A stretch of 64,000 bases of DNA from Sandaracinus amylolyticus (GTDB taxonomy: Bacteria > Myxococcota_A > Polyangia > Polyangiales > Sandaracinaceae). Positions within the stretch are counted from its first letter, which is position 1; the number at the start of each line of letters is the position of its first letter. The notes below the pieces were generated by a model, which worked only from the letters and a program-made list of their open reading frames with translations, did no database searches and was not told where the DNA came from. Positions 1 to 64,000 of the stretch are shown here, one piece after another. A program made the translations under genes and the position numbers. Where the stretch lies: NCBI RefSeq assembly GCF_021631985.1, contig NZ_CP070225.1:2852001-2916000 (forward strand). Direction: 5' to 3'.

Positions 1-1833
1 GGTCGTGACCTCGACCTGGACCGGGCTCGCGCCCTGATCGGTGCCCTCGGTCCAGTCGACGCCGAGGCGCTGGAGCTCGCGCTCCGCGGTCGACATCTCC
101 TGCCCGCGCAGGCGCTCGATGACGGGCGTCGCCTCTTCGATCATCTGGCGGCGGTTGCCGCGGCGGGGCGCGCCCTCGCGCGTCGCGTGCACCAGCACCT
201 CGCGCGCGAAGCGGAGCAGGAACTCGTCCTCCTGCTCGTTCTCCTCCTGGTCCTCGGGGCGCGCTTCGCGCAGGCGCTCGCGCGTCTCGACGGGGAGGTA
301 GTAGCGCATGACGACGGCCGACTCCTCGCCGTCGCGCGCGCTCGTGTTCGTGAGGTGCTGATCGAGATCGGCCTCGCGGACGTAGCCCTGGTCGACCTCG
401 AGATCGAGATCGGTGCGGTCGACCGTCATGGGATCGATCGCGATGTCGGGCACGATGCCGACGCCCTGGATCGAGACGTCGCCGGGCGTGAGGTACTGCG
501 CGATGGTCAGCTTGAGCGCCGAGCCGTCGTCGTAGTTGTAGAGGACCTGGACGCTGCCCTTGCCGAAGGTGCGCTGTCCGACGACCAGCGCGCGATCGTG
601 GTTCTTGAGCGCGCCCGCGACGATCTCGCTCGCGCTCGCCGAGCCGCCGTTGACCAGGACGATCATCGGATAGTCGGGCTCGGTGCCCTCACGGCGCGCA
701 CTGCGCTCGTCGCGCTGCGAGGGATCGCTCGAGCTCGTCGTGACGATGATGCCGTTGTCGAGGAACGCGTCGGCGACGCGCACCGCCTGATCGAGCAGAC
801 CGCCCGGATCGTCGCGCAGGTCGAGCACGAGGCCGCGCATGCCCGACGCGTGCAGCTGCGCGAGCGCGCGCGTCATGTCCTCGAACGTGTTGCCCTGGAA
901 CGAGTTGATCGAGATGTACCCGATGTTCCCCTCGAGCATCCGCGACTCGACCGACTCGATGTGGATCACGGCGCGCGTCAGCGTGAACGGGCGCGGCGTG
1001 CTCCAGCCGCCCTGGCCCTCACGCGTGACCCACACCTGCACGTTCGAGCCCGGCGGGCCGCGGAGGCGCGACACCGCGTCCTCGAGCGGCATGTTCAGCG
1101 TGCTCTCCTCACCGATGCGCACGATGCGGTCCATCCGGTTGAGGCCCGCGCGCGACGCGGGCGTCTCCGGCATCGGGCGGATGATCGTGAGCTGTCCGTC
1201 GCGGATCGAGATGACGATGCCGAGGCCGCCGAACTCGCCTCGCGTGCTCATCTGCATCTCGGTGTACGTCTCGGGATCGAGCAGCACCGAGTGCGGGTCG
1301 AGCGTGCGGAGCATGCCGTTGATCGCGGCGTACTCGATGTCGCGGAGCTCGACGTCCTCGTCGCGCAGGTTCGCCTGGAGGAACCCGAAGATCTCGCGCC
1401 AGCGATAGCTGAGGGCCCACGGGCTCGTGACGTCGTCGACGCGGAAGTTGCGCGACGCGCCGTACACCGTGACGCCGACCTCGCTCGCGCCGTCCTCGTA
1501 GTGCACGAGGACCGGGGCGACCGTCTGCTGCACCGCGTTCAGGCCGCCGAGCAGCATGCGCTGCGGGCTCACTCGCTCCGGGTCGACGTAATGATCCTTC
1601 ACCTGGAGGATCACGCGGTTCATGACCGTCAGCTGGGTGAGGTCGTAGGGCTCGCGGCTCCGCACCTCCTGGGCGCGCGCCGAGCTGTCGATGTCGAGAT
1701 CGAGCCCGTTGCGATGCGGCCAGACGTAGGTGAGCCCGACCGCGGCGCCGATCGCCAGGGCCGCGAGGCTCGCCCCCGCCACTCGTGCTCGTGCCTGAGG
1801 GGACTGCCACAGGGGCTTGCGCTGGTCGTTCAT
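1..1833 (-). CDS. S41 family C-terminal processing peptidase (partial, runs off left edge)
   Basis: A periplasmic serine protease of the CtpA/Tsp (S41) family, which degrades or trims envelope proteins at their C-termini. The ATG at 1833 is followed by a short basic stretch and one hydrophobic segment (about residues 17-36) that would act as signal anchor. A PDZ domain (about 195-275, with EFGGLGIVIS) precedes the catalytic part. The nucleophile serine lies in NGGSASASE (about residue 397) and the general-base lysine in TFGKGSVQ about 25 residues later, the spacing usual for CTPs. The N-terminal region between the anchor and PDZ (about 150 residues) matches the helical region of CTPs. About 611 codons are in the window and no stop is reached, so the C-terminus lies outside. 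A promoter-like pair sits 48 bases upstream. The family call is firm; the substrate is unknown. Confidence 0.93.
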   Translation of the reverse strand, partial: MNDQRKPLWQSPQARARVAGASLAALAIGAAVGLTYVWPHRNGLDLDIDSSARAQEVRSREPYDLTQLTVMNRVILQVKDHYVDPERVSPQRMLLGGLNAVQQTVAPVLVHYEDGASEVGVTVYGASRNFRVDDVTSPWALSYRWREIFGFLQANLRDEDVELRDIEYAAINGMLRTLDPHSVLLDPETYTEMQMSTRGEFGGLGIVISIRDGQLTIIRPMPETPASRAGLNRMDRIVRIGEESTLNMPLEDAVSRLRGPPGSNVQVWVTREGQGGWSTPRPFTLTRAVIHIESVESRMLEGNIGYISINSFQGNTFEDMTRALAQLHASGMRGLVLDLRDDPGGLLDQAVRVADAFLDNGIIVTTSSSDPSQRDERSARREGTEPDYPMIVLVNGGSASASEIVAGALKNHDRALVVGQRTFGKGSVQVLYNYDDGSALKLTIAQYLTPGDVSIQGVGIVPDIAIDPMTVDRTDLDLEVDQGYVREADLDQHLTNTSARDGEESAVVMRYYLPVETRERLREARPEDQEENEQEDEFLLRFAREVLVHATREGAPRRGNRRQMIEEATPVIERLRGQEMSTAERELQRLGVDWTEGTDQGASPVQVEVTT

Positions 1834-1880
1834 TCGGTTGTCGTCTCGGACTCGCGCTCCGGCTCGAAGCGTGGGTTTGG

Positions 1881-1910
1881 AGTATAGGTGTCGCGCCCGA
1901 GCGCGGCCAA
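1881..1910 (-). promoter_or_regulatory. Putative sigma-70-type promoter of the S41 peptidase gene
   Basis: On the minus strand TTGGCC (1910-1905) is followed after 18 bases by TATACT (1886-1881), about 50 bases before the ATG at 1833. The A/T-rich -10 stands out in this GC-rich DNA. This is pattern matching only. The rest of the 239-base gap to the next gene holds nothing else recognisable. Confidence 0.4.
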
Positions 1911-2072
1911 GCTGCTGGATTTTCCGGGAGGCTTCGTGACAGTGGGTGCGGAGCCCGAGGCTCGCTCGCGAATTGGAACGGACCGGACCGGAGCGGGAGA
2001 GCGGAACCTGGAGACGCGTGACGCTGTCCGGAAGTTCCCCTCGGGCGAGAACGCTCCGAGGCAGGGAGGCGT

Positions 2073-3860
2073 GTGAGCGACGACGGAGAGGAAGAGGTCG
2101 CCCGCGCGTTCCGGCCGGGACGACGCCCCGGCTGGATCGCGGCGGGGCTCAACGCGACGCTCGCGCTGCTCTTGCTCGGGATCCCGTACGCGCGCGGGAA
2201 GTGGCGCGCGACCGACGCCGGCGCGCACTACGCGGCGCTCGCGCAGTGCATGTACGGCGGGCGCGCGGTGGAGAACCCGGGGCTCGCGCTGCCGCCCGGG
2301 GATCGCGAGGCGTTCGCGGCGCGCGTGGCGCGTGCGGATGCGTCGTGGCCGGGGCCCTGCATCGAAGAGCTGCGGGCGATGCGGCCCGAGCCGGTGATCT
2401 TCTTGTTCCCGTCGCCCAAGCAGGCCGAGGAGGATCTGCGGCGCGCGATCGATCAGGCCGAGGCCGAGCTGGTCGCGCTGCAGCGCGCACGGAGCGCCGA
2501 GGAAGGCGGTGTGGGCGCGGTGCCCGAGCGCCCGCTGCGCGCGCTGACGCAGCTGCGATCGGCGCTCGCGAACCTGTTCACCGCGTCGGACGTCACGGTC
2601 GATCCGAACGCGCCGGCGATCGCGCTCGATGCAGATCCCACGATCGTCGCGCCGTCGCGCATCCCGACGCGCACCGCGGGCAGCGGCGCGATGCAGGTGC
2701 GGCCCGAGCCCGGTGGTCTGCGCGCGATCACGAGCGACGGTCGCAGCGTGTCGGAGGCGGCCGCCCACGAAGGACGCGTCGACTTCACGCAGGTCCGCCG
2801 GCCGCCCGCGGTGCGCGGGATCACGCTCGGTCCCGAGGGCGGGTTCCTGCTCTGGATCACCAGCGAGACCACGTGCGCGAGCGATGCGCAGCACTGCGCG
2901 GCGCGCTTGCTCGGCATCGCGCCGATGCGCGACGTGAGCGAGCCGACGCCGAGGTGGTGGGTCGCGGCACATCCTGCGGGGCGCATCGATCGCGCGGTGC
3001 GGGTCGAGCCCGGCGGCGTGGTGCGCGTGATCGCGGTCGGGGAGGGCGGGGAAGGGCGCGAGATGCGGCGCTTCGTGCTCGATCCGGACGCGCCCGAGCC
3101 GGCGAGCGAGGATCAGGTGACGCCGATCGTCGCGAGCGAGCGCGTCGCGCTGGAGAACGCGGTCGATGCGCTGCTGGTCCCGGGCGGCGTGGTGCGGGCG
3201 TGGCGCGACGCGGGCGCGTTGTGGATCGAGGGCGCGGGGATCGAGCCCGCGATGGAGGTCCCGCTGCCCGGTGAAGGAGAGGAGCGCCGCGCGTCGCGCC
3301 AGGTCGCGCTCGCGCGATGCGGTGCGTGGACCGCGGTCGCGATGCCCGATGGGATCGTGATGCTCGATGGTGCGCGCGCGCTCGCGCCGATCACGCAGGC
3401 GCTGCGCGAGCCGGTGCTCGGTGCGTCGCGCGAGGACGACGCGGTGCGCATCGCGTGTCACGACGAGGGCGTCGACGTGCTCGCGATCGATCGCCGTCGC
3501 CGCGTGCTGCGATGGGCGTGCACGACCGAGGGATGTCGCGACGCGCAGGTGGTCGCGGAGGGCGCGAGCCAGATGGACGCGGCGCACGGCGGAGGCACGA
3601 CGCTCGTCGCGTGGACCGGCAACGAGCAGCGCCCGCAGGTCCGCGTGGCGCGAGTGCGCGGGAACGTGATCGGCGCGCCCGAGGTGCCGGCGCCGTGCTG
3701 GGCCGGGCCTTCGGGCGGCGTGGGCGAGGGGTTCTGCGGCGCGCCCACGGTGGTCGCGGAGGGCGAGCGCGTGCTCGTCACGGCGCGCGATCCGCAGCTC
3801 GGCGATCTGCTGGTGCTCGAGCTCGCCGAAGTGGGGTTCGCGCGGCTGCCGGGGCTGTGA
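2073..3860 (+). CDS. Hypothetical single-pass membrane-anchored protein
   Basis: Not recognised. The GTG start at 2073 is well supported by GGAGG about 5 bases upstream; codon usage is typical of the window. The 595-residue product has a charged N-terminus ending in RPGRRP, one hydrophobic helix (about residues 20-40), and then a long extracytoplasmic part rich in short beta-strand patterns with scattered cysteine pairs (for example around CASDAQHC and CTTEGC). The repeated G-x-V-R-A-W / L-W-I alternation would suit a beta-propeller-like fold, but no repeat is clear enough to say so. It faces the GH76 gene tail to tail with no bases between the stop codons. The divergent S41 gene starts 239 bases away. 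Function cannot be assigned. Confidence 0.8.
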   Translation: MSDDGEEEVARAFRPGRRPGWIAAGLNATLALLLLGIPYARGKWRATDAGAHYAALAQCMYGGRAVENPGLALPPGDREAFAARVARADASWPGPCIEELRAMRPEPVIFLFPSPKQAEEDLRRAIDQAEAELVALQRARSAEEGGVGAVPERPLRALTQLRSALANLFTASDVTVDPNAPAIALDADPTIVAPSRIPTRTAGSGAMQVRPEPGGLRAITSDGRSVSEAAAHEGRVDFTQVRRPPAVRGITLGPEGGFLLWITSETTCASDAQHCAARLLGIAPMRDVSEPTPRWWVAAHPAGRIDRAVRVEPGGVVRVIAVGEGGEGREMRRFVLDPDAPEPASEDQVTPIVASERVALENAVDALLVPGGVVRAWRDAGALWIEGAGIEPAMEVPLPGEGEERRASRQVALARCGAWTAVAMPDGIVMLDGARALAPITQALREPVLGASREDDAVRIACHDEGVDVLAIDRRRRVLRWACTTEGCRDAQVVAEGASQMDAAHGGGTTLVAWTGNEQRPQVRVARVRGNVIGAPEVPAPCWAGPSGGVGEGFCGAPTVVAEGERVLVTARDPQLGDLLVLELAEVGFARLPGL

Positions 3861-3887
3861 TCACTCGCGCGTCAGGCGCGCGTGATC
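3859..3887. terminator. Hairpin across two abutting convergent stop codons
   Basis: GATCAC-t-CGCGCG (3859 on) can pair with CGCGCGTGATC (ending 3887), an 11-12 bp stem with one bulge and a 4-base loop. It lies exactly over the junction where the stops at 3858-3860 (+) and 3861-3863 (-) meet. It would serve both directions, though no T-tract follows. Confidence 0.35.
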
Positions 3888-5489
3888 GAGGTTGAGGAAC
3901 CCGCGGCTGCCGCGCGCGCCCTCGACACGCAGCTCGAGAGCGCTCGGTCCCGCGGGCAGATCCGCGACGAGCTCGACCGTCGCGTAGGTGCCCCAGCTGC
4001 CGGTCGCGGGAAAGCGCTGTGCTTCGGCGATCACCGTGCCGTTCAGCCGGACCGTGCGCACGGCCTCGCCGTCGTCGCCCGCGTAGCGCAGCGCGATGCG
4101 ATGACGTCCCGCGCTCGCAGCCTCGATGCGCATCGCGACCCCGCTGCCCTCGCGGCTCCATCCCGCGAGGTACGCCCAGCCCGTGAAGCCAGCGCTCGAC
4201 GCCTCGAGCCCGACGTCGGTGATCGCGCCGTCCTCCGCCTCGAATTGCGCGGCGTCGATCGAATCGACCCACGCGCCGCAGCGCGATGCATCGAGGCTCA
4301 GCGCGGTGATCGCGGCGCTCATCTGCGAGATGCTCGCGCCGTCGCCGCTCGGCGCCGCGGTCCAGTCGGTGCCGAAGTGGCCGGTCTCGGGATCGCGCGC
4401 GCGCGTCCACAGCGAGTCCGCGCTCGCGCGCAGCAATGCGGCGATCGCGTCGTCGGGATCGACGGTCTGCAGCGCGTCGAGGTAGCGGTGCCCGATGCCC
4501 TTGAATTGTTGGCAATCGCCGCGGCACGACGCGTCGTCACCGTCGCTCAGCACCGGACCGAGATCGGTCGTCACGGTCTCGTGCTCGCGCATGAAGCGCG
4601 CGAACGTGCGTGCGTCGTCGAGGTACCGGGTCTCGCCGGTCGCCTCGAGCAGCGCGAGCGCCGCGCCGATCATCACGCCCTCGTTGTAGGTGAACTTCCA
4701 GCGCGTGATCGCGCCGTCGGGCGCGACGTGATCCCAGACCTGTCCGGTCTCGGGATCGACCATGTGCTCGCGCCAGTACGCGTACGCCATGCGCGCGAAC
4801 GCGAGGTACTGCGCGTCGCCGGTGCGCGCGTGCAGGCGCACGGCGGTGATCACCGGGCCACCGTTCGACGCGGTCGCCTTCTGCGTGTGCGCGCGATCCC
4901 ACCAGATTCCGCCGGGATTCGCGCCGCAGCACGTCGTGTCCCAGGCGGCCTCGATGTCGCCGAAGAGCTGCTGCGCGCGATCGAGATACCCGCGATCGCC
5001 GGTGAGATCGAACGCGCGGATCAGCGCGAGCGCCATCCAATTCTCGTCGTCGTAGTAGTCGGACGACCAGCCGCGTCGCGACTGCCCGAGCGCGAACGAC
5101 GCGACGAGCCCGCGGTAGCGACGTCCGTCCGTGCGCTCGACTCCGTCGAGCAGCGCGTCGAACGCCTGCGCGTAGACCCAGTACGCCGAGAGCGTGTCGC
5201 CCGGTACCTGCGCGCGGAGGTACTGCGCGTCGCCGCGCCAGAACTCGACCAGGAAGCGCGAGAGCGCCTCGTCGGCGCGCCGATGTCGCTCTTCCGAATC
5301 GGTGCACGGCAGTACGACCGAGCCCGCGTCGTCCCCGGCATCGACCGCGATCGCGGCGTCGATCGTCGCGCCCGCATCGATCGCGATCGCCGCGTCACGC
5401 GCGCCGGCATCGCCTTCGCGCGCGGTGGGTGGGGTCGACACACAGCCGGGGATCGACACGAGGATCGCGACCGTGGCGGCGACGCGCAT
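3861..5489 (-). CDS. GH76-family alpha-1,6-mannanase-like lipoprotein with C-terminal CBM
   Basis: A predicted secreted glycoside hydrolase acting on alpha-mannan. The N-terminus is a lipoprotein signal peptide (lipobox IPGC, Cys16) followed by an Ala/Asp/Gly linker. Residues about 65-395 form a six-hairpin (alpha/alpha)6 domain with YYDDENW (Asp147/Asp148), the position of the catalytic aspartate pair in GH76. Typical neighbours are NPGGIWWDR and FTYNEGVMIGA. The last about 135 residues (from AAQFEAEDGA to the HARLTRE end) look like a CBM6/CBM35 beta-sandwich. Total length 542 fits enzyme plus CBM. The CBM suggests binding to an insoluble polysaccharide, and a fungal cell-wall target is plausible for a predator but is inferred. 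The family call is good; exact substrate specificity is not shown by the sequence. Confidence 0.88.
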   Translation of the reverse strand: MRVAATVAILVSIPGCVSTPPTAREGDAGARDAAIAIDAGATIDAAIAVDAGDDAGSVVLPCTDSEERHRRADEALSRFLVEFWRGDAQYLRAQVPGDTLSAYWVYAQAFDALLDGVERTDGRRYRGLVASFALGQSRRGWSSDYYDDENWMALALIRAFDLTGDRGYLDRAQQLFGDIEAAWDTTCCGANPGGIWWDRAHTQKATASNGGPVITAVRLHARTGDAQYLAFARMAYAYWREHMVDPETGQVWDHVAPDGAITRWKFTYNEGVMIGAALALLEATGETRYLDDARTFARFMREHETVTTDLGPVLSDGDDASCRGDCQQFKGIGHRYLDALQTVDPDDAIAALLRASADSLWTRARDPETGHFGTDWTAAPSGDGASISQMSAAITALSLDASRCGAWVDSIDAAQFEAEDGAITDVGLEASSAGFTGWAYLAGWSREGSGVAMRIEAASAGRHRIALRYAGDDGEAVRTVRLNGTVIAEAQRFPATGSWGTYATVELVADLPAGPSALELRVEGARGSRGFLNLDHARLTRE

Positions 5490-5579
5490 CGTGCCGACTC
5501 TACCGCAGGGGGTGGTCCCGCGATCGGGTTGGTTATACTCGCCGCCTCGGCGCGATCGACGCGCTCAGGAGACGCTCTC

Positions 5580-8243
5580 ATGTCCACGCCCATCGCGATC
5601 CGCGCGCCTCTCGTCGGCCGCGAAGCCGAGCTCGCGGAGCTCGACGAGGCCCTGGCGCGCGCGCTCGGCACGGGTCGTCCACAGGCGATCACGATCATCG
5701 GCGGCGCCGGCGTCGGGAAGACCCGCCTGCTCGACGAGTTCCTCGCCCGCGTCCGATCACGCGAGCGTCGTGTGCGCACCTTCCGCGGCGCGGCCCGGGA
5801 GTCGGGCCCTGCGTACGGCGTCGTGCAGCGCATCCTCCGCGCGCGCTTCGGCATCGTCGAGGGCGCGGATCCCGACGTGCAGCGCGAGGCGGTGCGCACC
5901 GCGGTCACCGAGATTCTCGGGGACAAGCGGGTCACCGAGTTCCTCCATTTCCTCGGTGCGTTCCTCGATCTCACCTGGCCCGAGTCGCCGTTCACCAAGG
6001 CGTTCGAGGACGACCCCGAGCAGTTCGCGCGCATCGGTCGCGCGGTGCTGCGTCGCTTCGTCGAGGTCGACGCCGCGATCTCGCCGCTCGTGCTGGTGTT
6101 CGAGGATCTGCACCTCTCGAACGACGACAGCCTCGAGCTGGTGCGCACGCTGCTCGAGTCGATGCACGACGCGCCGGTGCTGATGATCGTGAGCGCGCGC
6201 CCCGAGCTGCTCACGCGCCGCCCCGAGTGGACCGAGAGCGGGACGGGCCACGCGAAGATCGAGCTCGCCCCGCTCAAGCCCGACGACGCCGCGCAGATGA
6301 TGCTGCACCTGCTCGAGCCGACGGGCGATCCGCCGGAAGAGCTGGTCGACGCCGCCGTCGACATGGCGGGCGGCAATCCGTACCTGCTCGAGCAGATGCT
6401 GCGGACGTACCTCGCGAGCGGCACGCTGATCCCGCGCGCGCCGGGTCGCTGGGACGTCGATCTCGATCGGCTCGACGACGCGCAGCTGCCGCTCTCGGTC
6501 GACGACGCGATCGCCGCGCGCATCGCGTCGCTCACGCCCGCCGAGCGATCGCTGCTCGAGATGGCGGCGGTGATGGGCGGTGTGTTCTGGCTCGGCGCGC
6601 TCGTCGCGCTCGGTCGTCTCGGCAAGAAAGCGCCGGAGCTCTGGGGCGGCGCCGAGGATCTCGCGGCGCACTATCGCGACCTGCTCGCGGGCCTCGCGGA
6701 TCGCGACTACGTGCTCGCGCTGCCCGACTCGTCGATCGGCAGCGAGCCCGAGGAGCTCGCGTTCAAGCACAACCTCGAGCGCGAGACGCTCTATCGCCTC
6801 ACCAGCGCGTCGCAGCTGCGCCGCTATCACCGCGAGTTCGCGGAGTGGCTCGAGCTGCGCCTGTTCGACGGCGCGCACGCGGATCGCGTCGAGGAGCACT
6901 GCGAGATGCTCGCGACGCACTACGAGCGCGGCGGCGCGCCGCGGAAGGCGGCCGAGTACTTCCTCGCCGCCGGCGATCGTGCGCGCGCGCGGTACGCGAA
7001 CGCGAAGGCCGCCGACTACTACGCGCGCGGGCTCGAGCTGCTCGGCGAAGAAGACGTCGTGCGGCGCCTCGAGGCGTACCACCACCAGGGCGACGTCCTG
7101 CAGCTCGCGGGGCGCAACGAGGAGGCGATCGCGAGCTTCCGCAAGATGCTCGAGATCGCGTGGCGCCTCGACTTCAAGAGCAAGGGTGGCGCGGCGCACA
7201 ACCGCATCGGGCGCGTGTATCGCGCGATCGGTCAGCTCGAAGAAGCGATGCGCCACCTCGGCACCGGTCACGCGCTGTTCGACGCGGCGAGCGACTCGCG
7301 CGGCGTCGCGAGCTCGCTCGACGACGTCGGCAAGGTGCACTGGATGCGCGGCGCGTACGAGCCCGCCGAGCGCTTCATGCGGCGCTCGCTGGAGATCCGC
7401 CGCGAGCTCGGCGACGCGCGCTCGATCGCGCTCTCGCTGAACAACCTCGGGCTCGTCTACCAGGACAGCGGGCGCTTCGACGAGGCGCAGGAGGCGTTCC
7501 AGGAGGCGCTGCTCATCCGCCGCGAGATCGGCGACCTCCCGGGCATGTCGCAGACGCTCAACAACATCGCGACGATCCACCAGGACAACGGCGATCACGC
7601 GCGGGCGAACGAGCTCTGGCGCGAGGCGCTCGACTACGCGACGAGCGTCGGCGATCGCATGCGTCAGGCGGTGATCCTCACGAACCTCGGCGAGAACGCG
7701 TACCGCCAGCAGCAGCCCGAGGGCGCGATCGCGGTGCTGCAGAAGGCCGAGGCGATCTCGAGCACGCTCGGGGATCGCATCCTCGAGGCGGAGATCCTCC
7801 GCGGGCTCGCGAAGGCGCACATGCTGGTGCACGACATCACGACGGCGCGCGACTTCATCGCGCGCTCGGTCGCGCTCTTCGAGAAGACGCGCAGCAAGCC
7901 GTTCCTCGGCGTCGCGCTGCGCACCGCGGGCGAGATCGCGGCGGCGGGCTCGTTCGGCGGCGGCGAGCACCAGCGCGCGAAGCACGCGTTCGAGCAGTCG
8001 GTGCGCATCTTCGAGGAGCTCGGCAACGAGGTCGAGCTCGCGCGGAGCTGCGAGGCGTTCGCGACGTTCCTCGAGAGCGATCCCGATGCGAAGAACGACC
8101 CGGTGCGCGCCCACGAGGCGCGTCGTCTGCGGACGCGCGCGGTCGAGATCCAGGAGCGGCTCGCCGCGAGCGGGAGCGAGGACGGGCTGCCGCCGCTCGA
8201 AGGCGAAGAGACGTCGCCCGGCAGCGTGCTCGCGGGCGAGTAG
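5580..8243 (+). CDS. PknK-like AAA ATPase with TPR repeats, lacking kinase and DNA-binding domains
   Basis: An 887-residue STAND-type signalling ATPase. The ATG at 5580 has AGGAGA 8 bases upstream, and TATACT at 5534-5539 could be a -10 element. LVGREAELAEL at the N-terminus opens an AAA_16-type domain, with the Walker A GGAGVGKT at 41-48 and the Walker B VLVFEDLH near 171-178. MAGGNPYLLEQM and the following winged-helix-like region are typical. Residues about 480-800 carry TPRs of the LNNLGLVYQDSGRFDEA type (42-residue FxxAL spacing). In the usual family members (PknK, MalT, AfsR-like) this core is fused to a Ser/Thr kinase or an HTH, and both are absent here. It probably works as a protein-interaction switch for a separate output partner. 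No membrane segment is seen. Confidence 0.87.
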   Translation: MSTPIAIRAPLVGREAELAELDEALARALGTGRPQAITIIGGAGVGKTRLLDEFLARVRSRERRVRTFRGAARESGPAYGVVQRILRARFGIVEGADPDVQREAVRTAVTEILGDKRVTEFLHFLGAFLDLTWPESPFTKAFEDDPEQFARIGRAVLRRFVEVDAAISPLVLVFEDLHLSNDDSLELVRTLLESMHDAPVLMIVSARPELLTRRPEWTESGTGHAKIELAPLKPDDAAQMMLHLLEPTGDPPEELVDAAVDMAGGNPYLLEQMLRTYLASGTLIPRAPGRWDVDLDRLDDAQLPLSVDDAIAARIASLTPAERSLLEMAAVMGGVFWLGALVALGRLGKKAPELWGGAEDLAAHYRDLLAGLADRDYVLALPDSSIGSEPEELAFKHNLERETLYRLTSASQLRRYHREFAEWLELRLFDGAHADRVEEHCEMLATHYERGGAPRKAAEYFLAAGDRARARYANAKAADYYARGLELLGEEDVVRRLEAYHHQGDVLQLAGRNEEAIASFRKMLEIAWRLDFKSKGGAAHNRIGRVYRAIGQLEEAMRHLGTGHALFDAASDSRGVASSLDDVGKVHWMRGAYEPAERFMRRSLEIRRELGDARSIALSLNNLGLVYQDSGRFDEAQEAFQEALLIRREIGDLPGMSQTLNNIATIHQDNGDHARANELWREALDYATSVGDRMRQAVILTNLGENAYRQQQPEGAIAVLQKAEAISSTLGDRILEAEILRGLAKAHMLVHDITTARDFIARSVALFEKTRSKPFLGVALRTAGEIAAAGSFGGGEHQRAKHAFEQSVRIFEELGNEVELARSCEAFATFLESDPDAKNDPVRAHEARRLRTRAVEIQERLAASGSEDGLPPLEGEETSPGSVLAGE

Positions 8244-8248
8244 CGGAG

Positions 8249-8280
8249 CGGCCCCTCGCGTCACGCGACGCGAGGGGCCG
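8249..8280. terminator. Bidirectional hairpin terminator between convergent genes
   Basis: A perfect 13-bp inverted repeat (CGGCCCCTCGCGT / ACGCGAGGGGCCG) with a 6-base loop fills the 43-base gap between the stop at 8243 (+) and the stop at 8287 (-). There is no T-tract, as is common in such GC-rich genomes. A role as a shared terminator is inferred from its position. Confidence 0.6.
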
Positions 8281-8286
8281 AGCGCT

Positions 8287-9168
8287 TCACGGGCACTCGC
8301 CGTAGGCCGGCAGCGTCACGTCCATCGCGAGCATCTCGGGCATCGCGGAGGTGCCCGAGAACCGGACCGTCGCGACGCCGCTCGTCGCCGTCGCCTCGTC
8401 GAACGCGACGTGCGTCTCGCGCCCCGAGGCGTCCTCGAACCTCAGCGAGCCGTCGCTCGGGTAACACGCGTCGCGCGCCCACTCGACGTCGTTCGCGTCG
8501 TAGCTCGTCGTCTCGGCCTCGGTCGCGCCCTCGACCGTGATCGTCCCGTCGATCGTGCGCGACGACGGAGTGGGATCGATGATCACGTCGCTCGTGACGT
8601 GCGCGACCTCGCCGCCGGTCACGTCGACGTCGACCGCCACGGTCCACGAGATGCCGGTGTCGCTGCGCAGCGTCGCGGTCCCGTCGAACGTACGGTCGTG
8701 CACGACGAGCCCTTCGATCGCGACCGTCAGCACGAGATCCTCACCGTCGCGCGTCGCCACCATCTCCATCGAGCCCTCGGTCGCGCCGCCCGGTGCGACC
8801 CACACCGGCGGCGGCGCCTCGGGATCGGTCGGCGGCGGGAGCTCGCAGCCCTCGGCCTGGATGATCGCGGAGACCGTCGTGCCGTCGATCGTGACCGTCC
8901 CGCACGTCTGCACGACCCGCAGCGCGTTGCCGTGGATGTTGCCCGCGATGGTCTCGACGGGGCTCGAGGCGACGAGCGTCCCGAGATCACCGAGCGCGTC
9001 CGCCACGTCGAAGACGAGCGCGGTCGCGAGCACGGCCTCGCCGCCGTGCGCGGCGCCCTCGAGATCGAGCTCGGGCGCGGCGGGCTCCTCGGAGCCGCAG
9101 GCGCCGAGCGTGGCCGCGAGCGAGAGGGACACGAGTGAACGGGTGAGCGAGGTACAGCGGAGCTTCAT
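8287..9168 (-). CDS. Hypothetical lipoprotein
   Basis: Not recognised. The start is taken as the ATG at 9168, giving MKLRCTS, a hydrophobic stretch and the lipobox LGAC, so the mature protein would be lipid-anchored. Longer in-frame starts (9180, 9216) only add an Arg-rich extension before the signal. The mature part (about 270 residues) has no membrane segment. It has acidic, Thr/Val-rich beta-type sequence resembling secreted myxobacterial lipoproteins, with runs such as VDVDVTGGEVAHVTSD. A lone CYPSDGSLRFEDASG and the final YGECP supply possible disulphide cysteines. It stands alone, convergent with the ATPase gene and divergent from the nucleotidyltransferase gene. Confidence 0.8.
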   Translation of the reverse strand: MKLRCTSLTRSLVSLSLAATLGACGSEEPAAPELDLEGAAHGGEAVLATALVFDVADALGDLGTLVASSPVETIAGNIHGNALRVVQTCGTVTIDGTTVSAIIQAEGCELPPPTDPEAPPPVWVAPGGATEGSMEMVATRDGEDLVLTVAIEGLVVHDRTFDGTATLRSDTGISWTVAVDVDVTGGEVAHVTSDVIIDPTPSSRTIDGTITVEGATEAETTSYDANDVEWARDACYPSDGSLRFEDASGRETHVAFDEATATSGVATVRFSGTSAMPEMLAMDVTLPAYGECP

Positions 9169-9244
9169 CGGCCGGAGCATAGCGATGCGAGTCGCGCGCG
9201 CGCCGTGGAAACGCACGGTCCGATCGCCTCCCGACCCGCGGCAG

Positions 9245-10528
9245 ATGCGCTACACCGTCGCCCCTGTGTCCGCGCCCTCGATCCCTCCCGACGCGATCCC
9301 CGAGGCGGTGATCGATCTCTGCGAGCGCCTCGCGCGCAGCGGCTACCGCGCGTGGGTCGTCGGTGGCTGCATCCGCGATCTCCTGATGGGCGAGCGCGTG
9401 TCCGACTGGGATCTCGCGACCGACGCGACGCCCGAGGACGTGATGCGCGTGTTCCGCCGCACCGTGCCCACCGGCATCGCGCACGGCACGGTGACCGTGC
9501 TGCACCGCGGTGGGCACTACGAGGTCACGACGCTGCGCGGCGAGGGCGCGTACAGCGACGGCCGTCGCCCCGACAGCGTGCACTTCGTGTCGGACATCGA
9601 GGAGGACCTCGCGCGGCGCGACTTCACGGTGAATGCGATCGCGTTCGATCCGCGCACCGGCGAGATCGTCGATCCCTGGTGCGGCGTGCACGATCTGCAG
9701 CATCGCGTCGTGCGCGCGGTGCGCGATCCGCGCGAGCGCTTCGGCGAGGACGGCCTCCGGGTGCTGCGCGCGGCCCGCTTCGTCTCGACGCTCGAGTTCA
9801 CGCTCGATCCCGCGACCGAGGCCGCGATCCCGCCGACGCTCGAGACGTTCCGCAAGGTGAGCCCGGAGCGCGTGCACGACGAGTGGGTGAAGGCGCTCAC
9901 CAAGGCGCGCGCGCCCTCGCGCGCGTTCGACGTGATGCGCCGCACCGGCATGCTCGCGATCAGCGGGCCTGCGATCGCCGCGCTCGACGACGACGCGTTC
10001 GCGCGCGCGCTGCGCCGCGTCGACGAGACGCCTCGCGCGGTCGCGCTGCGCGTCGCCGCGCTGCTCTGGGACGCGCCCGGCGATCACGACGTGTGGATGC
10101 GCGCGTTCCGCTTCTCGAACGAGGTGCGCGAGCTCGCAGCGCATTTGCTGCGCGTGCGCGGCATGGTGGACGCGGAGGCATGGAGCGACGCCGACGTGCG
10201 GCGCTTCGTGCAGCGCGCGACGCGGGCCCACGTGGACGCGCTGCTCGAGCTCGAGCGCGCCGATCGCATCGCGCGCGGAGAGCCGACGCAGGTCGTCGAC
10301 GGCCTCGCCGCGCGGGTGCGCGCGCAGCTCGACGCGAACGTGCCGCTGGTCGCGGGTGATCTCGCGATCGGTGGCAAGGACGTGATGAGCGCGCTCGGCA
10401 GCGGCCCGGGTCGTCACGTCGGGCGCATCCTCGCCGCGCTCCTGGCGCGCGTGGTCGACGATCCTTCGATCAACACCCGCGAGCGCCTGCTCGCGCTGGT
10501 CCCCGAGGTCGCGAAGGAGATCGCGTGA
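9245..10528 (+). CDS. CCA-adding enzyme / poly(A) polymerase family nucleotidyltransferase
   Basis: A class II tRNA nucleotidyltransferase/poly(A) polymerase, adding CCA to tRNA 3' ends or A-tails to RNA in the cytoplasm. The catalytic head is clear: VVGGCIRDLLMG near residues 38-49 and the metal-binding DWDLAT (Asp54, Asp56). RRDFTVNAIA, RFGEDGLRVLRAARF and the helical neck (ERVHDEWVKAL) follow in family order. The length of about 427 residues is normal. The start may be the ATG at 9245 or an in-frame GTG at 9266; neither has a strong ribosome site. CCA and poly(A) activity cannot be separated by eye, so no symbol is given. The next gene starts inside this stop codon (GTGA overlap at 10525-10528), so the two are translationally coupled. 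Confidence 0.9.
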   Translation: MRYTVAPVSAPSIPPDAIPEAVIDLCERLARSGYRAWVVGGCIRDLLMGERVSDWDLATDATPEDVMRVFRRTVPTGIAHGTVTVLHRGGHYEVTTLRGEGAYSDGRRPDSVHFVSDIEEDLARRDFTVNAIAFDPRTGEIVDPWCGVHDLQHRVVRAVRDPRERFGEDGLRVLRAARFVSTLEFTLDPATEAAIPPTLETFRKVSPERVHDEWVKALTKARAPSRAFDVMRRTGMLAISGPAIAALDDDAFARALRRVDETPRAVALRVAALLWDAPGDHDVWMRAFRFSNEVRELAAHLLRVRGMVDAEAWSDADVRRFVQRATRAHVDALLELERADRIARGEPTQVVDGLAARVRAQLDANVPLVAGDLAIGGKDVMSALGSGPGRHVGRILAALLARVVDDPSINTRERLLALVPEVAKEIA

Positions 10529-11250
10529 GCGGTTGGGTCGATCTTCACTGCCACTACCTGCCCGGCATCGACGACGGAGCGCGCACCGCGGACGAAGGCC
10601 TGCGGATGCTCGGGGGCCTTCTCGATCTCGGCTGGTCGAAGGTCGTCGCGACGCCGCACATCCGCACCGCGATGTTCGAGAACCGCGCGCCCGGCCTGCG
10701 CCGCGCGTTCGACGAGATGCGCGAGATCGCCGCCGGTGCGGCGCGCATGCCCGAGCTCGCGCTCTCCGCGGAGCACTACTGCGACGACGTGTTCTGGGAT
10801 CTCTTCGTGCGAGGCGAGGCGCTGCCGTATCCCGGCGGGCGTGCCGCGCTGATCGAGTTCCACTACGACGCGTGGCCGCGCAACGTCGAGCGCCGCCTCT
10901 TCGACATGCAGGTGCGCGGCGTGCGCCCCGTGATCGCGCACCCCGAGCGCTACGCCGCGCTCTTCCGCGAGACCGATCCCCTCGATCCCCTGCTCGACGT
11001 CGGCGCGCTCACGCTGCTCGACGTGATGTCGCTGGTGGGCCGCTACGGTGAGCGCCCGCGCCGCGCTGCCGAGCGCATGCTCGAGGAGGGCGCGTACGAC
11101 GCAGCGTGCACCGACTCGCACCGCCCCGACGACGTGGCGATCGTCGAGCGCGCGGTGGAGCGCCTGCGCGCGCTGATCGGCGCCGAAGAAACCGAGCTTT
11201 TGCTCGGTTCTCATCCGCGCGCGATCCTCGACGGCACCTACGAGCCCTGA
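10525..11250 (+). CDS. PHP-type tyrosine-protein phosphatase (CpsB/YwqE family)
   Basis: A metal-dependent protein-tyrosine phosphatase of the PHP superfamily; relatives dephosphorylate bacterial tyrosine kinases that control exopolysaccharide export. WVDLHCHYLPGIDDGARTAD at the N-terminus gives the first metal ligands, ATPHI the next, and later FHYDAWP, AHPERY and CTDSHR supply the others in family order. The length of 241 residues is close to the usual 250. The GTG start overlaps the preceding stop by four bases. No kinase or polysaccharide gene lies next to it, so its partner is elsewhere. A different PHP esterase activity is possible but the CpsB-like order of motifs favours the phosphatase. 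Confidence 0.87.
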   Translation: MSGWVDLHCHYLPGIDDGARTADEGLRMLGGLLDLGWSKVVATPHIRTAMFENRAPGLRRAFDEMREIAAGAARMPELALSAEHYCDDVFWDLFVRGEALPYPGGRAALIEFHYDAWPRNVERRLFDMQVRGVRPVIAHPERYAALFRETDPLDPLLDVGALTLLDVMSLVGRYGERPRRAAERMLEEGAYDAACTDSHRPDDVAIVERAVERLRALIGAEETELLLGSHPRAILDGTYEP

Positions 11251-11379
11251 GCCGAGCTGGAGTCTCCGACATCGATTCGGCGATGGGCCGCGAGCCGTTC
11301 GGCCACCCTGGAGCATCGACTACGACACCGGCTCTCGACCGGTTCGGGTGCCCCGAGTATCACTCCCCGTCTTCTCCGG

Positions 11380-12480
11380 ATGTCCTCGACCGCGACGACC
11401 GAGAGCGCCTCGAGCGCGCCCACCCCCGTGACCGCTTCCGTGCCTCCTGCGCCCGAGCCCTCGTTCGCGCGTCGCGTGCTGCCGAAGCTCGGCATCTCGT
11501 TCGCGCTCGCGGGCCTCTTCGTGTGGCTGCTCGAGCGCGGCGGCATGCCGCTCATCCCGTCCGCCGACGCGTTCGCGCGCGTGCGCTGGTGGACGGTGCC
11601 CGCGTACATGGCGCTCCTGCTGGTCACGCACTTCTTCCGTGCGAGCCGCTGGCGCTTCCTGATCACCCCCGTGAAGAACGTGCCGTTCCGCGAGGTGATC
11701 GTCCTGAACTGGATCGGCTTCTTCGCGATCTTCGCGCTGCCGCTCCGGCTCGGCGAGATGGCGCGCCCCGCGCTCACGAAGATGCGACAGGGCGTGCCGA
11801 TCTCCGCGGGCTTCGGCACCGTCGCGGTAGAGCGCGTGATCGACGGGCTCGTGACGAGCCTCTGCGTCGTGTGGGCGCTCGTCGCGCTGCCGCACCGCGA
11901 CGTCGACGATCCGATCGCGCGCAGCCTGCCGTACTACGGCGGGCTCGCGGTGAGCGTGTTCGCGGCGGCGATGATCGGCCTCGTGCTCTTCCTGTGGCAG
12001 CGCGCGCTCGCGGTGCGGCTCGTCGACTGGACGTTCGGGCTCGTGAGCAAGCGCCTCGCATCGAAGGTCGCGGAGAAGGTCGCGAGCGTGGCCGACGGAG
12101 TCCGCTCGATCGCGGTGCCGAGCCTCGCGGCGGGCTTCGTGATCGAGACGCTCGTCTACTGGTTCGTGAACGCGCTCGGGATGTGGCTGCTCGGCTGGGG
12201 CTGCGGCCTCGACATGGGCTTCGGCCACGCGGTCGCGGTCATGGGCATCCTCGCGATCGGGATCCTGCTGCCCGCGGGCCCGGGGCTCTTCGGGAACTTC
12301 CAGCTCGCGATCTCGGTCGCGCTGAAGCTGTTCTTCGCGGAGTCGATCGTCGGCGCCGAGGGCGCGGTCTACGTGTTCCTGATGTACGTGACCCAGGCCG
12401 TGATGATGACGCTCACGGGCGTGCTCCCGCTCTACGCGCTCAAGCTGCGCTTCTCGGATCTGCTCACCGCGCGCGCCTGA
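11380..12480 (+). CDS. Flippase-like membrane protein (UPF0104 / lysylphosphatidylglycerol synthase TM region)
   Basis: An integral membrane protein of the AglD/MprF transmembrane-region family. The first about 30 residues are a Ser/Thr/Pro/Ala-rich leader; from residue 31 on there are about eight hydrophobic helices, starting with ISFALAGLFVWLLERGG. Family signatures are visible: HFFRASRWRFLI, LPLRLGEMARPAL and TVAVERVIDGL. LLPAGPGLFGNFQ near the C-terminus is also typical. The length of 366 is usual. Members are thought to move or modify lipid-linked molecules, but the substrate is not readable here. The 129-base gap upstream holds no clear promoter. Confidence 0.85.
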   Translation: MSSTATTESASSAPTPVTASVPPAPEPSFARRVLPKLGISFALAGLFVWLLERGGMPLIPSADAFARVRWWTVPAYMALLLVTHFFRASRWRFLITPVKNVPFREVIVLNWIGFFAIFALPLRLGEMARPALTKMRQGVPISAGFGTVAVERVIDGLVTSLCVVWALVALPHRDVDDPIARSLPYYGGLAVSVFAAAMIGLVLFLWQRALAVRLVDWTFGLVSKRLASKVAEKVASVADGVRSIAVPSLAAGFVIETLVYWFVNALGMWLLGWGCGLDMGFGHAVAVMGILAIGILLPAGPGLFGNFQLAISVALKLFFAESIVGAEGAVYVFLMYVTQAVMMTLTGVLPLYALKLRFSDLLTARA

Positions 12481-12486
12481 GCGCGG

Positions 12487-14316
12487 TCACTCGAAGAGGC
12501 GCGCGTGGACCGCGCGCGCCCACGCGACGATCGACGCGACGCTGGGCTCGTCGTCGCTCCGCACCACGAGCGTGAGCGCGCCGCCGGCGCGCGCGACCGT
12601 CGCAGCGCGCGCGATCCCAGAGGCCCACGCGTGATCCGCAGCGGCGATCGCGTCGACGTCCTCGGCGCGACCACCGAGCATCGAGCGGAAGAACCGCGCG
12701 AGCCGCACCGACACGCCATCGACCGGCGGCGCATCGTCGATCGCGCGCGCTGCCGTCAGCTCGACGACGAAGGTGTCGCCGTCGACCCGCACCTCGCAGC
12801 TCAGCTCGCCGGCGTCGACGTCGAGCGCGACGGTGCGCCCGTCGATCGCGAGGTCGCGATATCCGCCGCCGGTCCACGCGAGCGCGACCAGGCGCAGCAG
12901 CCGACGCGCCCCCTCGTCATCGCTCGGCTCGGGGACAGCCGGAGGCTCGGAGCGCGGCGGGGCAGGGCGGGGCGCATCGATCTCGGGGACCGGATGCACA
13001 CGCGCGAGATCGACCGTCGCGCGACCGTGACCTTCGAGCTCGACCCGCGCGACGCCTTCGTCGGCGCGGATCTTCAGGACACGCCCGCGCACGCGATCGC
13101 CGGGCAGCCGCTCCACGAGCACGCGCGTGCCGTGCTCGAGGCCGCTCGGCACCGCGCTCGCGATCGGCGCGCCACCACGCCTCCACGACGACGCCGCGTC
13201 GATCAGCGAGGTGCCCGCATCGGCGACCCGCACCTCGGCGCGGTTCGCGATCGCCCCGGTCACGCGTCCTGCCCGATACACCACGTGCGCACGCTTGCCG
13301 CGCCCCTCGCGCATCTCGACCACGACGTGCGGTCCGCGCGCCGGCAGCAGCGACGCGAGCGGCGCGGCCGCGAGGTGCTTCCCGCGTGCCCACGAGCGCA
13401 CGCGACCGTGCTCCACGCACACGTCGGCGCCACGCACCGCGACGACGCGCCCGCGCGTCCACTCGCCGCTCACCGCGAGCACCAGCACGTCCGCGCCCTC
13501 GGCGAACGTCGGAAGCTCGACGCTGCTCGCCTGCGGGATCGACGGCGGCGCGCTCTCGGTGACGACGACGCGCGCAGCGGGCACCCACTCCACCGATCCG
13601 TCGTCCCACGCGACCTCGACGCTCGATCCCTCGACCGCGCGCACCGCGCCCAGGTAGTGCACACGATCCACCCAACGCGCGATCACGCGCGCGCCCGGCT
13701 CGGCCACGAGCCCGCGCGACCTCGGCGGCTCGGGAGGACGCGCCGCGCCCCCGAGCGCGAGCTGATCCGGCGGGTGCCACACGCCGTGTGACGCGCGGGC
13801 GTATCGCACGAAGAGCGCGCGTGATCCCACCGCGGCGATCCACCCGTCGTGCCCGTCCGCGCGCACCGAGACGCCCTCGCGCCATCCCGCGGCGCGCAGG
13901 CGCTCCGCAGCCTCGACGTCGACGCGCCCGCGCGGCAGCACGTCGCTCGCGATCACCGCGTGTTCGTCGCCTTCGTCGTAGCGCACCACGCCGTCGCGAT
14001 CGCTCGCGCGACGCACCAACACACCCGGATGGAAGCGCTTGCGATCCCACAGCACGACCACCGGTGATCCCTCGACCGGCAGCACACCCGGCGCGACGTC
14101 GGGAAGCGACGCGACGCGCTCGGGCGTGATCGTCTCGAACGTGTCGCCGAACCCGACCAGCGTCGGCAACCACTCGGCGCCCTCGCTGATCCCGAAGCGC
14201 ACGCGCACCTCGTCGTCGTCGACCGAGAGCACACTCGCGCGCAGCCAGAACCCGCGCGACGTCTCCGCGAGCACCGTCGCGCCCTTGCGTACGCCCGCCG
14301 GCCATCGCTGCGGCAT
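12487..14316 (-). CDS. Large protein of repeated Tudor/agenet-like barrels
   Basis: No known family recognised. The ATG at 14316 (MPQRWPAGVRKG) is chosen because 60 bases separate it from the divergent ATG at 14377; longer starts run into that region. The 609-residue product is soluble with no signal. Residues about 1-470 are a chain of short beta-barrel modules of about 55-60 residues. Each has the pattern V-x-A-x-W-x(4)-Y-x-G-x-V-x(10-14)-V-x-Y/W-D-D-G-x(2)-E-x-V, for example VEVAWDDGSVEWVPAARVVV, GVVRYDEGDEHAV and REGVSVRADGHDGWIAAVGS. This is the Tudor/agenet/SH3-like signature. A Pro-rich linker leads to a C-terminal domain of about 130 residues. Ligand and role are unknown; methyl-ligand binding is a guess from the fold alone. 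Confidence 0.8.
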   Translation of the reverse strand: MPQRWPAGVRKGATVLAETSRGFWLRASVLSVDDDEVRVRFGISEGAEWLPTLVGFGDTFETITPERVASLPDVAPGVLPVEGSPVVVLWDRKRFHPGVLVRRASDRDGVVRYDEGDEHAVIASDVLPRGRVDVEAAERLRAAGWREGVSVRADGHDGWIAAVGSRALFVRYARASHGVWHPPDQLALGGAARPPEPPRSRGLVAEPGARVIARWVDRVHYLGAVRAVEGSSVEVAWDDGSVEWVPAARVVVTESAPPSIPQASSVELPTFAEGADVLVLAVSGEWTRGRVVAVRGADVCVEHGRVRSWARGKHLAAAPLASLLPARGPHVVVEMREGRGKRAHVVYRAGRVTGAIANRAEVRVADAGTSLIDAASSWRRGGAPIASAVPSGLEHGTRVLVERLPGDRVRGRVLKIRADEGVARVELEGHGRATVDLARVHPVPEIDAPRPAPPRSEPPAVPEPSDDEGARRLLRLVALAWTGGGYRDLAIDGRTVALDVDAGELSCEVRVDGDTFVVELTAARAIDDAPPVDGVSVRLARFFRSMLGGRAEDVDAIAAADHAWASGIARAATVARAGGALTLVVRSDDEPSVASIVAWARAVHARLFE

Positions 14317-14376
14317 CGCGCGAGTCTGCCGGAAACTTGCGGGCATCGCGCGCGCTCGCGTATCGGTCGAGACGTC

Positions 14377-14865
14377 ATGCGTCGTCGTTCCTTCCTCGCG
14401 GGCGTGCCCGCAGCGCTGGGTTGCCTCGGCGCTGCAGCGGTGATCGCAGCGCCGCGCGTCGCACGAGCGCGCGTGCAGACCGACTACGCGTACGCGTGGG
14501 CCCAGGTCTGGCAGGCATCGGTGCGGCTCGTGCGCGTCGATCTCGGCTGTCCGATCACCGATCGTGACGAGGACATCGGCTACGTGATGTTCGACTACGC
14601 CGACGCGGGTCGGACCCACGCGGGCAGCGTCGAGCTCGTGCGAACGACCGGCAGCGACGGCATCGAGCGGGTGAGGGCGGTCGTGCAGATTCCCTCGATG
14701 CCGTCGTGGGTCGAGCGCATGATCCTCGACCGCCTCACGCGGAAGCTCCGCGACGACTTCGGAGAGCCTCCGCGGCTCGCGCGCCCGGTGAGATCGGAGC
14801 GCGAGCGACCCGCCGATCCGCCCGCCGAACCCTCGGATCCGCCCGCTGACACCCCCGCGGAGTGA
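14377..14865 (+). CDS. Exported hypothetical protein with Tat-like signal
   Basis: Not recognised. The ATG at 14377 gives MRRRSFLAGVPAALG, a twin-arginine-type signal (RRRSFLAG) followed by a hydrophobic core and an Ala-rich cleavage region (about residue 31). The mature part has a compact domain of about 95 residues (YAWAQVWQASVRLVRVDLGC, DIGYVMFDYADAG, PSMPSWVERMILDRL). The tail is Pro/Glu-rich and may be a disordered linker. The alternation of strands and helices suggests a small alpha/beta fold. It is divergent from the barrel protein and upstream of the aspartate kinase, with no operon link. Confidence 0.75.
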   Translation: MRRRSFLAGVPAALGCLGAAAVIAAPRVARARVQTDYAYAWAQVWQASVRLVRVDLGCPITDRDEDIGYVMFDYADAGRTHAGSVELVRTTGSDGIERVRAVVQIPSMPSWVERMILDRLTRKLRDDFGEPPRLARPVRSERERPADPPAEPSDPPADTPAE

Positions 14866-14876
14866 CTTTGCGCATA

Positions 14877-14909
14877 ATGCGTTGACGCATCGGAGAACGC
14901 GCGTACTCT
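14877..14909 (+). promoter_or_regulatory. Putative lysC promoter with overlapping palindrome
   Basis: TTGACG (14882-14887) and TACTCT (14904-14909) are 16 bases apart and point at the GTG at 14919, which would leave an almost leaderless transcript. The perfect inverted repeat ATGCGT-TG-ACGCAT (14877-14890) overlaps the -35 and could be an operator. Pattern evidence only. Confidence 0.4.
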
Positions 14910-14918
14910 TCGCGCCCC

Positions 14919-16142
14919 GTGGCCCTGATCGTCCAGAAGTTCGGCGGCACCAGCGTCGGCTCGATCGAGCGGATCAAGAACGTCGCCCAGCGTGTCGCCC
15001 GTGCCCGTGCGGCCGGCGACGAGGTGGTGGTCGTCGCGAGCGCGATGTCCGGCGAGACCAATCGCCTGCTCGCCCTCGGCGCACAGATCACCAAGCATCC
15101 CAACGAGCGCGAGCTCGACGCGCTGGTCGCGACGGGCGAGCAGGTCTCGGTCGCGCTGCTCGCGATCGCGCTCGAGTCGTTCGGCGTGCCGGCGCGCTCG
15201 TTCCTCGGGCACCAGGTCCGGCTGCGCACCGACAGCGGCTTCACGAAGGCGCGCATCCGGGGCCTCGACGCCGACGTGCTGCTCGCGACGATCCGCGACG
15301 GTCGCGTGCCGATCGTCGCGGGCTTCCAGGGCGTGGACGACGAGGGCAACGTCACGACGCTCGGCCGCGGTGGCTCGGACACGACGGCGGTCGCGATCGC
15401 AGCGGCGCTCGGTCAGGGCGTCGCGTGCGAGATCTACACGGACGTCGAGGGCGTCTACACGGCGGACCCCAACGTCTGCAAGAACGCGAAGAAGGTCGGG
15501 CGGATCAGCTACGAGGAGATGCTCGAGCTGGCCTCTCTCGGCGCGAAGGTCCTGCAGATCCGATCGGTGGAGCTGGCGATGAAGTACGCGGTCCCGGTGC
15601 ACGTACGCTCGAGCTTCTCGGACGCCCCCGGCACGTGGGTCGTCGGTGAAGAGGCCTCGCTGGAGTCGGTCGTCGTGGCCGGCGTCACGAGCGACAAGAA
15701 CGAGGCGAAGGTCACGATCCGCGACGTGCCCGATCAGCCCGGCCGCGCGGCGTCGCTCTTCGAGGCGCTCGCGGACGCGCGCATCTCGGTCGACATGATC
15801 ATCCAGAACCCGAGCGCGACGGCGGGCACGGGCAAGGGCACTACGGACATGACGTTCACGGTGCCGAAGGGCGACGTCGACAAGGCGCGCGAGATCGCGA
15901 AGAAGCTCTTCGAGTCGCAGGGCGTCGACGTCGACGGCGAGGTCGTGAAGGTCTCGATCGTCGGGCTCGGGATGCGCTCGCACGCGGGCGTCGCGGCGAA
16001 GATGTTCCGCATCCTCGCGGACGAGGGCATCAACATCCAGGCGATCAGCACGAGCGAGATCAAGGTCTCGTGCCTGATCCACTCGAAGTACCACGAGCTC
16101 GCGGTGCGCGCGCTGCACGACGGCTTCGCTCTCGGCGAGTGA
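14919..16142 (+). CDS. lysC: Aspartate kinase
   Basis: Phosphorylates L-aspartate with ATP, the first step to lysine, threonine, methionine and diaminopimelate. The N-terminus VQKFGGTSVGS is the kinase signature; further motifs are ATGEQVSVALLA, GRGGSDTTAVAIA (substrate/ATP loop) and the EIYTDVEGVYTADPNV segment. Two ACT domains follow (about residues 270-340 and 345-407), with GMRSHAGVAAKMF and NIQAISTSEIKVS in the second, so feedback control by lysine and/or threonine is likely. At 407 residues it is a normal monofunctional enzyme. The GTG at 14919 is the only sensible start, as VALIVQKF is the family N-terminus. A promoter-like pair lies immediately upstream; no amino-acid biosynthesis gene is adjacent. 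Confidence 0.96.
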   Translation: MALIVQKFGGTSVGSIERIKNVAQRVARARAAGDEVVVVASAMSGETNRLLALGAQITKHPNERELDALVATGEQVSVALLAIALESFGVPARSFLGHQVRLRTDSGFTKARIRGLDADVLLATIRDGRVPIVAGFQGVDDEGNVTTLGRGGSDTTAVAIAAALGQGVACEIYTDVEGVYTADPNVCKNAKKVGRISYEEMLELASLGAKVLQIRSVELAMKYAVPVHVRSSFSDAPGTWVVGEEASLESVVVAGVTSDKNEAKVTIRDVPDQPGRAASLFEALADARISVDMIIQNPSATAGTGKGTTDMTFTVPKGDVDKAREIAKKLFESQGVDVDGEVVKVSIVGLGMRSHAGVAAKMFRILADEGINIQAISTSEIKVSCLIHSKYHELAVRALHDGFALGE

Positions 16143-16169
16143 TCCGCAACGGACGCGGGGGCGCGCTCG

Positions 16170-16556
16170 ATGGCGCCCCGCGTGTCGACCGCTCGTCGCC
16201 CCTCGTCGTCTCCGATCGCTGCGCTCGGTGTCCTCCTCGTCGCGGTCGCGCTGGGCGTGCTCGCCGCGCGACATCGCGCCGAGCGTCCTCCCGCGGCTGC
16301 GGTCGACCTGGCGCCCGAGCCCGATCAGGAGCGCGAGACCGGCCCGCTCGATCTGAACGTCGCCGACGCGGCCGCGCTCCAGGCGCTCCCGCGGATCGGT
16401 CCCTCGTTGGCGCGCCGGATCATCGAGGATCGCGAGGCGAACGGGCCGTTCACGAGCGTCGACGATCTCGATCGCGTGCGCGGGATCGGCCCGGCGACGA
16501 TCGAGCAGCTGCGCGCGCTGGTGCGGGTCGGAGGCGCCGCGACGTCGCGCGAATGA
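16170..16556 (+). CDS. ComEA-like helix-hairpin-helix protein
   Basis: A small membrane-anchored DNA-binding protein. The ATG at 16170 is followed by a basic stretch and a hydrophobic helix (about residues 17-33, PIAALGVLLVAVALGVLA). After a short linker comes the ComEA-type helix-hairpin-helix pair (about 60-122): LNVADAAALQALPRIGPSLA and GIGPATIEQLRALV. In competent bacteria ComEA takes up incoming DNA at the outer face of the membrane; whether this copy does so is inferred. Its length of 128 is short but typical of single-domain ComEA relatives. It begins 27 bases after lysC and may be co-transcribed. Confidence 0.83.
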   Translation: MAPRVSTARRPSSSPIAALGVLLVAVALGVLAARHRAERPPAAAVDLAPEPDQERETGPLDLNVADAAALQALPRIGPSLARRIIEDREANGPFTSVDDLDRVRGIGPATIEQLRALVRVGGAATSRE

Positions 16557-16603
16557 CGCACCACGCTCGCTTGCACGGTCCGGGCGCCGAGCGTAGACCG
16601 ACC

Positions 16604-16628
16604 GGCTTCTCACAGAAGCCAGGGGTTT
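16604..16628 (+). terminator. Possible intrinsic terminator or leader hairpin
   Basis: GGCTTCT-CAC-AGAAGCC is a perfect 7-bp stem (16604-16620) followed by AGGGGTTTT. It lies between the comEA-like stop (16556) and the next ATG (16636), so it may end the first transcript or sit in the leader of the second. Confidence 0.45.
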
Positions 16629-16635
16629 TCACCGC

Positions 16636-17766
16636 ATGCGCGCCATTCGTACTTCAGCGAGCCGTGCTTCCTTCGCCGCGCTGCTCGCGTGCACCACGAT
16701 CTTCACCGTCGCCTGCGGCGACGACGACGGAACCGGCGGCACCGACGCCGGCGGGGGCGGGATGGACGCGGGCCGCGACGCCGCGACCTCGATGTGCACG
16801 AGCACGGGACCGGAGAACACGGTCGCCGCCTGCAGCGACGGCTGCGACAACGAGCCCGACGAGTTCGCGGACTGCGACGACTTCGACTGCTGCAGCGTGC
16901 GCACCGATTGCCCGGCGACGAGCGAGTGCGGGCGACGCGCCGACGGCGGCGTGCGCGCCGACGGCGGCGCGCCGACCACGGTGACGATCGAGCAGCTCCA
17001 GGACCGTGAAGACGCGGCGCACCCCGCGCCCGGCGCGCGCATCACCGTCGATCAGGAGGGCATGATCGCGCTCACGCCGCGTCTCCTCGTCGGATCGGCC
17101 ACCGGTGGCTCGTCGCGTACCTGTCGCTTCGCCGTGTGGGTCGGCAGTGCCGAGGGCGGTGACTTCAGCGCCATCCAGGTGCAGGAGCTCATCGATCTGC
17201 CCGAGGGCACCGCGAACTGCTTCGCGCTCGCGCCCAACCGCATCAGCGCCGACTTCGCGCCGGGCGATGCCGTGACCGCGATCGAGAACGCGACCTACAA
17301 CGAGTTCTGCGCCGGTCCGTCGGGCCCGCCGCCCTCGCCGTGCACCGACTTCGAGCAGTCCAACGTCTTCCTCGGCGGGACGGCGACGATCACGCGTGGG
17401 GCCGCCGGAACCGCGCCGGAGCCGACGGTCGTCGCGGTCGCCGATCTCGTCGCTGCCGAAGGCGCGCCCGGTCCGCGAGCGCTCGCGCTCGAAGGCACGC
17501 TGCTGCGCGTCGAAGACGTGCGCATCAATGCGACGGTCGACGGGAGCTTCACGCAGTACTCGGCGTTCCTGACGGACGCCCCGACGATCGAGCTCGACAT
17601 CCAGGTCTCGAACTTCCCGAGCACGGCCTGCGTGCGCAGCCACTTCGACACCCTCGCCGAGGGCACCGACACGGCCACGGTGACCGGCATCCTGCTGCCG
17701 AACTTCGGCCGCTGGACGCTGCGCCTGCGCAACGAGTCGGACGTCGAAGGCCTGACCTGCGAGTGA
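16636..17766 (+). CDS. Hypothetical lipoprotein with Cys-rich N-terminal region
   Basis: Not recognised. The 376-residue product starts with a basic N-terminus and a hydrophobic core, ending in the lipobox-like VACG; GDDDGTGGTDAGGGG is the low-complexity linker common in myxobacterial lipoproteins. A cysteine-rich stretch (about residues 65-95, C-S-D-G-C-D-N then D-C-D-D-F-D-C-C) recalls the CxDGxDND-type motif found in many secreted myxobacterial proteins. The remaining about 270 residues resemble an OB-like beta region (VTIEQLQDRE, LEGTLLRVEDVRI, VTGILLPNFGRW), as in secreted nuclease-associated domains. A perfect hairpin follows 30 bases after the stop. Confidence 0.8.
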   Translation: MRAIRTSASRASFAALLACTTIFTVACGDDDGTGGTDAGGGGMDAGRDAATSMCTSTGPENTVAACSDGCDNEPDEFADCDDFDCCSVRTDCPATSECGRRADGGVRADGGAPTTVTIEQLQDREDAAHPAPGARITVDQEGMIALTPRLLVGSATGGSSRTCRFAVWVGSAEGGDFSAIQVQELIDLPEGTANCFALAPNRISADFAPGDAVTAIENATYNEFCAGPSGPPPSPCTDFEQSNVFLGGTATITRGAAGTAPEPTVVAVADLVAAEGAPGPRALALEGTLLRVEDVRINATVDGSFTQYSAFLTDAPTIELDIQVSNFPSTACVRSHFDTLAEGTDTATVTGILLPNFGRWTLRLRNESDVEGLTCE

Positions 17767-17796
17767 GCTGACGGGACCGCGCTCGTCGGACGCAAC

Positions 17797-17828
17797 CCGC
17801 GCGGTTCTCGTTTTCGAGAACCGCGCGG
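17797..17828. terminator. Perfect 14-bp hairpin with TTTT loop
   Basis: CCGCGCGGTTCTCG, loop TTTT, CGAGAACCGCGCGG (17797-17828), 30 bases after the lipoprotein stop and 125 bases before the convergent gene's stop. No T-tract follows. The 186-base gap holds nothing else. It is probably a bidirectional terminator. Confidence 0.55.
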
Positions 17829-17952
17829 AGGCGCGCCCGGGCTCCGCGAGGTCGACGGCTTCACGACGGTCACGCCGAGCGTCGGAACGCGCGAGCCGCA
17901 AGATCTGGCCGGCGCGGGCGCGATTGCGCCCATCTCCTGCACCGAGTGAGGC

Positions 17953-18504
17953 TCAGATCTCGAACAGCATCTGCGCTCGGAGGATCGCGGTGATCCACAC
18001 CGGGTCCGCCGGCCGCGGGGGCTGATCGCTGAACGACGTGAAGAGCACGTACGGGCGCACCTCGAGGCCGAGCACCCATTCGCGCGACACCAGCCAGTCG
18101 AGCCCCACCACGGCGTGGCCCGCGAAGTCGATCCACGCGTCGGTCGTGTCCTCGCGATCCCAGATCGAGACCGGAGCGTCGACGCCGAGCCCGAAGAACG
18201 GCACCAGCTCGAGGATGTCGATCAGGTACACGAGCTCGAGCCCCACCGACGTGCGGTGGAGCAGCCCGTCGTCCACGTGCAGCGCGTAGTTGGCGAGCGC
18301 GCGCACCTCCCACGTGTCGTCGAGGCCGAGCGAGCCCTCGACCTGCACGACGAACCCGTTGTGGGGCAATGGATTGTCGCTCGCGACCGCGGCGTACCCG
18401 ACGCCGAGCGCGAGGCCGAATTGGTCCTCGTACGCGTGGGCGCTGGACGGGCAGAGCAGGGCGGCGGCGATCGCTGCGGCGAAGCAGGTGGGTACGGCGC
18501 GCAC
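17953..18504 (-). CDS. Outer-membrane beta-barrel-like protein
   Basis: A small exported protein of 183 residues. The GTG at 18504 is chosen because it gives a clean signal peptide (VRAVPTCF, hydrophobic core, cleavage after SSAHA). Longer starts add a non-signal Arg/Gly-rich extension. The mature part alternates amphipathic strands and turns (FGLALGVGYAAVASDNPL, VQVEGSLGLDDTWEVRALAN, VVGLDWLVSREWVLGLEVRP). It ends in an aromatic/hydrophobic strand (AQMLFEI), as outer-membrane barrels do. It resembles the cyanobacterial/proteobacterial 8-strand porin-like family in size only; no function can be given. The gap to 18752 (247 bases) carries the divergent promoters, which I could not pin down. 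Confidence 0.72.
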   Translation of the reverse strand: MRAVPTCFAAAIAAALLCPSSAHAYEDQFGLALGVGYAAVASDNPLPHNGFVVQVEGSLGLDDTWEVRALANYALHVDDGLLHRTSVGLELVYLIDILELVPFFGLGVDAPVSIWDREDTTDAWIDFAGHAVVGLDWLVSREWVLGLEVRPYVLFTSFSDQPPRPADPVWITAILRAQMLFEI

Positions 18505-18751
18505 CGCCGTCGTATGTCCCCCGTCCGTGGTGCTGTCGAGTCCACGTCGGAGGCCGCGTTTCCTACTCGGGCCGCGAGTTGCAGGTGTTTGGGGCCGCGT
18601 GTAATGTCCCGCCCTCGCGCCGGGCCCTGCCCGGATCCCGCGTGATCCGAGCGCTCCGCGACGGGGTGCTCGAGACCCGCGCGGCGTGCCCACCGACGGC
18701 GCGCGAGCGTCCGAGCCGGCCCCGCCGGCGACTCAGGTCCTGGAGAGAAGC

Positions 18752-20038
18752 GTGTCCACCGAGGAGAAGAAGGACAACGAGGAGCGCGAGGGCGGCGAGC
18801 CGACGACGCGCTCCGACGAGGCCGAGGCCGCCGCCACGGAGGACGCGTCCGAGGAGACGCGCGAGGCGAGCGGGTCCACCGAGGACAACGAGGCGGGCAC
18901 GGAAGACGAGGACGAAGGCGACGCCGCAGAAGCGGCGGCCGTCGCGCCGGTCTCGAGCGCCGGGGTCGCGAAGTCGGCACCTCGCGGCAGCGCGGGCGCG
19001 CGCCTCGCCGCGGCGAAGGCGGCCAAGGCGGCGAAGAAGGCCGCGAAGAAGGCTCAGCTCGCCGCCGAAGGCGCCGCGACCGACGAGCTCGCGATGACCG
19101 GCGGTGGTGCGCCCGCGAAGGACGCCGAAGAGGTCCTCAAGGAGTCGCCGATCGGCGTCGCCGCGTCGAAGGCCGGCGAGTGGGCGCAGGCGAACCGTCA
19201 GCTCGCGGCCGGGATCGTCGGTGTGCTGATCGTCGGTGCGCTCGGCTGGGTCGGCTACTCGTGGTGGCACGCGTCGCAGGCGAACGCCGCGGGCGCGCTG
19301 CTCACGGAGGCGGTCGAGATCGCGAACGCCGAGGTCGTGCGCGAGGGCGAGGAGCGCCCCGAGCCGGTCGAAGGTCGTGAGGAAGAGCGCACGTTCCCGA
19401 CGCGCGAGGCGCGCGCCGAGGCCGCGCTCGAGGCGTATCGTCGCGTGCTCTCGGAGGCCGGCGGCTCGGACGCCGCACGCTGGGCGCGCCTGGGCGAGGC
19501 GAGGGCGCTCTTCGATCTCGGCCGCAACGAGGACGCGCGCGGCGCGTACGAGACCGCGCTTCGTGAGGCGGGCGGCGATCCGATCGTCGCGTGGCGCGCG
19601 CTCGAGGGCATCGGCTTCACGTACGAGGCCGATCAGCAGTGGGATCAGGCGATCGAGCAGTACCAGGAGCTGCGCTCGATCGAGGACGGCGCGTACGAAG
19701 CGCCGGCCGACTTCCACATCGCGCGCATGCGCATCGCGAAGGGCGAGCGCGTCGAGGCGACGACCGCGTTGCGCGGTCTGATCGAGCGCCTGCGCGAGGA
19801 GTCGAGCGAGGGCGAGCCGGAGTTCCCGTACGTGCTGGCGCAGGCCGAGGTGCGGCTCCGCGAGCTCGATCCGGGCTCGGCCTCGAGCAGCTCGCCGATG
19901 ATGATCGGGCCCGAGGGCCCGGGCGGCGCCGGCGGTCTTCCGCCGGGGCTCGAGGGGATCGATCCGCAGATCCTCGAGCAGCTGCGCCGTCAGCTCGGTG
20001 CGGGCGCGGGCGCGCCCGGCGAGGGTCAGCCCGAGTGA
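18752..20038 (+). CDS. YfgM-like membrane-anchored TPR protein
   Basis: The 428-residue product has a long acidic then Lys/Ala-rich cytoplasmic N-terminus (Glu-rich to about residue 75, then alternating AAK repeats). One membrane helix (about 148-168, GIVGVLIVGALGWVGYSWW) follows, then a periplasmic TPR part (about 190-370: RWARLGEARALFDLGRNEDA, GFTYEADQQWDQAIEQYQEL). That is the YfgM architecture; YfgM in E. coli is a chaperone partner of SecYEG. The start is the GTG at 18752 with GGAGAG 5 bases upstream. The ORF extends further upstream without a ribosome site. The BamB-like gene begins inside its stop codon, repeating the yfgM-bamB order of E. coli, which supports an envelope-biogenesis role. 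Confidence 0.82.
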   Translation: MSTEEKKDNEEREGGEPTTRSDEAEAAATEDASEETREASGSTEDNEAGTEDEDEGDAAEAAAVAPVSSAGVAKSAPRGSAGARLAAAKAAKAAKKAAKKAQLAAEGAATDELAMTGGGAPAKDAEEVLKESPIGVAASKAGEWAQANRQLAAGIVGVLIVGALGWVGYSWWHASQANAAGALLTEAVEIANAEVVREGEERPEPVEGREEERTFPTREARAEAALEAYRRVLSEAGGSDAARWARLGEARALFDLGRNEDARGAYETALREAGGDPIVAWRALEGIGFTYEADQQWDQAIEQYQELRSIEDGAYEAPADFHIARMRIAKGERVEATTALRGLIERLREESSEGEPEFPYVLAQAEVRLRELDPGSASSSSPMMIGPEGPGGAGGLPPGLEGIDPQILEQLRRQLGAGAGAPGEGQPE

Positions 20039-21219
20039 AGCGGGCGCTCGCGGCGCTGGTCGGGATCGGGGTCGGCGCCGCGTCGCTCGGAGCGTGCGGC
20101 GGCGTCTCGATCCCACTCGGGACGTACGAGCAGGCCCACGATGCGCCGCGCGGGCGCACACGCGAAGGTCGCCTGCCGATCCGCTGGACCAAGCGCATCG
20201 CGCCCGAGGACGAAGGTCCGTACCTGCCGATCGAGCGCGCCGTCCCGGCGCTCGATGCACGTGGCGATCGCATCTACGTCGGCTCGAGCGCTGGGTCGCT
20301 CTGGGCGCTGAGCGGCGCGGGCACCGAGATCTGGATGTACCAGGCCGGCGGTGCGATCGGCTCGCAGCCGCTGGTCGATCCCGACCGCGACGAGGTCTAC
20401 GTCGCGAGCGACGACGGTCGCCTCCACGCGCTCGTCGCGTCCACCGGCGAGGTCCGGTGGCATGCCGAGGTCGGTGGCGCGGTGGGTCGTCCGCCGGTCG
20501 CGACCGATGACGCGATCTACATCATCACCGACGCGGACGTGGTCGCCGCGTTCGATCGCTCGACCGGCGAGGCGCTGTGGCGCTACCGGCGCGAGGCGCC
20601 CGAGGGCTTCTACGTCACCGAGCACGCGGGCCTCGCGCTCACCGATCGCCAGCTGATCACCGGGTTCACCGACGGCGTCGTGGTCGCGCTCGATCCCCGC
20701 GACGGTGCGGTGCTCTGGGAGCGGGACACGACCGCCGATCTGCGCACGACGAGCGACACGATCCGGTTCACGGACGTCGACACCACGCCGCTGATCATCG
20801 GCGACACGGTGTACGCCGCGTCGTTCGCGGGCGGGCTCTACGCGTTGGAGCGCTCGAGCGGCTCGGTGCGCTGGCTCCGCGAGGAGCTGACCGGGATCAC
20901 GGGCCTCGCGGAGGCGCCCGGCGGGCTGCTGATCGCGAGCTCGGGAGACCTCGGCGTGATGGCGCTGCGCGCGGCCGACGGCGAGCGCGTGTGGACCAGC
21001 CGCATCGGGCGGGGATCACCCACGGTCCCGCGCGTGGTCGGTGACGTGGTGATCGTCGGTGAGAGCGAAGGCGGGCTGCTGACGCTCTCGCTCGGCCGCG
21101 GGACCGAGCTGGGGCGCATCGAGGCCGGTCACGGGTTCGCGGCGCCGGCGGAGTTCTCCGAGGGGCTCGGAGGCGCGGTGTCGAACTCGGGCACGCTGTT
21201 CGTGTTCCGGCTGCTCTGA
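20035..21219 (+). CDS. bamB: BamB-like outer-membrane assembly lipoprotein (PQQ beta-propeller)
   Basis: An eight-bladed-propeller lipoprotein of the BamB family, which helps BamA fold outer-membrane barrels. GTG at 20035 overlaps the preceding stop by four bases. The signal peptide ends in the lipobox LGAC (Cys about 21). Residues about 65-394 carry repeated PQQ-type blades: IYVGSSAGSLWALSGAGTEI, VYVASDDGRLHALVASTGEV, VVAAFDRSTGEALWRYRREA, VVVALDPRDGAVLWERDTTA, LYALERSSGSVRW. The C-terminal FVFRLL is the closing strand. The length of 394 matches BamB (about 390). The neighbour YfgM-like gene strengthens the call. A der (GTPase) gene, which follows in E. coli, is absent here. Confidence 0.88.
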   Translation: MKRALAALVGIGVGAASLGACGGVSIPLGTYEQAHDAPRGRTREGRLPIRWTKRIAPEDEGPYLPIERAVPALDARGDRIYVGSSAGSLWALSGAGTEIWMYQAGGAIGSQPLVDPDRDEVYVASDDGRLHALVASTGEVRWHAEVGGAVGRPPVATDDAIYIITDADVVAAFDRSTGEALWRYRREAPEGFYVTEHAGLALTDRQLITGFTDGVVVALDPRDGAVLWERDTTADLRTTSDTIRFTDVDTTPLIIGDTVYAASFAGGLYALERSSGSVRWLREELTGITGLAEAPGGLLIASSGDLGVMALRAADGERVWTSRIGRGSPTVPRVVGDVVIVGESEGGLLTLSLGRGTELGRIEAGHGFAAPAEFSEGLGGAVSNSGTLFVFRLL

Positions 21220-21220
21220 G

Positions 21221-21592
21221 TCACCGGAGATCGTAGGCGACGTCGACGTGGAGCTCCTTGCCGTCGAACGGCGGGAGCTCGAGCCCGTAGAGCACGTCCG
21301 CCACGCACGAGCGCATCTCGACGTCGTCGGTCGGGGCCTGCCAGTCCGGCAGCTGGACCGACGCGACGAGGCCGTGCGGCGCGAACACGAGGAGCGCCCG
21401 GAGCGTCCCGCTGCGCGCGCCGCCGATGCAGCGGTGAATGGGCTCGCTCGCGCTCGCGAGCGTCTCCGCGAGGAGCTCGCTCGACCGTGAGGGCACCGGC
21501 TCGCCGACGATGCGCGCACGCGGTCCCGAGACGCACCCAGGAAGAAGCCCCGCCGCCGCGACTGCGGCGACGACGACGAGCCTTGGTTCCAT
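21221..21592 (-). CDS. Small AgmX/PglI- or TonB-C-like lipoprotein
   Basis: A 123-residue lipoprotein starting at the ATG at 21592 (MEPRLVVVAAV), lipobox LPGC. The mature part (SELLAETLASASEPIHRCIG ... GTLRALLVFAPHGLVASVQL ... VEMRSCVADVLYGLELPPFD) has the helix-strand-strand-helix-strand pattern and the paired cysteines (IHRCIG, RSCVAD) of the AgmX/PglI C-terminal domain. Such domains are TonB-C-like and frequent in myxobacterial motility and envelope proteins. It abuts the BamB gene tail to tail (one base gap). The mobile element inserted 66 bases upstream of this start and probably replaced its original promoter surroundings. Confidence 0.75.
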   Translation of the reverse strand: MEPRLVVVAAVAAAGLLPGCVSGPRARIVGEPVPSRSSELLAETLASASEPIHRCIGGARSGTLRALLVFAPHGLVASVQLPDWQAPTDDVEMRSCVADVLYGLELPPFDGKELHVDVAYDLR

Positions 21593-21657
21593 CGCGAGGC
21601 ACGTTGCTCCGTGCGGGAGGCGAGCAAGTCGCCGCACGCAGGGCCCCCGATCCCGAT

Positions 21658-21662
21658 CCGGA
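21658..21662. repeat. Target-site duplication, left copy (CCGGA)
   Basis: CCGGA immediately precedes the TGT that opens the left terminal repeat; the same five bases follow the ACA at the right end (25974-25978). A 5-bp duplication is what a transposase leaves, though in DNA this GC-rich a chance match is possible. Confidence 0.6.
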
Positions 21663-21713
21663 TGTCAACGCGAAGTAGAAATGTCCGGTTCTCTCCCAAG
21701 TAGGAATGTCCGG
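21663..21713 (+). repeat. Left inverted terminal repeat with two transposase-site copies
   Basis: Starts TGTCAA and contains CGCGAAGTAGAAATGTCCGG (21669-21688) and AAGTAGGAATGTCCGG (21698-21713). The outer 20-mer matches the reverse complement of the right end at 18 of 20 positions. Confidence 0.8.
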
Positions 21714-21799
21714 TCGTCGTTACGGGACAGCAAGCGCACGGCGCGGCGTCGCGCGCCGCGCCTAGAAACGCCCGCGTACGTCGAGCTCGACCTCGCAGC

Positions 21800-21990
21800 A
21801 TCGTCGAACCAGAGCGCGGGGATCACGTTGGCGTGACGCGATCGACGGGCAGATGACTGACGTCGCGCTCGGGAAGATGGCCGGCCAGTCGGAGAGGGCG
21901 GAGATTCGTCGTCAGGACGATGCTCCTGCGTTCGTACCGCATCGAGAGAGCGCTTGGAAGAGCAGGTCGGCGTCGTGCAGCGCACCGCGC
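21800..21990 (-). pseudogene. Decayed IS21 IstB-type helper ATPase remnant
   Basis: Pieces of the C-terminal half of IstB can be read on the minus strand in three different frames: LLFQALSR (about 21966-21942), then RYERRSIVLTTNL (about 21939-21901) one base out of frame. SDWPAIFP (about 21897-21874) is in another frame, and a H-A-N-V-I-P fragment follows (about 21840-21822). IstB proteins read LLF-x-x-x-x-R-RYERxSxxLTTNL-x-x-x-W in this order. At least two frameshifts and a stop make it non-functional. The rest of the about 390-base stretch between the left terminal repeat and rpmG shows no gene. Confidence 0.6.
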
Positions 21991-22101
21991 ATGCCGCGAA
22001 CCTCGACGGCAAGGCAGACGCGTTTCGGGCACTCGCTTCGTGCAGGCCTCGCGACGACCGCCGCACGCGCCGGCGTGCCCGAGCTCGACATCAGGACTCA
22101 C

Positions 22102-22263
22102 TCAGTCGCGCGAGATCTTCTTCTCGACGAAGAGCACGTGCTTGCGCGCGATCGGGTCGAACTTCACGAGCTGAAGCTTGCTGGGCGCAGTGCGCTTGTT
22201 CTTCGACGTGACGTACGCGTATCTGGTGCCAGCCGTCGAGACGACGTGAATCACGTGGCGCAT
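22102..22263 (-). CDS. rpmG: Ribosomal protein L33, cysteine-free (zinc-independent) form
   Basis: A 53-residue protein reading [20 protein letters not shown] and [20 protein letters not shown], the bL33 pattern of large ribosomal subunits. It has no cysteine at all, so it lacks the two CxxC pairs that bind zinc in the C+ form. C- paralogs commonly replace zinc-binding ribosomal proteins when zinc is scarce and are Zur-controlled in many bacteria. The ATG at 22263 has GAGG about 7 bases upstream and lies inside the 3' end of the COG0523 gene (13-base overlap), so it is translated from the same transcript. It is inside the mobile element, so it is probably an extra copy beside a chromosomal rpmG outside this window. 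Confidence 0.93.
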
Positions 22264-23519
22264 GATGCAACCTCGCCGCGCTCGTCACTCGAGATGGCTT
22301 CGTCGACGGCGAATGCAGGAAACGGATCCCGCAGCTCACGACGCCACCGGGCCACGCCCATCGTCATCTCCTCGGTCGTAAGCAAACACCCGTCGAGGCC
22401 CTCGCGTAGCGCTCGCTCGTTCATGTCGATGCCGATGAACACAATCTCCTGGTGTCGGTCACCGAACTCCGGGTCCCAGCTCGCCTCGATTTCAGCGAGG
22501 AACGCTGCATCGCTCGGCCAATTCGCGCGGTCGACAGCCGCCAAGAAGTACCCCGCATGCTCGACGCGTGCGGCGGGACCTGCCGAGCTCCACGACAGCG
22601 CCTCCGACATGCGCGTCGCGAGCCAGAAGAAGCCCTTGCTCCGCAGCACGCCTCGCCATTCGCTCTTGAGGAAGGCATCGAATCGCTCAGGATGCAGCGG
22701 TCGCTTGGACCTCCACACAAAGCTCGAGATGCCGTACTCGTCGGTCTCCGGCCTGTGCTTTCCCTCGAGCTCCTGGTACCAGCCAGGCGCGCGAGTCGCT
22801 CGCTCGAAGTCGAATCGCTGGGTGTTCAGGACGACGTCGAGCGGAACCCCGCCGTGCGTCGCGCGCACGAGCCGCGCGTCAGGATTCAGCTTGCGGAGCA
22901 GCGCCTCGAGCGTCTCGAGCGTTGCCGGCGCGGTGAGATCCGTCTTGTTCAGCACGATGACATCAGCGAACTCGACCTGATCGACGAGTAGGTCGGCGAG
23001 GTTGCGCTCGTCCTCGCTCGAGATCGCGAGCCCGCGGTCCCCGAGTTCGTCGGCCGACTGATAGTGCTCGAGGAACGTTCGCGCATCGACGACGGTGACC
23101 ATCGTGTCGAGCCGCGCGACGTCCGCGAGGCTCACGCCGGTCTCGTCGCGAAACGTGAATGTCTGAGCAACCGGCAGCGGCTCTCCGACTCCGGTCGACT
23201 CGATCAGCAGATAGTCGAAGCGACCCTCGCGCGCGAGACGGCTGACCTCGGCGAGTAGATCGTCTCGCAGCGTGCAGCAGATGCATCCGTTCGAGAGCTC
23301 AACGAGCTTCTCTTCGGTGCGCGACAGGTTCGCATCGCCGCGCGCGACTAGGCGAGCGTCGATGTTCACCTCGCTCATGTCGTTGACGATGACCGCAACG
23401 CGTCGACCTTCACGATTGGTCAGAACGTGGTTCAGGAGTGTCGTCTTCCCTGCGCCGAGGAAGCCGGAGAGGACAGTGACGGGCAGACGTTCTGATTTCG
23501 GCGGTTCAGGGTTGTGCAT
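22251..23519 (-). CDS. COG0523-family zinc-chaperone GTPase (ZigA/ZagA-like)
   Basis: A cytoplasmic G3E GTPase that delivers metal, usually zinc, to client proteins under starvation. The GTP-binding P-loop is [13 protein letters not shown] (about residues 18-30), the metal site is NGCICCTLR (Cys79, Cys81, Cys82), and further motifs are [11 protein letters not shown] and VLNKTD (about 190). The C-terminal CobW_C part includes [19 protein letters not shown] and [13 protein letters not shown]. At 422 residues it is close to ZigA/YciC-type proteins. The ATG at 23519 is the only start giving the normal short leader. Its promoter region contains the palindrome at 23549-23565. Overlap with rpmG and divergence from the DUF1826 gene form the usual zinc-regulated neighbourhood. 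CobW-like cobalamin roles are unlikely in this context. Confidence 0.92.
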
Positions 23520-23542
23520 GGCGCGACGCTATCGCATCTAGC

Positions 23543-24253
23543 ATGCTCATGCAACGCGGTTGCATATGCGACTGTGATGCGATACGCCGATGCGATGCTG
23601 GCTCTGCGATCCATGCATCGGACGGAACATCGGTCTTGCTGGTCCCCTCGATCGAACATCTCGGAGGCATCCTCGAGTGCCGCGTCAACGCGTGGCTCGT
23701 GAGACGCGTGCTTCCGGAGCGCGTCGTCGACACTTGTCGTGCAATCGCGAACGAGCCGCTGCAGCGGTCGCTCGAGATCGCGCCGGGAACCAGCATTGCT
23801 CCGATCGTCGATGGATTACCGCCGGAAGCTTCGGAGACGATCGGCGCCGATGCGCGCCATCTGACCGCGATCTTCCTCGCGATCACGAATCGGCGTAGCG
23901 CCCAGGTTCGCCTTGAGAGCGTCTCGTGCGACGCGTGCCGCAAGTTCCACGTCGACTACGTGCGCATGCGAATGCTCGTGACCTACGCCGGGCCAGGCAC
24001 GGAGCTCGTCGCGAACGGCGATGCGCGCCGCGAGTACATCGGACGAGCGGACCTCGGCTTCGACGAGGCGAACCGCGCGATCGTTCCGAACGCGTCGCGC
24101 GTCATCCACGCGCGCGAAGGAGATATCGTGCTGCTCAAGGGCGAGGCGTTCGAGGGCAATGCTGGCAACGGCGCGGTGCACCGCTCGCCACCGATCGAAG
24201 AGCGCGGCGAGCGACGCCTCATGCTGAAGATCGACCTGCCGGGTTCGTACTAG
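23543..24253 (+). CDS. DUF1826 protein of the zinc-starvation cassette
   Basis: A protein of unknown biochemical activity that regularly accompanies COG0523 GTPases in Zur regulons. The family core is clear: SCDACRKFHVDYVRMRMLVT (Cys-x2-Cys-x2-Phe-His-x-Asp, likely metal ligands) followed by YAGPGTELV, then REGDIVLLKGEAF, GAVHRSPPIEERGERRLML and a short basic end. The start is uncertain. ATG 23543 overlaps the putative Zur box and encodes an odd Cys-rich N-terminus, whereas a TTG at 23636 would begin VLLVPSIEHLGGIL, closer to family starts. The longer form would be 236 residues and the shorter 205. It is divergent from the GTPase by 23 bases or more, sharing one control region. Confidence 0.85.
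   Translation: MLMQRGCICDCDAIRRCDAGSAIHASDGTSVLLVPSIEHLGGILECRVNAWLVRRVLPERVVDTCRAIANEPLQRSLEIAPGTSIAPIVDGLPPEASETIGADARHLTAIFLAITNRRSAQVRLESVSCDACRKFHVDYVRMRMLVTYAGPGTELVANGDARREYIGRADLGFDEANRAIVPNASRVIHAREGDIVLLKGEAFEGNAGNGAVHRSPPIEERGERRLMLKIDLPGSY
23549..23565. promoter_or_regulatory. Candidate Zur operator (perfect palindrome)
   Basis: ATGCAAC-GCG-GTTGCAT is a perfect 7-bp inverted repeat with a 3-base spacer, 30 bases before the COG0523 ATG and between the two divergent zinc-linked genes. It is the most A/T-rich palindrome nearby and its position suits a Fur-family (Zur) repressor. The identity of the regulator is inferred from gene content; no zur gene is in the element or the window. 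Confidence 0.6.
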
Positions 24254-24451
24254 TGTCCCGACCGCCGCATGGTGATCGGCGCGATGCCGCTCCCGGTACC
24301 AATCGGACCGCGCCTACGAGATCTCGAAGAGACGCTGCGCCGGGTAGGCGCTCGAGGTGATGGCCTCGCGCATTCCAGCATGGCGCCCGATGTGCTCTTC
24401 GTCGTGCCGACGCGACGAGGCTGATCCGTCGGAAGCTTGCGCTGCGTTCCC

Positions 24452-24495
24452 GTGCGTGGAGCTCGTTCTCTTCCTGTGCGTGGAGCTCGTTCTCT
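24452..24495. repeat. Two direct copies of a 20-bp sequence, 24-bp period
   Basis: GTGCGTGGAGCTCGTTCTCT occurs at 24452-24471 and again at 24476-24495, overlapping the transposase stop codon. The rest of the 240-base gap to the DUF1826 stop holds no assigned gene; a minus-strand reading-frame tail ending at the TAG 24316-24314 is discussed in the findings. Confidence 0.7.
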
Positions 24496-25903
24496 ACGAC
24501 GTGCGCCCGAACGGCGGCTCGTCCCACGGTGCGGTGCGCGCTTCGTGCAGACGGGTTGCGATGAGACGCCGCTCGCGATGCGTGCGCGCCGCGGCTAGCG
24601 TCTGCTCTTCGCGGTCGCGTTGGTCGCGATGAATCTGATCGAGGATCGCGCCGAGCGGGTCGTCCTCGCGCTCCTGTTGGCGGCGCTGAATCTGATCGAG
24701 GGTGGTGCCGATGAGCTCGTGGTCGACGATATCGCCGAGCGCGACCGCGTTCTGCGCGCGGTCCTTCGGAAAGGCGCGCATCGGCAGCTCGACGCCTTGA
24801 TGGCGAATGCTGACCCGGCCTTCGTCGTCTTCGAACACCTGGACCCGCTTGCCTCGCAGAGCGAGTGCGGTCGCCGAGGGCTCGAGCACGTAGAGCACGC
24901 GCTGGTAGTTGACCGCGAGGTTGTGCGTGACCTTCCGTTCTTCTCGTCGCTGGAAGACGTCATCGAGGCGCTGACCGGCGAGCAGCGGACGATGAGCGTC
25001 GGTCGCGTTCGCCGGTGCGCGGCCGAATCGAGCGTTGTAGTCAGCCATGAAGGCTGGCAAGAGCGCGTTGCCTTCGTCGATCGAGCCCGCTCTGGCGAGG
25101 CGGAGCTCCTTCACGAGGCGGTCTTGCAGCGTGAGATGCGCGCGCTCGACGCGACCCTTCGCCGGCGCGCTGTGCGCGCAGATGACGTCGATGTTGAGCT
25201 CGCTCATCGCGCGCCCGAACTGCGTGAGCCCATCGCCGCCGTGGTCCCGTCGATTGACGCGAAACTCGCTCGCCTTGTCGCTGTAGAACGCCACGGGACG
25301 GCCGTGGCGCTCTAGGTAGCGGCGTGCCGAGGCGAAGTAGTCGAACGTCGATTCGCCCGCGCAGAAACGCAGCTCCATCAGCTCGCCGGTCGCGTCGTCA
25401 ACGAAGACGAGCAGGGCGCAGCGCGGAGCGCGATCCTCGAACCACTCGTGGTCGCAGCCGTCGATTTGAACGAGCTCACCGCGGCAAGCGCGGCGGTGCC
25501 GAGGCTGGTGCACGCGCCGGTCCCGACGGCGCCGTGGGACGAAGAGGCCCGCGTCGATCATCCACGTCCGAAGCGTCTCGACCGAGACGCTCATGCCGTG
25601 GCGCTCGATGAGCTTCTCGCGAGCGAGCGTCGGCCCGAAGTCGGCGTAGTGCGCGCGCACGATGTCGAGCGCACGGTCGTGCAGCTCGTCGGGGAGCCGT
25701 CGATTGCTGGGCCGACCGCGGCTCTTCGCGATGAGCGCGGCCGGGCCACCGGCCTCGTAGCTGCGGAGAAGCCGACGCACCTGGCGCTCGGTCAGGCCGA
25801 GCAGCTCGCCGGCTTGCCGCTGTGTCAGACGGCGCTCGACGAGCTTCGCCATCACGCCGGCACGATCGAGCTCCTCGGTGCTCATCGACAGGGGCCTCGC
25901 CAT
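24494..25903 (-). CDS. ISNCY/IS1202-group DDE transposase
   Basis: A 469-residue transposase intact from start to stop. An N-terminal helix-turn-helix (about residues 18-60: LVERRLTQRQAGELLGLTER) precedes the RGRPSNRRLPDELHD linker. The rve/DDE core follows: first Asp in LVQIDGCDHEWF (Asp138), second in AFYSDKASEF (Asp199), Glu in KGRVERAHLTLQ (Glu243). GLTQFGRAMSELNIDVICA between the last two is typical of the ISNCY/IS1202 group. The C-terminal beta region (VYQ-like NYQRVLYVLEPSA) and a basic tail complete it. The ATG at 25903 is 20 bases from the right inner repeat. It is expected to act on the terminal repeats at 21663 and 25973. All three catalytic residues are present, so it may still be active. 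Confidence 0.93.
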   Translation of the reverse strand: MARPLSMSTEELDRAGVMAKLVERRLTQRQAGELLGLTERQVRRLLRSYEAGGPAALIAKSRGRPSNRRLPDELHDRALDIVRAHYADFGPTLAREKLIERHGMSVSVETLRTWMIDAGLFVPRRRRDRRVHQPRHRRACRGELVQIDGCDHEWFEDRAPRCALLVFVDDATGELMELRFCAGESTFDYFASARRYLERHGRPVAFYSDKASEFRVNRRDHGGDGLTQFGRAMSELNIDVICAHSAPAKGRVERAHLTLQDRLVKELRLARAGSIDEGNALLPAFMADYNARFGRAPANATDAHRPLLAGQRLDDVFQRREERKVTHNLAVNYQRVLYVLEPSATALALRGKRVQVFEDDEGRVSIRHQGVELPMRAFPKDRAQNAVALGDIVDHELIGTTLDQIQRRQQEREDDPLGAILDQIHRDQRDREEQTLAAARTHRERRLIATRLHEARTAPWDEPPFGRTS

Positions 25904-25923
25904 GCGCGGCGCGATACCCCGGA

Positions 25924-25973
25924 CCGGACATTCCTACTTTGCACGAAGCGGACATTCCTACTTCGCGCCTACA
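25924..25973 (-). repeat. Right inverted terminal repeat with two transposase-site copies
   Basis: CCGGACATTCCTACTT (25924-25939) and GCGGACATTCCTACTT (25948-25963), 24 bases apart, then CGCGCCTACA ending at 25973. These are the inverted partners of the left end. The transposase start is just inside. Confidence 0.8.
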
Positions 25974-25978
25974 CCGGA
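25974..25978. repeat. Target-site duplication, right copy (CCGGA)
   Basis: Second copy of the five bases found at 21658-21662, directly after the element's terminal ACA. Confidence 0.6.
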
Positions 25979-26050
25979 ACTTCGCAGAAGATGGATTATG
26001 TCAAGTTGCCTACCAGGAAATCCAGGCGATCCGGGCCACGACCGCCGGTC

Positions 26051-26611
26051 TCAGTCCTTGCTGCCCAGGAGCAGCTTCGCGAGCGCCGTCGCGTCGACCC
26101 GGGCCGTCGAGACCAGCGCCTCGAGCAGCCCGCGGCCCAGCCGCGCCACCTCGAGCAGCTCCTCGACGCGCTCCTTCTGCATCGCGAGCCGTCGTCGCTC
26201 GACGTCGTCGCGCGGCGTCTGCTCGGCGAGCGCTTGCAGCCCCTCCTCGAACGCCAGGATGGCCTCGTGGATCTCGACGAGCTCGCGCTCGCGCAGCACC
26301 CGCGAGACCATCTTCCAGAGGCTGTTCTCGGCCGCGAAGTGCTCGGCCCGCGAGCCCTGCACCCAGACGCGCTTCACCACGCCCCAGCGCTGCAGCTCGT
26401 TGAGCGTCATCGAGACCGAGCCGCTCGACAGCACGAGCCGCTCGCGCAGATCGCGCGACGTGAGCGGCTCGTCGCTCAGGTGCAGCACGACCCACACCCG
26501 GCCCATGTTCCGCTTGAAGCCCCAGAACTCCATCAAGCGGCCGATCGCCTCCGAGACGATCCGCTCCGCGGGGCTCATCGTGGAGACGTCGCGTGTGCCC
26601 TCGTCGCTCAC
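26051..26611 (-). CDS. GbsR/MarR-type transcriptional regulator
   Basis: A 186-residue winged-helix regulator. GRLMEFWGFKRNMGRVWVVL is the characteristic GbsR start (FWG-F-x(3)-GRV), LTSRDLRERLVLSSGSVSMT the recognition helix region, and LQRWGVVKRVWVQGSRAEHF the wing. The C-terminal helices probably dimerise. Relatives respond to small ligands such as choline or act locally. The GTG at 26611 or an ATG at 26578 could start it. It lies 30 bases downstream of the last envelope gene on the same strand and may be part of that operon or act on it. No betaine genes are nearby, so an osmoprotectant role is not supported. The 77 bases to the mobile element's end hold nothing recognised. Confidence 0.87.
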   Translation of the reverse strand: MSDEGTRDVSTMSPAERIVSEAIGRLMEFWGFKRNMGRVWVVLHLSDEPLTSRDLRERLVLSSGSVSMTLNELQRWGVVKRVWVQGSRAEHFAAENSLWKMVSRVLRERELVEIHEAILAFEEGLQALAEQTPRDDVERRRLAMQKERVEELLEVARLGRGLLEALVSTARVDATALAKLLLGSKD

Positions 26612-26641
26612 GTCGAACGCGTCGTCTCGCCCGATCGCGGA

Positions 26642-27883
26642 TCAGTCCCGCGCGAGCTCGATGTAGAACCCGTCGTAGGCCTCGGCGTAGTCCTCGTCGC
26701 CCGCGGCGAACACGACCATGCGCACGTTGCCGCGCTGCAGGCCGCGCAGGCCGATCGGGAGCACGAGCGCCGACGTGTCGGGCGGCGGCTCTTCGGGGAG
26801 CGCCTGCGGCTGCTCGCCCTGGGCCGCCCCGCCGCCGACCGCCTGCTCGAGCAGCTGGTCGATGCTGCCGTCCGCCGGCTGCGCTTCACCGCCCGCCTGG
26901 GGCGCCTGCTGCTCCGGCTGCGCCGGCTGCGGCTGCCCGGGCACCTCGGTGTCCGACTCCTCGGCGCGCGTGCTCGCGGCCTGAGCGGCCTGCGAGATCG
27001 GCGCGATCGGCTCGGGCACCACGTCGATCGCACGCGCGCCCGTCGCGACCTCGGCGATCACCGGCTCGAGGCGCTGCATGGCCCACTCGATCGCGGCCAT
27101 GCGCTGAGTGGGATCCTCGTCGGTGACCAGCGTGCGGTTCTCGAGCTCGTACCAGCGCGAGAAGCCCTTGTTGGGCATGAGGACCTCGACGCGCTGCACG
27201 CGCCCGCGATCCAGGTGGAGCCGGAGGAACACGTGCATCTCGCGATCGATGCGCGTCGCGCCCGGGACCGGGATCACGTAGCTCGCGTGGTAGTGCTTGA
27301 GGCAGCCCTGGGGGTTGCACACCGGCGCCGGCGGCTGGCCGAACGCCTGCGAGAAGTCGGGGTTCGCCCGCGCGACCGCCGAGATCGGCTGGCCGAAGTT
27401 GCGAATGCCGAGCAGCGTGCGCGTCCAGAACGTCACGGCGCGCGTGACCCAGAGGCGGCGGTCCTCGGCCGCGACCGCGCGCTGCTCCTGCTGGACCTCC
27501 TGCACGTGCTCCTGCTCGACCTCGCGGCGCTCCTGCACCGTGCCGAGCGCGGCGAGGCGCTGCTGCGCAGCCTCGACGTGCGCGCCGTCGGGGAAGACCG
27601 CGAGGTAGAACTGAAGGCCCTCGCGCGTCGAGTTGCCCTCGGTCCACACCGCTTCTTCGTGCTCTGCGCGCTCGGCGCGGACCTCTTCGATCCAGAGGCC
27701 GCCCGGATAGGTCGTCGCGTAGCGCTCGAGCGCGGCGAGGCGATCGTTGCGCTCACTCGCCTGACGCACGCCGCGGTACGCCACGTACTCCTCGTGCGTC
27801 GCCACCGTCGCGCAGCCCGGAACGAGCCCGAGGAGCGCGCCCGCGATCGCGAGCACCGAGATCCCACGCTGTAGGGACTTCAT
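26642..27883 (-). CDS. Hypothetical lipoprotein with coiled-coil and Pro/Gln-rich C-terminal part
   Basis: Not recognised. The ATG at 27883 has GGAGGGG 9 bases upstream and gives MKSLQRG, a hydrophobic core and the lipobox VPGC (Cys about 23). About residues 30-120 are helical and charged, with TPR-like spacing (RLAALERYATTYPGGLWIEE). A Glu/Gln-rich coil (about 120-150: EVEQEHVQEVQQEQ) follows, then a beta-type domain (about 170-300, WTRTLLGIRNFGQPISAVAR, YHASYVIPVPGATRIDREMH). A disordered Pro/Gln/Ala-rich linker (about 320-375) leads to a final about 45-residue domain that ends DGFYIELARD. It is the third gene of a run with the barrel and small lipoprotein genes upstream (2-base gap), suggesting one envelope complex. 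Confidence 0.8.
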   Translation of the reverse strand: MKSLQRGISVLAIAGALLGLVPGCATVATHEEYVAYRGVRQASERNDRLAALERYATTYPGGLWIEEVRAERAEHEEAVWTEGNSTREGLQFYLAVFPDGAHVEAAQQRLAALGTVQERREVEQEHVQEVQQEQRAVAAEDRRLWVTRAVTFWTRTLLGIRNFGQPISAVARANPDFSQAFGQPPAPVCNPQGCLKHYHASYVIPVPGATRIDREMHVFLRLHLDRGRVQRVEVLMPNKGFSRWYELENRTLVTDEDPTQRMAAIEWAMQRLEPVIAEVATGARAIDVVPEPIAPISQAAQAASTRAEESDTEVPGQPQPAQPEQQAPQAGGEAQPADGSIDQLLEQAVGGGAAQGEQPQALPEEPPPDTSALVLPIGLRGLQRGNVRMVVFAAGDEDYAEAYDGFYIELARD

Positions 27884-27885
27884 CG

Positions 27886-28287
27886 TCAGATCCCCTCCGG
27901 TTCGAAACCACCGCCGGAGCCACCGCACACAGCTTGACACTCGGGGAGCGCGGCGTCGTCGGTGCCGACGCGCGTGGGATCGACCAGCGCGCTGAAGCAC
28001 GCGTCGACGGTCGACTGCGTGGGATTGCACCCCGCGCCGAAGTTGAAGCCCGAGCACATCACCGGGATCTGCCCGACGCACGCCTGGTAGCCCGGCTCGT
28101 CGAGGCGGCCCGCGACGCGATCACGCGCACACGTGCGCTCGTTGTATCCGCGGCAGTACTCCTGCGGATCGACGCTGGTCCCGCCACTGCTGCAGCCCGA
28201 CACGTAGCCGGGCGTCGGCGCACCGACGAACATCGCCATGATCAGGACCACTGCTGCACGCAGCAGGAAGTTGGCGCGCGGGGTCAC
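27886..28287 (-). CDS. Small Cys-rich lipoprotein
   Basis: A 133-residue hypothetical. GTG at 28287 overlaps the upstream stop by four bases. The signal (LLRAAVVLIMAMFVGA) ends in a lipobox-like VSGC, and the mature part has about ten cysteines (EYCRGYNERTCARD, QACVGQIPVMCSGF, GCNPTQSTVDACFSAL, PECQAVCGG), enough for several disulphides. This is the cysteine spacing of small secreted myxobacterial lipoproteins of unknown role. A second possible ATG in the signal would shorten the hydrophobic part. It sits between the barrel protein and the coiled-coil lipoprotein and is clearly translated with them. Confidence 0.82.
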   Translation of the reverse strand: MTPRANFLLRAAVVLIMAMFVGAPTPGYVSGCSSGGTSVDPQEYCRGYNERTCARDRVAGRLDEPGYQACVGQIPVMCSGFNFGAGCNPTQSTVDACFSALVDPTRVGTDDAALPECQAVCGGSGGGFEPEGI

Positions 28288-29063
28288 GGAAGCACCTCGT
28301 ACTCGAACATCAGACCGACCTCGCCGCTGATCGTCGGCCACACCATCGAGTCGCCTGCGAAGAAGACCGCACCGTTCACCGCGGCGTATGCACCGAGCCC
28401 GGTGAGGAACTTGAAGACGAGGCCGACCTGGAGCTCGAGGCCCCAGTTGAAGTCGGTGCTCGCCTGGCGCGACGTGCCGGTGACCGCGGAGAGCACGAGC
28501 GGCACGCCGACGTGGCCCATCAGCTGGAACCACTCGTCGAACCAGTAGCGGAGGAAGTACGTCGGCGTGATCGCCCACTGACCGAGCGCGTCGATGCCGA
28601 GACCTGCCGTGCCGTCGGGCGTCAGGTTGGTCGCGAGGCCGAGGCCGGCGCCGTGCTGGAGCTCGCCGTCGCCCTCGAAGAACCAGCCGCCGCGCAGCTG
28701 CAGGTACGGCGGCGAGAAGCGACAGCCCTCGCGGCCGGGCACGCCGGGATCGCACACCGCCGCGTGCGCGAGGAGGCGGACGGTGCCGCCGGCGCCGAGC
28801 GTCGCGAAGGCCTGCCCGTAGCGGTGGTAGGCGGGACGTGCGCCCTCGCCTCCTCCCTCGACGCCCTCTTCGCCCCACGCGCGGCCGCCGCGCGAGCGGC
28901 CGGCCTCCTCGGGCTCTTCGGAGGGAGCGTCTTGTGCGCGCGCGATGGTGGGCGCCGCGATGGTGGGCACGAAGCCCACGCACGCGATCGCCAGCATCAG
29001 TGGGAGCGCGAGGTGCGCGGACGTCGTTGCGATTCGAAGCGAAAAAGCCTGGAGCCTCGACAC
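28284..29063 (-). CDS. Outer-membrane beta-barrel-like protein
   Basis: A 259-residue exported protein; signal core LALPLMLAIACVGF, cleavage near TIARA-Q (about residue 43), then a charged Glu/Gly/Arg linker. From about residue 80 the sequence alternates strands and tight turns with aromatic girdles (FATLGAGGTVRLLAHA, YLQLRGGWFFEGDGELQHGA, FLRYWFDEWFQLMGHVGVPL, FNWGLELQVGLVFKFLTG). It ends in the strand EVGLMFEYEVLP, as porin-like barrels do. It opens a five-gene leftward run (barrel, Cys-rich lipoprotein, coiled-coil lipoprotein, GbsR regulator). No function can be assigned, but an outer-membrane complex made of the three exported products is a reasonable inference. Confidence 0.75.
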   Translation of the reverse strand: MSRLQAFSLRIATTSAHLALPLMLAIACVGFVPTIAAPTIARAQDAPSEEPEEAGRSRGGRAWGEEGVEGGGEGARPAYHRYGQAFATLGAGGTVRLLAHAAVCDPGVPGREGCRFSPPYLQLRGGWFFEGDGELQHGAGLGLATNLTPDGTAGLGIDALGQWAITPTYFLRYWFDEWFQLMGHVGVPLVLSAVTGTSRQASTDFNWGLELQVGLVFKFLTGLGAYAAVNGAVFFAGDSMVWPTISGEVGLMFEYEVLP

Positions 29064-29153
29064 GGTGGCGGACCCTAAATGAGCGTCCTGATGGGGTCAA
29101 GCGAGGCCTATGCGTGCTCGCAGGCCCGAAAACGTCGTGGTAGACACGCGGCC

Positions 29154-29753
29154 GTGTCGAGGTTCCTCGCGGGGTTCGCAGCAGCGACGGTGGTCTGGGG
29201 CAGCGCGGCGGCGGCGCTGCACTTCGCGCTCGGTTGGGGTCCTCCGAGCGAGCCCGAAGAGGTCGCGGAGATCGAGGAGGCGACCGAGATCGCAGCCGCG
29301 CCCGAGGAGACGACGAAGCGTCGCGGCGGGCGGCGCTCGGGGCGACGCGGCTCGCGGAGCACCGAGGGATCGATCGAAGAGAGCGTGCCCCGCGGCGACG
29401 CGGTGACCGGCGACGATCTGCGCGAGGGCGAGATGCGCGTGATCGACGGCGAGGGGACCGGCGGCGAGCAGCAGCTCAGCGGCGCCGAGATCGACGCGGC
29501 GTTCGACGGCGCGATGGGGCGCATCCGGCGCTGCTTCGTGCTCGCCGCGGGCGACGATCCGGTGCGCGGACGGCTCACGTTCGGCCTGCGGATCGCGGGC
29601 AGCGGGCGGGCGACCGCGGTGAACCTCAGCGGGCCCGCGGTCGTGACGACCGGCGACTGCGGCGAGTGCCTCCGCGACGCGGCGCGCGCGATCCAGTTCC
29701 CCCGCTTCGACGGGCCGGAGATGGTCGTGCGCTATCCCATCACGCTCGAATGA
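29154..29753 (+). CDS. Membrane-anchored AgmX/PglI C-terminal (TonB-C-like) protein
   Basis: A 199-residue protein; the GTG at 29154 gives VSRFLAGFAAATVVW and one membrane helix (about residues 3-25). A Glu-rich, then Arg/Gly/Ser-rich linker (about 30-85: KRRGGRRSGRRGSRS) would span the periplasm. The last 90 residues are the AgmX/PglI domain: LSGAEIDAAFDGAMGRIRRC, LTFGLRIAGSGRATAVNLSG, TGDCGECLRDAARAIQFPRF, MVVRYPITLE. This matches TonB's topology and role in linking inner and outer membranes; in Myxococcus AgmX is tied to gliding, which may or may not apply here. An upstream ATG at 29079 lacks a signal. The next gene starts inside the stop codon (ATGA), so both are coupled. Confidence 0.82.
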   Translation: MSRFLAGFAAATVVWGSAAAALHFALGWGPPSEPEEVAEIEEATEIAAAPEETTKRRGGRRSGRRGSRSTEGSIEESVPRGDAVTGDDLREGEMRVIDGEGTGGEQQLSGAEIDAAFDGAMGRIRRCFVLAAGDDPVRGRLTFGLRIAGSGRATAVNLSGPAVVTTGDCGECLRDAARAIQFPRFDGPEMVVRYPITLE

Positions 29754-31483
29754 CCGATCCGCGAAAGAACGCGCGCGACGAGTGGATCGCGCGCGCGGTC
29801 GTCGTCGTCGCGGCGATCGCGACGTTCGCGCGCGGCGTGGGCGGCGGGCTCGTGCCGAGCTGGGACGACGGGCGCTTCCTCGTCGAGAACCCCGACGCGC
29901 AGCACGTCTCGTGGGACGCGCTGGTCCGCATGTGGAGCGCGCCGCGCTTCGAGGCGTACCAGCCGCTGCACCTGCTCTCGTACTGGATCGACGTGCCCTG
30001 GGCGGGACCGAGCGCGCCGGTGGTGCACGCGGTGTCGCTCGCGCTGTGGTGCGGCGCGCTGCTGCTCGTGCTCGCGCTGATGCGGAAGCTCGGGCTCTCG
30101 CTGGTGCCCGCGGTGATCGCGACGCTCTTCTTCGGGCTGCATCCGGTGCAGGTCGAGGCGGTGACGTGGGCGACGGGGCGCAAGGACGTCCTCGCGGTCG
30201 CGCTCGCGGCGGGCAGCGCGATCGCGCACCTGGGATCGGAGCGGTGGAACGATCGCCGCGCGTGGATCTCGCGCGCGCTCTACGTCCTGGCCGCGCTCAC
30301 GAAGACGATCGTGCTCCCACTGCCGATCGTGCTGTTCGCGGCCGACGTGGTGCTGCGCAAGCGCGACGCGCGGAGCGCGGCGATCGCGCAGGTGCCCTCG
30401 TTCGTGATCGGCGCGGCGCTGGCGGTCGTGGTCGTCGGTCTGTGGCGCGAGAACGAGATGATCCGCACCGGCAGCGGATCGCTCTCGCTCGTGCTCGCGA
30501 CGTACGCGCACCACCTCGGGACCGCGCTGTGGCCGGCGTCGGTGTCGCCGATCTATCCGCTCGCGCGCGAGGAGGCGCCGAGCGTCGCGGGGACGATCAT
30601 CGGGTGCGCGGCGATCGTGGTGACGATCGTGCTCGCGTGGCGCGCCCGCGCCCACGAGCTCGGTCGGCGCGTGCTCTTCGGGATGATCGCGTTCGTCGTG
30701 CTGCTCGCGCCGGTGTCGAACGTCCTGCCGCTGCACTTCCAGTGGCACGACCGCTACGTCGTCCTGCCGCTGCTGGGGATCGCGTTCGTGCTCGGCGCGT
30801 GCGTCGATGCGCTGCGCCCGAACCGCGTCGTCGTGGCGATCGCGCTCGCGCTGTGCGCGGCGCTCGCGCTGCGCACCGTCGCGTACGAGAACGCGTGGGC
30901 GAGCGATCTCGCGCTCTGGCAGCACGCGGTGAGCGCCCAGCCGCGCGCGTTCTACGCGTGGCTGAAGCTCGGTGAGGTGCGTCGCGACGCCGGTGACCAT
31001 GCCGGCGCGCTGCGCGCGTACCAGGAGGCGATCGAGATCGCGCCCCAGCTGCGGCTCGGTCACGGCGCGTTCATGTCGGCGCTGCTGCTGCGCGAAGAAG
31101 CGCGCCGCGAGATCACGCCGTCGCACGCGACCGAGACCGCACAGCGCTTCATGATGCGCATGGACGATCCCGTCGCGCTGCGCGAGCTCGCGGGCGAGAT
31201 GGCGCAGATGGGCTATCGCGACGGCGTCACCTACGCGCTGGCGCGCGCGCTCGACATCGAGCCCATCCCCGACGAGCGGCTGGAGCGCGCGGCGCAGGTG
31301 CAGCTCGCGCAGGGCAACGAGTGGCTCGCGCGCTTCTATCTCTCGCGCATGGGCCGCAACCCGGTGATCCCCGAGGTCATCCGCTACGTCGAGCGCGAGC
31401 GCGCCCGTGAGCGCGGCGAGGACGAGACCCCGCCCTCGCCCGCTCGCGCGCCCACCGAGACCGAAGAGGCTACTCGCCCTTGA
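29750..31483 (+). CDS. TMTC-like GT-C membrane glycosyltransferase with TPRs
   Basis: A 577-residue polytopic protein with about nine to eleven membrane helices in the first 390 residues and TPRs in the last 180. It has the DUF1736/TMTC layout: an Asp-Asp motif in the first luminal loop (GLVPSWDDGRFLVENP), then FFGLHPVQVEAVTWATGRKD, the hallmark of the family. LPLHFQWHDRYVVLPLLGI follows. TPR-like helices follow (AWLKLGEVRRDAGDHAGALR, AYQEAIEIAP). Eukaryotic members O-mannosylate cadherins; bacterial ones have unknown acceptors. Start ATG at 29750 overlaps the previous stop. The 3' end overlaps the convergent enoyl-CoA hydratase gene by 14 bases. A mannosyl- or other glycosyl transfer to envelope proteins is inferred. 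Confidence 0.85.
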   Translation: MTDPRKNARDEWIARAVVVVAAIATFARGVGGGLVPSWDDGRFLVENPDAQHVSWDALVRMWSAPRFEAYQPLHLLSYWIDVPWAGPSAPVVHAVSLALWCGALLLVLALMRKLGLSLVPAVIATLFFGLHPVQVEAVTWATGRKDVLAVALAAGSAIAHLGSERWNDRRAWISRALYVLAALTKTIVLPLPIVLFAADVVLRKRDARSAAIAQVPSFVIGAALAVVVVGLWRENEMIRTGSGSLSLVLATYAHHLGTALWPASVSPIYPLAREEAPSVAGTIIGCAAIVVTIVLAWRARAHELGRRVLFGMIAFVVLLAPVSNVLPLHFQWHDRYVVLPLLGIAFVLGACVDALRPNRVVVAIALALCAALALRTVAYENAWASDLALWQHAVSAQPRAFYAWLKLGEVRRDAGDHAGALRAYQEAIEIAPQLRLGHGAFMSALLLREEARREITPSHATETAQRFMMRMDDPVALRELAGEMAQMGYRDGVTYALARALDIEPIPDERLERAAQVQLAQGNEWLARFYLSRMGRNPVIPEVIRYVERERARERGEDETPPSPARAPTETEEATRP

Positions 31484-32291
31484 AGACGGGCTTTCGCTTC
31501 TCCGCGAACGCGGCGAGCGCCTCGAGCCGATCCTTCGACGCGAGCGTGCGCTCGTAGCTGAGCCGCTCGATCGAGAGCCCTTCTTCGAGCGGCTGATCGG
31601 CCGCCGCGTCGATCGCGGTGAGCGCCGCGGAGATCGCGATCGGCGCGCCGGTGAGTAGCGGCTGCGCCCACTCGATCGCCGCGTCGAGCGCGCGCTGATC
31701 GGGCGCTGCGAGGCGCTGCACGATGCCGTAGGCGAGCGCCTCGTCGGCGCTCAGGCGACGCGCGAAGAGGATCAGCTCCTTCGCCCGCGCCGGACCGAGC
31801 TCGCGCGTGAGGCGCTGGGTGCCGCCCGCGCCCGGGATGATCCCGAGCGAGGTCTCGGTGAGCCCGAGCTGCGACGTCCGCGACGCGATGCGCAGATCGC
31901 ATGCGAGCGCGAGCTCGAGCCCGCCGCCGAACGCGACTCCGTCGATCGCCGCGATCACCGGCACCGGCAGACGATCGAGGTCGCGCAGCGAGACCCGATA
32001 GAGGCTGAGGAAGTCGCGCACCTCTTCCTCGACCATGCCCTGGCGCTCCTTGAGGTCCGCGCCTGCGCAGAACGCCTGATCCCCCGCGCCGGTCACGATC
32101 ACCGCGCGCAGCGTCGGATCCTTCGCGCCCTCGCGCGCCAGACGACCCAGCTCGCGCACCACCGATCGCGAGAGCGCGTTGCGGCGATCGGGACGATCGA
32201 TCGTCCAGATCGCCAGCGCGCCACGGCGCTCGGCGCGCACGCCCACCGACCCACCTGCCGTCTCGATCTCGCGCTCGACCTGGTTCGTCAT
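31470..32291 (-). CDS. Enoyl-CoA hydratase/isomerase family (methylglutaconyl-CoA hydratase-like)
   Basis: A cytoplasmic crotonase-fold enzyme. The oxyanion-hole segments are FCAGADLKERQ (about residues 75-85) and AIDGVAFGGGLELALACDLRIA (split by the active-site loop); the catalytic Glu lies in LTETSLGIIPGAGGTQRL (about 140-157). The C-terminal helix ends EKRKPVFKGE, a common crotonase tail. The ADLKER signature is typical of AUH/LiuC, the methylglutaconyl-CoA hydratase of leucine breakdown, and an HMG-CoA lyase, the next enzyme of that pathway, is encoded 20 kb away, but a general hydratase cannot be excluded. Start ATG at 32291; its 3' end overlaps the converging glycosyltransferase gene. 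The length of 273 is normal. Confidence 0.9.
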   Translation of the reverse strand: MTNQVEREIETAGGSVGVRAERRGALAIWTIDRPDRRNALSRSVVRELGRLAREGAKDPTLRAVIVTGAGDQAFCAGADLKERQGMVEEEVRDFLSLYRVSLRDLDRLPVPVIAAIDGVAFGGGLELALACDLRIASRTSQLGLTETSLGIIPGAGGTQRLTRELGPARAKELILFARRLSADEALAYGIVQRLAAPDQRALDAAIEWAQPLLTGAPIAISAALTAIDAAADQPLEEGLSIERLSYERTLASKDRLEALAAFAEKRKPVFKGE

Positions 32292-32401
32292 ATGCCGCGC
32301 GCCCTACCCCGCGCGCCGCGAACGCGTCAAGCGCGGGTGCTCACCGCAGCGTGCGGAGCACGCGGACGGGAGGACCCGCGCTGGCCGAGCCGATTTTTGG
32401 C

Positions 32402-33139
32402 TCACCACGGCGTCTCGACGCGGAAGCACCCGCCGGGCAGCTCGCAGAACGTCTGCAGCTCCGAGCCCTGCTCGCTCGTCGTGACCACCGCGATCACCGT
32501 GATCGCGACCGCGATCGCCACCGCGCCGCCGCCGATCGCGATCCACGTGACCGGCTCCTCGTACCACTCGGTCGTGTCCGGCGTGTCGGAGAGCATCTCG
32601 GGCGGCAACGCCTCGAGCGTGAGCTGCAGCGCTTCGCGCGTGCCGGCGCGCGCCTCGATCTGACGCACGACGTCGGCGTAGCCGCGATGCGCGACGCGCA
32701 GCGAGTGCGCGCCCTCGAGCAGATCGAACTCGACCGGCGCGTCGCCCATGAAGTCGCCGTCGATGTAGACGTGCGCGCCCGGAGGCTCGGTCGTGACCGA
32801 GAGCACCTGCGAGAGCGGGAACAGCTCGACCGAGACCTCCGTGCGCTGCCCCGGCGCGACGTGCACGACGTCGGTGAACTCGGTGTAGCCGGCCAGGCGC
32901 ACGCGGAGCGTGTGCGAGCCCGGCGCGAGCGAGATCGGATCGAGCGGCGTGGTGCCGACCGGCTGCTCGTCGACGAACACCTCGGCGCCCGGCTGCGTCG
33001 CCTCGAGCACGAGCGTCCCCTGCGCGGGCTGGCGTGGGGGACGACGTCGCTGCGCGTCGGCCGGCGCGACCATCGCGGACCACACGAGGGCGCCGAGGAA
33101 CGCTGCGAGCGCAGCACGAAGGACGAGCACGCGCCTCAT
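32402..33139 (-). CDS. PEGA-domain protein with C-terminal membrane helix
   Basis: A 245-residue exported protein; ATG at 33139 gives MRRVLVLRA and a signal core ending near ADA-Q (about residue 29). Two PEGA domains follow: GTLVLEATQPGAEVFVDEQP to the region of LSLAPGSHTLRVRL, and LSVTTEPPGAHVYIDGDFMG to EGAHSLRVAHRGY. A linker then leads to one membrane helix (about 197-217, WIAIGGGAVAIAVAITVI) near the C-terminus and a short tail with two cysteines. PEGA domains are common appendages of secreted and S-layer-like proteins and of myxobacterial kinases; here they would lie outside the inner membrane. The product probably binds or spaces another envelope component. It stands alone, divergent from the aminopeptidase. 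Confidence 0.87.
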   Translation of the reverse strand: MRRVLVLRAALAAFLGALVWSAMVAPADAQRRRPPRQPAQGTLVLEATQPGAEVFVDEQPVGTTPLDPISLAPGSHTLRVRLAGYTEFTDVVHVAPGQRTEVSVELFPLSQVLSVTTEPPGAHVYIDGDFMGDAPVEFDLLEGAHSLRVAHRGYADVVRQIEARAGTREALQLTLEALPPEMLSDTPDTTEWYEEPVTWIAIGGGAVAIAVAITVIAVVTTSEQGSELQTFCELPGGCFRVETPW

Positions 33140-33196
33140 CGTACGGGTGATCACGAGGCGAGATCCACCACGACGGTTTGCTACCCTCACGCGACG

Positions 33197-34510
33197 ATGA
33201 ACGCTGCGCTCGATCCCGCCGACGATCTGATCTCGTACGTGAACGCGTCGCCGACGCCCTGGCACGCGGTCGGCGAGACGATCCGCAGGCTCGAGGCCGC
33301 GGGCTATCGCCGCCTCGACGAGGCCGAGAGCTGGAGCGTGAAGCCCGGCGATCGCGTCTACGTCGTGCGCGCGGGATCGTCGATCGCGGCGCTGGAGATC
33401 GGCGACGCGCCGCCCGAGACCGCGGGGTTCCGCCTCGTCGGCGCGCACACCGACTCGCCGAACCTGCGGGTGAAGCCGAACGCGCAGCTGAAGCGCTCGG
33501 GGCAGCACCAGATCGGCGTCGAGATCTACGGCGGCGTGCTGCTCTACACGTGGCTCGATCGCGACCTCGCGCTCGCCGGTCGCGTGATGGTGCGCGCGGG
33601 CAGCACGCTCGACGCGCGCCTCGTGCGCTTCGATCGCGCGATGCTGCGCGTGCCGAGCCTCGCGATCCACCTCGATCGCGCGGTGAACACCGAGGGCCTC
33701 GTGCTCAACGCGCAGAGCCACATGGTGCCGCTGCTCGCGCTCGAGTCGGGCGGCACGCTCGACTTCAAGGCGATGCTCGCGGACGCGGTGCGCCGCGACG
33801 GCGAGAGCCTCGCGGCCGGCGACGTGCTCGCGTTCGAGCTCTGCGCGTACGACGTGGTGCCCGCGACGCGCGGGGGCGTGCGCGGCGAGTACGTGTTCGC
33901 GCCGCGGCTCGACAACCTCGCGTCGTGCCACGCGTCGCTCGCGGCGCTGCTCGATGCGCCGGCGGCGCCGCACGTCACGCGCGGCGTGTTCCTCTTCGAT
34001 CACGAAGAGGTCGGGAGCATGAGCGCGCAGGGCGCCGACGGGCCCTTCCTCCGCGACGTGCTCACGCGCATCTGCGCCGCGCACCCGAAGGCATCGCGCG
34101 ATGCGCTGCCGCGCGCGCTGGCGCGCTCGTTCTTCGTGTCCGCCGACATGGCGCACGCGCTGCACCCGAACTACGCGGACAAGCACGAGCCGCAGCACCA
34201 GCCGCAGCTCGGCGGCGGCCCGGTGATCAAGTCGAACGCGAACCAGCGCTACGCGACCGACGCCGAGGGCCAGGCGCGCTTCGAGCTGTGGTGCGCCGAG
34301 GCGGACGTCACGCCGCAGCGCTTCGTGACCCGCACCGATCTCGCGTGCGGCAGCACCATCGGTCCGATCACGGCGGCGGGGCTCGGCATGCGCGTGGTCG
34401 ACGTCGGCAACCCGATGCTCTCGATGCACTCGTGCCGCGAGATGAGCGGCGCCGCCGACGTCGCGAAGATGATCGCGGTGATGCGCGCGTTCTTCACCGC
34501 GCGCAGCTGA
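33197..34510 (+). CDS. apeB: M18 family aspartyl aminopeptidase
   Basis: A cytoplasmic zinc aminopeptidase that removes N-terminal acidic or other residues from peptides. Metal-binding motifs run in family order: VGAHTDSPNLRVKP (first His/Asp), APRLDNLASCHASL, FDHEEVGSMSAQGA (Glu pair), SADMAHALHPNY and KHEPQHQPQLGGGPVIKSN (split), then MHSCREMSGAADVAKMI with the last His. The length of 437 is normal. ATG at 33197 is 57 bases from the divergent PEGA start. Its stop at 34510 opens the 42-bp palindromic repeat array. Which residue it prefers is not readable, but the family is secure. Confidence 0.95.
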   Translation: MNAALDPADDLISYVNASPTPWHAVGETIRRLEAAGYRRLDEAESWSVKPGDRVYVVRAGSSIAALEIGDAPPETAGFRLVGAHTDSPNLRVKPNAQLKRSGQHQIGVEIYGGVLLYTWLDRDLALAGRVMVRAGSTLDARLVRFDRAMLRVPSLAIHLDRAVNTEGLVLNAQSHMVPLLALESGGTLDFKAMLADAVRRDGESLAAGDVLAFELCAYDVVPATRGGVRGEYVFAPRLDNLASCHASLAALLDAPAAPHVTRGVFLFDHEEVGSMSAQGADGPFLRDVLTRICAAHPKASRDALPRALARSFFVSADMAHALHPNYADKHEPQHQPQLGGGPVIKSNANQRYATDAEGQARFELWCAEADVTPQRFVTRTDLACGSTIGPITAAGLGMRVVDVGNPMLSMHSCREMSGAADVAKMIAVMRAFFTARS

Positions 34511-34535
34511 GCCGCGGGACCCGAACCGATTCCGA

Positions 34536-34859
34536 GGCAGCTCGAGCCGGGTCCTCGCCTGACGAAACCGATTTCGACCCAGCCCGAGCCGGGTCCTCGT
34601 CTGCCGAAACCGATTTCGACCCGGCTCGAGCTGGGTTCGATTCGGTTCGAACCGACGCGCAGGCAGCTCGAGCCGGGTTCGATTCGGTTCGAAACCGACT
34701 CGCAGGCAGCTCGAGCCGGGTTCGATTCGGTTCGAAACCGACGCGCAGGCAGCTCGAGCCGGGTCCGATTCGGTTCGAACCGACGCGCAGGCAGCTCGCG
34801 CCGGGTCGATTTCGGTTCGAACCGACGCGCGGGCAGCTCGAGCCGGGTCGAATTCGGTT
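34536..34859. repeat. Eight-unit 42-bp tandem array of palindromic repeats
   Basis: Units begin at 34536, 34578, 34620, 34662, 34705, 34748, 34790 and 34832, thus spaced 42, 42, 42, 43, 43, 42 and 42 bases. The core is GGCAGCTCGAGCCGGG then TTCGATTCGGTTCGAACCGA. The first two units diverge most. The last five carry or nearly carry the 14-bp palindrome TCGGTTCGAACCGA (or a one-base-longer form), and most carry GCTCGAGC. The array fills the whole 349-base gap between the stop codons of apeB and the converging acyltransferase gene. It is not protein-coding: the frame is broken by the 43-bp units. Confidence 0.9.
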
Positions 34860-35582
34860 CTAGCGGCGCTCGGCGAGCGGGAGCGCGGAGAGCTCGCTGA
34901 TTCGCTCGCGGACGTCGTCCATCAGCGTCTCGAGCGGCGACGAGGTCACGACGCCGGCGGGGATCGGCTCGCCGACGTGGATCACGATGCGGCCCGGCAC
35001 CGCGGCCGCGGCCTCGCGCGGCCACACCGCGCGCGACCCGCGGATGCCGATCGGCACGATCGCGACGCCGGCTTTGCGCGCGAGGTGGAAGCCGCCCTTC
35101 TTGAAGCGCTGGACCTCCATCCGCGCGCCGCGTGTGCCCTCGGGGAAGACGAGCAGCGGATTGCCGGGGCGGAGCCGGCGCGCGGCGTCGTCGATCGTCT
35201 CGACGGCGCGATCGTGCTTCGCGCGATCGATGAACACGTGCCCGCCGGTCTCCATGATGCGGCCGAAGAGCGGCACCGCCTGGAGCTCGCGCTTCGCGAG
35301 GAACACGGGCAGCACCGGCAGCGCGATGAACAGCGCGACCACGTCGGCGTGGCTCTGGTGGTTCGCGATGAGGACGCACGGCTCGTCGCGCGGCACCCGA
35401 TCGACGTCGTGCGCCTCGACCTCCATGCCCCAGCCGCGCGCGAGGCCTTGGGCCCAGAGGCGCGTGTGCCGCTCCAGCGCCTTCGCGTCGTGGCGCAGCG
35501 CTTGGTACCCGAGCGCATAGGAGCACATCACGCTCGTCCACGAGAACGTGATCAGCGCGTTTCCAGCGAGGCGCGCGCGCAC
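34860..35582 (-). CDS. 1-acylglycerol-3-phosphate acyltransferase (PlsC-like)
   Basis: A membrane-associated acyltransferase transferring an acyl group to lysophosphatidate or a related acceptor. ANHQSHADVVAL gives the catalytic HX4D, KRELQAVPLFGRIMETGG the acceptor-site region, VFPEGTRGARMEVQ the FPEGTR motif, and VAIVPIGIRGS the last. Length of about 240 is normal. The GTG at 35582 (VRARLAGNALITF) is preferred; a TTG at 35618 would add 12 residues, and neither has a clear ribosome site. A hydrophobic N-terminal helix (about 5-25) anchors it. Its stop codon is the left boundary of the repeat array, which may end transcription of both converging genes. Confidence 0.9.
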   Translation of the reverse strand: MRARLAGNALITFSWTSVMCSYALGYQALRHDAKALERHTRLWAQGLARGWGMEVEAHDVDRVPRDEPCVLIANHQSHADVVALFIALPVLPVFLAKRELQAVPLFGRIMETGGHVFIDRAKHDRAVETIDDAARRLRPGNPLLVFPEGTRGARMEVQRFKKGGFHLARKAGVAIVPIGIRGSRAVWPREAAAAVPGRIVIHVGEPIPAGVVTSSPLETLMDDVRERISELSALPLAERR

Positions 35583-35639
35583 GGGCGGAAGATACGCGGC
35601 GGCGGGCGCAACGAGCAACGATCCGCTACAAGGCGCGCG

Positions 35640-36479
35640 ATGCGCTCCGTCGTCGTGTCGCTCCTCGCGTCGATGCTGCTCCCAGCGATCGCCGTCGCGC
35701 AGACGACGAGCGAGCCGCCCGACGCACCCGCCGAACAGGCCGCGCCTCCGGAAGAGGCGAGCGAGCCCGCGACCCCGACCGAGTCGGCGCCGGAGAGCGC
35801 GGAGCCCGAGGCCCCGCGGGTCGCGCCGAAGGTCGCGGTGATCGTCGTCGGCGATCCCGATCCCGTGCTCGTCGCGAGCGCGGTGGAGATCGAGGCGCGG
35901 CTCGCGCTCTCGGGCGATCTGCGGCTCCCGTCGGACACCGCGCTCCGCGCGGCGCTGCGTGGCGACGCGGGCGCGCCCGAGGACGGGCTCGACGAGGTGC
36001 GACGCGAGCGCCGTCGTCTCGGGCTCGGCGAGTCGAGCGATGCGCCGGTGCTCGGACGGCTCGGTCGTCGCGCCGGTGCGGTGCTCGTGCTCGCGCTGCG
36101 CGAGGGCGCGGAGGGACCGGAGGCCGTGGCGCTCGACGTGCGCACCGGGCAGTTCTTCGAGGGCACGCTGCCGCTCGCGGAGATCGATCCCGAGCGCGTG
36201 GTGAGCTTCGTGACCCGGCGGGCGCGCGTCGCGGCGCGAGGTGCGGTCGCGGCGCCCGCGGAGCCCGAGACGACCGAGCTGCCGGCGCCCGAAGTGCCCA
36301 CTGCGGCCACCCAGGCGACCGAGCCGGAGGACGAGCCCGACTGGTTCGAGCAGAACTGGCCGTACTTCGCGGCAGGTGGCCTGCTCGCGGCCGCGATCGT
36401 GTTCGTCGTGGTCGTCGCAGCGGACGGCGGCGACCCGCCCCCGATGCTACGGTTCCAGCCCGGCGTGCCGATGGACTAG
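35640..36479 (+). CDS. Hypothetical exported protein with C-terminal membrane helix
   Basis: Not recognised. The 279-residue product starts MRSVVVSLLASMLLPAIAVA-Q, a clean signal peptide, then a long Pro/Glu/Ala-rich linker (about 20-60). An alpha/beta domain follows (about 62-190: VAVIVVGDPDPVLVASAVEI, GRRAGAVLVLALREGAEGPE). A second Glu/Pro linker leads to one membrane helix (about 243-263, FAAGGLLAAAIVFVVVVAA) and a short tail. The topology would place the domain in the periplasm. The region resembles the beta-propeller-free periplasmic parts of other myxobacterial envelope proteins, but no family name can be given. The next gene begins 22 bases later. Confidence 0.75.
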   Translation: MRSVVVSLLASMLLPAIAVAQTTSEPPDAPAEQAAPPEEASEPATPTESAPESAEPEAPRVAPKVAVIVVGDPDPVLVASAVEIEARLALSGDLRLPSDTALRAALRGDAGAPEDGLDEVRRERRRLGLGESSDAPVLGRLGRRAGAVLVLALREGAEGPEAVALDVRTGQFFEGTLPLAEIDPERVVSFVTRRARVAARGAVAAPAEPETTELPAPEVPTAATQATEPEDEPDWFEQNWPYFAAGGLLAAAIVFVVVVAADGGDPPPMLRFQPGVPMD

Positions 36480-36501
36480 CGGCACGTCGAGGCCGACCGG
36501 C

Positions 36502-37695
36502 ATGCGCCTGCTGTCCTCGCTGCTGACCGCGTTGCTCCTGCTCGTCGCGCCCGTCTCGCGGGCGCGCGCCGACGACCCTCCGGTCCCCAGCGACGTGTCG
36601 CTCGCGCAGTTCGAGGCGAGCGCGCTCCCAGAGGCGCCGGAAGGCTTCGTCACCCGGGTCGTCGGGGAGGTTCGCTGGGACCATCCCCGCGCCGCGAGCC
36701 CGCTCGTCGACGAGCTGGTCGCGACGCTGGGGCGGGAGTGGCCGCGCATCGAGCGCGAGCTCGGCCGGGACATCGACGACGCGCTGGTGATCCGCATCGC
36801 GCGCGATCCCGAGGAGATGGCGGCGCTGGCGCCGCCGAGCGCGCCGCCCCCGGGATACGCGGTGGGCGTCGCGTACCCCGCGACCGGGCTCGTGCTGCTC
36901 ACGCTGAGCGCGCCGAGCACGTGGGAGCGGCCCTCGGTGCCGCAGGTGCTCACGCACGAGCTCAGCCACGTCGCGCTGCATCGCGCCGCGGCCGGACGCC
37001 CGGTGCCGCGCTGGCTCTCCGAGGGGCTCGCGATCCACCAGGCGCGCGAGCGCTCGTTCGAGCGCGTGCAGACGCTCTGGGAAGCGACGGTCCGAGGCAC
37101 GCTGCTGCCGCTCGACGATCTCTCGCGCGGGTTCCCGGCGCAGGCGCACCGCGTGAGCGTCGCCTACGCGGAGAGCGCCGACTTCGTCGAGTGGCTGCGG
37201 CTGCGCGGCGGCGACGACGCGCACTTCCGCGAGCTGGTGTCGCGCATCGCGCGTGATCAACCGTTCGAGACGGCGGTTTCGCAGACGTGGAGCGCCGGGA
37301 TCGGGCAGCTCGAGCACGAGTGGCGCGAGGGCCTCTCCGAGCGCTACGGCGCGATGCCGCTGCTGCTCGGGACGGGGCTGATCTGGGCGCTGATCGGCGT
37401 GCTGGTGGTGCTCGCGTGGTGGCGCCGGCGTCGCGACGCGAAGCGCACGCTGGATCGCTGGGGCGCCGAGGAGGCGACCGCCGCGCGCGCTGCTGCGGTC
37501 GCGCGGATCGCGGTGGTCACCACCACGCGTCCGGTGCGCGATGATGCGACCGCGGACGACTCGGATCCGAGCGACGAGGACGACGACTCGGACGACGGAG
37601 ACGACGACGCGAGCCCGCCGCGTGAAGCGAGGGGCCCGCGCGATCCGCACGTGCCGACGATCGTCTGGGAAGGCCGCAGCCACACGCTTCATTGA
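36502..37695 (+). CDS. Membrane-anchored MA-clan-type metallopeptidase-like protein
   Basis: A 397-residue exported protein with a signal (LLSSLLTALLLLVAPVSRAR) and a zinc-site motif HELSHVALH at about residues 152-160, that is HExxH, with a downstream Glu in the RWLSEGLAIHQA region (about 172-183) as in gluzincins/peptidase-MA-like proteins. One membrane helix (about 293-311, LIWALIGVLVVLAWWR) near the C-terminus faces the protease domain outwards. The C-terminal part is a Lys/Arg then Asp-rich disordered tail. The HExxH plus SEGLA pattern recalls the peptidase MA superfamily. It may follow the gene at 35640 in one transcript. Substrate unknown. Confidence 0.82.
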   Translation: MRLLSSLLTALLLLVAPVSRARADDPPVPSDVSLAQFEASALPEAPEGFVTRVVGEVRWDHPRAASPLVDELVATLGREWPRIERELGRDIDDALVIRIARDPEEMAALAPPSAPPPGYAVGVAYPATGLVLLTLSAPSTWERPSVPQVLTHELSHVALHRAAAGRPVPRWLSEGLAIHQARERSFERVQTLWEATVRGTLLPLDDLSRGFPAQAHRVSVAYAESADFVEWLRLRGGDDAHFRELVSRIARDQPFETAVSQTWSAGIGQLEHEWREGLSERYGAMPLLLGTGLIWALIGVLVVLAWWRRRRDAKRTLDRWGAEEATAARAAAVARIAVVTTTRPVRDDATADDSDPSDEDDDSDDGDDDASPPREARGPRDPHVPTIVWEGRSHTLH

Positions 37696-37702
37696 GCGTG
37701 TG
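37681..37702. terminator. Hairpin over the stop codon of the peptidase-like gene
   Basis: CACACGCT-TCATTG-AGCGTGTG, an 8-bp stem (37681-37688 with 37695-37702) that includes the TGA at 37693-37695. Convergent genes end here. Likely terminator, but no T-tract. Confidence 0.4.
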
Positions 37703-37726
37703 TGGCGCGTGCGGGCCCCCGGCGGG

Positions 37727-37861
37727 TCAGCCCTTCTTCTCTTCGGGATTGATCGGGAACTTCGGCGTGCCGGCCTTGGTGCGCTCGCGCTTCTGGGCGC
37801 GGCCCACGGTCGCGCGCTTGGCGCGGCGGCGACGCTCGGTCTGCTTCGTATTCGAGACCAT
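37727..37861 (-). CDS. Small, very basic 44-residue protein
   Basis: An unannotated short gene: ATG at 37861, stop at 37727. The product begins MVSNTKQTERRRRAKRATVG and ends FPINPEEKKG; Arg/Lys make up about a third of the residues. A purine-rich GGAGGAG lies about 9 bases upstream of the ATG. Small proteins of this kind with the NTKQTER start are familiar to me from myxobacteria, but I cannot name a family; association with RNA or the ribosome is only a guess from the charge. It follows the aminotransferase gene (54 bases) on the same strand and may be the last gene of the giant-gene transcript. Confidence 0.65.
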   Translation of the reverse strand: MVSNTKQTERRRRAKRATVGRAQKRERTKAGTPKFPINPEEKKG

Positions 37862-37914
37862 GGTGCGGGTACTCCTCCAGGAGGCGCGGGGTCTAGTCGA
37901 GACTCGCTCCGCAG

Positions 37915-38784
37915 TCAACCGCCGCAGTGCGCGCGGACGAGCTCGCGGTAGCGCGCGAGCAGGCGAGTCGTGATCGGGCCGGGGCGCCCTTCCCCGATGC
38001 GCACGCCGTCGACGCCGACGATCGGGACCACCTCGCGGAGGCTGCTCGTCAGGAACGCCTCGTCGGCGCGCTCGAGATCGCGCGCGAAGAGGATGGTCTC
38101 GCGCCAGGGCACGCCGAGATCGTCGGCGGCGCGCAGCGCGTAGCGACGGGTGATGCCGCCGAGGATGCCCATCGAGAGCGGCGGTGTGCGCACCTCGCCT
38201 CCGGTCACGACGAAGACGTTGCTCGTCGTGCCCTCGGAGATCTCGCCGCCCGCGCCGAGCATCATCGCCTCGTACGCGCCGCGCTCGCGCGCGGTGGTGA
38301 GCGCGAGCATGTTCGCGACGTACGCCGAGACCTTCGCGCCCGCGGCGCTCGTGTGATCGGTGGCGCGCTCGACGCGCACCGTCGCGACCTCGACGCCGCG
38401 CGTGTGGAGCCCCTCGGGCCACGCGCCGAGCGGCGCCGCGATCACGACGCGCAGCGGGTGCTTCGCGGGCGTGGGATCGATGTTGAGCGGCCCGCGCCCG
38501 CGGGTGATCACGACGCGCACGTAGCACTCGGGCTCGCCGGAGCGCGCGATGGCGTCCTCGATCTCGCGCTCGAGCACCTCGATCGAGACCGGCATCACGA
38601 TGCCGAGGCCCTCGCACGATCGTACGAGCCGCTCGAGGTGCTCGCGACCCGCGAACGGCACGCCGCCGTAGGTGCGCACGACCTCGAAGACCGAGTCGCC
38701 GAAGAGGAAACCACGATCGAGCACCGAGACCGTCGCATCGGCCTCGGTGCACGCTCGCCCGTCGATCGAGATCGAAATGGGCAC
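37915..38784 (-). CDS. Class IV (branched-chain type) PLP aminotransferase
   Basis: A 289-residue fold-type IV PLP enzyme. The FLFGDSVFEVVRTYGG start (RGFLFGDSVFE) is typical; the Schiff-base lysine is Lys151 in AAGAKVSAYVANML. EGTTSNVFVV (about 185-195) and GGITRRYALRAADDLGV contain the phosphate-binding positions, and ERADEAFLTSSLREVVPI the last signature. It could be a branched-chain amino-acid aminotransferase, a D-amino-acid aminotransferase or aminodeoxychorismate lyase; the family cannot be separated safely by eye. The GTG at 38784 directly follows the TGA of the giant gene with no intervening base, so it is read from the same transcript. Confidence 0.88.
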   Translation of the reverse strand: MPISISIDGRACTEADATVSVLDRGFLFGDSVFEVVRTYGGVPFAGREHLERLVRSCEGLGIVMPVSIEVLEREIEDAIARSGEPECYVRVVITRGRGPLNIDPTPAKHPLRVVIAAPLGAWPEGLHTRGVEVATVRVERATDHTSAAGAKVSAYVANMLALTTARERGAYEAMMLGAGGEISEGTTSNVFVVTGGEVRTPPLSMGILGGITRRYALRAADDLGVPWRETILFARDLERADEAFLTSSLREVVPIVGVDGVRIGEGRPGPITTRLLARYRELVRAHCGG

Positions 38785-41700
38785 TCAGGCCCTGAGCGAC
38801 GAGAGCAGCGCGCTCGCCTGGCGGTGCCCGTTCTCCTCCGCGAGGGCGCGCTCGAGCATCGAGATCGCCTTCTTGGGATCGCCCTGCTTGGCCGAGATGT
38901 CGCCCAGGTAGAAGTAGACGTCGCCCTTGGTGATGCCGGACTGGCCGTCGAGCTTCTGGAGCAGCAGCGCGCGGAACGTCTTCTGCGCGCGATCGTAGTC
39001 GCCCGTCGTGTAGCAGAGGCGGCCGAGGTCCCGGAGGATCTGCACGTTCGTGAGATCGACCTTGAACGCGGCGTCGTACGCGTTGAGCGCGCCCGTCGTG
39101 TTGCCCATGCCCTCGAGCGCCTGGCCGAGGCGGTGCTGGTAGAGCGCCACCTCCTTGCTGCGGCGCGTGCCGTACGACGCGATGATCTTCTCGAGCACCG
39201 GGATCGCGTCGCTTTGACGTCCCGCCGCGATGTAGAGGTCGCAGAGCGGGAGCAGCACCTCGCGGTTCTCGGGATCGAGCTGCACCGCGCGCTCGAGCCA
39301 GCTCGCCGCGCCGGCCGCGTCGCTCAGCTTGGCCGCGTGGAGATCGGCGATGCGCTTGAACAGCGCGATGCGATCGGCGGGCTTGCTGAACGACGCCTCG
39401 TCGAGCGCGAGCATGTGCGCGAGCTCGGCCCAGCGCTGCGTGCGCTCGTAGAGCGCCTTGAGGCGCGTGCGCACCTCGGCGTCGGCGGGATCGGTCTCGT
39501 GCAGGCCGCGCAGCGCGCGCTCGGCGCGTGCCTCGTCGTTCAGCTTCGTCGTCGCGAGCTCGACGAGGCGGAACGACTCCTCGCGGCGCTCGGCGTCGGC
39601 CAGCGTCGGCAGGAGGCGCTCGATGGCGTCGGCCGCGTCGGCGTGGCGGCCCGCGGCCGCGTGGAGGCGCGCGAGGGCGCGCAGCGAGGCCTGGCGCGAG
39701 GGATCGTGGTCGAGGATGCGCGCGTGCACCTCGGCCGCGGCGTCGGTCTCGCCGCCCTTCTCGCGCGCCTCGGCGAGCCGACCGAGCGCATCGAGCTGCG
39801 TCGTCACGTCGGTCGCGTCCGCGACGCGACGCTCGAGCAGCTCGACGAGATCGGCCTGGCGACCATCCGCCGCGTAGAGGCGCTCGAGCTCGTCGAGCGC
39901 GTCCGCGTTGTGCGGATCTTCGCCGAGGATCTCGTGCAGCTGATCGATCGCCTCGGCACGGCGGCCGAAGCGCGTCTCGGAGAGGCGCGCCAGGCGCACG
40001 CGCGCCGCGATGCGATCCGCGGGCGTCTCCGCGATGTCGAGGCGTCGCTGGATCAGCTCCTCGAGATCCGACCAGCGCTCCGCGCCCTCGTAGAGCGTCT
40101 CGAGCTCGCCGATCGCGTCGAGATCGGTCGCGACCTCGTCGATCACGGCGCGCCACGCTTCGATCGCGCGGTGGGGATCGCCGACCGGGCCCGCGAGCGC
40201 GTGCGCGAGCTGGCGGCGCAGCTCGACGCGGCGATCGGGATCCGACTCGACGTCGATGCGGCGCTCGAGCAGCTCGACCACCACCGGCCACGCGCCCGCG
40301 GCCATGCGGAGGCGGATGAGATCGTCGAGCGCGAGGGCATCGCTGCCGTCGGTCTCGAGGATCGCCTCGTGGAGGGTGATCGCCTGCGCGGTGTCGCCGA
40401 GCGCGCTCTCGGCGAGACGGGCGGCGTCGCGGAGGCGGTCCTTCTTCGCGACCTCGTCGTACTCGACCTCGGACCACGCGCGCAGCGCGCCGACGAGATC
40501 GGCCTCGCGACCCGGCGCGCGCAGCAGCTCGACGAGCTGCGCGTGTGCCTCCGCGGTCTCGCGATCCGCGATGATCGCGCGGCGCAGCGCGCCCTCTGCC
40601 GCGCCCGCATCGCCGAGGCGATCGCGGTACCAGCCCGCCGCGCGCAGCTCGAGATCGCGACGCGTGACCGCGTCGAGATCGTCGCTCCCGCTCGTGACGC
40701 GCTCGATCAGACCGCGCAGCGACTCCCAGCCGCTCACGATCGTCGCGAGGCGCTCGAGCTCGCCGAGCAGGCCCTCGTCGCGGCGATCGATCTCGAACGC
40801 GCGGATCGTCGTCGCGAGCGCCGCGCTCGGATCGCGCAGATCGTTCTCCTGCAGCTGCGCGAGCTCCTGGAGCAGCGCGACGCGCTCCCCGCCGTCGTCG
40901 GCGAGGCGCACGCGCACGTCGTAGAGCGCCGCCATCTTCTGGGTCGAGCTGGTGCGACGGTACGCCGCATCGAGCGCGTCGACGGCCTGCGCCGCGAGAT
41001 CCTCGTCGGCGAGCAGGCCCTCGACCGCGCCGATCGCGCGCGGCTCGTCGGGCTGCGCCTCGAGCACCTCCTGGAACGACGTGAACGCCGCGTGGCGATC
41101 GTTCTGGCGCTCCCAGCGCAGCGTGCCGAGGCGCACCAGGAGATCGATGCGCGCCGTGCCGTCGTTCGCGAGCTGCACTCGACGCTCGAGCACCTCCGCG
41201 AGGTCCGGCCACGACTGCGACTTGAGGTAGAGCCGATCGAGCGCGCCGAGCGCGTCCTCGTCGTCTCCGACCTGCTCGAGCGAGCGGCGGTACGCCTCGA
41301 TGGCGCGCGCGTCGTCGCCGAGCTTCTCCTCCGCGATGCGCGCGAGGCGCCCGTAGAGGTTCTTCGCGATCTCGGGATCCAGCGCCGACGAGCCGCGTGC
41401 CGCGAACACGTCCGCGACGCGATCCCACCCGCCGAGCGGCGCCGCGAGACGCTCGAGATCGTCCGCGGTGCGCAGGTCCGAGGGGTCCTCGGCGAGCGCG
41501 CGACGGTACGCCTCGAACGCGGCGTTCGCGTCGCGACGACCCTGCTCGTGCACCTCGGCGAGCGCGCGCAGACCGTCGCGCTTGTCGATCGGATCGCCGC
41601 TCGCTTCGGCGGTGAGCTCGAGCACTTGCGCGAGGTCGTCCCAGCGGCCCTGCTCGCGCAGCAGCGGCAGCAGGATCTCCGACGCGGCCTGGCGATGATC

Positions 41701-44700
41701 CTCGAGCCGCACGATGCGCAGCAGCGAGGCGAGCGTCGCCTCGTGCCGCGGATCGATCTCGAGCACCTGACGGTACGACTCGATCGCCTCGGGCGTGTCG
41801 TCGAGCTCGCGCTCGAGCACCTCGGCCGCGCGATGCAGCAGCGCGACGCGCGACGCGGCGTCGCCCGCCATGCCCGCCTGCAGGCGCAGGTTCTCGAGCA
41901 GCTCGGGCCACATCGCCTGGCGCTCGTAGAGGCGCGCCAGCGAGGTGACCGCGGTGGCCTCGCCCGGCTGATCCTCGAGCACGCGCACGAACGCTTCGAT
42001 CGCGGTCTCGGCGTCGCGCAGGAACTCCTCCGCGAGCTGACCGAGGCGGAGGCCCACTTCGGCGCGGAGCTCGGGCTCCTGCTCGAGCTCGACGCGGCGC
42101 TTGAGCACCTCGGCGAGCGAGGCGTGATCGCTCGCGTCGGAGAACAGGCGATCGAGCGACTCGAGCGCGACCGCGTCGTTCGGATCCTCGGCGACCGCCT
42201 GCTTGTAGATGACGATCGCGCCGCCGCGATCGCCGAGCAGGTCCTCCATCACCGAGCCCGCGCGGCGCAGCAGCTCGCCGCGCTCGATCGGGTCGTACGA
42301 GCGATCGACCTTGCGCTTGAGCACGTCGACCATGCCGCGCCAGTCGCCGACCATCGTGTGCAGCGCCTCGAGCGCGTCGAGCGGGCTCGCGTCCTCGGGG
42401 TCGTGCTCCGCGAGGCGCTCGTAGGTGACGATCGCCGCGCGCGGATCGCCGCGCTTCTCGTCGTGCAGGCGCGCGACGGTGCCGAGCAGCGAGCTCGTGG
42501 TCGCGGGATCGGTGCTCGCCGCGATCGCCTGCTCGTACGCGATGACGAGCTCGTTCCAGATCTCGAGCGTCGCGCCCAGCCGATCGACCTCGGCGCGCAC
42601 TTCCTCGTTGCCGGGATCGAGCCCCATCGCGCGCGCCATCGCGTGGAACGCGAGCGAACGATCGCGCCCGCGCTCCTCGTGCAGGCGCGCGATCTCCTGG
42701 AGCAGACGCACGCGATCGAGCGCGTCGTCGGAGAGCGCGACCTGCGCCTCGTGCACCGCGATGCGCTTCTTCCACTGATCCGTCGCCTGATAGATCGGCT
42801 CGAGGATCTGGATGATGCGGAGCTGGTGCTCGGGGTCGGTGACGAGCCGCTCGAGCTCGGTCACCGCGGGCAGGTGACGCGGATCGTCGCGCGTCACGTC
42901 CTCGAGGAGATCGATCGCGGCGGTCTTGTCGCCCAGCTTCTCCGCCGAGAGCACGGCGAGGCGGTGCTTGAGATCCGCGGCCTGCTTCGCGTCGGTCGTG
43001 AGATCGATGCGGTGCCGCAGGTGATCGGAGAGGTCCTGCCAGCGCTCGCGCGACGTGAGCAGCGCGTCGAGCGCGATGGTCGCGCCCGCGTGCGCCGGCT
43101 CGAGCGCGATCACCTCGCGGAACGCGTCGATCGCGCGATCGGCGTCGCCCTTCTGATCGCGCAGCACGAGCGCGGTCTTCTCGAGGAGCGACACACGATC
43201 GGCGTCGCTCGGCGCGACCTGCGCCTGCTCGTCGTAGAGCTCGAGCAGCGAGTCCCACTGCGACGTGCGGCGCAGCAGCGACTCGAGCGCGCGGAACGTG
43301 CCCTGGTCCTCCGGCGAGAAGCGCAGGGCCTTGCGATAGAGCTCGGCAGCCTTTGCCGCGTCGTTCGTGCGCTGGTCGTAGAGCTGCGCAGCCATCACCG
43401 CGAGGCGCTGCGTCGTCTCGTCCTCGACGCCGCCGTCCTCGATCGCCCCGCGGTACGTGTCGGCGAGGCGATCCCAGCGCTCGAGCACCTTGGCGAGGCG
43501 CGAGAGCGTCTCCCACGCGCCCTCGTCGCGCGGATCTTCGCGGAACAGACGCGCGTAGACCGTCATCGCGCCGTCGAGATCCTCGAGGTAGTCCTCGTGG
43601 ACCTGACCGAGGCGCTGCAGGAGCGCCTTGCGGCCCTCGAGCTCGGTCTCGCCGGAGAGGCGCGCTTCGAGCGCCTCGACCACGCGCGGCCACGCGAGGC
43701 GCGTGAGGTAGATGGGCTCGAGGATCGCCGCCGCCGCAGCGCGGTGCTCCTCGTTGGTGCGCATCAGGTCCTGGAGCTGCTCGACCGTCGGCTCGTGGGG
43801 CGCACCGAGCGAGAGCGCCTCGCGGAACTGCTCGATCGCGGTGGAGACGTCGTCGAGCTTCTCGCGGTGCAGGCGTCCGAGCTTGAAGCGCAGCTCGACC
43901 GCGAAGCCGACGCGCTGCTCGAGCATGCGCTCGTAGAGCGCGGCGAGATCGCTCCAGCGCTCCGCGCTGCCGCTCGAGGACGCAGTGTACAGCCGCTCGA
44001 GCGCGACGTACGCCGGCGCATGGCCAGGGTCCTCGCTGAGCACCTGCTCGAGCGCGTCGATCGCGGCCGGCAGCTCGCCGGTCTTCGTCTCGCAGAGCTC
44101 GGCCTGGCGCATCAGCAGCGTCACGCGATCGCGTCCGCTCGCGAGCTCCGACTTGCGACGGAGCACGTCGAGCAGCGCTGCGTGATCGCCCGCCTCCGCC
44201 GTCATCTGCTCGAGCGCGTCGAGCGCGCCCGCGTGATCCGGCTGGTGATCGAGGATCCGCTGGTAGTAGCCGCGCGCGAGCTCGGCGTCGTTCAGCCGCC
44301 GACGCGCGGTGTCCGCGATCTTGCGGTAGCTGTCGATCTGCAGATCGCCGTCGCCCACGTCGGGCGCGACGTCGCGCAGGAGCGCCACGTAGTCGGCCCA
44401 GCGATCGCTCGACGCCGCGAGGCGCTCGACGTCGCCGAGCAGCACGTTGACGTCGGGCTCGCCCAGGCCGGCACGCAGCGCGCGCGACGCGAGATCGAAC
44501 GCGCGTCCCGGCTCGCTGAGCCCGATGTCCGCGACCTCCGCCGCGCGACGCAGCGCACTGAGGCGCTCGCTCGGATCGTCGGACTCCGCGAGCACGTCGA
44601 GCGCGTCGAGCAGCGCGGGGTACGCGCCCTGGGCCTCGAAGCGCGGGCGCAGCACGCGCGCCGCGGCGAGCCGCGAGCTGCTCGCGGGATCGCTCATCAC

Positions 44701-47700
44701 CTCGCGCAGCGCGGTGACCGCGCCCTCGTGCGACGGCAGCGCGTCGAGCACCTCGGCGTAGGTCTCGATCGCGCGCTCGAGCTCGCCGGTGCGCTTGCGC
44801 ATCAGCTCGGCGCCGTGGAACCGCAGCTGCGCCTTCTCGGCCGCGCCGGGCACGAGGTCGTGCACCATCTGCACGACCTCGAGCAGATCGCTCCAGCGCT
44901 CCGCCTGCTCGTAGAGCCGGGTGAGCGCGGCGAGCGCCGCGTGATCGGGCCCGAAGCGCTCGATCACCTCGTTGTACGCGACGATCGCGTTGTCGCGATC
45001 AGTCAGCTTCTCGTCCCAGATCGCGCCGATGCGCAGCGCGATCTGCTTGCGCTCGCCGTCGCCCGACGCGAGCGCGTCGCGGCTCTGGAGCACGCCGATC
45101 AGCGGCTGCCAGCGACCGAGCTGCTCGTAGAGACGCTCGAGCGCGGCGAGCGCGCCGACGTCGTCGGGGTCGAGCTCGAGGCGCTCGTTGTGCACCGCGA
45201 TCGCGCCCTCGAGATCGTTCTGCTTGGTCTCGAGCAGCTCCGCGAGGCGCACCAGCAGCGAGCGGCGCGTGCCCGCCTCGTTCTCGAGCTTCGCCTGGCG
45301 GCGCAGATCCGCCGCGAGCTTCGCGTGATCGCCGCGCGAGCTGTGGATGCGCTCGAGCGAGCGCGACGCGCGCAGGACCATGTCGGGATCGTCCGACGCG
45401 ACCTCGACGAGGCGCTCGTACGCGCGCTCCGCGCGCCCCACGTCCGACAGCTTGTCGTCCCAGAGCGTCGCGACCTCGAGCAGCAGCTCGGACTGCAGCG
45501 AAGGCTGTCCCTCCACCGAGTCGATCGCGCGCTCGAGCACCGCCGCGCGGCGCGCGTCCGCGCCCTGCATCGTCGCCACGCGCGCGAGCTCGGCGCGCGC
45601 ACCGCCGTCCGCGGGATCGCACTCCACCGCGCGCGACCACGCGCCGAGCGCGGCCTCGTTGTTCGCGAGCCGGTTCTCGTGGATCTCCGCGATGCGCGTC
45701 AGCAGCGAGAGGCGCGTGCCGGGATCGTGGATCTGCTCGAGCTGCACCTCGAGCACGCGCGCGAGGTCCGCCCACGCGCGCCGCTGCTCGTGCACCGGCT
45801 CGAGGATCAGCGCGATGCGATGACGCTGCTGGCGATCGCTCAGCAGGCGCTCGAGCGCGTTGCGCGCGCCCTCGTGATCGCCGTCGAGACGGATCACCGC
45901 CTCGTAACGATCGACCGCCTGCGCGGGCTCGCCGAGCTTCGACTCGTGCAGCGCGCCGAGGCGGAACGTGAGCGACGTGACGTCGCCGGTGCCCTCGATG
46001 ATCTCCTGCTCGAGGAGCGCGGAGAGGTCGCGCCAGCGCTGCGTGCGCTCGTAGAGGCGCTCCAGGGCGCGACGGCTCGCGGCGTGACCGGGCTCGAGCT
46101 CGAGCACGTCGCGGTACGCGCGGATCGCGAGCTCGGCGTCGTCGATCAGCTCCTCGAACAGGAAGCAGACCTGCAGCAGCAGATCGAGCTTCGCGTCGGC
46201 GTCGACGGTCTGCGCGATGCGGTTGCGATAGAGGACCTGGAGGTCGTCCCAGCGCTCCGCGTTCGTGTAGAGCTCCTTCAGCGCGAGGAAGCTCGCCTCG
46301 CTCTGGGGATCGCCCGCGATCACGCGGCGATGGAAGGGCTCGGCGTCCGCCGGACGACCGAGCACGACGTCGTAGATCTGCGCGACCTTCTCGGCGAGGC
46401 GCGTGAGGTCCTCGGCGGGCATCTCGCCCGCTTCGATCGCGGTCGCGATCGCCTGCGCGAGGTGCTCGTGCTTGTGCGCGCGATCCGCCGCCGCGAAGAG
46501 GCGCTCCCAGATCGACTGGTCCGCGGGCGCGTCGAGGAACGCGCTCTCGAGCGCGGCGTACGCCGACTCGGGATCGTCGACGCGGCTCGAGCTGAGCTCC
46601 GCGAAGCGGAGCCGCAGCTGGCGCTTCTCTTCCGCGCTGGTCGCCGACGCGAGCCGGCGCTGGACGCTGGCGCGCAGCTTCGACCACTCCCCCGCAGCCT
46701 CGTACGCGCCTTCGAGCAGGCGCGCGATCGCGTCGCGCTGCTCCGCATCGAGCGCATCACCCGCGAGCAGCGTCTCGAGCGACGCGATCGCCCGGCGATC
46801 CGCCTTGCGCGACGCGAGCACCGTCGCGAGCTCGTCGATCGCCGCCGCCGCGTCGGGCGCGCGCTCCACGAGCAGCTCACCGATGCGCGTCGTGAGCTCG
46901 ATCTTCTCGTCGTCGCTCGGCGCGAGCTCGCGGCGCTTCTTCGCGATCTCGACGACCTCGCTCCACCGCCCCGCGCGCTCCGCGAGCCGATCGAGCGCGA
47001 GGAGCGCGTCGCGATCGGTGGGATCGATCGCGAGCGCGGCGCGCCAGTGCTCCGCGGCCGACGCCTCGTCGCCGAGCTCGCCCTGCTCGAGCTTCGCGAG
47101 CTCGTGCAGCAGCACCCAGCGATCGGTCTCGTCCTTCTCGTGCTCGATGCGCGAGAGGAGCAGCCCACGCAGCTCGCTCCAGCGCGCACCGGTGCGATAG
47201 ATGCGATCGAGCGACTTGATCGCCTCGGCGTCGCCCGGATCGTCGGCGACGATGTCGCGAAGCTGCGCGATCGCGCGCTCCACGTCACCGAGCCGCTCGC
47301 CCGCGACGCGCGCGATCGATCGACGCAGCCACAGGCGCTCGTCGCCCGGCGCCTTCTCGAGCCGGATCGCGAGCGCGTTCGCGAGGCGATCCCACGCGCC
47401 CGCCTTCTCGGTCGCGATCCACAGCGCGTCGCGAACCTCGCCGACCACTGCGGCGCCCTGGGAACCAGCCGCGAGCGTCCACGCCTCGAGCTGATGGCGG
47501 AACGCGGCCTGCGCGTCGTTGAGGTGATCGCCCGCGATCACCCGCAGGCGCGAGAGCAGCGCGACGCGCTCCTCGATCTCCTGGGGATCGATCGCCGCGA
47601 GCACGACCTCGTAGAGCGCGGGGAGCCGGCTCCACTTCTCGTCCTTCTCGTAGAGCGCGATCAGCTTGCGCGCCGCGCGCTCGTTCACCGGGTCCGCCGC

Positions 47701-50031
47701 GAGCACGCGCTCGTAGCTGCGGAACGCGCGGTGCGGCTCCTGGATACGCTCCTCGTAGACCGCGGCCGCGCGGAACGAGAGCGCGATCTTCTGCTCCGCC
47801 GAGTCGCTGCGATCGGCCGCGTTGCCGAGCACCTCGGCGAGACCGTCCCAGTCGTTCTGCTCGGCGTAGAGCGCCTCGAGACCCTCCCAGTCACCCGCCG
47901 CGACGAACGACTCGCGCAGCGTGCGCAGCGCGCGACCGTTCTTCGGATCCGCCGCGAGCACGCGCTTCCACGCGCTCGCCGCCTTCGTGGGATCCTTCGC
48001 CTGCTCGCCGTAGAGGATGCCGAGCTTCGTCAGGAGCTTGATGCGCTCCTTGTCGTCGGGCGCCGCGCCGTTGTTCTCCAGCGCGCTCACGCGTCGCTCG
48101 AGCACCTCACCGAGCGTCGACCAGTCCTTCTCGCGCTCCGCGAGCTTCTCGAGCGAGTCGAGCGCCTCGGCGTGCGAGGGCTCGTGGCCGAGCACTTCCT
48201 TCCACAGCGAGATCGCGTCCGCGTGGCGGTGCAGGCGCTCGCCCGCGACGCGCGCGAGCTCGATGCGCATCGCGTGGCGCTGATCGACGTCCGCCGCGAG
48301 CTCCGCCTCGGCGCGCTGCACGTCGAAGAGCTGCTTCCACGCGCGCTTCTTCGTGTAGATGTCCTTGAGCTGCGCGAGCGCCTCGCGATTGCCGGGATCG
48401 CGCTCGATCACCAGCTCGAGCGGGCGCGTCGCCTGGTTGTAGTTCGCGAAGCGCTCGATCCAGAGGCGCGCGACGCGCATGTAGAGCGCGACCTGCTCGC
48501 GCGGCTCCTTCGCCGCGTCGGCCTTGCGCGTGAGCACCTGGATGAGGTCGTTCCAGCGACCCATCTGCTCGTACGTCGCGGCCAGCGCCTCGAGCGCGTC
48601 GCCGTCGTCCGGCGCGAGCGCGAGGATCGCGTTCCAGCTGTTGATCACCATCACGTCGAGGCGGAGGTGATCGCGGTAGATCACCACCATCTCGCGCAGC
48701 AGCGCGACGCGCTCGCTCACCGAGTCCGCCGGGAGCGAGTCGACCTCGCCCTTCAGCACCTCGACCAGCGCGTTCCACTTCTCGGTCTGGCGATACAGCT
48801 CGCGCAGCGCCCGCAGCGCCTCGGGGTTGCGCGGGTCCTGGCGCTGCACCGTCTTCCACGCGTCGATCGCGCGATCGGCCGCGCCGCTCGCCTGCGCCGC
48901 GCGCGCGAGCTCGACCGAGAGCTCGACCTTGAGCCGCGTGTCGCTCGTCACGCGCTGCGCGTCGCCGAGGACGGTGAGCAGCTTCGAGTGATCGCCGGTC
49001 TGCGGGAGGTATTCGCGATAGAACGCGAGCATGCCGGGGTGCGCGGGCTCGACCTTGCGCAGGCGCGCGAAGTACGGCTCCGCCTCCGCGGCCGAGCCGC
49101 GGAAGCGCCAGTGCACCATGCCGATCTGCAGCAGGATGCCCTGCTCGCTCTCGAGCTTCTGACGGCCGCGCAGCGCGTCGTCGTAGAGCGCGACGAGGTG
49201 ATCCCACTGCTCGCGCTGCGTGAAGAACTCGACGAGGAAGCGCATCGCCTCGGGGTGCCCCGGGACGAAGTCGAGGATGCGCTCGTAACAAGCCGCCGCG
49301 CGCTCCGGGCTCTCGAGCCGGCGCCCGAGCACCCGCGCCGCGCGCAGGTAGAACCCGATGCGATCGTCGCGGCTGCGCGTCTTCTCGGCGGCGTCGAGCA
49401 GCACCTGCGCGAGCTCGGCCCACTTCTCGCGCTTGCGGAGGATCTGCTCGTAGAGCTTGTTCGCGCGGGGATCGCCGGCGTCCGACTCGAGCGCCTGCTG
49501 GAAGAGGCGATCGGTGTCCTTGTCGCGGCCGCGCTTCTTGTGCTTCCAGACCAGCGTGCCCGCGCTCGCGAGGAGCGAGGTGCGCAGGCTCGCGTCGCTC
49601 GACGTCTCCGCCTCGTCGACGAAGCGCTTCGCGATCTCCTTCCAGTTCTGCTCCGACGCGGCGAGCGCATCGATCGCCTCGGCGATCTCGTCGTCACCGG
49701 GGCGCAGCGCCTTCGCGCGCTCGTACGCGGCCATCGCGGCCTCGTCGTCGAGCAGCTCCTCGCGGTGGATCCGCGCGAGCTCCTTGCGCAGCTGGGCCTC
49801 GCGATCCGGATCGTGCCCGCTCAGCGTCGCCTCGAGGTCGAGCAGCTGTGCTGCGGTCCACGTCTCGGCGCGCTCCTGGTGACCGCGTCGTGCGGCGCCG
49901 ATCAAGCGCAGCGGGTCGGATCCCAGTCGAGCGGTGTCGCCGCTCTCGATCGCCTCGCGCAGCTCGCGGAGCGCGTCGGAGTGATCGGGGTCCTCCTGGA
50001 GGAGACCGAGCAGGTGGGAGACGTCGAGCAC
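38785..50031 (-). CDS. Giant TPR-like repeat protein (about 3,748 residues)
   Basis: One uninterrupted reading frame of 11.2 kb. GTG start at 50031; no signal, no membrane segment, so cytoplasmic. Nearly all of it is one module of about 72-75 residues repeated roughly fifty times. In each, D/E-P-x(4)-A-L-x-x-L-x-x-L-Y is followed by x(5)-W-x-x-L-x-x-L-L-x-x-R, then a helix pair R-x-x-L-x-x-R-x-A-x-L with D-x-x-x-A-I-x-A-Y/F-R/E. Examples are DPRNPEALRALRELYRQTEK, DPSDLRTADDLERLAAPLGG and ATALDELLTSRERWQDL-like units. Each module is two TPR-type hairpins, so the protein is one long superhelix. Length is far above usual TPR proteins; a scaffold or length-measuring role is speculation. The aminotransferase gene abuts its stop. 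Confidence 0.9.
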   Translation of the reverse strand: MLDVSHLLGLLQEDPDHSDALRELREAIESGDTARLGSDPLRLIGAARRGHQERAETWTAAQLLDLEATLSGHDPDREAQLRKELARIHREELLDDEAAMAAYERAKALRPGDDEIAEAIDALAASEQNWKEIAKRFVDEAETSSDASLRTSLLASAGTLVWKHKKRGRDKDTDRLFQQALESDAGDPRANKLYEQILRKREKWAELAQVLLDAAEKTRSRDDRIGFYLRAARVLGRRLESPERAAACYERILDFVPGHPEAMRFLVEFFTQREQWDHLVALYDDALRGRQKLESEQGILLQIGMVHWRFRGSAAEAEPYFARLRKVEPAHPGMLAFYREYLPQTGDHSKLLTVLGDAQRVTSDTRLKVELSVELARAAQASGAADRAIDAWKTVQRQDPRNPEALRALRELYRQTEKWNALVEVLKGEVDSLPADSVSERVALLREMVVIYRDHLRLDVMVINSWNAILALAPDDGDALEALAATYEQMGRWNDLIQVLTRKADAAKEPREQVALYMRVARLWIERFANYNQATRPLELVIERDPGNREALAQLKDIYTKKRAWKQLFDVQRAEAELAADVDQRHAMRIELARVAGERLHRHADAISLWKEVLGHEPSHAEALDSLEKLAEREKDWSTLGEVLERRVSALENNGAAPDDKERIKLLTKLGILYGEQAKDPTKAASAWKRVLAADPKNGRALRTLRESFVAAGDWEGLEALYAEQNDWDGLAEVLGNAADRSDSAEQKIALSFRAAAVYEERIQEPHRAFRSYERVLAADPVNERAARKLIALYEKDEKWSRLPALYEVVLAAIDPQEIEERVALLSRLRVIAGDHLNDAQAAFRHQLEAWTLAAGSQGAAVVGEVRDALWIATEKAGAWDRLANALAIRLEKAPGDERLWLRRSIARVAGERLGDVERAIAQLRDIVADDPGDAEAIKSLDRIYRTGARWSELRGLLLSRIEHEKDETDRWVLLHELAKLEQGELGDEASAAEHWRAALAIDPTDRDALLALDRLAERAGRWSEVVEIAKKRRELAPSDDEKIELTTRIGELLVERAPDAAAAIDELATVLASRKADRRAIASLETLLAGDALDAEQRDAIARLLEGAYEAAGEWSKLRASVQRRLASATSAEEKRQLRLRFAELSSSRVDDPESAYAALESAFLDAPADQSIWERLFAAADRAHKHEHLAQAIATAIEAGEMPAEDLTRLAEKVAQIYDVVLGRPADAEPFHRRVIAGDPQSEASFLALKELYTNAERWDDLQVLYRNRIAQTVDADAKLDLLLQVCFLFEELIDDAELAIRAYRDVLELEPGHAASRRALERLYERTQRWRDLSALLEQEIIEGTGDVTSLTFRLGALHESKLGEPAQAVDRYEAVIRLDGDHEGARNALERLLSDRQQRHRIALILEPVHEQRRAWADLARVLEVQLEQIHDPGTRLSLLTRIAEIHENRLANNEAALGAWSRAVECDPADGGARAELARVATMQGADARRAAVLERAIDSVEGQPSLQSELLLEVATLWDDKLSDVGRAERAYERLVEVASDDPDMVLRASRSLERIHSSRGDHAKLAADLRRQAKLENEAGTRRSLLVRLAELLETKQNDLEGAIAVHNERLELDPDDVGALAALERLYEQLGRWQPLIGVLQSRDALASGDGERKQIALRIGAIWDEKLTDRDNAIVAYNEVIERFGPDHAALAALTRLYEQAERWSDLLEVVQMVHDLVPGAAEKAQLRFHGAELMRKRTGELERAIETYAEVLDALPSHEGAVTALREVMSDPASSSRLAAARVLRPRFEAQGAYPALLDALDVLAESDDPSERLSALRRAAEVADIGLSEPGRAFDLASRALRAGLGEPDVNVLLGDVERLAASSDRWADYVALLRDVAPDVGDGDLQIDSYRKIADTARRRLNDAELARGYYQRILDHQPDHAGALDALEQMTAEAGDHAALLDVLRRKSELASGRDRVTLLMRQAELCETKTGELPAAIDALEQVLSEDPGHAPAYVALERLYTASSSGSAERWSDLAALYERMLEQRVGFAVELRFKLGRLHREKLDDVSTAIEQFREALSLGAPHEPTVEQLQDLMRTNEEHRAAAAAILEPIYLTRLAWPRVVEALEARLSGETELEGRKALLQRLGQVHEDYLEDLDGAMTVYARLFREDPRDEGAWETLSRLAKVLERWDRLADTYRGAIEDGGVEDETTQRLAVMAAQLYDQRTNDAAKAAELYRKALRFSPEDQGTFRALESLLRRTSQWDSLLELYDEQAQVAPSDADRVSLLEKTALVLRDQKGDADRAIDAFREVIALEPAHAGATIALDALLTSRERWQDLSDHLRHRIDLTTDAKQAADLKHRLAVLSAEKLGDKTAAIDLLEDVTRDDPRHLPAVTELERLVTDPEHQLRIIQILEPIYQATDQWKKRIAVHEAQVALSDDALDRVRLLQEIARLHEERGRDRSLAFHAMARAMGLDPGNEEVRAEVDRLGATLEIWNELVIAYEQAIAASTDPATTSSLLGTVARLHDEKRGDPRAAIVTYERLAEHDPEDASPLDALEALHTMVGDWRGMVDVLKRKVDRSYDPIERGELLRRAGSVMEDLLGDRGGAIVIYKQAVAEDPNDAVALESLDRLFSDASDHASLAEVLKRRVELEQEPELRAEVGLRLGQLAEEFLRDAETAIEAFVRVLEDQPGEATAVTSLARLYERQAMWPELLENLRLQAGMAGDAASRVALLHRAAEVLERELDDTPEAIESYRQVLEIDPRHEATLASLLRIVRLEDHRQAASEILLPLLREQGRWDDLAQVLELTAEASGDPIDKRDGLRALAEVHEQGRRDANAAFEAYRRALAEDPSDLRTADDLERLAAPLGGWDRVADVFAARGSSALDPEIAKNLYGRLARIAEEKLGDDARAIEAYRRSLEQVGDDEDALGALDRLYLKSQSWPDLAEVLERRVQLANDGTARIDLLVRLGTLRWERQNDRHAAFTSFQEVLEAQPDEPRAIGAVEGLLADEDLAAQAVDALDAAYRRTSSTQKMAALYDVRVRLADDGGERVALLQELAQLQENDLRDPSAALATTIRAFEIDRRDEGLLGELERLATIVSGWESLRGLIERVTSGSDDLDAVTRRDLELRAAGWYRDRLGDAGAAEGALRRAIIADRETAEAHAQLVELLRAPGREADLVGALRAWSEVEYDEVAKKDRLRDAARLAESALGDTAQAITLHEAILETDGSDALALDDLIRLRMAAGAWPVVVELLERRIDVESDPDRRVELRRQLAHALAGPVGDPHRAIEAWRAVIDEVATDLDAIGELETLYEGAERWSDLEELIQRRLDIAETPADRIAARVRLARLSETRFGRRAEAIDQLHEILGEDPHNADALDELERLYAADGRQADLVELLERRVADATDVTTQLDALGRLAEAREKGGETDAAAEVHARILDHDPSRQASLRALARLHAAAGRHADAADAIERLLPTLADAERREESFRLVELATTKLNDEARAERALRGLHETDPADAEVRTRLKALYERTQRWAELAHMLALDEASFSKPADRIALFKRIADLHAAKLSDAAGAASWLERAVQLDPENREVLLPLCDLYIAAGRQSDAIPVLEKIIASYGTRRSKEVALYQHRLGQALEGMGNTTGALNAYDAAFKVDLTNVQILRDLGRLCYTTGDYDRAQKTFRALLLQKLDGQSGITKGDVYFYLGDISAKQGDPKKAISMLERALAEENGHRQASALLSSLRA

Positions 50032-50171
50032 GGAGTTCTCCGGACGAGAGGTGGCGTCGCGCGCGGCCCCTCCCCGGAGAGCGCCGCGAGCGGAACGGCA
50101 GGGCTCGGTAAGCTCGCGAAAACGCTAAGGTTCCCGGCACCTGGACGAACGTCGGGCCAGGGCGGAGCCCG

Positions 50172-50201
50172 ATGGTAAGGGGGTTCGATTCCGCGAGGCA
50201 A
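50172..50201 (-). promoter_or_regulatory. Possible promoter of the giant TPR gene
   Basis: On the minus strand TTGCCT (50201-50196), 18 bases, TACCAT (50177-50172), about 140 bases before the GTG at 50031. Weak match. The 309-base stretch 50032-50340 otherwise holds the terminator at 50277-50309 and no gene. Confidence 0.25.
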
Positions 50202-50276
50202 GCACGGACTTCTCAGCGCTCCGAACGGCGCGGACACCCCTGCTCGAACGACCAGCGTCGGAGTCGACGGACGCGA

Positions 50277-50309
50277 GAAGCCCCCGGGAGAGGGTCTCCC
50301 GAGGGCTTC
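50277..50309 (-). terminator. Strong hairpin downstream of the 50341-51060 gene
   Basis: GAAGCCCCCGGGAGA, loop GGG, TCTCCCGAGGGCTTC: a 15-bp stem with one mismatch, 32 bases beyond the stop of the leftward membrane-protein gene. It is the likely end of the five-gene operon beginning at 56031. Confidence 0.6.
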
Positions 50310-50340
50310 GTTCGCGGGCCGAGCCGGGCGATCGCGATCG

Positions 50341-51060
50341 CTAGAACAACATGATCGCGCCAGCCGCTCCCAGCGCGGCCCAGGTCGTCCAGCCGACCAC
50401 TTGATGCACCACGGCCACGGTCTGCATCGAGTCGTAGTCGTTCGTGCGATCACCGAACCAGTTGTTCGCGAGCCCGATCCCGATGAACATCTGGGCGAGC
50501 ATGCCCGCGAGGTGCACGAGCGCGAGCACCGAGTGGATCCGGATGCGATCCGAGTACGCGCCGCGCCCCGTGAGCACTTGGTTCGGGTCGTTCACCAAGA
50601 GGCCGATCGACATCGCGAGGGTCGTCGAATAGAGCGCGGTCGTGACCACGGAGGACACGAGGTGCGGGTACGGTGTGCCCCAGCACTGGTCCTGACCGAA
50701 GATCGCGTTGCCGGTCGCGCACGGGTTGTCGTCGCGCCCGTTCCCGAAGCCGTAGAGGTTGTAGTACTGGACGAGCCCGAGCCCGACGGTGACCGTCATC
50801 GCGGCCCAGGTGACGATGCCCATCGCGCGGTGGACCTGGCCGAGCTCGGCGCGCTGTCGCACCGCGTTGGCGTAGGCCTCTTCTTCCGCGTCTTCGTCGC
50901 TCCGCGCGCCTCGCGCCTGGAGCAGCTGGGGCATTGGAAGCGTCGCGTCGATCTCCACGACTTGTCCGGGCGCGAACCACGCTCCGCTCTGGAGCGTCGG
51001 CGCCTGGAGCTGCATGCCGAGGAATGGAGACGCGAGGAGGAGCGCGGCGAGTCCCGACAT
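50341..51060 (-). CDS. Hypothetical four-helix membrane protein with conserved histidines
   Basis: Not assigned. The 239-residue protein has a hydrophobic N-terminus (LAALLLASPFLGMQLQ), a charged cytoplasmic stretch (about 50-75) and then four to five membrane helices. Three of the membrane helices carry a histidine in a similar setting: VHRAMGIVTWAA, HSVLALVHLAGM and AVVHQVVGWTTW. Paired His in a four-helix bundle is how cytochrome b561-type proteins bind haem, so a redox or haem role is possible but unproven. A periplasmic loop carries CATGNAIFGQDQCWG with two cysteines. It is the last gene of a leftward run and is followed by a strong hairpin. Confidence 0.75.
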   Translation of the reverse strand: MSGLAALLLASPFLGMQLQAPTLQSGAWFAPGQVVEIDATLPMPQLLQARGARSDEDAEEEAYANAVRQRAELGQVHRAMGIVTWAAMTVTVGLGLVQYYNLYGFGNGRDDNPCATGNAIFGQDQCWGTPYPHLVSSVVTTALYSTTLAMSIGLLVNDPNQVLTGRGAYSDRIRIHSVLALVHLAGMLAQMFIGIGLANNWFGDRTNDYDSMQTVAVVHQVVGWTTWAALGAAGAIMLF

Positions 51061-51106
51061 GCCGCGCAGCTTACTCCATGAATGCGACGTGCAACCGCAA
51101 AGAAGG

Positions 51107-52045
51107 TCAATGGCGCAGCGAACGAACGCCGGCCTTGTGGACCTTTCCAGGAAGGTCGCGGCCGACGACCGCCTTCGCGACCTGACCGGCGGTCCAGAGC
51201 TTCTCGAGATCGACGCCGGTCTTCACGCCCATCCCGTCGAGCATGAAGACGAGATCCTCGGTCGCGACGTTGCCCGCCGCGCCCGGGGCGTAGGGACATC
51301 CACCGAGGCCGCCGACCGACGCGTCGAAGGTGCGGATGCCGAGCTCGAGCCCGACCACGACGTTCGCGAGCGCGGTGCCGCGCGTGTCGTGCATGTGCAT
51401 CGCGAGCTGCGGGATCGAGAACTCGCTCATGAAGAGCCGGAGGATGTCGCGGGTCTGCTTGGGCGTGCCCACGCCGATCGTGTCGCCGAGCGAGATCTGG
51501 TAGCAGCCCATCTCGACGAGCTGACGCGCGATGCGCAGCCCGGCGCGCGGATCGATGTCGCCCTCGTAGGGGCAGCCCCAGAGCGTCGAGACGTAGCCGC
51601 GCACCCGCAGGCCCGCCTTCACCGCGGGCGAGATCACCTCGCCGAACGCCTCGAGCGTGCCCTCGACCGTGTTGTTCACGTTCTTGCGGTTGTGGGTCTC
51701 GCTCGCGCTGATGAAGACCGCGATCTCCGGGATCTTCGTGGTGAGCGCGCGCTCGAGGCCCTTCGCGTTCGGGCAGAGCGCGCTGAACGTCACGTCGGGC
51801 ACGCGCGGGAGCAGGCCCGCGACCTCGTCGGCGTCGGCGAGCTGCGGCACCCACTTCGGCGAGACGAAGCTCGTCGCCTCGATGCGCGTCAGCCCCGCCT
51901 GCGCGAGCGCCTCGATGAGGCGCAGCTTGCGCGTGGTCGGCACGGTGACCGCCTCGTTCTGCAGGCCGTCGCGCGGGGAGACTTCGTAGATCGAGACCGA
52001 GTCGGGGAGCGCGTCGAAGAGCATGGCGAGAGTCTCTGCCTCCAT
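51107..52045 (-). CDS. mvaB: Hydroxymethylglutaryl-CoA lyase
   Basis: Cleaves HMG-CoA to acetoacetate and acetyl-CoA, last step of leucine breakdown. Signature motifs: IYEVSPRDGLQNEAV (about residues 19-33), EATSFVSPKWVPQLADADEV, ISASETHNRKNVN, LGDTIGVGTPKQ, MHDTRGTALANVV and the C-terminal GGLGGCPYAPGAAGNVATED, with the catalytic Cys in GGCPYAPGA. ATG at 52045 is used (ATG at 52024, seven residues shorter, is possible). The length of about 312 is typical. It is flanked by unrelated lipoprotein genes on the same strand, 16 bases after the hydrolase. The enoyl-CoA hydratase at 31470 could be its pathway partner. Confidence 0.95.
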   Translation of the reverse strand: MEAETLAMLFDALPDSVSIYEVSPRDGLQNEAVTVPTTRKLRLIEALAQAGLTRIEATSFVSPKWVPQLADADEVAGLLPRVPDVTFSALCPNAKGLERALTTKIPEIAVFISASETHNRKNVNNTVEGTLEAFGEVISPAVKAGLRVRGYVSTLWGCPYEGDIDPRAGLRIARQLVEMGCYQISLGDTIGVGTPKQTRDILRLFMSEFSIPQLAMHMHDTRGTALANVVVGLELGIRTFDASVGGLGGCPYAPGAAGNVATEDLVFMLDGMGVKTGVDLEKLWTAGQVAKAVVGRDLPGKVHKAGVRSLRH

Positions 52046-52061
52046 TTCGATCGGGGGGCAC

Positions 52062-53966
52062 TTACGGAGCGTGAGCCAACCCGATCGCTTCGTAGGGATC
52101 CCTGATGCGCGCGAGGCCGGTGCGGTAGTGCGTGTCGAGGAAGTCGAGCCACGCGGCGACACCGACGTCGGAGTCCGCGACGTTGTCGTGGGTCGCGGGC
52201 TCGGCCTCGGCGACGACGTCGAACTGGAGGAGTCCTCCAGTTGCAGCGCCCTCCGCGAAGTTGCCCGCGATCGGCCCGGGCACGACCTCGAAGCCCGGCT
52301 CGTCGCGCAGCAGCGGCTCGACGACGGGCACACCGATCGCGCGCGCCAGCGCGTAGCTCGCGACGTTGGGCACGATCTCGTCGTCGAGCACCACGCCGAC
52401 GAGGACGCTCGGCGTCCCCGTCTCTGCGCCGGGCAGTCGGTCGCGGAGCAGGTGCGGCCCGTAGCTCGCGGGATCGCCGCGATCGAGCACGGTCTGGAGG
52501 ATCGGGAAGAAGCGCCGCACGTCGCCGCGCGTCGCGCCCCGCGGGCGGAGCAGATCGATCAGCGACGAGAACTGCGCTCCGTCGCTGATGATCGTCGAGA
52601 CGCGCCCGCCCGGCACCACGAGCACGCCCGCGCCGTAGTCGCTCGAGAGCGCGAGGAGCTCGGGGCCCATGAGGCCGCCGAGCGACACGCCGAGGTACAC
52701 GATGCGCGAGACGTCGAGCTCGGGCGCGCCGTCGTCGTCGAGATCGGGATCGCCCATCACGAGGCGCGTGAGCTGGAGCTTGTCCCACGCGCTCTGCCGG
52801 AAGTGATCGCGCAGCCGCGCGGCCTCGAGCGCGCGCTGGCCGAGATCGCCGACCGCGAAGAACGCGAGGAGCGTCTGGATGTCGCTGCGATCGACGCCCG
52901 CGGTCGTCGGGTGATCGCCATGCTGGAGCGCGTCGATCGCGATGGTCGCGTACCCGAGCGGCGCGGCGAAGCGCGCGAGGCGCTCGGCCTGCGAGCGCGA
53001 GCCGGTGAGGCCGTGGCCGAAGACGAGCACCGGGAACGGCCCCTCGCCCTCGCGCGGGAGCCAGATCGTGATCGGCACCGTGTAGGTCGTGATCGGGCTC
53101 GCGGGCGCGCCGCGCGCGCGGCGCATCACGCCGTCCTCTTCGTCGCGGTAGTCGTTCGCCTCGAACGACGTCTCGCAGCGCACCCACGAGGCCTCTTCGA
53201 TGCACGCCGGATCGCTCGCGTAGGCGTAGTCGTGGGTCGCGACGTCGGCGGCGACCGCGACCGAGTCCTCCTCGATCGACTGCGTCGGGAACGCGGTGAT
53301 CGCGATCAGATCGTCGGCGCTCGTGATCACACCGAGCGACGTCAGCGCGTCGATCGCAGCGCGCGTGTCGTCGTCGGGCGACGTGATCAGCGCGCGCATG
53401 TCGGCCGAGGGCTCGAGGCAGCCGCGCGCGGCATCGGTGAGCGCGCGCGTGACGAACGCCGCGGCGCGAGCGCGTGGCGGCAGCGGGGTCATCGGCGCGA
53501 GCAACAGCGTCGAGCCCTCGTCGGTCGTGGTGACGATCACCGGGACGATCCGCGCGGGCCCCGGCTCGATCACGACGAATCCGAGGCCGCCGCTCGGGAT
53601 CGCGTCGGCGTCGAAGTGGCGACCGAACTGGAAGAACGCCTCGGCGTTCACGCCGAAGCCGTCGACCTCCGCGAGATCGATGGTGAGCGTGGGCAGATAC
53701 CCGCCGAGGCGCGCGGCGAGATCGGGATAGCTCTCGGGGTCGAAGCGGACTGCGCGGCCGGTCTCGGTCGTCGCGTCGTCGACGAGCAGCGCGGGCTCGG
53801 GCCATCGCGTGATGCTCGTGCCGTCGCGCTCGTAGAGCAGCTCGGTGCACGCTGGGCCCGCGTCGACGAGCGCATCGCCGAGGCCCGCGTCCGTGATCGT
53901 CGTCTCGCCCGCATCGCACGCCGCGCACACGAGCGCGACGAGCGCCACCCGCGCCAACCCTCGCAT
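52062..53966 (-). CDS. Large alpha/beta-hydrolase lipoprotein
   Basis: A 634-residue secreted esterase/lipase-like protein. The ATG at 53966 gives MRGLARVALV and the lipobox VCAAC (Cys about 17). An N-terminal beta-rich domain (about 30-330) recalls the bacterial lipase N-terminal domain. The hydrolase core then shows VLVFGHGLTGSRSQAERLA (oxyanion loop), the nucleophile elbow YLGVSLGGLMGPELL (Gly-Val-Ser-Leu-Gly, Ser about 438), and LDDEIVPN followed near the end by a late His for the triad. Helical cap segments fill the middle. The first gene of the envelope-hydrolase part of a leftward operon; 5 bases separate it from the next lipoprotein upstream. Substrate unknown. Confidence 0.85.
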   Translation of the reverse strand: MRGLARVALVALVCAACDAGETTITDAGLGDALVDAGPACTELLYERDGTSITRWPEPALLVDDATTETGRAVRFDPESYPDLAARLGGYLPTLTIDLAEVDGFGVNAEAFFQFGRHFDADAIPSGGLGFVVIEPGPARIVPVIVTTTDEGSTLLLAPMTPLPPRARAAAFVTRALTDAARGCLEPSADMRALITSPDDDTRAAIDALTSLGVITSADDLIAITAFPTQSIEEDSVAVAADVATHDYAYASDPACIEEASWVRCETSFEANDYRDEEDGVMRRARGAPASPITTYTVPITIWLPREGEGPFPVLVFGHGLTGSRSQAERLARFAAPLGYATIAIDALQHGDHPTTAGVDRSDIQTLLAFFAVGDLGQRALEAARLRDHFRQSAWDKLQLTRLVMGDPDLDDDGAPELDVSRIVYLGVSLGGLMGPELLALSSDYGAGVLVVPGGRVSTIISDGAQFSSLIDLLRPRGATRGDVRRFFPILQTVLDRGDPASYGPHLLRDRLPGAETGTPSVLVGVVLDDEIVPNVASYALARAIGVPVVEPLLRDEPGFEVVPGPIAGNFAEGAATGGLLQFDVVAEAEPATHDNVADSDVGVAAWLDFLDTHYRTGLARIRDPYEAIGLAHAP

Positions 53967-53971
53967 GCGGA

Positions 53972-55135
53972 TCAGCGTACGTCGGTGCGCGTGATCGAAT
54001 CGACCTCGCACTGGTAACGACGGAGCGCGACCTCACGGCCCGACGGCGCGGCGACGAGGATCGCGTCGCCGGTCCACACCGCGCGCGATCCCTCGGGCGC
54101 GACCGACGCCGGCAAGAGCCCCTCGATGCGCGACATCGCCTCGACGAGCGGCACGCGGATCGCGCCGAGCTCGATGGTCGGACGGCCCGACGCGCACACC
54201 ACGCGCGGCGTCGCGGCGCGCGCGGCGCCGAGCAGATCTCCGCGCGGCCCGACCTCCTGGGCGGCGATGCCATCGTCGCAGCGCCCGATCGCGATGGCGC
54301 CGCTCGCACCCGGCGCGATGCCGATCGGCACGCACCCCTCGACCACGTCGGGCGCCGACGCGAGCGCGCCGCCGCCGCCGCGATCGATCGCGTAGAGCGT
54401 CGTCGTGGGCGCGCCCTGCTCGGTCACGTGGCACGCGCCGTAGAAGAACGCACTGCCGCGCGCGATCCCGCCGACCACCAACGGATCGCAGGGCTCACGC
54501 ACCTCGTTCACGATCGCGTCGCGCCCCTCTCCGTCGCCGATCGACGCGAGCGCGAAGCGCGCGCACTCGCCCGCGCTCGCCTGGCAGGGCCCCGGCGGTG
54601 CGCGCAGCACGATCATCGCGGAGCCGTCGTCACGACCCCACGCCGCGACACGACCGCGCGTGCTGCGATCGTAGGCGCCCGCGACCGACGCACCGAGATC
54701 GCGCACCGGCGCGAACCCGTCCACGCCCGCGCTCGCGATGGTCGCGATCGCGCGGACCGTCGGACCGCTGCGCGCGATCCATGCGACCGCGACGCGATGA
54801 CCCGCGGCGGCGATCGCGAGCTCTTCGACCGAGCCCGGATCGTCTCCGCCGCCGACGAACGCGATCTCGGACACGACGACCTCGTGGCCGCGCACGCCGC
54901 CGTTCGGATCGAGCGCGATCGCGCGCACCCCGCCTCCGTCGTTCGGCGTCGCGCCCCACGCGAGCGCGGCTCCGTCGGGGAGCGCGACGAGATCGAACGA
55001 CGCGCGCGACGAGATCGGACGCGCCGCGACGACCGGAGGTGGCGGAGGCGGCGCGGGGGCAGGCGGCGGAGGCTCCGGCGCGGCGCTCTCTCCACCGCAC
55101 GCGACGAGCAAGCACGAGAGCACGAGCCAGCGCAT
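53972..55135 (-). CDS. Hypothetical lipoprotein with beta-propeller-like repeats
   Basis: A 387-residue lipoprotein; ATG at 55135 gives MRWLVLSCLLVACGGESAAP, lipobox LVAC, then a Pro-rich linker. Mature part: runs of short strands with Ala/Gly/Asp turns (DLVALPDGAALAWGATPNDG, VAVAWIARSGPTVRAIATIA, VAAWGRDDGSAMIVLRAPPG) of about 45 residues each, consistent with a six- to seven-bladed propeller but with no diagnostic sequence. Cysteines at several turns could pair. It lies five bases upstream of the hydrolase gene and 17 bases after the TPR lipoprotein gene, so these three envelope lipoproteins are probably made together. Confidence 0.78.
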   Translation of the reverse strand: MRWLVLSCLLVACGGESAAPEPPPPAPAPPPPPPVVAARPISSRASFDLVALPDGAALAWGATPNDGGGVRAIALDPNGGVRGHEVVVSEIAFVGGGDDPGSVEELAIAAAGHRVAVAWIARSGPTVRAIATIASAGVDGFAPVRDLGASVAGAYDRSTRGRVAAWGRDDGSAMIVLRAPPGPCQASAGECARFALASIGDGEGRDAIVNEVREPCDPLVVGGIARGSAFFYGACHVTEQGAPTTTLYAIDRGGGGALASAPDVVEGCVPIGIAPGASGAIAIGRCDDGIAAQEVGPRGDLLGAARAATPRVVCASGRPTIELGAIRVPLVEAMSRIEGLLPASVAPEGSRAVWTGDAILVAAPSGREVALRRYQCEVDSITRTDVR

Positions 55136-55152
55136 CGCGCCCAGGGTACTCG

Positions 55153-56031
55153 TCACCTCGGCTCGCGCGCGAGCAACGCGCGATACTCCGCGAGGCGAGC
55201 CCGGTACGATTCCGCGCCTCCCGACGCGAGCACCGCACGCTCGAACGACACGAGCGCCTCGTCGCGACGCCCGAGCTCGTGCAGCAGGATCGCGCGACCG
55301 ACCAGCACGGGCGCGACGTCCGGCGTGCGCTCGAGCAGCGCGTCGTACGCGGCGAGCGCCTCGTCGTAGCGACGCTCGTTGATCAGCGCCGCCGCGAGCC
55401 CGAGGCGCAGCCCGGCGTGCTCCGGGAACCGCTCCACGCCGGTCTCGAACTGCTGCAGCGCGCCCGTGTGATCCTCGGCGTGCCAGCGCGCCATCGCGAG
55501 CGCGTTCCAGGTCTCCGCGTGATCGGGCGCGAGCTCGAGCGCGCGCTCCAGCGCGGGGATCGCGTCGCTCGATCGCCCCCATCGCAAGAGCCGCGTCCCG
55601 AGCACGCGCCACGGGCGCGCGGCGTCGGGCTGGACCCGGCACGCCATGCGATAGGCCTCGAGCGCCTCGTCGTAGTTGCGCTGCAGCTCCCAGGTGTTGC
55701 CCACGAGAATGCGCGGCGTCGCGCTGCTCGGACGCAGCGCGGCGACATGCGTGAACGCATCGCGCGCGCGCTCGAAGCGCTCGGCGGCCATCTCCGCGCG
55801 CCCCAGCGCCATCCACGTCGCGGGCTCCTCGGGATGCGCCTCCGCCGCGCGCCGGAAGTGCCGCGCCGCGACCTCGAACTCGCCGCGCCGCATCGCGCTG
55901 CGACCGTCGTGCATCGGCCCGCTCGCGCACGCGGCGAGCAGCACGATCGCGAGCACCACGATCGCTTGACGGTGGCGACGACCCTCGCGACCATCCGCGC
56001 GATGGACGGCGTGCAGCAGCGTTCCGAGCAC
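55153..56031 (-). CDS. TPR lipoprotein
   Basis: A roughly 292-residue lipoprotein with about six TPRs. Lipobox LLAAC (in VVLAIVLLAACASG); after it MHDGRSAMRRGEFEVAARHF begins the first repeat, then RAAEAHPEEPATWMALGRAE, YDEALEAYRMACRVQPDAAR, RALELAPDHAETWNALAMAR and further units of 34-residue spacing. The start is uncertain: GTG at 56031 gives a 20-residue basic leader before the hydrophobic core, while an upstream ATG at 56088 would overlap the divergent GTG at 56079. It opens the leftward five-gene run and may serve as a scaffold for its partners. Confidence 0.8.
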   Translation of the reverse strand: MLGTLLHAVHRADGREGRRHRQAIVVLAIVLLAACASGPMHDGRSAMRRGEFEVAARHFRRAAEAHPEEPATWMALGRAEMAAERFERARDAFTHVAALRPSSATPRILVGNTWELQRNYDEALEAYRMACRVQPDAARPWRVLGTRLLRWGRSSDAIPALERALELAPDHAETWNALAMARWHAEDHTGALQQFETGVERFPEHAGLRLGLAAALINERRYDEALAAYDALLERTPDVAPVLVGRAILLHELGRRDEALVSFERAVLASGGAESYRARLAEYRALLAREPR

Positions 56032-56078
56032 GGCGCGGCGCAGTCTCGCACGCGGCGCTCCTCGATGCGCGTGCTCGC

Positions 56079-58067
56079 GTGATCGCACGGCCCTCGACGC
56101 TGGTCGCGCTCGCCGGGCTCGTCGTGCTCGTCCTCTGCACCGGGGCGTCCCCCGGCCTCTACGACGCGGGCGGCATCGTCGCGGGCGCGACCGCGCTCGC
56201 GGCCACCCATCCCCCCGGTCAGCCGCTGCACGCGATCGTCGCGCACGCCGCGACGTACCTGCCCTTCGGCCCGCTCACGTTCCGCATCGCGCTCGCGAGC
56301 GCGATCACCGAGGTGCTCGCGGCGTGGTTCGTAGGCCGCATCGCGTTCGCGATCGCCCACGACTCGCCCGACGACGAGCCGCGCGCCGAGCTCGCCGCCA
56401 CCGTCGCGACCTGCGCGGCGCTGCTCGCGCCGCCACTCTTGCGCCAGGCCACGCGCGCCGAGGTCTACGGCCTCGCGGCCGCGCTCTCGCTCGCATCGAT
56501 CCACGCGCTCGTGCGCTGGTGGAAGCACGACCCGCACGCCCTCTCGCGCGCCGCGCTCTTCGCCGGGCTCGCGGCGGCGGTCCACCCACCTCACGCGTTC
56601 GCGGCCGTGCTCACCGGCGCGGCCCTGCTCCCCGCGATGCTCCGCGCGCGCCGCGTCCGACCCCGCGCGATCGCCCACGCTGCGCTCGCGTTCGTGCTCG
56701 GCGCGACCCCCTACGTCCTGCTCCCGCTGCGCGACGCCGCCGGCGCACCGCAGTGGGGTGACGCGTCGACGTGGTCCGATTTCGTCCGCTACGCGACCGG
56801 CGCCGCGTACCACCGCAACCTCGGCGCCGGCTCGATCGGCACCGCGGAGCTCGCGCTCGGCGTTCTCGCGTACGTCGCGACGATCCTCGGACCTGCGCTG
56901 CTCCTCCTCGCGATCGGGCTCGTCGTCACCCGCCGCGCCCAGGGTCCGACGCGCGCGCCGCTCCTCGTCGCGCTCGTGCTCACACTCGTCCCCGGCCTGC
57001 TCCAGCCCCTCGACGCGCGCATCCCCGATCACCTCGCGTACCTCGCGCCGTTCACCGGGCTCGCCCTCGCGCTCACCGCCGCAGCGCTCGCCAGCGCACC
57101 GCTGCCGCGCACCGCACGCGCCGGCGCGCTCGCCGTCGTCGCGCTCTCGCCGACCACGATCCTCGACGCGCCCGCGTCCGCCTGCATCGACGCACCGATC
57201 CTCGAGACGCTCGCGTTCGAGCTCACCGACGCGCCTCCGCCGCGCGCCCTCGCGCTCGTGCAGAGCGATCTCGCGACGATGTCGTGGCGCGCCGCGCGCG
57301 CGACCGAGCTCGCCCGCCCCGACGTCGCCGTGCTCCCGCTGGGCACCATCCACGAGCCCTGGCAGTGGCGCCCGCTCGCGACGCATCCGTGCTTCACCAC
57401 GCCTCCCGTCGCGCACGATCTCCCCACCTCCCTCGCGCGCGGCCGCGGGTGCACCACGGTGCTCAGCGAGAAGCGTGATCCCGCCCTCCGCGCCATCGCG
57501 CTGCTGGGCTCTTATCTCTCCGAAGACGCGCCGATCAGCCGCCCCTTCACCGAGCGTCTCGATGCGGCCCTCGCGCGCGAGCTCGCGATCTCCCCACCCG
57601 GCCTCCACGACGAGCTCGCCGCCCAAGCGCGCAACCAGCTGCTCAACCGCGCCCAGCGCCTCGTCGAGTCCGGTCGCAGCGACGCCGGCCTCCACCTCGC
57701 TGGCGCCACCCTGCCCTTCGTCGCCGCATCCCTCCGCGCCCCGCTCGAGCGCGCGCAGGGCACCCGTCCGCTCCGGCCGCCCGTTCCCGTCGCGATCGAT
57801 CCCGACGCGCTCTTCGACGCCTCGCGCGAGGACGCGATCCGCGTCGCCGCCGAGCTCCTCTTCCGCACCGGCGATCCGGTCGCCGCCGAAGCGCTCCTCC
57901 TCGACCAGCTCGACCGCGGCGATCCCCGCGCGCTCCTCCAGATCGGCCACCACGCCGCCGCCGCCGGCGATCGCGCGACCGCCCAGCGGGCGCTCGACAC
58001 GTTCCTCGCCACCGCGCCCGCGCTCGCCCCCGAGGCCTCCTCGCTCGAGCAGGCCCTCGCGCCGTGA
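56079..58067 (+). CDS. DUF2723-family membrane protein
   Basis: A 662-residue polytopic protein; GTG at 56079 lies 47 bases from the divergent lipoprotein start. The N-terminal half has about ten membrane helices and the DUF2723 signature: DAGGIVAGATALAATHPPGQ in the first loop (Asp and HPPG), FVLGATPYVLLPLRDAAGAP and RIPDHLAYLAPFTGLALALT. The second half is soluble with a CFTTPPVAH segment and TPR-like helices near the end (RATAQRALDTFLATAPALAP). DUF2723 is related to GT-C glycosyltransferases and is found in O-glycosylation loci, so a transferase role is likely though the sugar is unknown. The PilR-like gene starts 29 bases downstream on the same strand. Confidence 0.85.
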   Translation: MIARPSTLVALAGLVVLVLCTGASPGLYDAGGIVAGATALAATHPPGQPLHAIVAHAATYLPFGPLTFRIALASAITEVLAAWFVGRIAFAIAHDSPDDEPRAELAATVATCAALLAPPLLRQATRAEVYGLAAALSLASIHALVRWWKHDPHALSRAALFAGLAAAVHPPHAFAAVLTGAALLPAMLRARRVRPRAIAHAALAFVLGATPYVLLPLRDAAGAPQWGDASTWSDFVRYATGAAYHRNLGAGSIGTAELALGVLAYVATILGPALLLLAIGLVVTRRAQGPTRAPLLVALVLTLVPGLLQPLDARIPDHLAYLAPFTGLALALTAAALASAPLPRTARAGALAVVALSPTTILDAPASACIDAPILETLAFELTDAPPPRALALVQSDLATMSWRAARATELARPDVAVLPLGTIHEPWQWRPLATHPCFTTPPVAHDLPTSLARGRGCTTVLSEKRDPALRAIALLGSYLSEDAPISRPFTERLDAALARELAISPPGLHDELAAQARNQLLNRAQRLVESGRSDAGLHLAGATLPFVAASLRAPLERAQGTRPLRPPVPVAIDPDALFDASREDAIRVAAELLFRTGDPVAAEALLLDQLDRGDPRALLQIGHHAAAAGDRATAQRALDTFLATAPALAPEASSLEQALAP

Positions 58068-58096
58068 CTCGGCCCTCGCGTGATAACGTGCGCGCG

Positions 58097-59494
<1,398 letters not shown>

Positions 59495-59580
59495 CCAAAA
59501 ACGTCAGTCCGTCCCTCGTCGAGGTGACGTAGTTCGACACTCACTCGAATCCTGCACCCCGTGATAAGCTCCCACCCCGG

Positions 59581-59596
59581 TGGAGCGAGCATTGCT
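59581..59596 (+). promoter_or_regulatory. Sigma-54 promoter of the first pilin genes
   Basis: TGGAGC-GAGCA-TTGCT, with the -24 GG and -12 GC ten bases apart, matching TGGCAC-N5-TTGCW at all key positions. Transcription would begin near 59606, 18 bases before the ATG at 59624, with GGGAGG in the leader. Confidence 0.75.
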
Positions 59597-59623
59597 GCAA
59601 GCCGCTCCCGGGAGGTCCCCGCC

Positions 59624-60154
59624 ATGCCGCGAGAGAGGTCGAAGCGCCGCGCGGGCTTCACGTTGATGGAGCTGATGATCGTCGTGACGATCGTCGGTGT
59701 CCTGGCGGCGATCGCGATCCCGGCGTTCGGCGGCTATCTGCAGCGCGCGCGCACCGCCGAGGCTTATCAAATCCTCGGGGAAATCCGGCAGCGCCAGGAG
59801 TCCTACCGCGTCGAGTTCGGGCAGTACGCGAACGTCCCGACGTGGAATCCGGCGACCTACGGCAGCTCGAGCACCGCGAACGTCTGGAACAACGCCGCGA
59901 CGGGCTGGGCGCAGCTCGGCGTCTCGCCCGACGGCCCGGTGCGATTCCGCTATCGAGTGCGCGCCGGCTCGCCCTCCGACGACTCCGGCGTACCCGGCGT
60001 CGGCGTGAATTCGTTCTGGTTCATCGCGCAGGCCGAGGGCGATCTCGACTCCGATGGCCAGACCGTCGGCTTCGAGACCTACAACGGGTGGAACCGCGTG
60101 TTCGTCTCGCGCGGCGTCGACAGCAGCACGCCCCTCGCGCAGGGCTGGGAATGA
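59624..60154 (+). CDS. Type IV pilin-like protein (first of two paralogs)
   Basis: A 176-residue pilin. After the short basic leader RSKRRAG, processing before FTLMELMIVVTIVGVLAAIA (Phe1, Glu5) fits prepilin peptidase. Helix alpha1 continues with PAFGGYLQRARTAEAYQILG, then EIRQRQESYRVEFGQY. The globular part includes [37 protein letters not shown] and FIAQAEGDLDSDGQTVGFET. Two paralogous pilins share the W-N-P-A-T-Y and G-W[15 protein letters not shown] segments. ATG at 59624 with GGGAGG 8 bases upstream. The next pilin begins inside its stop codon (ATGA). Probably a major or minor pilin under the PilR-like activator. Confidence 0.92.
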   Translation: MPRERSKRRAGFTLMELMIVVTIVGVLAAIAIPAFGGYLQRARTAEAYQILGEIRQRQESYRVEFGQYANVPTWNPATYGSSSTANVWNNAATGWAQLGVSPDGPVRFRYRVRAGSPSDDSGVPGVGVNSFWFIAQAEGDLDSDGQTVGFETYNGWNRVFVSRGVDSSTPLAQGWE

Positions 60155-60705
60155 GGGCTCGTCGCGCGGGCTACTCGCTCGTCGAGCTGCTCGTCGTCTG
60201 TGCGATCGTCGGCATCCTCGCGGCGGTCGCGGTGCCGGCGTTCCGCAGCCAGATGATGCGGTCGCGCACCACCGAAGCGGTCGAGGTGCTCGGCGCGATC
60301 CGTCAGGCCGAGGAGTCGTATTACGGCGTGTTCAGCCGCTATTGCGGCCCGCTCGGCTGGAACCCCGCGACGTACGCCGCCGCCGATCACACGCAGCCCT
60401 TCAACGTGGCCGCGACGGGCTGGGACCAGCTCGGCGTCGATCCCGACGGCCCGGTGCGCTTCCGCTACCAGGTGAACGCAGGCGCGCCGGGCACGCGCCC
60501 GGGCGCGAACGGACAGCCGGTGAGCGGCGCGGGCGCGGGCGGGATCCCGGGCTTCAACGGCAGCGACCACTGGTACGTCAGCCACGCGCAGGCCGATCTC
60601 GATGGCGACGGCGCGACCGTGGTGCTCGAGGGCTACTCGATCAGCTCGCGCATCTACGTCTCGCAGGGAGTCGGCGGCAGCTACCTCGCGTCCGGCTGGG
60701 AGTGA
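60151..60705 (+). CDS. Type IV pilin-like protein (second paralog)
   Basis: A 184-residue pilin. Short leader MRARRAG, then [20 protein letters not shown] with Glu5 intact and an unusual Tyr1. The alpha1 tail [20 protein letters not shown] leads into [20 protein letters not shown], with [20 protein letters not shown] close to the first paralog. A Gly/Ala-rich insert (about 118-138: [20 protein letters not shown]) and [20 protein letters not shown] follow. The ATG overlaps the preceding stop by four bases, so both are co-translated. Sequence similarity to its neighbour suggests a duplication followed by divergence. Minor-pilin roles (priming, adhesion) are possible. Confidence 0.9.
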
Positions 60706-60726
60706 CACTGCACGTTTCTGGCAGCT

Positions 60727-60742
60727 CGGCACGAGCATTGCT
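60727..60742 (+). promoter_or_regulatory. Sigma-54 promoter of the third pilin gene
   Basis: CGGCAC-GAGCA-TTGCT, again with GG and GC ten bases apart and the same GAGCATTGCT core as the promoter at 59581. The predicted start near 60753 is 44 bases before the ATG at 60797, with GGAAGGA before it. Confidence 0.7.
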
Positions 60743-60796
60743 GAAGATGTCGAACGTGGGTGGCGCAGGAGCCGCCTGGGGAGTGGAAGGACGAGA

Positions 60797-61384
60797 ATGC
60801 GCAACCTCATGAAGATCGCGAACAAGCGGAAGGCCGGCTTCACCCTCATCGAGCTCATGATCGTCGTGGCGATCATCGGCATCCTGGCCGCGATCGCGAT
60901 CCCGGCGTTCATCGGCTACATCCGGCGCTCGAAGACCTCGGAGGCCGGCGGCAACCTCCGGAACATGTTCCAGGGCGCGGCGAGCTATTACTCGCGCGAG
61001 CAGTGGGGCACGCGCGCGGTGCAGGTCACCGCGGGCACCGGCATCGCGTCGTCGTCGTGCATCGTCGGCAGCGCCGAGACCGCGAACGCGCCGAACGCCG
61101 GCAAGTCGGTGCTCGACTGGCAGACCGAGGACGATGAGTTCCGCGACATCGGCTTCCAGATCGCCGACCCGATCTACTACCAGTACGGCATCACCTCGGC
61201 CGTCCCCGCTGGCGGCACGACCGCGTGCGGCCGCAACGCGAGCCTGCCGCAGTACACGTTCTACGCGCAGGGCAACCTCGACGGCGATACCGCGACGAGC
61301 CTCTTCGAGCTCGCGGCGGGCTCGAACAGCGACAACAACCTGATGCGCGCCCCGGGCCTCTACATCGTCAACGAAGTGGAGTGA
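60797..61384 (+). CDS. Type IV pilin (PilA-type major pilin candidate)
   Basis: A 195-residue pilin with the cleanest N-terminus of the three: leader [14 protein letters not shown], then [20 protein letters not shown] with Phe1 and Glu5. Alpha1 continues [20 protein letters not shown]. The globular part has [60 protein letters not shown] and [20 protein letters not shown] with two well separated cysteines (Cys in SCIVG and in ACGRN) for the usual disulphide. The N-terminus [17 protein letters not shown] resembles myxobacterial PilA. It has its own sigma-54 promoter and a hairpin after its stop, so it is a separate unit, likely the main pilus subunit. No assembly genes are in the window. Confidence 0.94.
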
Positions 61385-61420
61385 CGAGCACGCGGCTCGC
61401 GTGATGCGAGTCGAGCTAGG

Positions 61421-61451
61421 ATGCCCTCCCACGCAGTGCGTGGGAGGGCAT
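61421..61451 (+). terminator. Perfect 14-bp hairpin after pilA
   Basis: ATGCCCTCCCACGC-AGT-GCGTGGGAGGGCAT, 36 bases past the pilA stop, followed by TTCGCGCTTCT. It is the natural end of the pilA transcript. It also contains the ATG that the longest frame of the next gene would use. Confidence 0.65.
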
Positions 61452-61474
61452 TCGCGCTTCTGGAGCACGCACGC

Positions 61475-62377
61475 TTGAGGACCTCGATCGCGCTCGCGCT
61501 CTCGGTGATCGTCGCTGCTGCGGCGGGCTCCGCGCTGCGCGTGCGATCGATGGAGCACCACGTCGCGAGCTCGACGTACGAGGACGTCTACTACGTGCCG
61601 CCACCCGAGTGGCTGCCGGTGTTCTCGCTCGGCTGGGACGAAGCGCTCGCCGATCTGCTGTGGGCCCGCGCGCTCGTGTACTTCGGTGACGAGGTCGTCG
61701 CGCGCGGCGGGCTGCGCCACGTCTTCGACTACACCGACGCGATGCTCGCGCTCGATCCCGACTTCCGCGCGGTCTATCGATGGATCGCGACCGCGGGCCT
61801 CTATCGCCCCCAGGCGATCACCGCCGACGACGCGCGACGCACGATCGAGTACCTGCGTCGCGGCCACCAGCGTTTCCCCGACGACGGCGAGCTCGCGTGG
61901 ACGCTCGGCGCGGCGCTCGCGTTCGAGCTCCCTCCGCTGCTCGACGATCCCGCCGAGCGAGACGAGGCGCGCAGCGAAGCCGCCGAGTACTTGATGCTCG
62001 CCGCGCGCCGCGGCGCGGGGCCCGCGTGGCTCGCGCTCACCAACGCATCGTTGCTCTCGCGCGTCGGCCGCGCGGAGTCGGCGGCGGATCATCTCGAGGA
62101 GATGTACGCGCTCACCGACGACGACGACGAGCGCACGCGACTCGCGCATGCGATCGCGGAGCTGCGCTCGAGCGCGTACGCCGAGGGGCTCGTCGAGGCG
62201 AACCGGCGCGAAGAAGAAGGCCGCGTGCGCGAGATGCCGTATGCGTCGCCCGCGTTCTACTTCCTGGTGGGCCCGCGCCCGGTCGTGCGATGGCAGGACG
62301 CCTATCGCGACGGGTTCGCCGCGCACGCGTTCGAAGAAGAGCGCGAAGCGCTCGAGGCGATCACCGAGGTGGAGTGA
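61475..62377 (+). CDS. Membrane-anchored TPR-like protein
   Basis: Not recognised. The TTG at 61475 is preferred as start: GGAG 9 bases upstream and an immediate hydrophobic segment (LRTSIALALSVIVAAAAGSA). The longer frame from ATG 61421 lies inside the terminator hairpin. The 300-residue product then has an extracytoplasmic part with aromatic-rich VYYVPPPEWLPVFSLGWDEA, DLLWARALVYFGDEVV and TPR-like helices: AMLALDPDFRAVYRWIATAG, RGHQRFPDDGELAWTLGAAL, EYLMLAARRGAGPAWLALTN. A charged C-terminus ends EREALEAITEVE. The TPR part looks like a substrate-binding or assembly scaffold. It converges on the pilin-like gene at 62378 with no gap, and may be linked to pilus function by position only. Confidence 0.78.
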   Translation: MRTSIALALSVIVAAAAGSALRVRSMEHHVASSTYEDVYYVPPPEWLPVFSLGWDEALADLLWARALVYFGDEVVARGGLRHVFDYTDAMLALDPDFRAVYRWIATAGLYRPQAITADDARRTIEYLRRGHQRFPDDGELAWTLGAALAFELPPLLDDPAERDEARSEAAEYLMLAARRGAGPAWLALTNASLLSRVGRAESAADHLEEMYALTDDDDERTRLAHAIAELRSSAYAEGLVEANRREEEGRVREMPYASPAFYFLVGPRPVVRWQDAYRDGFAAHAFEEEREALEAITEVE

Positions 62378-62956
62378 TCACTCCACGCGATCGCGCGTGT
62401 AGAGGATGCCGATCGGGACGAGCTCGCCGGTGCGCGGATCGGCGGCGGCGCGTCGCTCGAACACCGAGCGCACTCCGTCGCCGTCGAGATCGCCGTTCGC
62501 GCGGAACGTGACGAGGTAGGTGCCCTCGGCGCTGCGCAGACCGCAGCCGTGCGTCGCGGGCTCGAACGCGTAGCTGAAGCGCACCGGTCGATCGGGCGCG
62601 AAGCCGAGCGCGCTCCACGTCGCGCCGTCGATCGTCGACGCATCGTTCCACGCGACCTCGACGGGCTCGACGCTCGGGGTCGCGGGCGTCGGACCGGCAG
62701 CGCCAGGCAGGCAGTGACGCGCGGTGCCGCGCTCGGTCTCGTGGTCCGCCGCGAAGTACGCGGCCGCGCGCATGTGCATGAGCGCAAGGTGCTCGGACGC
62801 CTCCGAGATCTTGCTCAGCCGCAGCTGCCGGATGTACGTCGGCACGAACGCGGCGAGCAGCGATCCGACGACGAAGACGACGGCCGCGACCTGCAAGAGC
62901 GTCGCGCCCTCACGTGCACGTCGTCGTCGGTTCGCGCTCTCGGTCCGGCCGCACAT
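62378..62956 (-). CDS. Pilin-like protein lacking the conserved Glu5
   Basis: A 192-residue protein with a pilin-like N-terminus: basic leader RRRRAREG, then a hydrophobic helix ATLLQVAAVVFVVGSLLAAF continuing PTYIRQLRLSKISEASEHL. Processing after Gly would put Ala at 1 and Gln at 5, where pilins have Glu, needed for assembly. The C-terminal half is pilin-like: ATWSALGFAPDRPVRFSYAF and TYLVTFRANGDLDGDGVRSV, which recalls the [17 protein letters not shown] and DLDGDG parts of the pilins at 59624 and 60151. Cysteines in ARHCLPG and THGCGLR could pair. ATG at 62956. Pseudopilin or non-polymerising pilin is the best reading. Convergent with the TPR gene, no gap. Confidence 0.78.
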   Translation of the reverse strand: MCGRTESANRRRRAREGATLLQVAAVVFVVGSLLAAFVPTYIRQLRLSKISEASEHLALMHMRAAAYFAADHETERGTARHCLPGAAGPTPATPSVEPVEVAWNDASTIDGATWSALGFAPDRPVRFSYAFEPATHGCGLRSAEGTYLVTFRANGDLDGDGVRSVFERRAAADPRTGELVPIGILYTRDRVE

Positions 62957-63008
62957 CGGGCGCGATCATGAGCGGAGCCCGCGCGCGACGCACGCGGGCT
63001 CGTCTCGC

Positions 63009-64000
63009 TCAGCCTCCGCCACCCACGGGCAGCGTGATGATCTGGCGCTCGGTCTCCCCGGCGCGGATCTGCACCTGCACGGTGTGTCGGATGTTGAACT
63101 CGGAGTTGACGAGCAGGAGCGTGTGACGCCCTGCGGGCAGCGAGATGCTCGTCTGCGGCGTGTTGCCGATGAGGCGGCCGTCCACGAACACCTGCGACCA
63201 CGGCCGCGTGTTGACCATCAGCGTGCCGTTGCCGCCCGCCGCGGGACGCTCCTCGCTCTCCGCCGCGCCACCGCCGCCGGTGCTGGTCTCACCGCCCGCC
63301 TCGGGATCACGACGCGGCGTCGCGATGCGCACTCCACCGCCGCCACCGCTGCGCTCGATGCGCTCGAGCGTCGCCATGTGCACCGCGTTCGCCTGGCCCT
63401 GCGGGAGCACGAGGTCCGCTTCGTAGTCGCGGTGACCGCCGAGCTCCATCTCGACGCGCCATCCGGCGCCCGTCACGTCGACGTCGGTCGTCACCGGCGT
63501 GCGGCCGACGCGGCGCTCCTCGCTGCCGCGCACCAGCGTGACCTGCGCGCCCGAGGGCTCCGACGTGAGCTCGACGCTCACGGTGCGCAGCGTCAGCACC
63601 GCGGGCGGGAGCGCCATCACCTGGCCCTCGGCCAGCGTGATCTGGGTGAGCCACGGCGCGTAGCTCGTGCCGTTGTCGACGCGGATCTGATAGGTGCCCG
63701 GCTGCAGATCGTTGACCTGCACCGGCGTGCGCTGCGGCAGCTCGCGGTCGCCCACGAACACGCGCGCCCCCGACGGCACCGTGCTCAGCGTGAAGCCCGT
63801 GCCCGCGGCCGCCGGAGCCGTTCCCGGCACCGTCGTCGTCCCGCCCTGCGCACCACCGATCCCTGCGACCGCGGGGCTCGTCGGCGACGTGCTGCCCGCG
63901 ACCGCGACGAGCGCGACCGGCGGGAGCTGGAGCTGCGCCGCCGACTCGACCGTCACCGTGGTCGCCCACGTCTCGAAGCCGAGCTTGCGCACCTCGACGA
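63009..64000 (-). CDS. PEGA-domain protein, C-terminal part (runs off right edge)
   Basis: At least 327 codons open to the right edge; the N-terminus is outside. Several PEGA-type modules can be seen: FTLSTVPSGARVFVGDRELP, VELTSEPSGAQVTLVRGSEE, then LMVNTRPWSQVFVDGRLIGN followed by ISLPAGRHTLLLVNSEFN and the final VQVQIRAGETERQIITLPVG. A Gly/Ser/Thr-rich linker separates the third and fourth. The first visible residues (VEVRKLGFETWATTVTVE) are the tail of another PEGA unit. Such tails sit on Ser/Thr kinases and on secreted proteins in myxobacteria; which applies here cannot be seen. The 52-base gap to the pilin-like gene is empty. Confidence 0.83.
   Translation of the reverse strand, partial: VEVRKLGFETWATTVTVESAAQLQLPPVALVAVAGSTSPTSPAVAGIGGAQGGTTTVPGTAPAAAGTGFTLSTVPSGARVFVGDRELPQRTPVQVNDLQPGTYQIRVDNGTSYAPWLTQITLAEGQVMALPPAVLTLRTVSVELTSEPSGAQVTLVRGSEERRVGRTPVTTDVDVTGAGWRVEMELGGHRDYEADLVLPQGQANAVHMATLERIERSGGGGGVRIATPRRDPEAGGETSTGGGGAAESEERPAAGGNGTLMVNTRPWSQVFVDGRLIGNTPQTSISLPAGRHTLLLVNSEFNIRHTVQVQIRAGETERQIITLPVGGGG

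Follow-up and report, generated by a model that had tools for sequence, protein, structure and literature searches.

Chromo-like domains of bacteria were described in 2018 by Kaur, Iyer, Subramanian and Aravind as SH3-fold domains that lie closest to Tudor and keep the cage residues (PMC5906684, in part). In the main-text portions of that paper, they occur as tandems of 2–6 per protein, are consistently secreted, count the delta-proteobacteria among their lineages, are reported in fusions with WD40 propellers, and are proposed as ancestors of the eukaryotic readers. Other bacterial proteins with related barrels include ProQ, whose C-terminal Tudor-fold domain is implicated in RNA binding and does not conserve the cage residues (PMC5393179, in part), and PA2504 of Pseudomonas aeruginosa, a cytoplasmic protein with a modelled Tudor-like domain and a proposed tethering role (PMC8466066, in part). 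For the cage itself the reference is the PHF1 Tudor domain, where the trimethyl-ammonium group sits between W41, Y47, F65, and F71, with contributions from D67 and S69; binding is lost in the mutants W41A, Y47A, and F65A and reduced in F71A, and the fourth aromatic is missing from MTF2 (PMC7492083, in part). A search of the open-access literature for bacterial Tudor domains under other names returned only one on-subject paper (PMC5906684).

A minus-strand open reading frame at positions 12487–14316 encodes a 609-residue protein (P0001) built largely from Tudor-like barrels. It lies in a window of 64,000 nucleotides (~72% GC), the whole stretch of DNA analyzed here, from a soil bacterium with a 10.96-Mb genome in two contigs. 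The frame begins with an ATG at 14316, and a second in-frame ATG is found 30 bases upstream. GC content by codon position (0.805/0.557/0.889) follows a coding pattern, and overall GC content is in line with the surroundings. The gene is real, and the retention of its C-terminal domain in the same reading frame supports this. A sigma-70-type scan found no promoter- or terminator-like site at the gene. The protein is Arg-rich. Inspection by eye found no signal peptide at the ATG of residue 1, at the ATG 30 bases upstream, or farther upstream, and the N-termini given by all in-frame choices lack a hydrophobic signal. In this respect P0001 differs from the published secreted chromo-like proteins (PMC5906684, in part). 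It shares with ProQ a bacterial origin, a Tudor fold, and a non-exported sequence; unlike P0001, ProQ has a single Tudor-fold domain with no kept cage and binds RNA (PMC5393179, in part). PA2504 is likewise a bacterial protein with a Tudor-like domain, and the available portions of its description report no string of modules (PMC8466066).

A profile of 54 external modules recognized five Tudor-like barrels in P0001, or seven when those identified by eye are counted, compared with 2–6 in the chromo-like proteins (PMC5906684, in part). The best single score of this profile in 1000 shuffled sequences was just 7.9 bits, so barrels 1, 2, 4, and 7 exceed every shuffle. On the minus strand, barrel 1 (amino acids 12–51, positions 14164–14283) scored 17.9 bits, barrel 2 (amino acids 83–128, 13933–14070) 18.1 bits, barrel 4 (amino acids 207–251, 13564–13698) 39.3 bits, and barrel 7 (amino acids 396–441, 12994–13131) 10.1 bits. 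Barrel 5 was matched in part (amino acids 274–301, 13414–13497) at 7.2 bits, a score reached by 4 of the 1000 shuffles. Putative barrels 3 (amino acids ~145–190, 13747–13884) and 6 (strands at amino acids ~331–356, 13249–13326) were assigned by eye and from strands in a low-confidence model, without profile support. The barrel scores are not fully independent because the 54 modules were recruited with a profile that included six modules of P0001. At one step module rows were hand-picked, leaving aside L009's second module, module fragments, and a number of near-duplicates. With a smaller seed profile of 9 external modules, barrel 4 alone was clear (41.7 bits), and the region of barrel 7 (amino acids 396–442) scored 4.2 bits, matched by 8 of 1000 shuffles. 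The preliminary description had counted four to six barrels; this estimate holds to the extent of five by profile, four of them above all shuffles, but barrels 3 and 6 were seen by eye and the 9-module profile is clear for barrel 4 only.

P0001 alone fell under every Pfam Tudor cut-off (Tudor_3, 18.3 bits at amino acids 209–249; Tudor_2, 14.6 bits; Tudor_4 at barrel 1, E 1.8e-4 over amino acids 11–50, with 21.5 bits against a cut-off of 25.8). Agenet was absent from its Pfam matches, and the only SH3b/KOW match at E ≤ 1 was MSSS, the MutS2-associated SH3 domain (E 0.072). When 34 modules (33 external modules and barrel 4) were scanned at E ≤ 0.01, Tudor_2 matched 14, Tudor_3 12, and Agenet 2; two of six related proteins scanned passed the Tudor_3 cut-off. 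An NCBIfam search with P0001 gave no match. Matches to phage and defense families were weak (PHROG, E 0.0054 at barrel 4; PADLOC WYL, E 0.028), and membership in such a family was rejected on that basis. A single-sequence model of full-length P0001 had a mean pLDDT of 40.7, with barrel 7 the best-predicted barrel (pLDDT ~70). A fold search with this low-confidence model gave nothing at E ≤ 0.001, and the weaker matches, on which no weight is placed, were mostly Tudor and Spt5 barrels.

The fold of barrel 4 was predicted with AlphaFold2 from an alignment with 33 external modules. The resulting model is a five-stranded barrel (pLDDT 84.9, pTM 0.67), and a Foldseek search placed the PHF19 and PHF1 Tudor domains first, with a TM score of 0.86 and E of 4.5e-4 for PHF19. 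VIA-align superimposed the model on PHF1 with Z 10.4 and an rmsd of 1.5 over 54 residues; barrel 4 is 28% identical to the PHF1/PHF19/MTF2 Tudor. Spt5/DSIF KOW chains aligned at Z 8.2–8.4 and ranked below the Tudors at 10.4. In comparisons with the PDB, a profile of the 34 modules also matched the Tudor domains of PHF1 (E 5.4e-7), PHF20, SETDB1, and 53BP1, and its best match among solved structures was the tandem Tudor of KDM4A (E 2e-12). KDM4A is an animal histone demethylase, and none of its architecture is present in P0001. These predictions identify barrel 4 as a true Tudor barrel and favor the original assignment of a Tudor-like fold over plain SH3b or KOW.

The PHF19 alignment places W215, Y221, W237, D239, and S241 of barrel 4 at the positions of W41, Y47, F65, D67, and S69 in PHF1, residues of a Tudor that reads H3K36me3 in PHF1, PHF19, and MTF2. 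D238 also occupies a cage position. Unlike PHF1, barrel 4 has E243 where PHF1 has F71, an aromatic also missing from MTF2, and P0001 is bacterial, with no histones and no PHD fingers. Across the 33 external modules, each of the three cage columns holds an aromatic residue in 31; the column of D239 holds Asp or Asn in 31, and that of W244 an aromatic in 22. Aligned within P0001, the W/Y/W triad is confined to barrel 4. The cage is partial in barrels 1, 2, and 5 and absent from barrel 7, which has none of the aromatics; barrels 3 and 6 could not be aligned. Barrel 2 keeps W and Y, but F-H replaces the middle Y. Fewer are retained in barrels 1 and 5; barrel 1 has F and W, with T replacing the first W. 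By alignment, the methyl-lysine cage is thus essentially complete in barrel 4 alone. As in the published chromo-like proteins, tandem modules are present (PMC5906684, in part), with a full cage in one of them. The proposal that several modules carry cage aromatics was not upheld, as the triad was found only in the barrel that had served as its example. Nor was a methyltransferase found fused to P0001 or recognized among its immediate neighbors, the farther ones being named by eye.

Tudor-like modules are not rare among the relatives of this organism. The module profile found them in 22 of 38 genomes (its own and those of relatives), and tandem cage-bearing chromo-like domains have been published (PMC5906684, in part). 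The initial impression of an architecture rare in bacteria therefore does not stand for this group; the barrel type was already known from bacteria, as in that 2018 report. Among 34 distinct frames that bear such modules, 13 carry at least two scoring 15 bits or higher. Twelve of these 13 multi-module relatives, which include some orthologue pairs, have an N-terminus like that of exported lipoproteins (7 of lipobox type by pattern, 5 more by eye). The exception is an apparently non-exported Spo0M-family protein of the same genome, L062. Some relatives carry a single module at the C-terminus and lack an obvious signal. A search of the genome with family PF18115 returned no match there or in any control; this null is a false negative, since a lipoprotein of the same genome passes the PF18115 cut-off. 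Ten lipoprotein-like proteins from several genomes (L032, L033, L036, L038, L039, L044, L045, L047, L057, and L058) have two to about six Tudor-like modules, and several of them keep most cage positions. L062 (L062:496–1356; contig C1, ~10412795–10413655) has two Tudor-like modules above the Pfam cut-offs (Tudor_3, 27.7 bits; Tudor-knot, 26.0 bits) and no export signal by eye; alongside P0001 it is thus another apparently non-secreted protein of Tudor type from the same genome.

The C-terminal part of P0001 (amino acids 466–609; positions 12490–12921, minus strand) forms a separate domain, named GYRD here after a motif. It was recognized by a match to the C-terminus of L071, a WD40 protein of genome G058 (42% identity, E 2.1e-9), and by a profile. 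Built without P0001, the profile scored this region at 52.1 bits, where 1000 shuffles reached no more than 7.2; leaving out the G058 row as well gave 45.1 bits, compared with 6.1 for the best shuffle. GYRD was found in at least 14 of 183 genomes of the order and at least 16 of 377 of the phylum, two of the latter doubtful (G257 and G197, presumably formamidopyrimidine-glycosylase-like and helicase-like proteins). These surveys scored only 21 or 10 candidates per genome, so that absences carry little weight; the order survey missed a propeller-type GYRD gene in the organism's own genome, 83% identical to that of its sister, which the phylum survey and a separate search recovered. After merging one duplicate and dropping the two doubtful rows, the 20 rows represent 17 distinct GYRD proteins, and P0001 is the only one with Tudor modules. 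The N-termini of the others are beta-propeller-like by eye (WD40 by Pfam in L071), as in the propeller–GYRD proteins of the same order (L071/L104, L095–L101, and L105), which share this C-terminal domain with P0001 and have a propeller-like N-terminus in place of the Tudor string. L124 (G005:C376) differs, with GYRD behind a string of zinc ribbons, by eye a third type of N-terminal partner. Obvious export signals were not seen by eye in the GYRD relatives, and a rough gene call at six propeller–GYRD loci revealed no shared gene context. All occurrences of the domain come from this phylum, the sole phylum searched. Pfam gave nothing convincing and does not describe it, its best PDB match by profile was poor (E 0.03), and a single-sequence model of the region had pLDDT values of ~33–68 per ten residues. 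Its pairing with propeller, zinc-ribbon, and Tudor-barrel N-termini marks an undescribed modular family. The main-text portions of the report on chromo-like domains do not mention GYRD (PMC5906684). What looks new in P0001, as judged from sequence, is the combination of a non-secreted protein with this partner domain and, if those seen by eye count, more barrels.

The surroundings of the gene are conserved without it. A segment at 12480–14329 is missing from the same intergenic spot in a sister genome (G008). The left neighbor, an LPG_synthase_TM family membrane protein (11380–12480, plus strand), is conserved at 8 of 8 loci compared, and the right neighbor, a twin-arginine-like exported protein with no Pfam family (14377–14865, plus strand), is present in 10 of 10 genomes of the family, this one included. 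The right neighbor is short and adjoins an aspartate kinase, named by eye. At all 8 loci compared (from 8 of the 9 other family genomes, G004 being left out) the two neighbors are adjacent, with no space for the P0001 gene. The locus reads as a clean single-gene insertion, and acquisition in this lineage is likelier than loss from the others. Neither terminal repeats nor a target duplication was apparent around 12480–14329, and a mobile element was rejected as the carrier on those grounds; plasmid origin was rejected as well, with no match among 72,556 plasmid records. No close full-length relative was found in the genome contigs searched. At E ≤ 0.001, P0001 matched 9 of 144 genomes of the order, its own included, with the non-self matches reached through one or two modules, and a search of the phylum matched 4 of 235 genomes, again including its own. 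The gene is thus confined to its own genome, or one species, among the genomes searched, and its function may for that reason be marginal.

The reading that we tentatively favor, at somewhat less than an even chance, is that P0001 is a cytoplasmic interaction scaffold, with barrel 4 as its binding site for a side chain that is methylated or cationic. The string of five barrels (seven by eye) would form an extended arm, and the barrel 4 cage would bind a bacterial partner protein through a lysine or arginine in methylated form or through some other cationic side chain. The remaining barrels, with partial or no cages, would mainly provide spacing and support or make weak contacts, and GYRD, common to propeller and zinc-ribbon proteins, probably links to a common partner or an oligomer. 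The presence of GYRD on proteins with interaction-fold N-termini (WD40 by Pfam in L071, others by eye) favors a scaffold. Arguing against it are E243 in place of F71, the restriction of the triad to one barrel, and the chance that the conserved aromatics could serve packing; in addition, no methylated partner or linked methyltransferase is known, most multi-module relatives are exported lipoproteins, and the full-length fold was predicted at low confidence (mean pLDDT 40.7). The barrels might instead grip RNA or DNA as KOW or ProQ domains do, with the aromatics stacking or packing and forming no methyl cage. The alignment of KOW/Spt5 chains to barrel 4 at Z 8.2–8.4, the RNA binding implicated for the ProQ domain (PMC5393179, in part), and the Arg-rich composition are consistent with this, but the KOW chains rank under the PHF1/PHF19 Tudors and barrel 4 retains the acidic cage-rim residues D238 and D239, whereas the ProQ domain has no cage (PMC5393179, in part). 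We consider nucleic-acid binding unlikely.

A rather unlikely explanation is that P0001 comes from a lineage-specific gene that was acquired recently and is decaying or barely functional, with most barrels already eroded. Its restriction to one genome among those searched, the clean insertion missing from 8 of 8 family loci, the loss of some or all cage residues from every barrel except one, and the missing promoter- or terminator-like site all fit such a history. On the other hand, 609 codons remain open with a coding GC pattern, GYRD is well kept, barrel 4 is intact, and the promoter scan covered only the sigma-70 type. The lipoprotein-like N-termini of 12 of the 13 multi-module relatives (7 by pattern, 5 by eye), together with the consistent secretion of chromo-like domains in the published account (PMC5906684, in part), would suggest an exported binder of peptidoglycan or matrix. 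We regard this as doubtful, because P0001 has no signal peptide by eye at either ATG or farther upstream, its GYRD relatives have no obvious signals by eye, and the Spo0M-type L062 is an apparently non-exported precedent for Tudor modules. Capture of a eukaryotic chromatin reader by gene transfer might be suspected, given that animal Tudor domains are the closest solved structures. It was rejected as very improbable because the same bacterial order has many proteins related in sequence to the modules; moreover, the GYRD proteins found are all from this phylum, the sole one searched, and the GC content matches the surroundings.

A more novel and doubtful possibility is that P0001 is a cytoplasmic bacterial reader of methylated side chains, in which a Tudor string replaced the propeller on GYRD, so that a propeller-addressed complex would now be addressed through a methyl-lysine-type cage. 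If true, this would amount to an equivalent, inside the bacterial cell, of the reading of marks by eukaryotes, with modules supplied by the exported Tudor-string lipoproteins of the lineage. Bacterial Tudor-like domains are the proposed ancestors of chromatin readers, yet in the published view they are secreted (PMC5906684, in part). The P0001 string, with its near-complete cage, and the dozens of related modules offer a direct place to test intracellular methyl reading by bacteria, and the exported multi-module lipoproteins are candidates for binding methyl-lysine or quaternary ammonium groups. Elsewhere in the window, the minus strand at 38785–50031 contains a 3748-amino-acid open frame with a coding-type GC distribution by codon position, by eye a giant TPR-repeat protein; a 4083-amino-acid frame on the opposite strand is its shadow.
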